NCBI GenBank assembly: GCA_027490225.1
Contig: JAIXYK010000048.1
Location: 1 to 38,508 of the forward strand
From: Bacteroidota bacterium
GTDB taxonomy: Bacteria > Bacteroidota > Bacteroidia > M30B66
Reading direction: 5' to 3'
DNA: 38,508 nt
Shown here: piece by piece, positions 1-38,508 of the stretch
Numbering within the stretch: the first letter of the stretch is position 1
How the letters are laid out: every line of letters starts with the position of its first letter
Notes under the pieces: model-generated
Database searches by the model: none
Seen by the model: the letters and a program-made list of their open reading frames with translations, nothing else
Told to the model about the DNA's origin: nothing
Position numbers and translations under genes: made by a program

Positions 1-1
1 C

Positions 2-1699
2 TTAGGCCTGCAAATGAAATCTGTAGGTGAGGTAATGGGAATTGGGCGTTCGTTTTCTGAAGCGCTTCAAAAAGCTTGTCAAAGTTTAGAAGTGAGTCGC
101 AATGGTTTGGGCGCCGATGGCAAAGATTTGCGAAACCCTGAAGCTATTGTTGATAGTTTAAAGCATCCTTCTTGGAACAGACTTTTTCATGTAAAGGACG
201 CAATGACTATGGGAATTCCTACTAAGACCATACAGAAACTTACGCAAATTGACCCTTGGTTTTTGAATCAAATAGAAGAAATGGTGGCCTTGGAACGTGT
301 AATTGAAAAATACACAATCGATAATATACCTTTTGAATTGATGCGCGAAGCCAAGGAAAAAGGCTATGCCGACCGTCAAATTGCCCATTTGCTAAGGTGC
401 TTAGAAAGTGAAGTATTTAAGAAGCGTCACGAAATGAACATAAAGCGTGTGTATAAATTAGTAGATACTTGCGCGGCTGAATTTGAGGCAAAAACACCAT
501 ATTATTATTCAACTTTCGATGGAGAGAATGAAAGTATGGTAAGCGATAGAAAGAAAATAATTGTGCTTGGCTCAGGGCCAAATAGAATAGGGCAGGGCAT
601 TGAGTTCGACTACAGTTGTGTACATGGTGTATTGGCTGCCAAAGAATGTGGTTACGAAACCATTATGATTAACTGTAATCCTGAAACAGTTTCCACAGAT
701 TTCGACATTGCCGATAAACTATATTTTGAACCTGTATTCTGGGAACATATTTATGATATTATTTTGCACGAAAAGCCAGAAGGCGTGATTGTGCAACTCG
801 GAGGACAAACCGCATTGAAGTTGGCCGAAAAGCTGGATCGTTACGGTATTAAAATTATTGGAACATCTTATAAAAGCCTCGATCTGGCGGAGGACCGTGG
901 TAGTTTTTCTACCTTGTTAAAAGACAATAACATTCCTTATCCAAGATTCGGAGTAATAGAACATGCCGACCAGGCTGCTGCATTAGCACGCGAATTAGGA
1001 TTTCCTTTGCTGGTAAGGCCAAGTTACGTTTTGGGCGGCCACAATATGAAGATTGTTATAAACGAAGAAGAGCTCGAAGACCATGTAATTGATTTGTTGA
1101 AAGACATACCAGGAAATAAGGTGCTTTTAGACCATTTCTTAGACAATGCCATAGAAGCCGAAGCCGATGCCATTTGCGATGGAGAAAATGTCTACATCAT
1201 TGGCATTATGGAGCATATTGAACCTGCTGGAATTCACAGTGGAGATTCAAATGCATTATTGCCACCTTTTAGCTTAAGCGAAAACGTTATCAAGCAGATT
1301 GAAGAACATACCAAAACCATCGCTTTGGCGCTAAATACCGTTGGTTTGGTAAATATGCAATTTGCTGTAAAAAATGAAATCGTTTATGTAATTGAAGCAA
1401 ATCCAAGAGCATCACGCACAGTTCCTTTTATATGTAAGGCTTACGATGAACCTTATGTAAACTATGCTACCAAGGTTATGCTCGGTCATAACAAGGTCAC
1501 AGATTTTAACTTTCAGCCCAAGAAAAAAGGCTTTGCTATAAAAATCCCCGTTTTCTCATTCGATAAATTCCCCGGCGTAAATAAAGAGTTAGGACCAGAA
1601 ATGAAATCAACTGGAGAAGCCATTCATTTTATTGACAATTTACAAGACGAAAAATTCTTAGAATTGTATGCCGATAGGAATCTGTATTTGAGCCGATAA
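2..1699 (+). CDS. carB: Carbamoyl-phosphate synthase large subunit, C-terminal part (5' truncated by window edge)
   Basis: Makes carbamoyl phosphate from bicarbonate, ATP and glutamine-derived ammonia for pyrimidine and arginine synthesis, in the cytoplasm with CarA. The frame is open from base 2, so only about the last 565 residues are present. The first ~165 residues are the end of the N-terminal synthetase half and the helical oligomerisation domain. A second ATP-grasp unit follows, with GSGPNRIGQGIEFDYS, the CNPETVSTD motif, VQLGGQTALKLA, RPSYVLGG and EANPRASRTVPF. The protein ends about 15 residues after ELGPEMKSTGEA, so the ~130-residue MGS-like allosteric domain of enterobacterial CarB is absent. 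That short form is usual in Bacteroidota. The residue after RPSYVLGG is His where E. coli has Arg. Followed by a long noncoding spacer. Confidence 0.97.
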   Translation, partial: LGLQMKSVGEVMGIGRSFSEALQKACQSLEVSRNGLGADGKDLRNPEAIVDSLKHPSWNRLFHVKDAMTMGIPTKTIQKLTQIDPWFLNQIEEMVALERVIEKYTIDNIPFELMREAKEKGYADRQIAHLLRCLESEVFKKRHEMNIKRVYKLVDTCAAEFEAKTPYYYSTFDGENESMVSDRKKIIVLGSGPNRIGQGIEFDYSCVHGVLAAKECGYETIMINCNPETVSTDFDIADKLYFEPVFWEHIYDIILHEKPEGVIVQLGGQTALKLAEKLDRYGIKIIGTSYKSLDLAEDRGSFSTLLKDNNIPYPRFGVIEHADQAAALARELGFPLLVRPSYVLGGHNMKIVINEEELEDHVIDLLKDIPGNKVLLDHFLDNAIEAEADAICDGENVYIIGIMEHIEPAGIHSGDSNALLPPFSLSENVIKQIEEHTKTIALALNTVGLVNMQFAVKNEIVYVIEANPRASRTVPFICKAYDEPYVNYATKVMLGHNKVTDFNFQPKKKGFAIKIPVFSFDKFPGVNKELGPEMKSTGEAIHFIDNLQDEKFLELYADRNLYLSR

Positions 1700-2348
1700 T
1701 AAAAATTAATTATTGCAGGATTTGGGCGCCTTGCCCCGTTTACATCTATTTTCAATTATAGAAATTCATTTGGGGCAATCCCGCTATTCGCTTGTATCTT
1801 TTTATTTCACTGCGTTTCATAAAAAGTATACCGCTTCTATCGGTGGCGCTGGCTTTGTTGTATTCCAAAAAACAGGGGGACTCCATCCCCTCCCCGTGAG
1901 CAATATACATTGGTGCAAACCAATTAGTCGTATGTTAAACGTTTATAAACGGCTAAGTTTTCAAACAAATCTTGAAAAGTATTGATAGGAGGAAAGTGTT
2001 TAAATCCCGAAATTTGAACTGGGGTGGGAAATGTAGTTTCCCCTATTTTTTAAGAATTTCTAAAATTTTTTAGTAAGCCATCAACTCCAATTATCGCGTT
2101 TAACTTTCGTAAGAAATTGTAGTTTGCCCTTAGGCTGAATTTTACCTGTCTGCCAGCGACAGTGATTGGAACGGAAACCCGGTGCGAGGCACTTTGCCGA
2201 GTACCGAGTTGCAGTGAAAAGCACGGTTTACAAAACTATAATGTGCAGACCAATTTTTCTTGAAATGCTTGTATTGTTTTGGAAAGTCGCCCAAATAAAA
2301 GAGACTAATAATTACAAATTCACTAATAATAGCTTTTTTAAATTCTTT
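1700..2348. other. 649-nt noncoding spacer with repeat-like blocks
   Basis: No credible gene is visible between carB and the end of the receptor gene on the other strand. The stretch contains short hairpin-forming pieces: ATTGGT-GCAA-ACCAAT (1909-1924), a perfect 12-bp palindrome CGTTTATAAACG (1940-1951), GGGAAA-TGTAG-TTTCCC followed by a T run (2026-2051), and CTGTC/GACAG (2146-2162). Two blocks, about 1720-1905 and 2140-2235, are richer in G+C than their surroundings and look like dispersed intergenic repeats rather than decayed genes. Their copy number cannot be judged from one window. Confidence 0.6.
2026..2051 (+). terminator. Possible intrinsic terminator 3' of carB
   Basis: A 6-bp perfect stem (GGGAAA/TTTCCC) with a 5-nt loop is followed after three bases by six T. 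It has the shape of a Rho-independent terminator on the plus strand, but lies about 325 nt past the carB stop, so it may instead belong to the repeat-like DNA around it. Confidence 0.35.
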
Positions 2349-4577
2349 TTATTTATGTGCTAGTTTGAAACGGAAGCCTACATAAAGCTCTCTTCCTCTT
2401 GTTGGGCCCCAAACAAATGAGGTGTCGAAGTATTGGCTAAACGGATTTTGCCAGCTTAATATTGGCTGCTTTTGACGGAAATCGAATATGTTTTCACATC
2501 CTATATACACCTCAAATTTTTTAAATGTATAAGTAAATTGTAGGTTTACTAAGGTAAATGGATTAGAAAATCCCGCTCTTTGAAACGCTAAAGGATTTGA
2601 TTGTGTATCGGGCAATCTTTGTTTCCCTAGCCAATGCACATTTGCATCTATGTGAAATTTATTTGTTAAAGGCTTGTAGCTAAAGGTAGTCAAGAATTTA
2701 TGCGCTGCATTAAATGGTAAAAGCAATTTTTTGTCGTTCACTTCTCGGTAAACATCCAAAAAGGTATAGCCGGCTTTAAAATCAAAGCGTTTTTGGAATT
2801 TTAAATTTACTTCTGCCTGAAAGCAATTGCTAATGCTTTTTCCTTCGAAATTTGAAATTATTGCTTTTGTAGGTTCAGCATCATAATCAGGAAAAATTTG
2901 ATTTTGGAAATTCGTTCTGTAAAAATCGGCGCTGAAGTATCCGGAAACATTTTCTCGCTCGAACTTATGCACCAAGTTAATGCCTGTATTAAAGGCTCTT
3001 TCTGGCTTTAATTGCTCTGCAAAAACAATATCTCGTGAACTTACCAATAAACCAATGTTTTCGCTGAATAGGTTGGTTGTTCTCCAGCCTGTTCCCACAT
3101 TTGCGCGAATTACTGTGTTTTTTGATAAGTCGTATTTTAATAAAGTTCGCGGAGTAACTGTAAACCCAAATTGATTATGAGCATCGCCTCTAATTCCTGC
3201 AATCCAGGTGATTTTTTTGTTGAATAAACTCATAGTATTTTCTGCAAATACACCCGGTATTTTCTCTAATCTATTGTATTGCCCGGCAAAAGTGCGACTT
3301 AAAGTATTATCGGTAAATGCAATATTTTCGTCTAGTTTTAAATACCTAAAACTAAAGCCGGTTTTAAGAGCATGCTTTTGAGCATAAGAAAGTTCGTACT
3401 GTAAATTGGCGTAAATGTTTGTTTGTTGAGCTTTGTAATTTACAGTTCCAAAATGGGAATTCTGATTTTGAAAAAATGAAGATGCCAACAAGGTAACTCG
3501 GTGATTATCGTTGAATTTATAATTGGTTTTGGACCAGATTTCAGGCTGATTCATTTGAACCGATTGACCGTAAACAATGGAACTACCCGCATCTTTTTCA
3601 GAATTGAATGTGGTTTGTCCTCCAATTCGTTGCTCATTCATAAATTTAAGTGAAATACTGCTGCTCCAGCCCCAATCTTTTTCTTTGCCATATTGCAATT
3701 TGTTAAATGCCATGTATCGCGTTAATTGAGGAAGGTCTAAAAAGTTGTCGGCATCGCGGTCTATTTTATTTGCCGGCTGAACCAAGTGTACTGCCAACAA
3801 ATTGCTCCACTTGCTTTTTTTAAAACTGAGATTTGAATTGAGATGCTTTTCTCCGAAACTATTGATATAGCCGTTTAGCAGGAATTTATCCGTTTTATCA
3901 GGCTCTTTAGTTTCAACGTTGATTTGTCCGCTTATGCTTTCGTATCCTTGAAGCACGCTGTTGGCTCCTTTGGAAACATAGATGTTATCAACTAAAGTCC
4001 CAGGTAATCCGCTAATGCCGTATGTAAAGGTCAAACCTTGTATCATGGGCAATCCGTCTATCAACACCTGGTTATAAATTCCGGATAATCCTAAAATTCT
4101 CAGTTCTTTAGCATTAGTAATTACATTGGTAACTTGAGGTTGAACAGTAGTTTGTGTTTCGAAACAACCAGCCAAATCGCAACAGGCGGCTTTTTGTAGT
4201 TCAGTTTGGGTAATTACTTCAGTTTTTATGGGTTTCAAATTTGAAATCTCAACACCATCTCTTTGTCCTGTAATTTCAACTTCTCCCAATATTTTAATTT
4301 CCTTTAACTTGAAATTTATAAAGGATTGATTTTTAACTTCAATCGTATCTGATGCGTATCCTATAAAACTCGCAATAAGTTTTTTTTGAAGGATATTTTT
4401 AGATGAAATTTCGAATTCACCTTTTTCATTTGCAGTTGTTCCAACAGTTGTTCCTTGCCAATAAATACTGGCACCTGCCAACATTTCATTTTTGCTATTG
4501 CTTACTTTTCCAATAATAGTTTGAGCCAGCCATCCATTAGAATACAGTAACCCAGCAATGATGATAATATTTCTCAT
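2349..4577 (-). CDS. TonB-dependent outer-membrane receptor, probably metal-related
   Basis: 742 residues. A signal peptide (about 1-19) is followed by a carboxypeptidase-regulatory-like beta domain (about 21-95), a plug domain (about 115-225, with VLIDGLPM and SKGANSVLQGYESISGQINV) and a 22-strand-type barrel to the C terminus. TonB receptors import ligands across the outer membrane using energy from TonB-ExbBD. The plug begins with AACCDLAGC (Cys132, Cys133, Cys138). A plug carrying the AACC element belongs, as I recall, to a receptor group often found beside HMA-domain proteins, and that is the arrangement here: the next gene upstream in transcription order is an HMA-like protein. A role in copper or other soft-metal uptake is therefore inferred; the ligand is not shown. 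It is the last gene of a three-gene minus-strand set. Confidence 0.9.
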   Translation of the reverse strand: MRNIIIIAGLLYSNGWLAQTIIGKVSNSKNEMLAGASIYWQGTTVGTTANEKGEFEISSKNILQKKLIASFIGYASDTIEVKNQSFINFKLKEIKILGEVEITGQRDGVEISNLKPIKTEVITQTELQKAACCDLAGCFETQTTVQPQVTNVITNAKELRILGLSGIYNQVLIDGLPMIQGLTFTYGISGLPGTLVDNIYVSKGANSVLQGYESISGQINVETKEPDKTDKFLLNGYINSFGEKHLNSNLSFKKSKWSNLLAVHLVQPANKIDRDADNFLDLPQLTRYMAFNKLQYGKEKDWGWSSSISLKFMNEQRIGGQTTFNSEKDAGSSIVYGQSVQMNQPEIWSKTNYKFNDNHRVTLLASSFFQNQNSHFGTVNYKAQQTNIYANLQYELSYAQKHALKTGFSFRYLKLDENIAFTDNTLSRTFAGQYNRLEKIPGVFAENTMSLFNKKITWIAGIRGDAHNQFGFTVTPRTLLKYDLSKNTVIRANVGTGWRTTNLFSENIGLLVSSRDIVFAEQLKPERAFNTGINLVHKFERENVSGYFSADFYRTNFQNQIFPDYDAEPTKAIISNFEGKSISNCFQAEVNLKFQKRFDFKAGYTFLDVYREVNDKKLLLPFNAAHKFLTTFSYKPLTNKFHIDANVHWLGKQRLPDTQSNPLAFQRAGFSNPFTLVNLQFTYTFKKFEVYIGCENIFDFRQKQPILSWQNPFSQYFDTSFVWGPTRGRELYVGFRFKLAHK

Positions 4578-4638
4578 TGATTTGATAATTAGTAAAATTC
4601 AAACTTTTATATTTCAAAAAGCTTGATTTTATAATGTT

Positions 4639-4977
4639 TTACTGTTTTACTTTGTAAGGTCGGTCGGCTGGATTTTCACATCCTCCAGTATTTTCAATAG
4701 CTGTGAAAATTTCTTTTTCTGCTAATTGTGATGGGTTGTATATTACTTCAAATGAAGATGTTGCGCCCATTTTTGTGGATTTGCAACTTGTTACACCATT
4801 CAATTTTTCAACATTGCTGGCGATGGTTTTTAAATCATTAGAACATGTTATTCCTTTTACTTTTACTTTGATTGTTTTGGTTGAAGGAGAAGCTGGTTGT
4901 GCGTTTTGAGCTGAGGTAATTGTTGAACTGGCTACCATTAAAATGATAACCAATAGGTATTGTGAAATACTTTTCAT
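4639..4977 (-). CDS. Exported HMA-like (heavy-metal-associated) domain protein
   Basis: 112 residues: signal peptide (about 1-23, ending TSAQ), a short Pro/Ser/Thr-rich stretch, then a ferredoxin-like HMA domain (about 34-105) of the pattern IKVKVKGITC...NVEKLNGVTSCK...VIYNP...IFTAIENTGG. HMA domains bind Cu(I) or similar ions through a GMxCxxC loop. Here the loop reads GITCSNDL, so the second loop Cys is missing; other Cys residues occur in SCKST and in GGCENP near the C terminus. Metal binding may be altered or shared with another protein. The protein should lie in the periplasm, next to the receptor encoded 61 nt downstream. Confidence 0.8.
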   Translation of the reverse strand: MKSISQYLLVIILMVASSTITSAQNAQPASPSTKTIKVKVKGITCSNDLKTIASNVEKLNGVTSCKSTKMGATSSFEVIYNPSQLAEKEIFTAIENTGGCENPADRPYKVKQ

Positions 4978-5044
4978 TATTCTGATTTTTTTGATTTTAA
5001 CTAATAAGATTTTTTCGCTGATTATTCATGCAGCAATATTATTG

Positions 5045-5395
5045 TTAAACAATTTTAGGCGGTTGCCAGAAATCAGGTTTAAATTGAGAGGTAAATGTTG
5101 AATTATAATGAAATAGATGTTCTATTAACATTTCCAAATGCACAAAACCTTCTAATGGATTTGAAAAGTTATGCACTACAAATGCACCGCAGATTTGAAA
5201 TGGATTGCAATTCTTATCAGAACAATCATTTTCTTTATCTGGTTGATTTTCGGAAGTGTCTTTATTTGTTTTTGATGAACAAGCTCCTGCACAACAACCT
5301 ACTTCTTCTTTTTGGTTCAAAGAAAATATATCAACACAAGGCTTTATGGTTAAAGTCAATATGGTGAAGGCAAGCAGAAATGTGAACAATTTCAT
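5045..5395 (-). CDS. Small Cys-rich exported protein of unknown function
   Basis: 116 residues. A hydrophobic N terminus (about 1-20) is followed by a Cys-rich middle with EVGCCAGACSS and CSDKNCNPFQICG, including a CC pair and a CNPFxxCG element, then a short tail ending WQPPKIV. I do not know a function. Small Cys-rich proteins of this kind accompany HMA/TonB-receptor sets in Bacteroidota, and several Cys clusters suggest metal or redox sensitivity. It is the first gene of the minus-strand set; the HMA-like gene starts 67 nt downstream. A TAATTTTG element lies directly upstream. Confidence 0.75.
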   Translation of the reverse strand: MKLFTFLLAFTILTLTIKPCVDIFSLNQKEEVGCCAGACSSKTNKDTSENQPDKENDCSDKNCNPFQICGAFVVHNFSNPLEGFVHLEMLIEHLFHYNSTFTSQFKPDFWQPPKIV

Positions 5396-5402
5396 TTAGT
5401 TG

Positions 5403-5410
5403 CAAAATTA
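5403..5410 (-). promoter_or_regulatory. -7 promoter element of the Cys-rich/HMA/TonB-receptor set
   Basis: TAATTTTG on the minus strand fits the Bacteroidota -7 consensus TAnnTTTG. It ends only 7 nt before the ATG at 5395, so the transcript would start nearly at the start codon. No clear -33 TTTG is seen. Confidence 0.45.
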
Positions 5411-5545
5411 CATTTTCTTTTTAATTCTAAAATACGAGAAGCATATTTCATCTGATTATAATATTTCTTTAAAATCTTAACAGAGTTTTAGCAGAGGAAT
5501 TCAAAAATGCCAAAATGACCACATTTTTTTAAGGCAAGTATTTTG

Positions 5546-5553
5546 TACTTTTG
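5546..5553 (+). promoter_or_regulatory. -7 promoter element of the DUF4834 gene
   Basis: TACTTTTG matches TAnnTTTG and ends 18 nt before the ATG at 5572. An in-frame upstream TTG (5551) overlaps this element, which is why the ATG at 5572 is taken as the start. Confidence 0.45.
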
Positions 5554-5571
5554 ACCTCAAATTCGTCTCAC

Positions 5572-5832
5572 ATGCGCGTGTTGCTCATTCTTTTAACAGT
5601 TTATTTACTTTACCGTATATTTTTCAATTTTGTATTGCCTTTAATTGCACGTTATTTCTTTGCCAAAGCGGCCAAAAACATGCAAGGTCAATTCAATCAA
5701 CAACAGCAACAACAAAGAACCACTAGCAGACGTGAAGGTGAAGTAAGAATTGAAACACCTAATAGTCCTCAAAATCAGAGAAATAGAAATTTTGATGAGG
5801 GAGAATTTGTAGATTATACAGAAGTGAAATAG
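5572..5832 (+). CDS. DUF4834 family small membrane protein
   Basis: 86 residues from the ATG at 5572. One hydrophobic helix (about 2-25, VLLILLTVYLLYRIFFNF) is followed by a basic, Gln-rich segment (QFNQQQQQQRTT), then GEVRIE and a C-terminal acidic end EGEFVDYTEVK. This layout, an N-terminal anchor, a charged linker, GEV.I and a D[YF]xEV[KE] tail, is that of DUF4834, a Bacteroidota family of unknown function. It sits 45 nt upstream of the YfhO-type gene, an association I have seen as common in this phylum. The function is unknown. Confidence 0.8.
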   Translation: MRVLLILLTVYLLYRIFFNFVLPLIARYFFAKAAKNMQGQFNQQQQQQRTTSRREGEVRIETPNSPQNQRNRNFDEGEFVDYTEVK

Positions 5833-5851
5833 GCAATCCGAAAGAGACGTG

Positions 5852-5859
5852 TATATTTG
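5852..5859 (+). promoter_or_regulatory. -7 promoter element of the YfhO-type gene
   Basis: TATATTTG, a perfect TAnnTTTG, ends 18 nt before the ATG at 5878. The same distance separates the -7 element and start codon of the preceding gene. No good -33 box is visible. Confidence 0.5.
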
Positions 5860-5877
5860 ACACGCAATTTCAGAAAA

Positions 5878-8511
5878 ATGCCAACATTTAACTTTCGCGC
5901 TTTGCTGCCGCATTTAGCAGCAATCCTTATTTTTATCTTATTGATTTTTGCTTATTTCCCTGAACTTTTCAGTGGGAAAAGTCTTCGCATGGACGATATC
6001 GAACAGCACAAAGGTATGTCTAACGAATTGGTTGACTACCGCGAACGCACCGGTGAAGAAGCCATTTGGACCAATACCATGTTTAGTGGTATGCCTGGAT
6101 ATTTAATTTCAGTAGTCTTCAAAGGTAATTTAGTTGCCAATATTGCTACTATTATTAAAATGGGCTTTCCTCGTCCTGCTGATTCTATGTTGGTGCTAAT
6201 GATTGGACTTTATATCCTTTTTCTGGTTTTAAAAGTCCGTCAGCCGCTCGCCATTGTTGGAGCCGCAGCTTACTGTTTTACAACATACAACTTGTTAATT
6301 ATGGAAGCAGGGCACATGTCGAAAGTAGATGCCATTTCATGGATACCATGGGTTGTTGCCGGTGTAATGCTGGTTTTAAATGGCAAGTATATATTAGGTG
6401 GATTGTTTACTGCAATATTTCTGAGCATTCAAATTAAATCTTCTCACTTTCAAATTACCTATTATTTAGCCTTTATCATTTTCTTCTTGGTAATATTTTA
6501 TTTGGTAGATGCCCTTAAAAATAAAACAGCTCCAGCTTTTATAAAAGGAACTGGAGTTTTAGTAATTGCTGCAATTTTGGGAGTGTTAACTAACATTTCG
6601 TCTTTGTACACTATTTACGATTATGGAAAAGATTCAATCCGTGGAAAATCTGAATTAACCATTGGCGACAGCAAAGACAGCGGAGGTTTAGATAAAAATT
6701 ACGCCTTAGATTACAGTTATGGAGTTGGCGAGAGCTTCTCATATTTGATTCCAAATGTTTATGGCGGAGCATCTAATTTAGGACTTGCCGACCAAAAAGA
6801 AGCGTTAAAAGAAGCAGATGCCAATTACCGTCAGTACCTCACGCAAATGCCTCAATATTGGTCAGATACTTCAACCACAGGTCCATTTTATGCCGGTGCA
6901 TTGGTTTGTTTCTTATGTGTTTTAGGTTTTTTTCTGGTTAAATCTCCTGCAAAATGGGCATTTCTTGCATCTGCCATTTTAGCTTTATTATTAGGTTGGG
7001 GAAAAAATTTCGAAGGCTTCTCAGTATTTATGTTGGAGAATTTTCCAGGCTATAATAAGTTTCGTGCAGTAAAAATGACCCTGGTAATTACCGATTTTAT
7101 TATTCCTGTAATGGCCATTCTTGGATTAAACGAAGCCATGAATCATGCAGATTTATTTAAAGAAAAACGCAAAGAAATAATTGCAGCTTTTTCATTAACG
7201 GGAGGTTTGTCTTTGTTGTTTTATTTAATGCCTGAAATGTTCTTCAATTTCGATTATATCATGCCACAAATGGAAGAGCAATTAACTAGTTTTTTACCTC
7301 AGGCAGGATTAGATAAAGATCAGTTTATTGGAAATTTAAGTGCTGTGAGAATTGCAATTTTTAAAGCAGATGCATTAAGAGCATTTTTACTAATAGCGGC
7401 TGGTGTTGCTATTTTATTTGCATATGGTAAATTCAAATTTAATGCTGTAATAATGGCTGCATTAATTGGTCTTATAGTAGTTGGCGATTTATTTTCTGTC
7501 GATAAAAGATATGTAAATAAGAAAGATTTGGTTTCTAATACGAAAGCGGCGATTCCATATGAGCCCTCTACTGCCGATGAAACAATATTCGCTATGGAAA
7601 TCGCTTCTGATGCTAGTTTGCAAACTAAAATTGATGCAGGAATTGCGGCAGCTGTGAGCAGGTCGAAAAAGAAAAATGGCTTAACTGCTGATGAAATGTA
7701 CAAACAACGCTACAGGGCTTTGGTAGCAAATACTAATTACAGGGTTTTGAATTTGGCGAAAAGTACATTCAATGATGCTGCAACATCATATTTCCACAAG
7801 TCAATTGGAGGTTACAGTGCTGCTAAATTAGAGCGTTATCAGGAAATGATAAAATATCATATTGACCCCAATATGAAAAGTATTTATGCCGCATTTAATG
7901 CACAACCAACTGATTCATCTTTAAAGGAAATGATGAGCAAGTTGTACGCATTAAATATGTTGAACATGAAATACATCATTTATAATGACAAGGCTGCGCC
8001 GTTGGTAAATAATTCTGCATTAGGCAATGCTTGGATAGTAAATGAAATTAAGTGGGTAAATTCTGCCGACGAGGAAATAAAAGCAATGGATGCTAATTTT
8101 AACCCAAAAAATACAGCAATAATCGATAACAGGTTTAAAGAAGCAATTGGAAACACAATGCCTTCAGCTGATTCAACAGCAACTGTTACTTTAAAAAGTT
8201 ATGCGCCTAATGCATTGGCCTACGATTTTAATGCATCAAAAAATCAAGTCGTTTTATTTTCTGAAGTATATTATGAAAAAGGTTGGAAGGCATTTATTGA
8301 TGGAAAAGAAACACCACATTTTAGAAGTAATTACATCATAAGAGGTTTGGTGGTTCCTGCTGGAAAACATGAAATTAAATTTATTTTTCATCCTGATGTT
8401 TATTACAGCACAGAGAAAATTAGCTATGCATCTTCTATTGTTTTATTGATTGCTTTAATTCTATTTATTGGATTAAGTTTTAGAAAAAAGAAAACAGAAA
8501 TAGCTAAATAA
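5878..8511 (+). CDS. YfhO family polytopic membrane protein (GT-C-like)
   Basis: 877 residues from the ATG at 5878; an upstream in-frame TTG (5857) lies inside the promoter element and is rejected. The protein has about a dozen hydrophobic helices: one at the N terminus (LAAILIFILLIFAYFPELF), several between ~85 and 250, more from ~340 to 560, and one at the end before RKKKTE. An Asp pair follows the first helix (RMDDIEQHKGM), as expected of GT-C-type membrane glycosyltransferases, where the first extracytoplasmic loop carries the catalytic acid. The C-terminal ~250 residues are soluble, with YYEKGWKAFIDG shared by YfhO proteins. In Firmicutes YfhO glycosylates lipoteichoic acid; here the acceptor is unknown. 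asnB follows after 3 nt, so the two are probably cotranscribed. Confidence 0.88.
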   Translation: MPTFNFRALLPHLAAILIFILLIFAYFPELFSGKSLRMDDIEQHKGMSNELVDYRERTGEEAIWTNTMFSGMPGYLISVVFKGNLVANIATIIKMGFPRPADSMLVLMIGLYILFLVLKVRQPLAIVGAAAYCFTTYNLLIMEAGHMSKVDAISWIPWVVAGVMLVLNGKYILGGLFTAIFLSIQIKSSHFQITYYLAFIIFFLVIFYLVDALKNKTAPAFIKGTGVLVIAAILGVLTNISSLYTIYDYGKDSIRGKSELTIGDSKDSGGLDKNYALDYSYGVGESFSYLIPNVYGGASNLGLADQKEALKEADANYRQYLTQMPQYWSDTSTTGPFYAGALVCFLCVLGFFLVKSPAKWAFLASAILALLLGWGKNFEGFSVFMLENFPGYNKFRAVKMTLVITDFIIPVMAILGLNEAMNHADLFKEKRKEIIAAFSLTGGLSLLFYLMPEMFFNFDYIMPQMEEQLTSFLPQAGLDKDQFIGNLSAVRIAIFKADALRAFLLIAAGVAILFAYGKFKFNAVIMAALIGLIVVGDLFSVDKRYVNKKDLVSNTKAAIPYEPSTADETIFAMEIASDASLQTKIDAGIAAAVSRSKKKNGLTADEMYKQRYRALVANTNYRVLNLAKSTFNDAATSYFHKSIGGYSAAKLERYQEMIKYHIDPNMKSIYAAFNAQPTDSSLKEMMSKLYALNMLNMKYIIYNDKAAPLVNNSALGNAWIVNEIKWVNSADEEIKAMDANFNPKNTAIIDNRFKEAIGNTMPSADSTATVTLKSYAPNALAYDFNASKNQVVLFSEVYYEKGWKAFIDGKETPHFRSNYIIRGLVVPAGKHEIKFIFHPDVYYSTEKISYASSIVLLIALILFIGLSFRKKKTEIAK

Positions 8512-8514
8512 TTT

Positions 8515-10362
8515 ATGTGTGGAATTGCAGGGTTTTATCAATCTGATATTGTATTAACAAAAGAAGATTTAAAGAGTATGAGTGACCGTATAGCACATCG
8601 CGGTCCTGATGCAGATGGTTTTTATGTTGACTCAAATATTGGATTGGCTCACCGTAGATTGAGTATTTTAGACCTTTCATCGGCTGCAAATCAACCTATG
8701 TTTTCGCAGGATGATAACTACGTGATTGTTTACAATGGTGAGATTTTTAACTTCCAAGAAATTGCAGCTTCACTGAATCAAACATTTAAAACTACTTCTG
8801 ATACTGAAGTTATTCTTGAAGCTTTCATAAAATGGGGACCATCATTTGTCCACCAATTAAATGGAATGTTTTCAATTGTAATTTATAATAAACTAGATAA
8901 ATCAGTTTTTATTTGTCGTGATAGATTGGGAATAAAACCCTTGTATTATTTTATAGATGACAATAAATTCATTTTTGCATCTGAATTAAAATCTATTTTA
9001 AGCCTAAGACCTAAAATTAAATTAAGTCTAAATAAAAAAGCGGTGCATGAGTATTTACTGCTTGGTTATGTTCCAGAGCCACTGTCTATTTGTGAAGAAA
9101 TAAATAAATTCCCTTCAGGTTCTTATGCTTTTTTTAAGAATAGTAAATTAGAAATTAATTCCTACTGGCAACCTGAAGATAAGGTAAATTCGACCTTCAT
9201 TTCTGATGAAACTGAAGCCAAAAAACAATTAAAAACTTTACTAAACAGTTCTGTAAAATACAGAATGATAAGTGATGTTCCATTTGGCACTTTTTTAAGT
9301 GGAGGAATAGATTCCAGTTTAGTTACTGCCATTGCGCAAGCTAATTCTGATCAACCTATTAATACATTCTCAATAGGTTTTAATGAAAGTAAACACAACG
9401 AATCGAGTTATGCGCAGGCTGTTGCAAAACAATTAGGTACGAGGCATCATGAGTTTACAGTTACAGAAAGAGACGCGTTGGAACTATTAGATAGAATGAC
9501 CGATGCTTATGATGAGCCATTTGCAGATTCTTCAGGTATTCCAACTATGCTGGTTTCAAAATTAGCCCGTCAGCATGTTACAATGACATTATCTGGTGAT
9601 GGAGGCGATGAACTATTTCACGGCTACGGTTCATATTTATGGGCAAAAAGACTTGCAAATCCTTTAGTTAAATTGTTTAGAAAACCAATTGGTTCAGGAC
9701 TAAAAGGATTAAAAAGCAGCAGGTATGATAGAATAGCCACCTTATTTAATTATCAAGATAAAGAGAATATAAAAAGCCATATTTTTTCGCAAGAAATTTA
9801 TTATTTCTCTCATGCTGAAATAGCTGAATTAACTGATAATACATCCATAAAATTTTCTGCAGATACTTTTGAAGTAAATACTAAAAGGAAATTGTCGCCA
9901 GCAGAAGAGCAAGCCTTGTTCGATATTAGATTCTATTTAAAAGATGATTTATTGGCAAAAGTTGACCGTGCTACTATGCAATTTTCATTAGAAGCAAGGG
10001 TGCCATTGCTTGATTACAGAATTGTAGAATTTGCTTTAAATGTTGATCCAGCTTTAAAAATTAAAAATGGAGATGCAAAGTATTTATTAAAGCAAGTATT
10101 ATTTGATTATTTGCCAGCATCAATGTTCGATAGACCTAAATGGGGATTTAGTATACCGCTCGATAAATGGCTTCAAGGAGATTTAAATTTTTTATTAGAG
10201 AAGTTTACCTCTAAAGAAATGTGTGAGAAATTCGGCTTGATTAATTATTCTGTTTTAAATAAATATAAAACAGAATTTAAAAATGGTAAAATATTTTATT
10301 ACAATAGATTGTGGCAAATAATTGTATTGCACAAAACGTTAGAAAAATTGCAACTTAATTAA
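8515..10362 (+). CDS. asnB: Asparagine synthetase, glutamine-hydrolysing
   Basis: 615 residues. Transfers amide nitrogen from glutamine to aspartate using ATP. The class II amidotransferase domain starts MCGIAGF, with Cys2 as the nucleophile after Met removal, and has RGPDADG, LAHRRLSI and VYNGEIFN. The synthetase domain has the PP-loop SGGIDSS (262-268), ATP-contacting LSGDGGDELF and KVDRATMQFSLEARVPLLD. The length is typical of the Asn_synth/AsnB family. Paralogues of this type are often placed in surface-polysaccharide clusters where they amidate sugars or amino acids; a glycosyltransferase and membrane proteins lie nearby, so a modified role is possible. The start is 3 nt after the yfhO-type stop. 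The 3' end overlaps the convergent gene by 8 nt. Confidence 0.93.
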   Translation: MCGIAGFYQSDIVLTKEDLKSMSDRIAHRGPDADGFYVDSNIGLAHRRLSILDLSSAANQPMFSQDDNYVIVYNGEIFNFQEIAASLNQTFKTTSDTEVILEAFIKWGPSFVHQLNGMFSIVIYNKLDKSVFICRDRLGIKPLYYFIDDNKFIFASELKSILSLRPKIKLSLNKKAVHEYLLLGYVPEPLSICEEINKFPSGSYAFFKNSKLEINSYWQPEDKVNSTFISDETEAKKQLKTLLNSSVKYRMISDVPFGTFLSGGIDSSLVTAIAQANSDQPINTFSIGFNESKHNESSYAQAVAKQLGTRHHEFTVTERDALELLDRMTDAYDEPFADSSGIPTMLVSKLARQHVTMTLSGDGGDELFHGYGSYLWAKRLANPLVKLFRKPIGSGLKGLKSSRYDRIATLFNYQDKENIKSHIFSQEIYYFSHAEIAELTDNTSIKFSADTFEVNTKRKLSPAEEQALFDIRFYLKDDLLAKVDRATMQFSLEARVPLLDYRIVEFALNVDPALKIKNGDAKYLLKQVLFDYLPASMFDRPKWGFSIPLDKWLQGDLNFLLEKFTSKEMCEKFGLINYSVLNKYKTEFKNGKIFYYNRLWQIIVLHKTLEKLQLN

Positions 10363-11920
10363 ACAATGGAATATGATAATTCAAATAGAATTGATTCATA
10401 TATTGCATATATCCTAACCTCCAAGCTTTTGTCGCATCTTCGTTTAAGTAATCAAGCACAGGTCTTCTGTCTGTCAAAATAACTGCATCTTCAATATTTA
10501 TTTCATCAGAAGCTATGAAATTGTCTTTCACATAATCTGGTAAATAATCATCAAAAACATCTCTGTTTTTACTCACCAAATAAATCATATTGCTGGTTGA
10601 TTCTGTTTTGCCGGTTGGATACAATTCTACAAATAACCCTAAGCCTCTTATTGTTTTAAATAAAGAACGTGTTCCTTTTCCAATATCATGTCTGAAATAG
10701 CCATTTGCATTTATAAGCATTAACCCATTTTCAGTTAATAACTTTTTAGCTGAGGTAATACTCTCTGCTGTAAATACATGAGCTGGAGTTTCTTCACCTC
10801 TAAACAAATCAAAAATTATAATATCATATTTACTGGTATCATTATTAATAAACCTGCGGGCATCATCCTGAATAATGGTAACATCTTTACTTAAATTGAA
10901 ATATTTTTGGGAAACTTCAATAATTCTTTGGTCCAATTCAACAGCATGCACATCAAATTTCTTATCTGTTCCAAATTCTGCTAATACACCGCCACCAAGT
11001 CCAAGTAAAAGCATTTTCGATTTTTCAGGAAACTGAGATAAAATGTCTTCCGTAACATTGAAGTAAGCATGGTCGTTAAACTTTTTATTCTCTTTGTTAT
11101 AGGTGGTTTGAATAATTCTATTTACAAATAAAGAGCGCTCCACTTCAGTTTTACCATTTTTAAATATTGGTATATCTGCAACCAAAACCTGACCTAAAAT
11201 GCCTTCTTTTTGGTAAACGATATCAATTTTTGTATTCGTTAATTTTCTTTGCCAACTTCTATAACCAATACATGCAATAAAAATTAAAAAAAAAACGCCA
11301 GATTTCTTCCAACCATTTTTGAAAAGCAAAAATGCGGGAATTAAACCTAAAACAAATCCTGTAACTATTGATGGAAATATTAAACCAAATCGCGGAATAA
11401 CATAGAATCCAAAGAGAAACGTATACAAAATGCCCCCGGTAGTTGAAATGGCATAAACTAATCCAGCTTTTTTTCCACTGTTTTCGGCGGTTGCATCTAA
11501 ATTTGCAATTGCCAAAGGTGAAACCATTCCCATTCCAATAACCGGAGGAAGAATTATAAGCAATCCAGATTGTATTACAGATTCATTAAATGAAAACAAA
11601 TGGGCAAAATTTAAAACCCATTGCGCTGTAAATGGCATTAACATAATTAATACACCGCAATACAATAACGTTATTAGAAACAATTTATCTTTTTTTATAC
11701 TTGTAGAAATCACTCCTCCTAAAAAGTATCCAATTGTTAGTCCGCCTAAGGTTACAGCTAAAACTGTTGCCCAAACAAATAAAGATGAACCAAAATAAGG
11801 GGCGAGCATTCTTGCACTTAACAACTCAGTTGCCATTAATGAGCCTCCTTCTAAAAATGAAAGAATGAGTAAAAGTTTATTGTGTACCGAAAATTCTGAT
11901 TTTTTTAATTCTTTTTCCAT
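10355..11920 (-). CDS. Membrane-fused spermidine-synthase-like methyltransferase-fold protein
   Basis: 521 residues in two parts. The first ~215 hold about seven hydrophobic helices (for example TELLSARMLAPYFGSSLFVW and the GMVSPLAIA loop). The rest is a Rossmann fold of spermidine synthase type, with the nucleotide-binding loop LLLGLGGGVLAEFG, acidic VELDQRI, QDDARRFI and YDIIIFDLFRGEETPAHVFT. The last motif differs from true aminopropyltransferases, which carry a general-base Asp in D-x-x-DP; here it is DLFRGEETP. A spermidine synthase reaction is therefore doubtful, and the substrate is unknown. The upstream membrane-protein gene ends 3 nt before this ATG, so the two form an operon. Confidence 0.82.
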   Translation of the reverse strand: MEKELKKSEFSVHNKLLLILSFLEGGSLMATELLSARMLAPYFGSSLFVWATVLAVTLGGLTIGYFLGGVISTSIKKDKLFLITLLYCGVLIMLMPFTAQWVLNFAHLFSFNESVIQSGLLIILPPVIGMGMVSPLAIANLDATAENSGKKAGLVYAISTTGGILYTFLFGFYVIPRFGLIFPSIVTGFVLGLIPAFLLFKNGWKKSGVFFLIFIACIGYRSWQRKLTNTKIDIVYQKEGILGQVLVADIPIFKNGKTEVERSLFVNRIIQTTYNKENKKFNDHAYFNVTEDILSQFPEKSKMLLLGLGGGVLAEFGTDKKFDVHAVELDQRIIEVSQKYFNLSKDVTIIQDDARRFINNDTSKYDIIIFDLFRGEETPAHVFTAESITSAKKLLTENGLMLINANGYFRHDIGKGTRSLFKTIRGLGLFVELYPTGKTESTSNMIYLVSKNRDVFDDYLPDYVKDNFIASDEINIEDAVILTDRRPVLDYLNEDATKAWRLGYMQYMNQFYLNYHIPLFN

Positions 11921-11923
11921 GTT

Positions 11924-13264
11924 TTATTTAGCCCCTCTTATTATTTTAATTTTTTCTTCCAAAATGAATAATGTGCACAAGTAAAACGGAAGTGCAGGAA
12001 TTTTATACCTAACCAATGCCCCAAAATTTGCAGTTGTTAATCCAACTGAAAATGAAAAGAAAATCGCAAATACGAATGAAAAAATTAGAAGAGGTTCTTT
12101 GAATATGAGTGAAAAAAAGTTTATTGGACCTACTTTTAATAAAACCCTAAGGGTAAGAAATATTAAAAAGGTATTTTCAATAGCAGAAATCAACATTACG
12201 GGATTAGTAACATCCCATAAAAAAGGCCTAAAAAGTCCTGCTACAACTGCTTGAGGAAATTTAGAAAGAATTCCTAATACAGTAGCATCATAAGTTCCAA
12301 TGTCAAATGAGTTTTTTCCATAAGCATCTCTCGTTAAGTCATTTTTAGTAAGTACAGCCTTATTAAGTGCGCTTTCTACGGAATTATAAGACCCTAAAGA
12401 ACCACCCAAAGCCCCCATAATTGAAGTAGTTCCAGCAAATGCTACAATAAGTATCAATGGCGCGATTGAAAACTTTATGAATGCATTTTTAATAGAAGAA
12501 ATTCGTGAAAATGATAACCATATTGCAGCTCCGGGTAGTAATGCTACGAATATATAAGGCTTCACTGTTATTAAGGCAAATGAGGATAGAATAAGCAATG
12601 ATATATTCGTAAGCCGTTTTTGTTTTTTTATAAATGTGCTATAAATACAATACGTGAATAAGCAGGCTGCTGAAAAAGTGATTGTGTCTTTAAGAATTCC
12701 TGAACCCCAAAAAATTAATGAAGGCATATAGAGAATTGCGATAACGAATTTTTTCTCCATATTAGGATACATTTCATTGAATAGAAGAAATAATCTCCAT
12801 ATTCCTGCATAAGAAAAATATGAAAAAATCAATGAGGTGGAGAAATAACTAAATGAGCCTAAGAAAACAAATGGACTAACTGCTCTCACAACAGAAAATG
12901 ATTGTGGGTCTTTATAATAATCTGGACAACATAAATTATTCAAGATCATTGTATACAAATTGTCAGGACTTAAATCCCCAGCCATTATATTTAAATAGGT
13001 TTGAAAATCAAAGGCTGCGAGTTTTGTTACTAAAATTGAACTTTCAAAATATCCAATTGTATCTCCACCTTTAAAATAAAAAATATAAATAAAGCATATG
13101 GCAATTGCTCCAACTAATTTAGCCAGGAGACCTTTCAAGTAATATTTATATAGTGGATTAACGGCTAATTTTCCACGAATATTCATTTGTGCAAAATAGT
13201 AGATTCCCAAAAAATAGATTGGAAGTAGCACGAAGTCAAAAGAAGTGAACAACTTATTCTCCAT
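11924..13264 (-). CDS. Polytopic membrane protein, probably envelope glycan assembly
   Basis: 446 residues with about ten hydrophobic helices. Notable motifs are KGGDTIGYFESS after the first two or three helices, SFVVRAVSPF-like VVRAVSPFVFLGSF, and LIFWGSGILKDTI, a short loop also found in large membrane proteins near polysaccharide loci. I do not recognise a named family with certainty; Wzy-like polymerase or GT-C-type roles are both possible. Its neighbours are a fused spermidine-synthase-like gene 3 nt downstream and a divergent family 4 glycosyltransferase 67 nt away, which supports an envelope glycan context. Confidence 0.7.
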   Translation of the reverse strand: MENKLFTSFDFVLLPIYFLGIYYFAQMNIRGKLAVNPLYKYYLKGLLAKLVGAIAICFIYIFYFKGGDTIGYFESSILVTKLAAFDFQTYLNIMAGDLSPDNLYTMILNNLCCPDYYKDPQSFSVVRAVSPFVFLGSFSYFSTSLIFSYFSYAGIWRLFLLFNEMYPNMEKKFVIAILYMPSLIFWGSGILKDTITFSAACLFTYCIYSTFIKKQKRLTNISLLILSSFALITVKPYIFVALLPGAAIWLSFSRISSIKNAFIKFSIAPLILIVAFAGTTSIMGALGGSLGSYNSVESALNKAVLTKNDLTRDAYGKNSFDIGTYDATVLGILSKFPQAVVAGLFRPFLWDVTNPVMLISAIENTFLIFLTLRVLLKVGPINFFSLIFKEPLLIFSFVFAIFFSFSVGLTTANFGALVRYKIPALPFYLCTLFILEEKIKIIRGAK

Positions 13265-13288
13265 ATGCTATTACTATTAAATTATAAA

Positions 13289-13296
13289 TACTTTTG
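13289..13296 (+). promoter_or_regulatory. -7 promoter element upstream of the glycosyltransferase
   Basis: TACTTTTG matches TAnnTTTG. Transcription would begin around 13301-13304, at or next to an ATG (13303) that opens a 10-codon frame. The element is followed by a small inverted repeat, TTTGC-GCATTAT-GCAAA. Confidence 0.4.
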
Positions 13297-13302
13297 CGCA
13301 TT

Positions 13303-13335
13303 ATGCAAAGAAAATCAAAAAGTACATTGTTTTGA
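13303..13335 (+). CDS. Possible 10-codon leader peptide overlapping the glycosyltransferase start
   Basis: ATG at 13303 opens a frame reading MQRKSKSTLF and then TGA. The stop (13333-13335) overlaps the TTG start of the glycosyltransferase (13332-13334) as TTGA, the arrangement seen in translational coupling. The peptide is basic and too short for homology. It could be chance, but it would explain how an otherwise weak TTG start is used. Confidence 0.35.
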   Translation: MQRKSKSTLF

Positions 13336-14576
13336 AGGTTTTATTTATTTCTTATGATGGTATGACTGATCCTCTTGGTCAATCTCAGGTTATTCCATAT
13401 TTAAAGGGGCTTTCCGCTTTAGGACATCAGATTTCAATTTTAAGTTGTGAAAAGAAACAAAGATTTATCCAAGAAGAAAATGAAATTAGAAATCTACTAG
13501 AAGAGAATAATATAAAATGGTTTCCGATTTTTTATACACCAAGCCCGCCAATACTTTCTACCCTGAAAGATATTTGGAGCCTTAAGAAGAAAAGTAAAGA
13601 AATTATTCTTAACCATGGAATACACTTTGTGCATTGTAGAAGTTACATAACCGCTTTAGTGGGGCAATCTTTAAGAAGAGAATTGGATATTCCTTTTATT
13701 TTTGATATGCGTGGATTTTGGGCTGATGAAAGAGTAGATGGAAATATCTGGAACTTAAAAAATCCATTGTTTTCTTTGGTTTATAATTATTTCAAAAGAA
13801 AAGAAAAAGTGTTTCTTAAAGAAGCTGATGCAGTAGTTTCTCTTACAAATAATGCAAAAAATGAAATCCATTCATGGCAAGGTTTTCAAAATGTGCCTGT
13901 AACTGTAATTCCCTGCTGCGCTGACCTTGATTTTTTTTCATATAGAAATGTAAATCAACCGGAAGTTTCAAAACTTCGAAATGAACTTGGGCTAAATCCC
14001 GGGGATTTTGTTTTGAGTTATCTTGGTTCACTCGGAACTTGGTATATGTTAAATGAAATGCTCGATTTTTTTAAAGTTTTGAAAACAAAAAGACCCGAAG
14101 CTAAATTTCTATTCATAACCGCTGATGAACCAGAATTTGTTGTTAATGCTGCTGTTGTTAAAGGAATTGATGGTAATGATATTATTGTTAAGAAGGCTAA
14201 AAGAAATGAAGTTCCAGTTTACTGCAGTTTAAGTAGCGTTTCTATCTTCTTTATCTTGCCAAAATATTCAAAAAAAGCCTCTTCTCCAACTAAAATGGGA
14301 GAGTTAATGTCTTTAGGAATACCAATAATTTGCAATTCAAATGTAGGAGATGTTGTGGAAATATTAATTGATGGAGGTGTTGGAGCTGTAATAGATAATT
14401 TTACAAATGAAGATTATTTATCAGCCATCAACAAAATTCCTGGTTTATTAGAAAAATCTCCTCAGCAAAATTATGATGTTGCTCAAAAATATTATTCTTT
14501 AAAGGAAGGTGTTATGAAATTCAATCAAGTATATGAAAATGTTTCTACTCGTGGTGATAAGGGTGGTGATGTATAA
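13332..14576 (+). CDS. Family 4 (GT-B) glycosyltransferase
   Basis: 414 residues from TTG at 13332. This start is chosen because the first residues (KVLFISYDG, then DPLGQSQVIPYLKGL) are the standard N-terminal strand and loop of this family; the first in-frame ATG would remove that strand. Acceptor-side domain about 1-185, with FDMRGFWADERVDG; donor-side domain about 195-380, with a LSYLGSLGTWYM strand and SPTKMGELMSLGIPIICN, the nucleotide-sugar site. It should add a sugar to a cell-envelope glycan in the cytoplasm. The 3' end overlaps the convergent rlmH by 32 nt. Confidence 0.9.
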   Translation: MKVLFISYDGMTDPLGQSQVIPYLKGLSALGHQISILSCEKKQRFIQEENEIRNLLEENNIKWFPIFYTPSPPILSTLKDIWSLKKKSKEIILNHGIHFVHCRSYITALVGQSLRRELDIPFIFDMRGFWADERVDGNIWNLKNPLFSLVYNYFKRKEKVFLKEADAVVSLTNNAKNEIHSWQGFQNVPVTVIPCCADLDFFSYRNVNQPEVSKLRNELGLNPGDFVLSYLGSLGTWYMLNEMLDFFKVLKTKRPEAKFLFITADEPEFVVNAAVVKGIDGNDIIVKKAKRNEVPVYCSLSSVSIFFILPKYSKKASSPTKMGELMSLGIPIICNSNVGDVVEILIDGGVGAVIDNFTNEDYLSAINKIPGLLEKSPQQNYDVAQKYYSLKEGVMKFNQVYENVSTRGDKGGDV

Positions 14577-15018
14577 TTGTAAACCCTCTGTATAATTGCT
14601 CAATAAAAATAATTCGAATTATTTGATGAGAAAATGTCATTGAAGAAAGTGATAATTTGCCATTTGCCCTTTCATAAACATCTGTAGAAAAACCATAAGC
14701 GCCTCCGATTAGAAAAATAAGCTGCTTATTGCCTGCATTCATTTGTTGTTGCAAAAAAGTCGCAAATCCTTTGGAGCTGTATGTTTTGCCATTTTCATCC
14801 AATAAAATTAAGATATCTTCTTTTTTAATCTTTTGTAAAATCAATTCACCCTCTTTTTGCTTAACTAATTCAGTTGAAAATGAATTGGAATTTTTAAGGT
14901 AAGGAATAGTTTCAATCTCAAATGGAACATAGTTTTTAATTCTTAAACTATATTCATCAATACCCTTTAATAAATATTCATCATTTGTTTTACCTATTTG
15001 AAGTACCTTTATCTTCAC
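14545..15018 (-). CDS. rlmH: 23S rRNA (pseudouridine-1915-N3) methyltransferase
   Basis: 157 residues, the usual length of this SPOUT-class enzyme, which methylates pseudouridine 1915 of 23S rRNA in assembled ribosomes. Visible features are the N-terminal KIKVLQIGKT strand, LILLDENGKTYSS, the SAM-binding knot LIFLIGGAYGFS, LSLSSMTFSHQIIRIIFIEQLYR and the terminal HHPYHHE, which matches the conserved HPYH end. The start is GTG at 15018, since no ATG is placed to give the KIKVLQIGK strand. A TAATTTTG promoter element ends 5 nt upstream. The last 11 codons lie opposite the glycosyltransferase end. Confidence 0.96.
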   Translation of the reverse strand: MKIKVLQIGKTNDEYLLKGIDEYSLRIKNYVPFEIETIPYLKNSNSFSTELVKQKEGELILQKIKKEDILILLDENGKTYSSKGFATFLQQQMNAGNKQLIFLIGGAYGFSTDVYERANGKLSLSSMTFSHQIIRIIFIEQLYRGFTIIHHHPYHHE

Positions 15019-15022
15019 GTTT

Positions 15023-15030
15023 CAAAATTA
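15023..15030 (-). promoter_or_regulatory. -7 promoter element of rlmH
   Basis: TAATTTTG on the minus strand (TAnnTTTG) ends 4 nt before the GTG start codon at 15018, implying a leaderless or nearly leaderless transcript. Confidence 0.4.
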
Positions 15031-15100
15031 ATTATATTTTTGAAAAAAATATTGATAAAATTTCTGGTGGCTTGATTATTGTTGCCAAATTTGCCAAATC

Positions 15101-15490
15101 ATGCGCTTAATTTTCGTTTTAATTCTTTTTGCAGAAACAGCCAGAGCCATGTCTTTTGGCGATATTGGTGGCGAAATAGCCGCAGCAATAAGAGGAGGAA
15201 AAGCTCAGGAAGTCACCAAATGGTTCAGCAATAACGTAGATCTAACTGTACTTGGAAAAGAGGAAATGTATAGCAAAGCACAAGCAGAACAAGTATTACG
15301 TGATTTTTTTAGTAAATATCCTCCCCTGAGTTTCGAATTAAGTCACAAAGCAAATAACCTTGCTTCTGCTCAATACGGCATTGGAACATACAAATCAACA
15401 AATGCTTCAAAATTTAGAGTGTATTTTTTGATCAAGAAAATAGGGAATCAGCAATTTATTCAACAGCTTAGTATTGAAAATGAACGTTAA
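15101..15490 (+). CDS. DUF4783 family secreted protein
   Basis: 129 residues with an N-terminal signal sequence (RLIFVLILFAETARA), then an NTF2-like small domain: GGEIAAAIRGGKAQEVTKWF, NNVDLTVLG, SKAQAEQVLRDFF, PPLSFELSHKA and YFLIKKIG. This is the DUF4783 pattern, a Bacteroidota family of unknown function normally placed just upstream of nadC, as here. It overlaps the chosen nadC start by 11 nt, so the genes are translationally linked. GCCAAAT occurs twice in the 25 nt before the ATG. Confidence 0.85.
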   Translation: MRLIFVLILFAETARAMSFGDIGGEIAAAIRGGKAQEVTKWFSNNVDLTVLGKEEMYSKAQAEQVLRDFFSKYPPLSFELSHKANNLASAQYGIGTYKSTNASKFRVYFLIKKIGNQQFIQQLSIENER

Positions 15491-16349
15491 TATGCCGTTG
15501 AGCGCATTTCAATTAGAATTAATTGATGATTTATTGCAGCTTGCTCTAAAAGAAGATGTAAATAATGGTGATCATACAAGTTTGGCTTGTATTCCAACGG
15601 ATATAGTTCAAAAAGCAAAGTTGTTAGTTAAAAGTGATGGAATAATTTCTGGAATTGAAATAGCAAAATTAGTTATCCAGAAAGTTGATAGCAGTTTGCA
15701 AATGGAGCAAATCATGCAAGATGGTGAATCAATAAAATTTGGAGACATTGCTTTTTATATCACCGGTAACCCCATTTCAATTCTTACCTCTGAAAGATTG
15801 GTGTTGAATATCATGCAGAGAATGAGCGGAATAGCAACGTTTACAAACAGCCTTGTAAAGAAAATAAGTCATACCAATGCTAAAATTCTTGATACAAGAA
15901 AAACGGGGCCAGGAATGAGAGTTTTGGAAAAAATGGCTGTTGTTAACGGAGGTGCAACAAACCATAGAATGGGCCTTTATGATATGATAATGATAAAAGA
16001 TAATCATATTGATTTTGCTGGTGGAATTGAAAATGCAATTGATAAAGTTCATGCTTATCTGTTTGATAAACAATTGAATCTAAAAATCGAAATAGAAGCT
16101 AGAACCTTAAAAGATGTAGAAAGTATTGTAAACAAAGGTGGTGTAAACCGTATCATGCTAGATAATTTCTCCCCATTACAAATTATGGAGGCTTTGAAAA
16201 TGATCAATGGCAAATATGAAACAGAAGCTTCCGGAGGAATAAATGAGTTTAATCTTGTTGAATATGCAGAAACTGGTGTTAATTTCATTTCAATTGGAGC
16301 CTTAACACACCAAGTAAAAAGCCTAGATTTGAGTTTGAAAGCTTGTTAA
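15480..16349 (+). CDS. nadC: Nicotinate-nucleotide pyrophosphorylase (quinolinate phosphoribosyltransferase)
   Basis: 289 residues. Converts quinolinate and PRPP to nicotinate mononucleotide, CO2 and pyrophosphate in NAD synthesis. Motifs: ALKEDVNNGDHTS near the N terminus, SERLVLNIMQRMSGIAT, ILDTRKTGPGMR, GGATNHRMGLYDMIMIKDNHI with substrate-binding residues, EIEARTLKD, NRIMLDNFSP, and EASGGIN with SIGALTH for phosphate binding. ATG at 15480 is chosen; ATG at 15492, just after the DUF4783 stop, is the alternative. The stop is followed with no gap by the yihY-type start. Confidence 0.97.
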   Translation: MNVNMPLSAFQLELIDDLLQLALKEDVNNGDHTSLACIPTDIVQKAKLLVKSDGIISGIEIAKLVIQKVDSSLQMEQIMQDGESIKFGDIAFYITGNPISILTSERLVLNIMQRMSGIATFTNSLVKKISHTNAKILDTRKTGPGMRVLEKMAVVNGGATNHRMGLYDMIMIKDNHIDFAGGIENAIDKVHAYLFDKQLNLKIEIEARTLKDVESIVNKGGVNRIMLDNFSPLQIMEALKMINGKYETEASGGINEFNLVEYAETGVNFISIGALTHQVKSLDLSLKAC

Positions 16350-17312
16350 ATGATTAAGAGAATCTCTGATTTTGTGCTGGATCTTCCAATAGTGAAGCAA
16401 CTGTACCATTTTGCAGCACACAAAACACTGCCTGGCTTACATGGCATTACAATTTTAGTAATTGCTCAACAGTTTAAGAAAAGTCTAGTTAGTTCAAGGT
16501 TAAGTATGAGAGCAGCAGCCGTTTCATACAACTTTTTTATGGCGCTTTTCCCAACCATTATTTTCCTTTTTACATTAACAGCATACCTTCCAATCGATAA
16601 TTTTGATCAGCTTTTGTTAGATTCATTAAAAGATGTTTTGCCTACTTTTTCCTACATGGCTGTTAAAAACACACTTTTAGATATTATCTCTATTCAAAGA
16701 GATGGCTTGCTTTCTTTGGGTTTTTTTGTCGCCCTTTTCTACGCTACAAATGGCGTTTCTTCAATTATTTCTTCATTCAACGCCAGTATTCTTATTGATG
16801 ATAAGCGTCCTGAATGGAAAATCCTTCTGGTTTCTCTTCAATTGACCATTATTGTTACTATTTTATTAGTTTTAGCTATTAGCTTAATGCTTTTTGCCAA
16901 CTTCGGATTAGGGTATTTAATCAGCAAAAAAATTATTACTTACCAATTTGATGACATCATTTTATGGATTACAAAATGGGTAATATTTTATGGCTTTATA
17001 TTTTTTATAATTGCTTTCCTATATTACTTAGGGCCATCCAAAGAAAATAGAATTAAGTTTTTTTCTTTAGGAGCATTTGCTGCTAGCTTTATAATTCTCT
17101 TGTTGTTAATAGGTTTTGCTTTTTTTGTTGGAAATTTTGGGACTTACAATACGCTTTATGGCTCTGTTGGAGCGCTCATAGCCGTGCTGGTTTTAATTAA
17201 TTTAAATGCTTTAGTGCTTTTGGCTGGTTATGAATTTAATGCCAGCGTTTATCACATCAATAAAATGCAAACAAAAACAAAGCAAGAAATATTAAATAAG
17301 AAGCCTGCGTAG
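16350..17312 (+). CDS. YihY/BrkB family inner-membrane protein
   Basis: 320 residues with about six hydrophobic helices. The family signature region is present: SSRLSMRAAAVSYNFFMALFPTIIF, the LLSLGFFVALFYATNGVSSIISSFN segment with the ATNGVSS core, and LYGSVGALIAVLVLINLNALVLLAGYEFNA at the last helices. YihY/BrkB proteins are widespread and of unsettled function; the ribonuclease BN name formerly used is a misassignment. It starts on the base after the nadC stop, so it is in the same operon. Confidence 0.9.
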   Translation: MIKRISDFVLDLPIVKQLYHFAAHKTLPGLHGITILVIAQQFKKSLVSSRLSMRAAAVSYNFFMALFPTIIFLFTLTAYLPIDNFDQLLLDSLKDVLPTFSYMAVKNTLLDIISIQRDGLLSLGFFVALFYATNGVSSIISSFNASILIDDKRPEWKILLVSLQLTIIVTILLVLAISLMLFANFGLGYLISKKIITYQFDDIILWITKWVIFYGFIFFIIAFLYYLGPSKENRIKFFSLGAFAASFIILLLLIGFAFFVGNFGTYNTLYGSVGALIAVLVLINLNALVLLAGYEFNASVYHINKMQTKTKQEILNKKPA

Positions 17313-17346
17313 TTTTTGTTAATTTCGGCCTTTAATTTTTATAAGA

Positions 17347-20300
17347 ATGAGGTCGATTCTACTTTTAAGCTTTAGTATCCTATTAACATACAGCTCTTCC
17401 ATTTTTGCGCAGCAGTACGATCCCCTGCATCCACCAAATTCTTATCAATCAAGTCAGAACCCAAATTACTGGAAAAATAAAATGCCTTTTCCAGGATATT
17501 GGCAACAAGATGTACATTATACAATAGATGCAATAATAGATGAACAAACTGATATTGTTACTGCGAAGGAAAATTTAGTGTATTCAAATAATTCTCCCGA
17601 TACACTTAAATTCGTTTATTTTCATTTATATCAGAATGCGTTTCAACCTGAATCGTATTCTGACGATTTACAAAAAACTAACGGTTACCCTGCTAGATAT
17701 GGAAGATATGAATCCCAGAAACTTGGGACTGTTATTGATAAAATTAATGTAGATGGTCAAGAGGTAAAAATTCAACTCGATAATACTATTTTAAAAGTCT
17801 GGCTACCAAAGCCACTATTGCCAAATGAAAATATAGTTTTTGACATTAACTTCAAAACTTACTTTGATATGGGCGGTAATGTGCGCCGCCGAATGAAAGT
17901 ATTTCCAGCATATGGCTTTAAACATTTTGATGGAGTGCATTGGTATCCGCGTATTTGTGTGTACGATAGAAAATTTGGTTGGGAAACAGATCAGCATTTA
18001 GGAAAAGAATTTTATGGAGATTATGGTACTTATGACGTCTCTTTAAATTTTTCAGATAATTATGTGGTCGAAGCAACTGGATTTCTCCAAAATAAAGACG
18101 AGGTGCTTCCTAAAGAACTACGAGAAAAATTAGATATCAAGAATTTTGCAAATAAACCCTGGGAGGAAAAACCTTCTGTAATAACTCCTTACGACCCTAA
18201 AAAAAGGAAAACATGGAAATATCACGCTGAAAATGTGCATGATTTTGCTTGGACTGCTGATCCAACTTATAGAATTGGTGAAACATACTGGAATGGAATT
18301 CAGATGGTATCTTTAGTGCAAGAACCGCACGCAAGTCGCTGGCAAAATGCAGCCGATTACACTGCCAAAGTAATAGAAACATATTCAAAAGATTTTGGAA
18401 TGTATGTGTACAATAAAATGGTAGTGGCCGACGCCCGCGATGGAATGGAATACCCAATGTTAACGCTGGATGGTGGAGGAGATCCTTCTTACCGTGGCTT
18501 GCTGGCGCATGAAGTTGGTCATAATTGGTTTTTCGGTATGGTTGGAAACAATGAAACATACAGAGCAGCTTTAGATGAAGGTTTCACACAGTTTCTAACA
18601 GCCTGGTCACAAGAAAAAATAGATGGTTTGTATCCTGTTCGAGGACTTGTAAAACAAAATTATTCATAACGCTACTACCGACCAGAACGTATACGATATT
18701 CAAGCGTCTATTTTGGGTATTTAAGAGATGGAGTAAAAGAAGATGAAACTACACTAAATACTCATTCTGATGATTTCGGAGGAGCGCTTAGTCATGGAGG
18801 CGGTTATGGGAATGTTTACTATAAAACAGCAACTATGCTGTATAATCTTCAATATGTTTTAGGCGATACCTTGTTTCAGAATGCCATGAAGCATTATTTC
18901 AATACATGGAAAATCGCACATCCGTACATAGAAGATTTTAGAAATTCTATTATTCACTACACTAAGACTGACTTAAACTGGTTTTTTGACCAATGGCTTG
19001 AAACTTCTAAAACCATTGATTATAAAATTGGAAAGGTTCGGAAAATGAAAGATGGACAAGTGAAAATTACTTTCCACAGAAAAGGAGAAATGCAAATGCC
19101 AATTGACTTTTCGGTGTATGATGCGGATGGCAAAAAAACTGATTACCACATACCAAATAATTGGTTTGAAAAAGAAACAAATGCCACAATTTTACCAAGA
19201 TGGATTGGATGGGGAAAACTGAAAGAAAAGTACACTGCTACTATCAGTTGTCCAACTGGTTTTTCAAATGCAATTATCGACACAACTTACAGATTAGCCG
19301 ATATCAACTTGATGAACAATGCACATAAAACTCCAATTTCAGTTAAGTTTGATGCTCGTGTTTCTAATGTTTCAGATTGGAAGAATTACGAAATATTTGC
19401 CCGACCAGATGTTTGGTATAACAGGGTAGATGGTTTTAAGTTTGGTTTTCATTTGAATGGAAATTATATGCAAACCAAGCATATTTTTGACTTTACATTT
19501 TGGGTAAATTCTGGATTAAGATTTTTAACAAGTAATACTGAAAATGTTTTTAACAGCTATAATCCAATTTCATTTAAAGGCAACTACCGAACAGCAACAA
19601 ATAGAATTTTAAAAGGCTCTTCGATTAACTTGTCTGCTCGGTATTTAGATGGTTTAGTGGCAGGAAATATAGGGTTTGAGTTTAAGAATAGAAAGGAAAG
19701 TACAACTTACTACGCATTTTTCAAGGCAATGTACCGCAATGATTCCACAGACTTAGGATATTTAATGTACCCAATTGACTGGAACATTAAAAAATGGAAC
19801 AACACAGTAAATGCCGGCCTTAGGCATGTGTACGATTACCGAAGAGGAGAAGGTGTTATTAAACTAAATCTTCGTTCAACTTCCATTGGTTCTGATTATG
19901 ATTACGCACAAATCAATTTAAGTGTAGTAAATAGTAATTATCTCAGTCGTTTTGTAATAAAGACTAGATTTTTTGCACAGTGGGGTACAGGCAGCGATGT
20001 TGCTCCCGAATCAGCATTATACCTTGCAGGAGCTAATCCGGAAGAAATGATGGAAAATAAATATGTGCGTTCAGCAGCTTTTTTTCCTCAACAATTTAAT
20101 GGGTATGGAAACACAACAAATAATTTCCAGTTTGGTGGAGGTTTAAATTTAAGAGGCTACAATGGTTATTTAACACCTTTTGAGCGCCCGGACGGTTCTA
20201 TCATTGCAGCATACAGAGGTAATACAGGAGCAGCTGGTAACATTGAAATTGAGTTTGATCAATTGTTTCGAATTCGGCCAAAATTAACGCGTAAGTGGCT

Positions 20301-20556
20301 AAAAATTAACACTTACTTGTTTGGTGATGTTGGGGTAATAAATGCAAATTTACCTGACGAGAAGTTAAAATTTGCAGAACCTCGCGCTGATGCAGGATTG
20401 GGTGTAGCTGCAACAATTAAGAAATGGGGGCCATTGGCTTTAGAAAAACCGTTGACAATTCGTTTTGATATGCCATTTTTACTAACCAGAACTCCAAATG
20501 TTTCTCCCGATTATGTCCAGTTTCGTTGGTTAATAGGAGTGAATCGTGCTTTTTAG
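17347..20556 (+). pseudogene. M1 zinc metallopeptidase fused to an Omp85-like barrel, interrupted by one in-frame TAA
   Basis: One reading frame of 1069 codons with TAA at codon 441 (18667-18669) and no other stop before 20554. Signal peptide (1-21). The M1 catalytic domain has the DARDGMEYPML exopeptidase-type loop (GMEY for GAMEN), zinc site HEVGH (388-392), and third ligand Glu411 in LDEGFTQF, 18 residues after His392. Past the stop, the frame gives RYYRPERIRYSSVYFGY and then VYYKTATML, where Tyr491 fits the catalytic Tyr of M1 enzymes. The truncated 440-residue product would lack it. From about residue 650 to the end the sequence is beta-strand rich, with LRGY at 935-938 and a C-terminal Phe, as in Omp85-type barrels. 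Possible readings: recent nonsense mutation, readthrough, or sequencing error. Confidence 0.9.
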
Positions 20557-21848
20557 AACAATGGTTGTAGCAATTCGAGTTGATTTGCCCTAGATCCTTT
20601 GATTAATATAGTACAATTCTTAAGTGGGGCATTTTCAAAATGTGAAATAGCAGCTTGCACATTGCTAAAAACAGTAATCGCATCGTTGTTCACTATTTCT
20701 TTATAAGGTTCGCCAACCAGGAAAACTCTTGTGAAATTACTTTCTATTATTAATTGCACTAATTTTTGGTGCTCTAATGCAGATGTTTCACCCAACTCCA
20801 TCATTTTTCCAATTATAACAACTTTGTTTTCAGCAGGTAAAGATTTGAAATTTAAAATTGCCGCTTCCATGCTAGTTGGGTTAGCATTGTAAGCATCTAA
20901 TATCAAAGAATTGTTTGAAGTCTTTAAAAGCTGGGAGCGATTATTTGTGGGTGAATAAGAAGAAACGGCATCAGAAATAGCAGCTGCAGGAACTTCAAAA
21001 AATACCCCTACAGTTATAGCTGCTAATATATTTTCATAGTTATACCCTCCCATCAATTGGGTACTAATTTCATGCACTTCAGGTTCGTTTTTAGTTTTCC
21101 ATTTCATTTGAACAAATGGTGAAGAACCTAAATAAGTCCCAATTACATCGTTATTCAAGGAGTTCCCAAATGTAATTTGTTTGATTCCTTTAGATTTTTC
21201 TTCAAATACAGTATGATTTGTATTTACAAATAGGCTTCTATTTGAATTGCGAATAAAGTCGTACAGTTCAGTTTTAGTTTTTATTACACCTTCATATCCG
21301 CCCATTCCTTCTAAATGTGCTTTCCCAATATTGGTAATAAGCCCAAAATCAGGTTCAGCAATGTCTACCAATTCTTTGATATCTCCTTGCTTACTGGCCC
21401 CCATTTCAACAATTGCCACTTCATGGCTTTCTGTTAATTGAAGTAGTGTAAGTGGAACTCCAATATGATTGTTGAGGTTGCCAAGAGTAGCAAGCGTCTT
21501 AAATTTTTTGCTAAGCACCTGAAAAAGAAGTTCTTTGGTTGTAGTTTTTCCATTGCTGCCAGTAATACCAATTATTATGGCCTTCATTTGTTTTCTATGA
21601 TGCAAGGCCAGTTGTTGTAATGCTTTTAACACATCATCAACAAGTATATACTTATCGTTAAGTTTGTATTCTGCTTGGTCAATCACCGCGTAAGCACATC
21701 CATTTTCAATTGCTGTTTTAGCAAATTGATTTCCGTTAAAAGTAGGTCCACTTAACCCAAAAAAAATGCTACCGGAAATAAGTTTTCTTGTATCAGTAGA
21801 TATGATTGGGTGCTGTGTGTAAATTGAGTACAGTTTTGAAGTATTCAT
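20553..21848 (-). CDS. murF: UDP-N-acetylmuramoyl-tripeptide--D-alanyl-D-alanine ligase
   Basis: 431 residues. Adds D-Ala-D-Ala to the UDP-MurNAc-tripeptide, the last cytoplasmic step of peptidoglycan precursor synthesis. Visible: STDTRKLISGSIFFGLSG in the N-terminal domain, ATP loop GITGSNGKTTTKE, LTLLQLTESHEVAIVEMGASKQGD, NIGKAHLEG, LDAYNANPTSMEAAI with the substrate/ADP-ligating segment, and IGKMMELG. ATG at 21848 is chosen over an in-frame TTG two codons upstream. The gene follows gldJ but with a terminator hairpin between them. It converges on and overlaps the M1 gene by 3 nt at the stop codons. Confidence 0.95.
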   Translation of the reverse strand: MNTSKLYSIYTQHPIISTDTRKLISGSIFFGLSGPTFNGNQFAKTAIENGCAYAVIDQAEYKLNDKYILVDDVLKALQQLALHHRKQMKAIIIGITGSNGKTTTKELLFQVLSKKFKTLATLGNLNNHIGVPLTLLQLTESHEVAIVEMGASKQGDIKELVDIAEPDFGLITNIGKAHLEGMGGYEGVIKTKTELYDFIRNSNRSLFVNTNHTVFEEKSKGIKQITFGNSLNNDVIGTYLGSSPFVQMKWKTKNEPEVHEISTQLMGGYNYENILAAITVGVFFEVPAAAISDAVSSYSPTNNRSQLLKTSNNSLILDAYNANPTSMEAAILNFKSLPAENKVVIIGKMMELGETSALEHQKLVQLIIESNFTRVFLVGEPYKEIVNNDAITVFSNVQAAISHFENAPLKNCTILIKGSRANQLELLQPLF

Positions 21849-21859
21849 AAGCAATAAAA

Positions 21860-21887
21860 AACCCCGTAAAAGTAAATTTACGGGGTT
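21860..21887 (-). terminator. Intrinsic terminator between gldJ and murF
   Basis: An 11-bp perfect stem AACCCCGTAAA / TTTACGGGGTT with a 6-nt loop. On the minus strand it ends GGGGTTTTTT, a canonical stem plus T run, about 24 nt after the gldJ stop and 11 nt before the murF start. It should end or reduce transcription from gldJ into murF. Confidence 0.8.
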
Positions 21888-21910
21888 AATAATTTATATA
21901 TTTTTAATTT

Positions 21911-23410
21911 TTATTTTTTCTTACCACCACCTAAACCAATAGGGCTTCCAACTCTTGTCATTGCGCATCTAAATCCTATATGTTCAGTTGAAAGGCGCTC
22001 ATCAAGGAATCTGCGTGTACCTGGAGACATATAATAAGCTCTGTCTTTCCAAGATCCTCCTTTATAAACACGAGAACGATTATTGATCATTGATGTTGCT
22101 CCGAATTCGTACATCATTTTACCTAAAGCCTCATCATCATTGTCTTCAGATTCATAAGAAGTAGAAGATTCTTTATCTCCGTCTAAGTAATTAATATTAT
22201 CAGCTTTTCTATAGTTACGACGATCAGCACTTTCTGCTTCTGTAACATTACGGTATTTAATTCTTCCTAAAGAATCTTTATCAGCTACAGTATTATCTTC
22301 GTTTCTAGTAACAGTCTTGTAAACATTTCCTCTAAAAGCGCGGAAGTCAGAAACATCTTCAGGAGTTAATGGTCTGTAAACATCCATTACCCACTCATTA
22401 ACATTTCCAGCCATGTTATACAAGCCATAATCGTTTGGCCAGTAAGAAGTAACTTCGGCAGTAATATCTGCATTATCATTCAATTTTCCTGAAGTTCCCA
22501 TGTTATCACCTCGTCCACGCTTATAGTTAGCCATCATTTCTCCTTTGAAACTATCATCAGCATTTCTTAAAATATGTCCATTCCAAGGATATAATCTGCG
22601 TTCAGTGATTAATTCTTCAGTAGTATTTCCAATTAAACCAAGTGCTGCAAATTCCCACTCTGCTTCAGTTGGAAGTCTGTATCTTGGTAAAAAGATACCA
22701 TCTTCCATTTTTACTTTTCTTGTTGCCCCTTCACCTTTAGATGGGTCTAAATCTTCTAAGTCACTTTTAACTAAACCTTCATATTGACCAGAAAGATACG
22801 CGTCAGTATTGAAGTTGTTATCAGCAACCTGACCTACTGGATCCATTTTTAAAATCCCTTCTCTTACTAAAATATTTTCGTTAACCCTATCTGTTCTCCA
22901 AGCACAATAATCGTTTGCTTGCAACCAGTTTACACCCACAACAGGATAGTTTTTAAATGCCGGATGTCTGAAATAATATTCAACATAAGGCTCCATGAAG
23001 GCTAATTTATCTCTCCAAACCAATGTGTCAGGAGTAGCTTTTCTCGCTACATCTGGATAATCAACGTCATAAACCCGTTTTAACCAATACAAATAATCTC
23101 TGTAAAACTGATTTGTAATTTCTGTTTGATCTAAATAAAAAGAAGAAACAGTAACACGACGTGGCATATTATCCCAGTCTTGCGTAATTTCCTGCTCGGT
23201 TCTTCCCATTGTAAAAGTTCCTCCTTCAATCAACACTAAACCAGGTCCAGTTTCCTGTTCTGTATATTCAATGTTGAGGTAACCTCCATTTTTAGGATTA
23301 TTATATTCCCAACCAGTAGCCCCAGATGTATCTTTAGAGCAAGATTGAACAATAAATAGCGAACCGCCAATTATTCCTAAAGACAAAAACTTGATTTTTG
23401 TAGAAAGCAT
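21911..23410 (-). CDS. gldJ: Gliding motility / type IX secretion lipoprotein GldJ
   Basis: 499 residues from ATG at 23410. This start gives a lipoprotein signal ending FIVQSC (Cys24); an ATG 15 codons upstream is possible but places extra polar residues before the signal. The mature protein has a GldJ-type opening, ATGWEYNNPKNGGY and EQETGPGLVLIEGGTFTMGR, then a formylglycine-enzyme (FGE/SUMF1) fold: VTVSSFYLDQTEITN, PVVGVNWLQANDYCAWR, YRLPTEAEWEFAA, MAGNVNEWVMD and GGSWKDRAYYMSPGTRR. GldJ is a non-enzymatic outer-membrane lipoprotein needed for gliding and stable GldK in Flavobacterium. An acidic run near residue 430 (SYESEDNDDE) precedes the last FGE segment. It lies between porP/sprF and murF. 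Confidence 0.93.
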   Translation of the reverse strand: MLSTKIKFLSLGIIGGSLFIVQSCSKDTSGATGWEYNNPKNGGYLNIEYTEQETGPGLVLIEGGTFTMGRTEQEITQDWDNMPRRVTVSSFYLDQTEITNQFYRDYLYWLKRVYDVDYPDVARKATPDTLVWRDKLAFMEPYVEYYFRHPAFKNYPVVGVNWLQANDYCAWRTDRVNENILVREGILKMDPVGQVADNNFNTDAYLSGQYEGLVKSDLEDLDPSKGEGATRKVKMEDGIFLPRYRLPTEAEWEFAALGLIGNTTEELITERRLYPWNGHILRNADDSFKGEMMANYKRGRGDNMGTSGKLNDNADITAEVTSYWPNDYGLYNMAGNVNEWVMDVYRPLTPEDVSDFRAFRGNVYKTVTRNEDNTVADKDSLGRIKYRNVTEAESADRRNYRKADNINYLDGDKESSTSYESEDNDDEALGKMMYEFGATSMINNRSRVYKGGSWKDRAYYMSPGTRRFLDERLSTEHIGFRCAMTRVGSPIGLGGGKKK

Positions 23411-23467
23411 GTTTGTTAAATTAGGGTGTAAGATTTTCTTGAATTTTAAATTCATTCTTTTGATTAA

Positions 23468-24433
23468 CTAAAACGATGGACAATTTATTGTGCGGTAACG
23501 TTTCTTTTTTGGTTTACATTCCAATTGCATAGCAAAAGAAATTTCGTGGGCACCTGCAGTAGCATTTGTTAATCTTGAAACAGTGATGTCATAGCTGTAT
23601 CCAAATTTAAACACACCTTGTTGTAAACCAATTAAAGCAATAAATGCATCTTTATTTCTGTACCATAAACCTGCAATGAAAGGGCTTTTTTGAAAGTACA
23701 TTCCTATATTAATCTGTCTAAAATCTTGTTGTTGTTGGAATAAGATATTAGGAGAAATTTTAGCAGGATCGTTAAATCTTGTTTTTCTACCTAAAGGAAT
23801 AACCGCGCCTGTGTGGGCAGTTATCTTCATAGGTAGCTTGCTAGTCGGCACTAAAAAAGATTGGTCAGGTTGTGTTAAGTGATGGGCTGCAAAGCCGAAA
23901 TAAAATTTGTCGCTGTAAGCCAATAAACCTGCACTGAAATCCACATAAGATACAGATTGGGCAGGCACTTGTTCGGCAGTTTGGTATACAAATCCAAATC
24001 TAGAATCTATTTGGTCTCCAAAAGTTAATTTTGACCAATCTAAGGTTCTTTGAGCGTAAGTGGCTTGAAATCCGGCTTTTATGGAGAAATTTCTATTTAC
24101 TTCTAAGTGATAAGAATAAATTCCACTAACATTCGTAGAAACCAAGGTTCCTTCTCCCGCTACATCATTCGTAACCAAAACTCCAAGTCCACCGCTTATA
24201 CCATCAAAATGTTGGTCATAAGATGCACTATATGTTACAAAGTTACCTGGAATTGCTGGCCATTGATTACGGTAATTTAATATAAACCTAGGACAACGCG
24301 CAGATCCAGCGAATGCAGGATTGAGGTATAATGGGTTTGCATAAAACTGTGTGAACTGAGGATCTTGTGCATGAACCTCTGGAACTATTGCTGTGAGTAG
24401 CAGCAAAAATGGAATAAACCTTTTTATCATCAT
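23468..24433 (-). CDS. PorP/SprF family type IX secretion outer-membrane protein
   Basis: 321 residues. A signal peptide ending VHAQ is followed by the family hallmark DPQFTQFYANPLYLNPAFAGS, then RFILNYRNQWP and a beta-rich barrel with SGGLGVLVTND and FKFGYSYDITVSRL, ending in a basic, Cys-containing tail. PorP/SprF proteins are outer-membrane barrels that attach surface adhesins (SprF for SprB) or work with PorK/PorE in type IX secretion. Many genomes carry several paralogues, so PorP versus SprF cannot be decided. First gene of the minus-strand run; gldJ begins 57 nt downstream. ATG at 24433 or 24430 are equally possible. Confidence 0.93.
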   Translation of the reverse strand: MMIKRFIPFLLLLTAIVPEVHAQDPQFTQFYANPLYLNPAFAGSARCPRFILNYRNQWPAIPGNFVTYSASYDQHFDGISGGLGVLVTNDVAGEGTLVSTNVSGIYSYHLEVNRNFSIKAGFQATYAQRTLDWSKLTFGDQIDSRFGFVYQTAEQVPAQSVSYVDFSAGLLAYSDKFYFGFAAHHLTQPDQSFLVPTSKLPMKITAHTGAVIPLGRKTRFNDPAKISPNILFQQQQDFRQINIGMYFQKSPFIAGLWYRNKDAFIALIGLQQGVFKFGYSYDITVSRLTNATAGAHEISFAMQLECKPKKKRYRTINCPSF

Positions 24434-24537
24434 CACGAATTTAGGTCAATTAACGGCATTAACAATATGGTGTTACAGTTTTTTTTTTCATTCTGCTCAC
24501 AATAATGTAAGAAAGGTGCCGTTTTTTGGCTCGTGAG

Positions 24538-24567
24538 CAAATGTAGGAGATTTTTTATTTTGTCAAA
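24538..24567 (-). promoter_or_regulatory. Promoter of porP/sprF-gldJ: -33 TTTG, 18-nt spacer, -7 TACATTTG
   Basis: On the minus strand TTTG (24564-24567) is followed after 18 nt by TACATTTG (24538-24545). Both boxes and spacer fit the Bacteroidota primary sigma consensus, making this the best two-box promoter in the window. The leader before the ATG would be about 100 nt. Confidence 0.65.
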
Positions 24568-24657
24568 AACATTATTTAAAAACTTCATGAGCACTTAACG
24601 GTTAATATCTATAATCATTGTGTACGTTCTTTTTAATGTTCTTCTACAAATATCGCG

Positions 24658-24665
24658 TAGATTTG
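24658..24665 (+). promoter_or_regulatory. -7 promoter element upstream of porU
   Basis: TAGATTTG fits TAnnTTTG and gives a leader of about 70 nt before the porU ATG. No TTTG is seen at the right distance upstream, so support is single-box only. Confidence 0.4.
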
Positions 24666-24744
24666 GCGTCAAATATATGCTAAAACCCTTTAAATGTATC
24701 AATTAATTAATAATTTCGTTTCAAACTTTCAATAATAACAATTA

Positions 24745-27700
24745 ATGAAAAATATTCTCCTTGTAATTTCATTTTTTTTTGTTGCTCATTGCGCAATGGG
24801 TCAACAAAATCAACGCATTTCACGCACCATAGTTTGGAACAAACTTCAAGAAATAAAAATTTCAAAATACGATACAAAAAAATTAATTCATTTCGAAAAT
24901 GCGCAGTACACAGATATAAATGCTAATTTACCAATTTATACAGAAGCAATTCCTTTAAAAGGTGCAGCAAGTTCAGTTTCTGCTACAATTGCCAATGCCA
25001 CTTACGGACCTCTCTCGCCAGAGGAACAAAAAATAGCTCAGAATTTTGTTGGATTAACTGCTTCTCCACAATTAGAAGCAGTTGTTTTATTGGAAATGAA
25101 AAAGCCAATCCTTCAATATAGTATTGTACCTTTTAGAAAAAGTGGAAGTTTTATTGAAAAGTTAATCAGTTTTACAATTGAATATACTACGGTTAACGCT
25201 GGAAATACTGCCAGAGCTACAAATGTAACAGCATTAAATTCAGTTTTGGCTTCAGGTAACTGGATAAAAATTGGAATTGTTGAATCTGGTCTTTATAAAA
25301 TATCTGCCGCTCAATTAATAAGTTTGGGTTTTAATGTAAATTCTGATCCAAGAAATTTTAGGGTTTATGGTAATGGAGGATTGCAATTACCTGAAAAGAA
25401 CAGCGATTATTACCCAGACGATTTATTTGAAAATGCAATATTCGTTAGCGGAGAATCTGATGGAACATGGAATGATGGAGATGCAGCTTTCTTTTATGCT
25501 AAAGGAAATGTCCGATGGACTTATGATGCTACGAAAGGTATTTTTAAACATTCCAAAAATTTATACAGCGATACAACTTGGTATTTTATTACTTCTGATG
25601 CTGGTCCCGGTAGACGGATTTCCTCACAAGCACAAACCTCAGGAGTTTCAACATTAACAGTAAATACTTTCGATGATTATAAATTTATTGAAAATGATGA
25701 GGAAAATTTTCTAAAATCTGGAAGAAGATGGTTTGGTAATAAGATGGAAGTGGTAAACAGCCATTCGTTTAACTTTACTTTCGATAATTTAACAGGAGGG
25801 CAACACAAAGCAATTGTTGGTTTAGCGGCAAGAAATACAATTCCTACCAGTTTTTCGATTAATATTAATGGGCAATCCTTTTCTCAGAGTGTTCCCGCAT
25901 TGTCATCAACAGGTTATTTAGATACTTATGCCAGAGAAAATGAAAGTATATTTAATTATGTTGGCAATTTAGGAGCATCTTCTGTAAGTATTACTAAACA
26001 AACAAGTTCTAGCATCGGTTGGATCGACTATGTGATATTAAACGTGAAGAGAAGTTTGCTTTTTAATGGTAATCAATTGTCATTTAGATCATTAGATGCA
26101 GCAGCGAATGGTGGAGTTGTGAAGTATGAATTAGGAAATGTGAATGCTGATGTGCGGTTATGGGATATTACTGATTATAGAAATCCTTTAGGACAACAGT
26201 TTACTTTAAATGGAAGTACCTTGAATTTAACCATTCAAATGGATTCATTGAAAGAATTTCTTGCTTTTAATCCTTTTGGAACTGCTCTTCCAACACCATT
26301 TTCAGGAGGAAGTGTAAATAATCAAAATTTACATGCTACAGCGCAAGTAGATATGATAATTGTTGCACCACCACTATTTTCGGGACCTGCAAATCAATTG
26401 GCAGAACACCACAGAAACTTTGATAATATGACAGTTGCTGTTGTAAATCCAAAACAGATTTATAATGAGTTTTCTTCTGGACATCAAGATATTGCAGGTA
26501 TTAGAAATTTTGTGAGAATGTTTTATAACAGAGCTGAAACTATAGATGATACACCAAAATACCTATTATTATTCGGCGATGGTTCTTACGACCCGAAGTA
26601 CCGCCTTTCAGAAAATACGAATGTAATTCCTACCTATGAATCTGTAGAATCTTTGAATCCAATCGGTTCTTTTTGTTCTGATGATTTTTTTGGAATGCTT
26701 GATCCAAATGAGGGAAGTAATATTCACCTTGCAAATGGAGGGGCACTAGATCTTGGTATTGGAAGATTTCCTGTTAATACCATCGAAGAAGCACAGGCAA
26801 TGGTAAACAAGACAATACATTATGCAACTTCGAGAGAATGCTTAGACGACTGGAGAAACGTTGTAACATTTATTGCAGATGATGAAGATGGAGCAGACCA
26901 TTCAGACCAGGCTGAGTCAGTTTCAGCTATCGTTAATCAGTTTCATCCTGAATATACCATCGAAAAAATATATTTAGATGCTTATCAGCAAGTTACGGGT
27001 ACTGGTGGGCAAACATATCCACAAGTTAATACAGACATTACAAATAGAATTGAACGCGGTACTTTGATTACTAATTATGCCGGACATGGCGGTGAGCAAA
27101 GCCTTGCTTTAGAGCGGGTAATTACAATTCCGGAAATCAATGCCTGGGAAAATTATGATAACCTTACACTTTTCATTACTGCAACCTGCGAGTTCAGCCG
27201 TTTTGATAATCCAGAATTTACATCAGCAGGAGAATATGTTATTTTGAACCCAAATGGGGGAGGAGTAGGATTGTTTACAACGGTGAGATTAACTTTTTCA
27301 TCTTCAAATGAGGCGCTCAATCGCAACATTATGGATACTTTGTTTACTATTCAAAATGGCAGTCATTTGAGGTTAGGTGAAATATTGAGGGTTGGAAAAA
27401 ATGCTACAGGCTCTTCATTTAATAATAGAAGTTTTGCCTTACTTGGAGATCCTGCGCTGATGTTATCTTTTCCTCAATATAATGTACAAACAATTTCTAC
27501 GAATACTGTTCCTGCAACAACCAATGGTATTCCAGATACCTTATCGGCCTTAGAATATGTTACAATAAAAGGATTTATTGCTGACGATAACAATAATCCT
27601 GTTACATCTTTCAATGGGGTTTGTATTCCTACAGTTTATGATAAAGCAGTTAGCGTTAGTACTTTGCAAAATGACCCAGGTTCGCCATTAAGACAGTTTC

Positions 27701-28569
27701 AAGTAAGAAGAAATGTAATTTTTAGAGGACCTGTAACTGTTACAAATGGCTATTTTACTTGCAATTTTGTAGTACCTCAAGATATTCAATTTAATTATGG
27801 GTATGGTAAAATTAGCTATTACGCTTACCAAAATACCAATTTAGTAGATGCTGGTGGTTATTTTAACAATATAATTGTAGGTGGAATTGCAGACAGTGCT
27901 GTAACTGACAATGAAGGGCCTCAAATTCGTTTGTTTATGAATAATGAGCAGTTTGTTAATGGCGGAATGACCAATGAAAGTCCTGATTTCTTAGCCTTGG
28001 TTCAAGATGACATCGGAATAAATACAGTTGGAACTGGTGTTGGGCATGATATAACAGCTGTATTGGATGGAAATACTACCAATCCTATTGTTTTAAATGA
28101 TTTTTACGAAGCTGCACAAGATAATTTTAGAAAAGGAAAAGTAATTTATCCATTCAGAAATTTAGCTGAAGGTAAGCATAACATTGTTTTTAAAGTTTGG
28201 GATGTTGCAAATAATTCTTCCACTGCATCAATCGATTTTGTAGTGATTAGGTCAACAGATTTAGCTTTAAATCATGTGTTAAATTATCCAAATCCTTTTA
28301 CAACAAATACTCAGTTTTTCTTTGAATACAACCAACCAGGCGTTCCTGTTAATGTAGATGTTCAAATCTTTACAGTTTCGGGTAAGCTTGTAAAAACTTT
28401 AGAATCTAACTTTGCAAGTACAGGTTTTAGGTCCGATCCTATTGCATGGAACGGGCTGGATGATTTTGGCGATAGAATAGGAAGAGGTGTTTATGTGTAC
28501 AGATTACGCGTAAGAACACAAGATGGAAAGAGCGCTGAAAAATTTGAGAAACTTGTTATACTAAATTAG
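24745..28569 (+). CDS. porU: Type IX secretion system sortase PorU (C25 gingipain-like)
   Basis: 1274 residues. PorU removes the C-terminal signal of T9SS cargo at the cell surface and attaches cargo to A-LPS, working with PorV. Signal peptide 1-19 (ending AMG). The N-terminal ~500 residues are beta-rich with GNWIKIGIVESGLYKIS, a PorU-type landmark. The C25 caspase-like fold has LLLFGDGSYDPKY, LDLGIGRFPV, the catalytic His781 in NYAGHGGEQ and Cys815 in TATCEFSRFDNPE. The C-terminal ~85 residues are a FlgD-like/T9SS-type Ig fold with NYPNPF, FTVSGKLVKTL and GRGVYVYRLRV. The length fits PorU (about 1150-1300). porV follows after 55 nt with its own promoter element. Confidence 0.96.
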   Translation: MKNILLVISFFFVAHCAMGQQNQRISRTIVWNKLQEIKISKYDTKKLIHFENAQYTDINANLPIYTEAIPLKGAASSVSATIANATYGPLSPEEQKIAQNFVGLTASPQLEAVVLLEMKKPILQYSIVPFRKSGSFIEKLISFTIEYTTVNAGNTARATNVTALNSVLASGNWIKIGIVESGLYKISAAQLISLGFNVNSDPRNFRVYGNGGLQLPEKNSDYYPDDLFENAIFVSGESDGTWNDGDAAFFYAKGNVRWTYDATKGIFKHSKNLYSDTTWYFITSDAGPGRRISSQAQTSGVSTLTVNTFDDYKFIENDEENFLKSGRRWFGNKMEVVNSHSFNFTFDNLTGGQHKAIVGLAARNTIPTSFSININGQSFSQSVPALSSTGYLDTYARENESIFNYVGNLGASSVSITKQTSSSIGWIDYVILNVKRSLLFNGNQLSFRSLDAAANGGVVKYELGNVNADVRLWDITDYRNPLGQQFTLNGSTLNLTIQMDSLKEFLAFNPFGTALPTPFSGGSVNNQNLHATAQVDMIIVAPPLFSGPANQLAEHHRNFDNMTVAVVNPKQIYNEFSSGHQDIAGIRNFVRMFYNRAETIDDTPKYLLLFGDGSYDPKYRLSENTNVIPTYESVESLNPIGSFCSDDFFGMLDPNEGSNIHLANGGALDLGIGRFPVNTIEEAQAMVNKTIHYATSRECLDDWRNVVTFIADDEDGADHSDQAESVSAIVNQFHPEYTIEKIYLDAYQQVTGTGGQTYPQVNTDITNRIERGTLITNYAGHGGEQSLALERVITIPEINAWENYDNLTLFITATCEFSRFDNPEFTSAGEYVILNPNGGGVGLFTTVRLTFSSSNEALNRNIMDTLFTIQNGSHLRLGEILRVGKNATGSSFNNRSFALLGDPALMLSFPQYNVQTISTNTVPATTNGIPDTLSALEYVTIKGFIADDNNNPVTSFNGVCIPTVYDKAVSVSTLQNDPGSPLRQFQVRRNVIFRGPVTVTNGYFTCNFVVPQDIQFNYGYGKISYYAYQNTNLVDAGGYFNNIIVGGIADSAVTDNEGPQIRLFMNNEQFVNGGMTNESPDFLALVQDDIGINTVGTGVGHDITAVLDGNTTNPIVLNDFYEAAQDNFRKGKVIYPFRNLAEGKHNIVFKVWDVANNSSTASIDFVVIRSTDLALNHVLNYPNPFTTNTQFFFEYNQPGVPVNVDVQIFTVSGKLVKTLESNFASTGFRSDPIAWNGLDDFGDRIGRGVYVYRLRVRTQDGKSAEKFEKLVILN

Positions 28570-28595
28570 CGTAAACAACCGCATTGAAGAAATAC

Positions 28596-28603
28596 TATAT
28601 TTG
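28596..28603 (+). promoter_or_regulatory. -7 promoter element of porV
   Basis: TATATTTG, a perfect TAnnTTTG, ends 21 nt before the ATG at 28625. It overlaps an in-frame TTG (28601) that therefore should not be the start. porV may be transcribed from here as well as from porU. Confidence 0.5.
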
Positions 28604-28624
28604 CCTCCAATTTTAACCATATCA

Positions 28625-29893
28625 ATGATTAAAAATCAAACCTCCAAAAGAAAGCAAAATTTAATAACAGCTGTTATAGCGTTAGCTACATCAAGCAGTT
28701 TTGCGCAATCTTCTATCTCAACCAACGATTTAACTGCAGGTTCTATTAATACAATAACAACAGCAGTTCCTTTATTAATGATTTCTCCAGATGCCAGAGC
28801 AGGTGCGTTAGGTGACGCAGGAGGAGCACTTTCTCCAGATGCAAATTCAATTCATTGGGGGGCGGCGAAATTAGCATTTATTGAAGGTAAATCGGGTATT
28901 TCCCTTTCTTACATTCCTTGGTTAAGAAACCTAGTACCAGACATTAATTTGGGGTATTTATCTTTTTATAAAAAGATGAAAAAAGGCCAAACCATTGGCG
29001 GTTCATTGCGTTATTTCTCACTTGGAAATATTATTTTTACTGATATTGTAGGAAATACCGTTGGTCAATTTAATCCCAACGAATTTGCTATTGATGGGGC
29101 TTATGCCCGTAAGTTTAGTGACCGCTGGTCGGGAGGTTTGGCGCTTCGTTTTATTTATTCTAATTTAACAAATGGAATAGATGTACAGGGAACTCCAAGT
29201 TTCGCAGGAACAACTGTTTCATCAGATATATCTGCTTGTTATTTAAATCCGGATTTAAAGGTTGGTGGAAAAAAATCAACCTACATGTTTACTGCCGCTA
29301 TTACCAATATTGGCGGTAAAATTTCCTACACCAAAACAGCTGACAGAGATTTTATTCCAATTAACTTGAGAATTGGTAATTCATTGAAAATGAAGATTGA
29401 TGATTACAATGCTTTTACATTCTTGCTTGATGCGAATAAATTAATGGTTCCAACACCTCCTGTTAGAGTAGATGCAACAAACCAACCTGATTTTCCCGAT
29501 AAACAAATAGGTGAAGTTGGAGCAGGTAAAGAAAATAAAGTTCCTATTGTTACAGGTATGTTACAATCTTTTTCAGATGCACCGGGTGTTTTAAAGGCTG
29601 ATGGAACCAGAAGCGTATTAAAAGAAGAGTTAAGAGAAATTATTCTTTGTGGTGGGGTGGAATACAGCTACAATAATATTTTTGCAATCAGAACAGGCTA
29701 TTTTCATGAGCATGCAACCAAAGGAAACAGAAGATATTTCACGTTGGGAGCAGGTATTAAATTCAATGTATTTACACTTGATTTGGCTTACTTAATTCCA
29801 ACACAGCAAAGAAATCCTTTAGAAAATACTTTGCGTTTTACATTGCAATTCGATTTTGGTTCTTTCCAATCTCAGGGAGCTGCAAAAGAATAA
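28625..29893 (+). CDS. porV: Type IX secretion system outer-membrane protein PorV (LptO)
   Basis: 422 residues from ATG at 28625. Basic N terminus and signal peptide ending SSFAQ, then the conserved opening TAVPLLMISPDARAGALGDAGGALSPDANS, split here as LMISPDARAGALGDAG and LSPDANSIHWG. It is a FadL-like 14-strand barrel (PorV/UPF0164) with GLALRFIYS, FTAAITNIGGKISY and a strand-type C terminus. PorV collects cargo from the SprA translocon and delivers it to PorU. It sits directly after porU, the usual order, and ispF begins 2 nt past its stop. Confidence 0.96.
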   Translation: MIKNQTSKRKQNLITAVIALATSSSFAQSSISTNDLTAGSINTITTAVPLLMISPDARAGALGDAGGALSPDANSIHWGAAKLAFIEGKSGISLSYIPWLRNLVPDINLGYLSFYKKMKKGQTIGGSLRYFSLGNIIFTDIVGNTVGQFNPNEFAIDGAYARKFSDRWSGGLALRFIYSNLTNGIDVQGTPSFAGTTVSSDISACYLNPDLKVGGKKSTYMFTAAITNIGGKISYTKTADRDFIPINLRIGNSLKMKIDDYNAFTFLLDANKLMVPTPPVRVDATNQPDFPDKQIGEVGAGKENKVPIVTGMLQSFSDAPGVLKADGTRSVLKEELREIILCGGVEYSYNNIFAIRTGYFHEHATKGNRRYFTLGAGIKFNVFTLDLAYLIPTQQRNPLENTLRFTLQFDFGSFQSQGAAKE

Positions 29894-29895
29894 GA

Positions 29896-30372
29896 ATGAA
29901 CATTAGAGTAGGGCAGGGTGTAGACATACATCAATTAATTGAAGGACGTGATTTTTGGTTAGGAGGAATATTAATTCCACACCATAAAGGCGCGCTTGGA
30001 CATTCAGATGCAGATGTTTTAATTCACGCAATTTGCGACGCTATTTTAGGCGCAGCTAATCTTGGTGATATTGGTGTTCATTTTCCAGATACAGATTCAA
30101 AGTTTAAAGGAATAGACAGCAAAATATTGTTGCGACATGTTACCGACCTTATAAAGTCAAAAGGTTGGAAAATTGGCAATGTTGATTCAACGTTAATCCT
30201 AGAAAAGCCAAAAATTAAACCTCACATTGCTGCAATGCAGGAAATTCTTGCACCATTAATGGATATTGAGGTGGATGCCGTTTCTATTAAAGCTACAACC
30301 AACGAAAAAATGGGTTATGTAGGCCGTGAAGAAGGTATTTTAGCATTTGCAAGTGTACTTATTTATAAATAG
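29896..30372 (+). CDS. ispF: 2-C-methyl-D-erythritol 2,4-cyclodiphosphate synthase
   Basis: 158 residues, standard length. Makes the cyclic diphosphate of the MEP isoprenoid pathway. Metal-binding Asp10 and His12 are in RVGQGVDIHQL; other landmarks are LGGILIPHHKGALGHSDADV, LIHAICDAILGAANLGDIG, HFPDTD, and near the end SIKATTNEKMGYVGREEGI. A trimeric zinc enzyme of the cytoplasm. It begins 2 nt after porV, so it is probably expressed with it. Confidence 0.97.
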   Translation: MNIRVGQGVDIHQLIEGRDFWLGGILIPHHKGALGHSDADVLIHAICDAILGAANLGDIGVHFPDTDSKFKGIDSKILLRHVTDLIKSKGWKIGNVDSTLILEKPKIKPHIAAMQEILAPLMDIEVDAVSIKATTNEKMGYVGREEGILAFASVLIYK

Positions 30373-30395
30373 TATTGTTTCCTGTTTTTGGTTTG

Positions 30396-30403
30396 TATAT
30401 TTA
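30396..30403 (+). promoter_or_regulatory. Weak -7-like element upstream of cdd
   Basis: TATATTTA matches TAnnTTTG at seven of eight counted positions and ends 5 nt before the ATG at 30409. TTTTG and TTTG lie just upstream but too near for a -33 box. Confidence 0.25.
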
Positions 30404-30408
30404 CCGCA

Positions 30409-30903
30409 ATGCAAGAAAGAGAATTTATTACCAGAGTAAAAGAATTTGATTCGATAGATGAATTAGATTCTGGTCAGCATTCCTTAATGGAATCGGCCAT
30501 TGAAGCACGTTCTAGGGCGTATGCACCGTATTCAAATTTTTATGTTGGAGCTGCTGTTTTGTTAGAAGACGGAACTGTGGTTTTAGGTAATAACCAGGAA
30601 AATGTTGCCTATCCATCAGGATTGTGTGCCGAACGAACTGCATTATTTGCTGCCGGAGCGAATTTTCCGGGAAAGGCAGTTAAAAAAATTGCCATTTCTG
30701 CATTTTCGGGCGACTTCGATGTAAATTCTCCAGTTTACCCATGCGGAGCTTGCAGGCAAGTAATGTCTGAATATGAACAACTCAGCAAAGGCAATATGGA
30801 AATCCTTATGATGGGCGCCACTGGTAAGGTGCATGTAGTTGAAGGATTGATAAATATATTGCCTGTTGCATTCAATGCCGATAACTTAAAACGAAAAAAA
30901 TAA
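30409..30903 (+). CDS. cdd: Cytidine deaminase
   Basis: 164 residues from ATG at 30409; the longer frame from a TTG at 30388 is not needed. Deaminates cytidine and deoxycytidine to uridine forms in pyrimidine salvage. Zinc ligands and catalytic Glu are in PSGLCAERTAL (C-A-E) and PCGACRQVMSEY. The SRAYAPYSNFYVGAAVL segment is the standard substrate-binding opening. The length is a little above the ~132-residue tetrameric type, mainly through an N-terminal extension. cdd next to porV and pdhA is a familiar Bacteroidota arrangement. Confidence 0.95.
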   Translation: MQEREFITRVKEFDSIDELDSGQHSLMESAIEARSRAYAPYSNFYVGAAVLLEDGTVVLGNNQENVAYPSGLCAERTALFAAGANFPGKAVKKIAISAFSGDFDVNSPVYPCGACRQVMSEYEQLSKGNMEILMMGATGKVHVVEGLINILPVAFNADNLKRKK

Positions 30904-30943
30904 TGATTTTGATAAAAAAATAGGTTAAATACTGTTTTTTTTA

Positions 30944-30951
30944 TAAATTTG
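30944..30951 (+). promoter_or_regulatory. -7 promoter element of pdhA-pdhC
   Basis: TAAATTTG fits TAnnTTTG and ends 18 nt before the ATG at 30970. Its last three bases are the TTG (30949) that opens the longer frame, so translation from there would not be possible on this transcript. Confidence 0.5.
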
Positions 30952-30969
30952 CGAACCGAAAAATTAAAC

Positions 30970-31965
30970 ATGGCTCAAAAGAAATTTTCTAAAGAACAAT
31001 ACATTAAGTGGTACGAAGAGATGCTTTTATGGCGTCGATTTGAGGAAAAAGCAAGTCAATTGTATATCCAACAAAAAATCCGAGGATTTTGTCACTTATA
31101 CATAGGTCAGGAAGCTGTTGTAGCGGGAGCTGCCAGCGTAATAAGACATTCTGATAATATGATTAGTGCATACCGCGACCATGTGCACCCAATTGCTAAA
31201 GGTGTTTCACCAAGAGCAATTATGGCTGAATTATTTGCAAAGGAAACCGGCTGCTCTAAAGGTAAAGGTGGTTCAATGCACATGTTTTCTGCAGAGCATA
31301 AGTTTTTCGGAGGACATGGAATTGTTGGAGGTCAAATTCCATTAGGTGCTGGAATAGCTTTCGCAGATAAATACAATGGTAACGACAACGTTACTTTGTG
31401 TTATATGGGCGATGGTGCTGTGCGTCAAGGAGCTTTGCACGAGGCGTTTAATATGGCCATGTTATGGAAGTTGCCAGTAATATTTATCATAGAAAACAAC
31501 CACTATGCAATGGGAACTTCTGTAGAAAGAACTACCAATGTATTGGAATTGCACAAAATTGGACTTTCTTACGATATGCCAAGTAAAGCTGTTGACGGAA
31601 TGAGCGTAGAGGCTGTGCACGAGGCAACCGAATGGGCTGTAGATATTGCAAGAAATGGAAATGGGCCTAGTTTGTTAGAAATTAAAACGTATCGTTTCAG
31701 AGGACATTCCATGTCAGATCCTGGAAAATACAGAACAAAAGAAGAAGTTGAAGCATACAAAAAACAAGATCCAATTGAACAAGTGTTAGAAACACTTAGA
31801 AAGAAAAAATGGATAACTGAAGCAGAAATAGAAGCCACTGAAGATAGAATTAAAGCAGTTGTAGAAGATGCTGTTCAGTTTGCTGAAGATTCAGCTTATC
31901 CTGATATTTCAGAGTTATACAAAGATGTATATACGCAAGAGGATTATCCTTATATAATGGACTAA
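30970..31965 (+). CDS. pdhA: Pyruvate dehydrogenase E1 component, alpha subunit
   Basis: 331 residues from ATG at 30970. With E1 beta it decarboxylates pyruvate on thiamine diphosphate and acetylates E2. Landmarks: KFSKEQYIKWYEEMLLWRRF, GFCHLYIGQEAVVAG, SAYRDHVHPIAKG, CSKGKGGSMHMFS, the TPP/Mg motif opening GDGAVRQGALHEAFNMA and closing with ENNHYAMG, and the phospho-loop-like RFRGHSMSDPGKYR. No E1 beta gene follows; pdhB must lie elsewhere. pdhC starts 21 nt downstream. Confidence 0.95.
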   Translation: MAQKKFSKEQYIKWYEEMLLWRRFEEKASQLYIQQKIRGFCHLYIGQEAVVAGAASVIRHSDNMISAYRDHVHPIAKGVSPRAIMAELFAKETGCSKGKGGSMHMFSAEHKFFGGHGIVGGQIPLGAGIAFADKYNGNDNVTLCYMGDGAVRQGALHEAFNMAMLWKLPVIFIIENNHYAMGTSVERTTNVLELHKIGLSYDMPSKAVDGMSVEAVHEATEWAVDIARNGNGPSLLEIKTYRFRGHSMSDPGKYRTKEEVEAYKKQDPIEQVLETLRKKKWITEAEIEATEDRIKAVVEDAVQFAEDSAYPDISELYKDVYTQEDYPYIMD

Positions 31966-31986
31966 TTTAATAGGAAATTAAAGAAA

Positions 31987-33225
31987 ATGGCAGAAATTAT
32001 TAGAATGCCCAAGTTGAGCGATACCATGACAGAAGGCGTGGTAGCTAAATGGCATAAAAAAGTGGGCGACAAAGTTAAATCTGGAGATTTATTGGCTGAA
32101 ATAGAAACCGATAAAGCAACCATGGATTTTGAATCGTTTCAAGATGGAATCTTATTGCATATTGGTGTAGAAGAAGGCAAAGGTGCAGCAGTTGATTCTG
32201 TTTTAGCAATTGTTGGGAAAGAAGGAGAAGATTACAAAGCATTATTGGCCGGTGATTCAGCACCTGCTGCAGCCGCTCCTGAAGTAAAATCAGCTCCAGC
32301 TGCTGCTAGTTCAGCTCCAGCTCCAACGCCTGCAGCGGCTCCCGTTGCTGTGGCGGTTGCAAGTGATGAACGTTTAAAAGCATCTCCTTTAGCAAAGAAA
32401 ATTGCTTCAGATAATGGAATAGACATTCGTCAGGTAGAAGGTTCTGGTGAAGGCGGACGTATTATTCGCAAAGATGTTGAGAACTTCAAACAAGCTGGCG
32501 GTGCTGCAGCTCCTGCAAAACCATCATATGTTTATTCAGGCACAGAAAGTTTTACCGAAGAGAATGTTTCTCAAATGCGTAAAACAATTGCCCGTAGATT
32601 GGCAGAAAGCAAATTCACTGCACCGCATTTTTACCTAACTACTGAAATTAACATGGAAAATGCCATTGAGGCACGTAAATCCATCAATGCAAGTGGAGAA
32701 GTAAAAGTTTCGTTCAATGATTTTGTGGTGAAAGCAGTTGCTGTTTCATTAAGAAAACATCCAAAGATTAATTCTTCTTGGTTAGGCGATAAGATTCGTT
32801 ATAACCAGCACATTCACATTGGTGTGGCGATGGCTGTTGAAGATGGATTATTGGTTCCAGTAGTGAGATTTGCTGATAACAAAGGGCTTTCTGAAATTTC
32901 AGCTGAAGTGAAAGCATATTCAGTAAAGGCCAAAGCAAAGAAATTACAACCTGCTGACTGGGAAGGCAATACTTTTACAATCAGTAATTTGGGAATGTTC
33001 GATATTGATTCATTCACAGCTATTATTAATCCTCCAGATGCATGTATCTTAGCAATTGGAAGTATTCAAGAAAAGCCAATTGTGAAAAATGGAGCAATTG
33101 TGGTGGGAAATACAATGAAAGTAACTTTAAGTAGCGACCACAGAGTTGTAGATGGTGTAACAGGTTCTGAGTTTTTGAAAACTTTGAAAGACAATTTAGA
33201 ACATCCAGTAAAAATGCTGGTTTAG
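31987..33225 (+). CDS. pdhC: Dihydrolipoamide acetyltransferase (E2) of pyruvate dehydrogenase
   Basis: 412 residues. A single lipoyl domain (about 1-80) with the lipoylated Lys43 in ETDKATM, an Ala/Pro-rich linker (about 88-125), an E3/E1-binding domain (SPLAKKIASDNGI to GRIIRKDVE), a second short linker, and the catalytic acetyltransferase core ending with SSDHRVVDG (His385, Asp389). It transfers acetyl from lipoate to CoA and forms the core of the complex. One lipoyl domain is fewer than in many Gram-negative E2 proteins. It is followed by a terminator. Confidence 0.95.
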   Translation: MAEIIRMPKLSDTMTEGVVAKWHKKVGDKVKSGDLLAEIETDKATMDFESFQDGILLHIGVEEGKGAAVDSVLAIVGKEGEDYKALLAGDSAPAAAAPEVKSAPAAASSAPAPTPAAAPVAVAVASDERLKASPLAKKIASDNGIDIRQVEGSGEGGRIIRKDVENFKQAGGAAAPAKPSYVYSGTESFTEENVSQMRKTIARRLAESKFTAPHFYLTTEINMENAIEARKSINASGEVKVSFNDFVVKAVAVSLRKHPKINSSWLGDKIRYNQHIHIGVAMAVEDGLLVPVVRFADNKGLSEISAEVKAYSVKAKAKKLQPADWEGNTFTISNLGMFDIDSFTAIINPPDACILAIGSIQEKPIVKNGAIVVGNTMKVTLSSDHRVVDGVTGSEFLKTLKDNLEHPVKMLV

Positions 33226-33246
33226 TTTTATCTCATAATAAATATT

Positions 33247-33277
33247 AAAGCCTGGTTTAAACGACCGGGCTTTTTTT
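33247..33277 (+). terminator. Intrinsic terminator after pdhC, shared with the convergent kinase gene
   Basis: A 10-bp stem AAAGCCTGGT / ACCGGGCTTT (one G-T pair) with a 7-nt loop, then a run of T to 33277. The minus-strand reading also has a T-rich tail, so it can serve both convergent genes. Its 3' end overlaps the stop codon of the histidine kinase. Confidence 0.8.
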
Positions 33278-35237
33278 ATGTTGGAATATTTACGTTAACG
33301 GTAGTTCCTTTTCCTTCAAAAGAATCGAAATCAATGGTGCCATTCAGGTATTCTACCCTTGAATACAGGTTTTTAAGTCCAATTCCGGCAGATGTATTTA
33401 TTTTACTGGTATCGAAACCCTTACCATTGTCTTCTACCAAAAGCACGAGTTCGTCGTCGTGGTTTATTAGCTGAATGGTAATTAATGAAGCATTGCTGTG
33501 TTTAATTGCATTGCTTACAATTTCCTGCAATATTCTAAATACAAACGATTCTTGGGTAGGCGAAAGGTTTTTAGAAAGGCCTACGATTTCCAAATGCATT
33601 TTAATATCCTTTATTAAAGATAGTTTTTGAACGAAATCGCGCACAGCTCCTTCTAATCCATTCTCATTCAAAGCGCTCGACATCATGCTATGAGAAACAT
33701 TGCGCACTTCACTCACCGCATCATCTACCAATTGAATGGCATTGTCTATCAACTCAAATTGTTCTTTGTTTTCACTAGAAATGCTTGCCAGCGTTAATTT
33801 TGCAGCAGAAAGTTGTTGGCCAATTCCATCATGTAATTCCCTTGCAATGCGTTGCCTTTCTTGAATCTCCGCATCCATCACAGCGATTGTTTTTTGTTCG
33901 GTTTGTAATAATCTTTCTTGGATGAGCTTGCTTTTTTCTTTTTCTATGCGTCTGAAATAGATAGATAAAATAATTAATACAATAAACAAAGCGGTAATAC
34001 TGATGGCATAAAGTATCAACCTGTTTTCCTGAAGCAGATTTTCTTTGAGTTGATTGTCTTTTTGAAGCAGTTTATTTTCATTGATTTGCTTTTCCGTTTC
34101 ATAATTAACTTGCTCGTTAGAAACCTGTTGTAGTAAATCTTTGCTAAACAAACTGTCTGTTAACTCATTAAAAAGCAAGAAATACTTAATTGCTTCTGGT
34201 CCGTTTTTTAAGCCTGCGTTTGCAGTGGTCTTGGCACGGTACACTTTTTTTAGGATTACTGATAACTGCTTTTCAGTTGCAATTTTTTCTGCGATATCTG
34301 CTAATGGCAGTGCTTGACTGTATTTTTTCTGGTTGTTATAAAATATGGCCAGGTTTGCTGAAAACAGTGCAATTCCATTCGCATCTTTTAATTTTTCTGC
34401 AATGGAAATAGCCATTTTATATTTGCTTTCAGCCTCGTTTATTTTATCAGTTTTTTGAAGTATCGCCGCCCAATTGCTATATGAAATTGCTAAGTTATTG
34501 CTATCGCCAATTTCAAGCATTAGTTCGGTTGCTTTTTGATGCCAATTAATGGCAGATTCGAAATCTTTTTGATGGTCGAAATACTCAGCCTGGTTATTAT
34601 ATGTATTGGCTAAACAGCTTTTATCGCCAGTTTTTTCGCAAAGCAATTTTGCTTTTTTTAAGGTTTCCAGAAACTTATCGTAATACTTTAGTTGTCTGTA
34701 TAATCCGCATAAATTGTTGAGCGTGTAGCTTACTTTTCCATCTGCTTTTTCTTTTTCAAAAATCCGCAAAGCATTTAGCTGATTTTCTAATGCGGCATTG
34801 AAGTTTGCGAGTTCGTTGTAGCAAAGCCCTAGTTTGCTGTAAACAGAACCCATTCCTGATTCGTCTTTCAAACTTTTGCGTAATTCAAGGGCAATGTTTA
34901 ATTCAGCTATGGCATTTCTATATTCTCCCAGTCTAAACAGCACGCCACCAAGGTCGTTGCGTGCTTGGGCAATGTACTTTTTATTGTTTAAACGAATGGC
35001 AATGTCCAATTCCTCCTGGGCATATTTTTTTGAAAGTTGAATGTTCGAAAACAGGTATTGCCAGGAGATTTCTGATAAATTTATGATTCTTTGTTCATCA
35101 GTTAAATTGGTTTTCAGCGTATTAACAAGGCTGTCTAATTGCTTATTCTCACTTGCATTTAAAGTGAAATTACAAAAGAAAAACCCAACAGATATAAAAA
35201 GGGTAAACCACTTCATTAATCTGTTGGGCTTTAACAT
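33276..35237 (-). CDS. TPR-containing sensor histidine kinase (NarL-type, HisKA_3)
   Basis: 653 residues from ATG at 35237, which gives a signal/anchor helix (KWFTLFISVGFFF); an ATG at 35282 that overlaps the upstream gene is the alternative. About 60-370 are tetratricopeptide repeats (for example LGGVLFRLGEYRNAIAELN and NNQAEYFDHQKDFESAINWH), then a coiled coil, one membrane helix near 406-427, and a HisKA_3 box with phospho-His469 in ARELHDGIGQQ. The ATPase part has QEIVSNAIKHSNA (N box), VEDNGKGFD (G1) and AGIGLKNLYSR (G2). TPRs should be periplasmic or involved in protein contacts. No response regulator is next to it, so its partner is unknown. Confidence 0.88.
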   Translation of the reverse strand: MLKPNRLMKWFTLFISVGFFFCNFTLNASENKQLDSLVNTLKTNLTDEQRIINLSEISWQYLFSNIQLSKKYAQEELDIAIRLNNKKYIAQARNDLGGVLFRLGEYRNAIAELNIALELRKSLKDESGMGSVYSKLGLCYNELANFNAALENQLNALRIFEKEKADGKVSYTLNNLCGLYRQLKYYDKFLETLKKAKLLCEKTGDKSCLANTYNNQAEYFDHQKDFESAINWHQKATELMLEIGDSNNLAISYSNWAAILQKTDKINEAESKYKMAISIAEKLKDANGIALFSANLAIFYNNQKKYSQALPLADIAEKIATEKQLSVILKKVYRAKTTANAGLKNGPEAIKYFLLFNELTDSLFSKDLLQQVSNEQVNYETEKQINENKLLQKDNQLKENLLQENRLILYAISITALFIVLIILSIYFRRIEKEKSKLIQERLLQTEQKTIAVMDAEIQERQRIARELHDGIGQQLSAAKLTLASISSENKEQFELIDNAIQLVDDAVSEVRNVSHSMMSSALNENGLEGAVRDFVQKLSLIKDIKMHLEIVGLSKNLSPTQESFVFRILQEIVSNAIKHSNASLITIQLINHDDELVLLVEDNGKGFDTSKINTSAGIGLKNLYSRVEYLNGTIDFDSFEGKGTTVNVNIPT

Positions 35238-35268
35238 TTTCCCGGAAGTTATTTTGAAAGCTGATGGA

Positions 35269-35883
35269 TTAAAACAATCCATTCATTTCTGCATCTACAC
35301 GACTTATAATTTCGCCTAAATGTTCTGGATTTTCGCTGAATTTATTTTCATCCACATCAATTACCAATAATTTACCTACACTGTAATTAGAAATCCATGC
35401 TTCGTAGCGTTCGTTCAATCTTCTTAAATAATCAATTCTGATGGAGTTTTCGTATTCTCTTCCTCTTTTTTGAATTTGATTTACCAATGTAGGAACACCG
35501 GCTCTCAAATAAATCAACAAATCGGGGGGAGCAATAAAGCTCGACATTAAGTTAAATAGCGTGAAATAATTTTCAAAATCGCGTGTGGTCATCAAACCCA
35601 TTGCGTGCAGATTGGGAGCAAAAATGTAAGCATCTTCGAAAATAGTACGGTCTTGAATTACCTTTTTGCCACTTTTTCTAATTTCATTTACCTGATTGAA
35701 ACGGCTGTTTAAGAAGTAAATCTGCAAGTTGAACGACCAGCGTTGCATGTCTTCGTAAAAATCATTTAAATATGGATTGTCGTCGGCATCTTCAAAATGA
35801 GCTACCCAATTGTAATGTTTTGATAAAAGCGAGGTAAGTGTAGTTTTTCCTGAGCCAATATTTCCTGCTATAGCGATGTGCAT
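35269..35883 (-). CDS. Deoxynucleoside kinase family protein
   Basis: 204 residues. Phosphorylates deoxynucleosides for salvage. P-loop GNIGSGKTT at 8-16, then HFEDADDNPYLNDFYED for substrate binding, the IQDRTIFEDAYIFA motif with the DR(S/T) arginine, PPDLLIYLRAG and the lid-like QKRGREYENSI. The length and order match the dCK/dGK family as found across Bacteroidota; whether the preferred base is dA, dG or dC cannot be told. The kinase gene follows on the same strand. Confidence 0.92.
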   Translation of the reverse strand: MHIAIAGNIGSGKTTLTSLLSKHYNWVAHFEDADDNPYLNDFYEDMQRWSFNLQIYFLNSRFNQVNEIRKSGKKVIQDRTIFEDAYIFAPNLHAMGLMTTRDFENYFTLFNLMSSFIAPPDLLIYLRAGVPTLVNQIQKRGREYENSIRIDYLRRLNERYEAWISNYSVGKLLVIDVDENKFSENPEHLGEIISRVDAEMNGLF

Positions 35884-36005
35884 GTGTGTAAAATAAAGCG
35901 TCTAAAATACACAAACCAATGAAGGTTTAAAGCAAAAAATGAAATTCTGTTTAATTGATTTGCAATGACTTGAATTTCAAGCGCTAATTCTCAGCTAAAA
36001 GAAGC

Positions 36006-37235
36006 TTATTTTGACCGATATATTAAAGTAGAAAGTTGATCTTCTAAAAATATTTCGTTGGCAATAGCTTGAAGGTCTTTTGCTTTGAGTGATTCAATTT
36101 TGTCTGTAATTTCCTTGAAAGTGTCAATTTTATTGAACAACAGGAAAGTTTTTGCAAAACCCAGCATCAAAGAAGCATTGCTTTCTTGCGCAATGGCAAT
36201 TTGACCAATAATTTGCGCTTTTGCCTTTTGCAGTTGAATTTCACCCAAAGTAACTTCTCTCAATTTCTTTAATTCCTTTAATACCAGTTGCAGGCATTTG
36301 TCGGCAGTGCCATTTTCGGTGCCTAAATACACATTCCACAAACCAGTATCGCTGTAAATAGAGTAGGAGGAATCAATATTATAGGTGAAGCCATATTTTT
36401 CTCTGATTGACAAATTAAGGCGACTACTCATTCCTGGACCACCTAACAAATTATTCAACAAAATAAGCGCAGTTCGCCTTTTATCTCTTACATCGTAAGC
36501 TCTGTTTCCCAGCACCAAATGCGTTTGGTGAATTTTTCTTTTGATATCGTTTTGAGTGGGAATGTAAGTAGGAACAGTTTCTCGTTTAAATGCCCTTTCA
36601 TTTATTGGAATCTGGCCCAGTGTTTTTTCTAAAAGTGCTAATAGTTTTTTAAAAGAGATATTCCCAACTGATGAGAATACAATTTGGTCTGTATTATAGG
36701 TTCGCTGAATGAATGCGCGAATTTTGTCAGCGTTAAATTGTTTTAAATGTGCTGGTGTGCCCAGAATATCATGTCCTAAGGAGTGATTTGGATACATGAT
36801 ATCTTCAAAACGGTCGTAAATTTCTTCAGAAGGGCTGTCTTTGTAGGAGTTTATTTCATCAATGATGACAGACTTTTCCTTATTGATTTCTTTTTCGGGA
36901 AATGTGGAATGAAAGGTAATATCTGAGAGTAATTCAATAGCGCGGTTATAATGCTGGTGCAGAAACGAGGAATAAATGCATGTTTCTTCCTTGCTCGTGT
37001 AAGCATTTATTTCACCGCCCACATCTTCCATACGGGTGAGAATGTGGAAGGATTTTCGTTTACCTGTGCCTTTAAAAATGGTATGTTCAATAAAATGAGC
37101 AAGGCCATGTTCGTCGGGCAGTTCATCGCGTGAACCAGCATTGATAAAAATGCCACAATGCGCTACATCATTTTTTACAGGTAAATGCACTACACGTATT
37201 CCGTTAGAAAGTGTAGCATATTGAGGTTCAATCAT
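36006..37235 (-). CDS. M16 family zinc metalloprotease (PqqL/processing-peptidase type)
   Basis: 409 residues, a single-unit M16B length. The inverted zinc motif HFIEH is at 47-51 (metal ligands His47 and His51, catalytic Glu50), and the third ligand Glu127 in IIDEINSYKD lies 76 residues after His51, as expected. The C-terminal half is the inactive repeat with LLNNLLGGPGMSSRLN and REKYGFTYNI, the R/Y substrate-binding pair. It has no signal peptide, so a cytoplasmic location is predicted. The ATG overlaps the YwbE stop (ATGA), which indicates translational coupling. Confidence 0.93.
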   Translation of the reverse strand: MIEPQYATLSNGIRVVHLPVKNDVAHCGIFINAGSRDELPDEHGLAHFIEHTIFKGTGKRKSFHILTRMEDVGGEINAYTSKEETCIYSSFLHQHYNRAIELLSDITFHSTFPEKEINKEKSVIIDEINSYKDSPSEEIYDRFEDIMYPNHSLGHDILGTPAHLKQFNADKIRAFIQRTYNTDQIVFSSVGNISFKKLLALLEKTLGQIPINERAFKRETVPTYIPTQNDIKRKIHQTHLVLGNRAYDVRDKRRTALILLNNLLGGPGMSSRLNLSIREKYGFTYNIDSSYSIYSDTGLWNVYLGTENGTADKCLQLVLKELKKLREVTLGEIQLQKAKAQIIGQIAIAQESNASLMLGFAKTFLLFNKIDTFKEITDKIESLKAKDLQAIANEIFLEDQLSTLIYRSK

Positions 37236-37477
37236 GCTGATTCTGGAGCTTCTTCTAAAATTATTTTTTGTACGCGACCAACAATTCTATCGTCGAGCAT
37301 TACTTTTATTCCACGTGAATGATAGGGCGCACTGGTCAATATCCAACGGACGTTTCCGCGTGTTAATGCACCTGTTTTCTGGTCGCGTTTTGTAACAACA
37401 TCCACCAGTTGACCTAAGCGAATGTTATGACGGAAACTACCATCAGTTTTATTTGCAGTCGCAGGTTTTGGAGGCAT
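37232..37477 (-). CDS. YwbE family protein (DUF2196)
   Basis: 81 residues. A short basic N-terminal extension (PPKPATANKTDG) is followed by the family core IRLGQLVDVVTKRDQKTG, LTRGNVRWILT, HSRGIKVMLDD and VGRVQKI. YwbE proteins are small, predicted SH3-like beta proteins of unknown function. The gene overlaps the upstream DUF4258-type gene by 29 nt and the downstream M16 gene by 4 nt. The long upstream overlap suggests the real start could be further in, but no later Met precedes the core. Confidence 0.88.
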   Translation of the reverse strand: MPPKPATANKTDGSFRHNIRLGQLVDVVTKRDQKTGALTRGNVRWILTSAPYHSRGIKVMLDDRIVGRVQKIILEEAPESA

Positions 37478-37853
37478 CTTTTTCGGGTAAAACGGAAATT
37501 AATTTGGTGGTAAGGTATTCGCTTTTGAACTTCATTTTATATGTTTTTCCGTTCAATCCTTTGCCTTCAATAACATATTCGGGTATTTGTTTCCCACGGA
37601 TATCGCTTTCATCGAAAAGCACATCCATGGTATTAATTACCGAAAGAATATCATCATCGGCAATGTTATTGCAAAGCAACATACACTTGGCTTGCGCAGA
37701 AATTTTAATAGCATTTGCTTGTAAACTTTCTTTGATTTTTCCTTCGGGTGTCCATGCAGGGAAATCTCTTCCGCGCATTAATGTTACATACACTAAACCG
37801 CATCCAAGTAAGGTTCCAAAAATAAAAAGTGATATACGACGATAATTTGGCAT
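37449..37853 (-). CDS. DUF4258-like small membrane-anchored protein
   Basis: 134 residues from ATG at 37853. One N-terminal membrane helix (about 6-24, SLFIFGTLLGCGLVYVTLM) and a mainly alpha/beta domain with CMLLCNNIADDDILSVI, the YVIEGKGLNGKTYKMKF hairpin, and a CDCK C terminus. The order Cys-helix, YxxEG, K-x-hydrophobic and C-x-C end resembles DUF4258, a family of unknown function. First gene of the minus-strand run to ywbE and the M16 protease. A TATCTTTG element ends 3 nt before the ATG, so the transcript may be leaderless. Confidence 0.72.
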   Translation of the reverse strand: MPNYRRISLFIFGTLLGCGLVYVTLMRGRDFPAWTPEGKIKESLQANAIKISAQAKCMLLCNNIADDDILSVINTMDVLFDESDIRGKQIPEYVIEGKGLNGKTYKMKFKSEYLTTKLISVLPEKDASKTCDCK

Positions 37854-37856
37854 GCG

Positions 37857-37864
37857 CAAAGATA
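37857..37864 (-). promoter_or_regulatory. -7 promoter element of the DUF4258-ywbE-M16 set
   Basis: TATCTTTG on the minus strand (TAnnTTTG) is followed by CGC and then the ATG at 37853. Normal start-site spacing would put the first transcribed base on or beside the A of the ATG. Confidence 0.45.
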
Positions 37865-38069
37865 GTTACGTTTGGCAATTTCGCTGAAGGAATATTGAAA
37901 GAGAATTTTTTGAGATTAATTTGGGTGAAACTGGGTTTGATGCAATTTAATTTCCATGGGTCAAAAGCGAATGGTAAGTAATATTTGAATTTCGTTTCGT
38001 AGAGTAAAATTCATTTTACAAAATCTAACTTATTAGTAAATGTTATCTTCTCCTGCCTCCGGCGGCACG

Positions 38070-38096
38070 CTTTTCTTTTCAGGGGAAAAAGAAAAG
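38070..38096. repeat. Hairpin, 10-bp perfect stem
   Basis: CTTTTCTTTT and AAAAGAAAAG flank a 7-nt loop (CAGGGGA). It is preceded by the G+C-rich CCTCCGGCGG. The layout resembles the hairpin at 38465-38492. Confidence 0.6.
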
Positions 38097-38114
38097 GTGG
38101 AAAGAAAACCCTTA

Positions 38115-38271
38115 ACCGCTATTCAATATCATCACCCATTAATGTGCATTTCGCGGAAATTGAAAAAACTTGTCCGGTAAGGAATGTAAATGTTTATTTC
38201 CGGACTTCGAACAGTTTCCAATTTCTCGCTTCATTGCACATAATGGGTCCCGATGATATTCAATAGGCGGT
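38115..38271. repeat. Large imperfect inverted repeat (157 nt, 22-nt loop)
   Basis: The outer arms ACCGC-TATTCAATATCATC (38115-38133) and its partner at 38252-38271 match except for one bulge and one mismatch. The pairing then continues inward with ACCCATTAATGTGCA against TGCACATAATGGGT, GGAAATTG against CAATTTC, and closes with GTCCGG (38172-38177) / CCGGAC (38200-38205). The loop is 38178-38199. No open reading frame of note is inside. It has the form of a small nonautonomous element or a structured RNA. Confidence 0.75.
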
Positions 38272-38353
38272 ATGTAGCTTCGTAGGGGCAAGGCATTAGG
38301 GTAAGTGTAATTTTCATATTTCCTATATGCATCGTAGCGTTATCGAAATGTTG

Positions 38354-38453
38354 GAAGCTCCAGCAAGCTGAACGAAGGCTTTTCCGAAGTGCAGGCCTCG
38401 CGGGCTCTGGCGGAAACTGCCGAGTGGTCCGCAGGACAGCTCTTTGGAGCTTC
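38354..38453. repeat. Inverted repeat enclosing a G+C-rich block
   Basis: GAAGCTCCA (38354-38362) pairs with TGGAGCTTC (38445-38453), and after three or four unpaired bases AGCTG/CAGCT continues the stem. The enclosed ~65 nt are much richer in G+C than the rest of the window and contain smaller self-complementary pieces. Confidence 0.55.
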
Positions 38454-38464
38454 TTGACTTTTTG

Positions 38465-38492
38465 CTTCCTTTTGTGTCAAGACAAAAGGAAG
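38465..38492. repeat. Hairpin, 11-bp perfect stem
   Basis: CTTCCTTTTGT and ACAAAAGGAAG with a 6-nt loop (GTCAAG). It lies 11 nt after the preceding inverted repeat and may be part of the same composite unit, which runs to the window edge. Confidence 0.6.
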
Positions 38493-38508
38493 TCGTGCCG
38501 AAGGCAAA

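Follow-up and report, generated by a model that had tools for sequence, protein, structure and literature searches.

A long imperfect palindrome at a Bacteroidota contig end is half of a repeated, non-coding unit that apparently belongs to an undescribed kind of structured intergenic repeat

Near the right end of a 38,508-nt stretch of DNA from a Bacteroidota bacterium (the window) lies an imperfect palindrome of 157 nt, which had been proposed, from the letters alone, to be a MITE-like element, a REP-type unit or a structured noncoding RNA. Which of these it is, if any, is the question raised by this locus. The window is the entire contig C27 of a 66-contig draft genome (G000) and, therefore, the palindrome is located only 237 bases from a contig end.

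The predicted fold of the palindrome is a single, long and imperfect hairpin in which 57 pairs form. Its minimum free energy as RNA is −60.7 kcal/mol, compared to −30.7 ± 3.2 kcal/mol for 200 dinucleotide shuffles (z = −9.48), and none of the 200 shuffles folded as well. An inverted-repeat search, which is independent of the fold, revealed outer arms at 38119-38133 and 38252-38266 that are complementary at 14 of 15 positions. No gene-like ORF extends across 38115-38271, and Rfam gave nothing on the element, neither at the gathering score nor at a relaxed threshold. The original prediction was thus correct in coordinates and description, with a structure far beyond chance, in the lack of a reading frame and in the hairpins present on both sides. 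The compensating differences that it described within the arms do not hold: a single copy cannot show these, and AATATCATC/GATGATATT and GTCCGG/CCGGAC are plain perfect pairs.

A blastn search of the same genome found a second full copy of the palindrome (C65:29643-29833, 96% over 191 nt), and fragments of its right arm occur at least four times, twice on C55 and also on C60 and C39. The two full copies are the only ones in G000. Of their 157 positions, 3 are different; all pairs are intact despite these changes, and at one of the sites an A·C mismatch has become G-C. Two copies are too few to judge covariation. Both flanks have further copies, too: 38351-38508 is found again on C47, C60, C55, C29 and C65, and 38047-38116 on C60, C65, C39 and C29, and altogether six contigs other than C27 carry repeats of module A or B (Table 1). 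Copies are mostly at or close to contig ends, which is expected of repeats, since short-read assemblies break at them. In tandem, the order A-B-C-D-A is repeated about every 459 bp on C65, whereas on C55 the repeated unit is shorter (right arm-D-A) and has a period of 309 bp. The proposed multi-copy, dispersed palindromic DNA is supported by these copies, which exclude the case of a single, unconserved palindrome. The genes near the window copy encode an M16 peptidase and two DUF proteins; those near the other copies in G000 are ordinary, and no transposase was recognised among them by inspection. A short tandem repeat of TTCATTA is present at a contig end at C60:10500-10577. The 157-nt hairpin is real and non-coding, a DNA element that is repeated in the genome and makes up half of a repeat unit of about 450 bases.

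Table 1 Features of the composite unit in the window
Feature	Position	Strand	Basis
Module B: GC-rich palindromic terminus TGCCTCCGGCGGCACG, hairpin, A-rich linker, CCCT	38054..38112	+	copies on C60, C65, C39, C29
Module B hairpin CTTTTCTTTT-CAGGGGA-AAAAGAAAAG	38070-38096	+	topology by script
Module B CCCT, able to pair with the CAGGGGA loop	38109-38112	+	topology by script
Module C, 157-nt imperfect palindrome	38115..38271	+	MFE, z −9.48, genomic copies
Spacer D between the two palindromes, common to other copies	38272..38353	.	blastn map of copies
Half-A palindrome, arms 38437-38453 / 38354-38370	38354..38453	-	inverted repeat I2; fold z −3.9
Half-A pseudoknot-topology module CTTCCTTTTGT-CTTGAC-ACAAAAGGAAG-CAAAAA-GTCAAG	38451..38492	-	R1, 54 bits, E 1e-10
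Right terminus TGCCTTCGGCACGA, imperfect inverted match to 38054-38069	38493..38506	-	read from sequence

This composite unit spans 38054-38506 (about 453 bp). It has the palindrome as its left half and also occurs head-to-tail, with GGCA-AAAA-TGCC at the tandem junction on C65 and C29; the focal palindrome is not an isolated element. In half A, the loop CTTGAC can pair with the GTCAAG that follows the CAAAAA linker, which gives an interleaved (pseudoknot) topology, and the palindrome arm starts right at the module end. Among five genomic copies of this palindrome, two outer pairs differ in both bases (TCCA/TGGA versus TTCG/CGAA) and no counted cell is unpaired, although with n = 5 sequences this compensatory count is statistically weak and was reached by 20 of 500 shuffles. 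Module B lies directly upstream of the 157-nt palindrome, which begins 3 nt after CCCT. Its loop pairing comprises only 4 bp and it is not matched by the covariance model described below, but from its layout, which is the same as that of the half-A module, we infer that it is a divergent leading module.

The leading module is widespread. A covariance model of the 41-nt module (R1), built from 17 module sequences and containing the first helix only, matched 94 of 198 genomes of the class, in 61 of 120 genera, with at least 33 matches per genome in several of them. Matches extend to other classes (40 of 148 phylum-wide genomes in all). In 83 distinct aligned matches both helices covary: 96.7% of the cells are paired compared to 84.0% in shuffles, and 150 cells are doubly changed compared to 42.7 (reached by 0 of 500 shuffles), counts that are inflated by the relatedness of the sequences. 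The covariation score of the helices was 0.295 versus 0.072 for shuffled alignments, and all slid controls were far lower. The second helix, formed by the loop and the downstream motif and outside the pairs of R1, is nevertheless paired in 97.4% of the cells, with 21 doubly changed, although pairing had been a condition in the choice of the sequences from which R1 was built. A script scan of the fetched loci, which is biased since these were partly drawn in by BLAST, gave 143 structures of the module topology versus 3.3 in shuffles.

The apex of the focal palindrome is shared with G006, a relative from the same family (28 nt, 93%, E 1e-4), where it sits between two modules of the same topology with other letters; this contig (JAIXUS010000005.1, from an uncultured pond Bacteroidetes) is the only one among the genome contigs with the exact apex motif. 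Of 79 modules, 78 lie outside ORFs. Clusters of modules are found between ordinary genes, without cassettes or cargo, and inward-facing module pairs are unsupported as a general rule (17 of 102 downstream versus 13 upstream). Phages, plasmids and viral contigs gave no match to the element. In one locus (L119:2168-2243), a Flavo-1 RNA (RF01705) is located a few hundred bases from a module, elsewhere than on the element.

Is the module followed by a long palindrome in other genomes, too? Median fold z values were compared at 27 loci, which represent about the same number of genera: −2.9 for the 190 nt that follow the module, −0.6 for the 190 nt before it and −0.5 further on (paired Wilcoxon, p = 6e-4 and 3e-5). 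Of 108 non-identical loci, 43 have strong complementary arms that start no more than 40 nt from the module, versus 2 of 108 after mononucleotide shuffling; the median offset of the arm start in this set was 5 nt, and the best palindromes mostly span 125-170 nt, which is the size of the focal palindrome. The palindrome sequences are lineage-specific. In G099, whose copies begin directly at the module and have no TIRs, three copies show a compensated change from C-G to U-A in the outer stem. In G168 (L140-L159), about 20 copies of an element of about 240 bp with TIRs of about 19 bp (AGTGAAGTTTTCGAAATAA) were fetched, some in tandem and each with a module; it looks like a MITE. With the module inside a TIR element in G168 and free of TIRs in G099, the carrier differs by lineage. 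At the palindrome apices of L115, L103, L105 and L076, AACTCG...TCGAACAGTT or ACTCGCTGCGCTCAAACAGT is frequent and may be an apical motif that they share.

Pairing that is kept while the letters drift, in a dispersed, tandem-forming and non-coding structure, fits a non-autonomous repeat that is read as a folded single strand. The reading that we favour, with a probability of roughly 0.65, is that the palindrome is the left half of a selfish, non-autonomous repeat unit, extragenic and palindromic, about 453 bp long, in which the folded single strand is conserved. Each half would start with a short hairpin, the loop of which can pair with a motif on the far side of an A-rich linker; a long imperfect palindrome would come directly after this, and the halves would point inwards. 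The recognised entity would be the folded single strand, either ssDNA exposed in replication or RNA; spread and tandem amplification might then be brought about by an enzyme acting in trans or by replication or recombination on folded ssDNA, and any influence on the host, at transcript ends or in genome architecture, would be secondary. It should be kept in mind that compensatory change alone does not prove selection on the fold, since template switching between palindrome arms also produces it. Apparently, the unit belongs to an undescribed kind of structured intergenic repeat that is scattered throughout Bacteroidota; literature searches, including searches with sequence strings, in an open library that is not exhaustive gave no description of it. 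That all of these repeats are one phylum-wide mobile class, a folded strand with a 41-nt pseudoknot head and a long hairpin body that spreads via ssDNA or RNA and not by RAYT or IS enzymes, is a tentative extension that we consider rather less likely than not to hold.

The strongest competitor is a structured ncRNA or cis-regulatory RNA, in which module and long hairpin would be a pseudoknot plus long stem of a small RNA or 3′ UTR family. The pseudoknot-type covariation of two interleaved helices suits this part of the original prediction, and the neighbouring gene downstream points more often toward the element than away from it (46 versus 23), as would suit transcript 3′ ends. However, the lack of an Rfam match and of any fixed genomic neighbour speaks against it, and tandem arrays, fragments and lineage-specific palindromes are a better fit to repeats than to a conserved RNA gene; we regard an RNA gene or element as improbable. 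The same orientation bias would also suit an intrinsic terminator on the minus strand, where the sequence has a T-rich stretch after the long stem (e.g. GCC-TTGATTTTTTG). Yet, scanning the window end with a simple terminator search gave one weak match with 0.5 expected, and a terminator requires neither a palindrome of 150 nt nor covariation between a loop and a downstream motif, which makes this very unlikely.

If the unit were a classical MITE, it would be an internally deleted IS with terminal inverted repeats that is moved by the IS transposase. Imperfect, short TIRs can indeed be drawn on the unit, with terminal matches TGCCTYCGGC..ACG at both ends (TGCCTCCGGCGGCACG/TGCCTTCGGCACGA), and the G168 module lies within a TIR element; on the other hand, the G099 copies manage without TIRs. 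No target duplication is visible in the flanks on C27, C65 and C60, most copies being at contig ends, and neither an empty site nor a partner transposase was found: in the assembled genome, whose draft breaks at these repeats, no transposase has these ends and no recognisable one stands beside module A or B. The MITE-like nature proposed initially is thus supported only in part, by ends that can be drawn as imperfect TIRs, and a classical MITE is in our opinion doubtful, even more so than an RNA. Least probable is a REP/BIME-type element moved by RAYT (TnpAREP), perhaps of the Bacteroidetes subclass 2.6. A Bacteroidetes-specific RAYT subclass with atypical flanking structures, of which copies occur elsewhere in the genome, has been reported (PMC6006769), and RAYT genes are present in many module-rich genomes. 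However, a module was nearby in 0 of 14 RAYT-like loci, nine inspected RAYT flanks had either their own short inverted hairpins or none resembling the module, the sole RAYT of the window genome is flanked by CCCCGAAGGGG hairpins and not by the module, and G006 has modules but no Y1_Tnp match. RAYT as mobilizer was therefore rejected on the tested loci. A REP-type unit in the strict sense, as originally suggested, does not describe the element either: with 157 nt plus module it is much longer, it has no adjacent RAYT gene, and a REP foot (GTAG or CGTC) is absent from its ends by inspection.

As for the RAYT genes themselves, the one of G000 (C62:89062-89406, L071) is a single RAYT/Y1_Tnp gene between CCCCGAAGGGG and ACCCCTTCGGGGTT hairpins, which are probably its own REP family; similar hairpins occur near element copies on C60 and C39. 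The RAYT-like proteins of L200, L201, L202, L206, L209, L211 and L212 have about 150-196 aa, resemble subclass 2.6 and share the motifs NHVH/NHLH/NHIH or SHIH, WQ or similar, and YIHNNP/YIHQNP; several of the genes lie between short inverted hairpins of their own.

Knowledge of extragenic palindromic repeats is good for Proteobacteria but, as far as the searched papers show, poor for Bacteroidota. Two interleaved, covarying helices in about half of the sampled genera, often followed by a long palindrome, are a concrete and searchable class definition, and repeats of this class would account for the contig breaks of this lineage. It also raises the question of what reads the fold and moves it.

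The attC sites of integrons are long imperfect palindromes that are read as folded single strands. The palindrome described here is similar in shape, and a folded single strand would be read as well, but by inspection of 38100-38290 its arms lack RYYYAAC/GTTRRRY boxes and there is no cassette array; an integron-like array was rejected, the tandem copies being without cargo and the clustered modules lying among ordinary genes. Like the bacterial MITEs of Cardinium (PMC9769881) and P. gingivalis (PMC4596501), the unit is short, non-coding and multi-copy, with ends that can be read as imperfectly inverted; unlike in these, neither a target duplication nor a partner IS was found and the ends differ among lineages. 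It shares with REP, BIME and REPIN that palindromic repeats lie outside genes and can be arranged in tandem or as inverted pairs, but REPs are 20-40 bp (PMC3733652), whereas here a module of about 41 nt is combined with a palindrome of roughly 125-170 nt and RAYT is not adjacent. RU elements, intergenic repeat units of enterobacteria, are covered in PMC2759123. The unit is a long imperfect palindrome, intergenic, multi-copy and non-coding, as expected of an ERIC-like element. ERIC sequences of enterobacteria are imperfect palindromes of more than 100 nt, intergenic and dispersed, with no known transposase. In all of this the unit resembles them and the enterobacterial intergenic repeat units; it differs in phylum and presumably in sequence, and a pseudoknot-topology module stands ahead of a lineage-specific palindrome. 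In how it works, the element comes closest to ERIC-type intergenic palindromes and to BIMEs, but it lacks the defining features of REPs, and no MITE hallmark was demonstrated.
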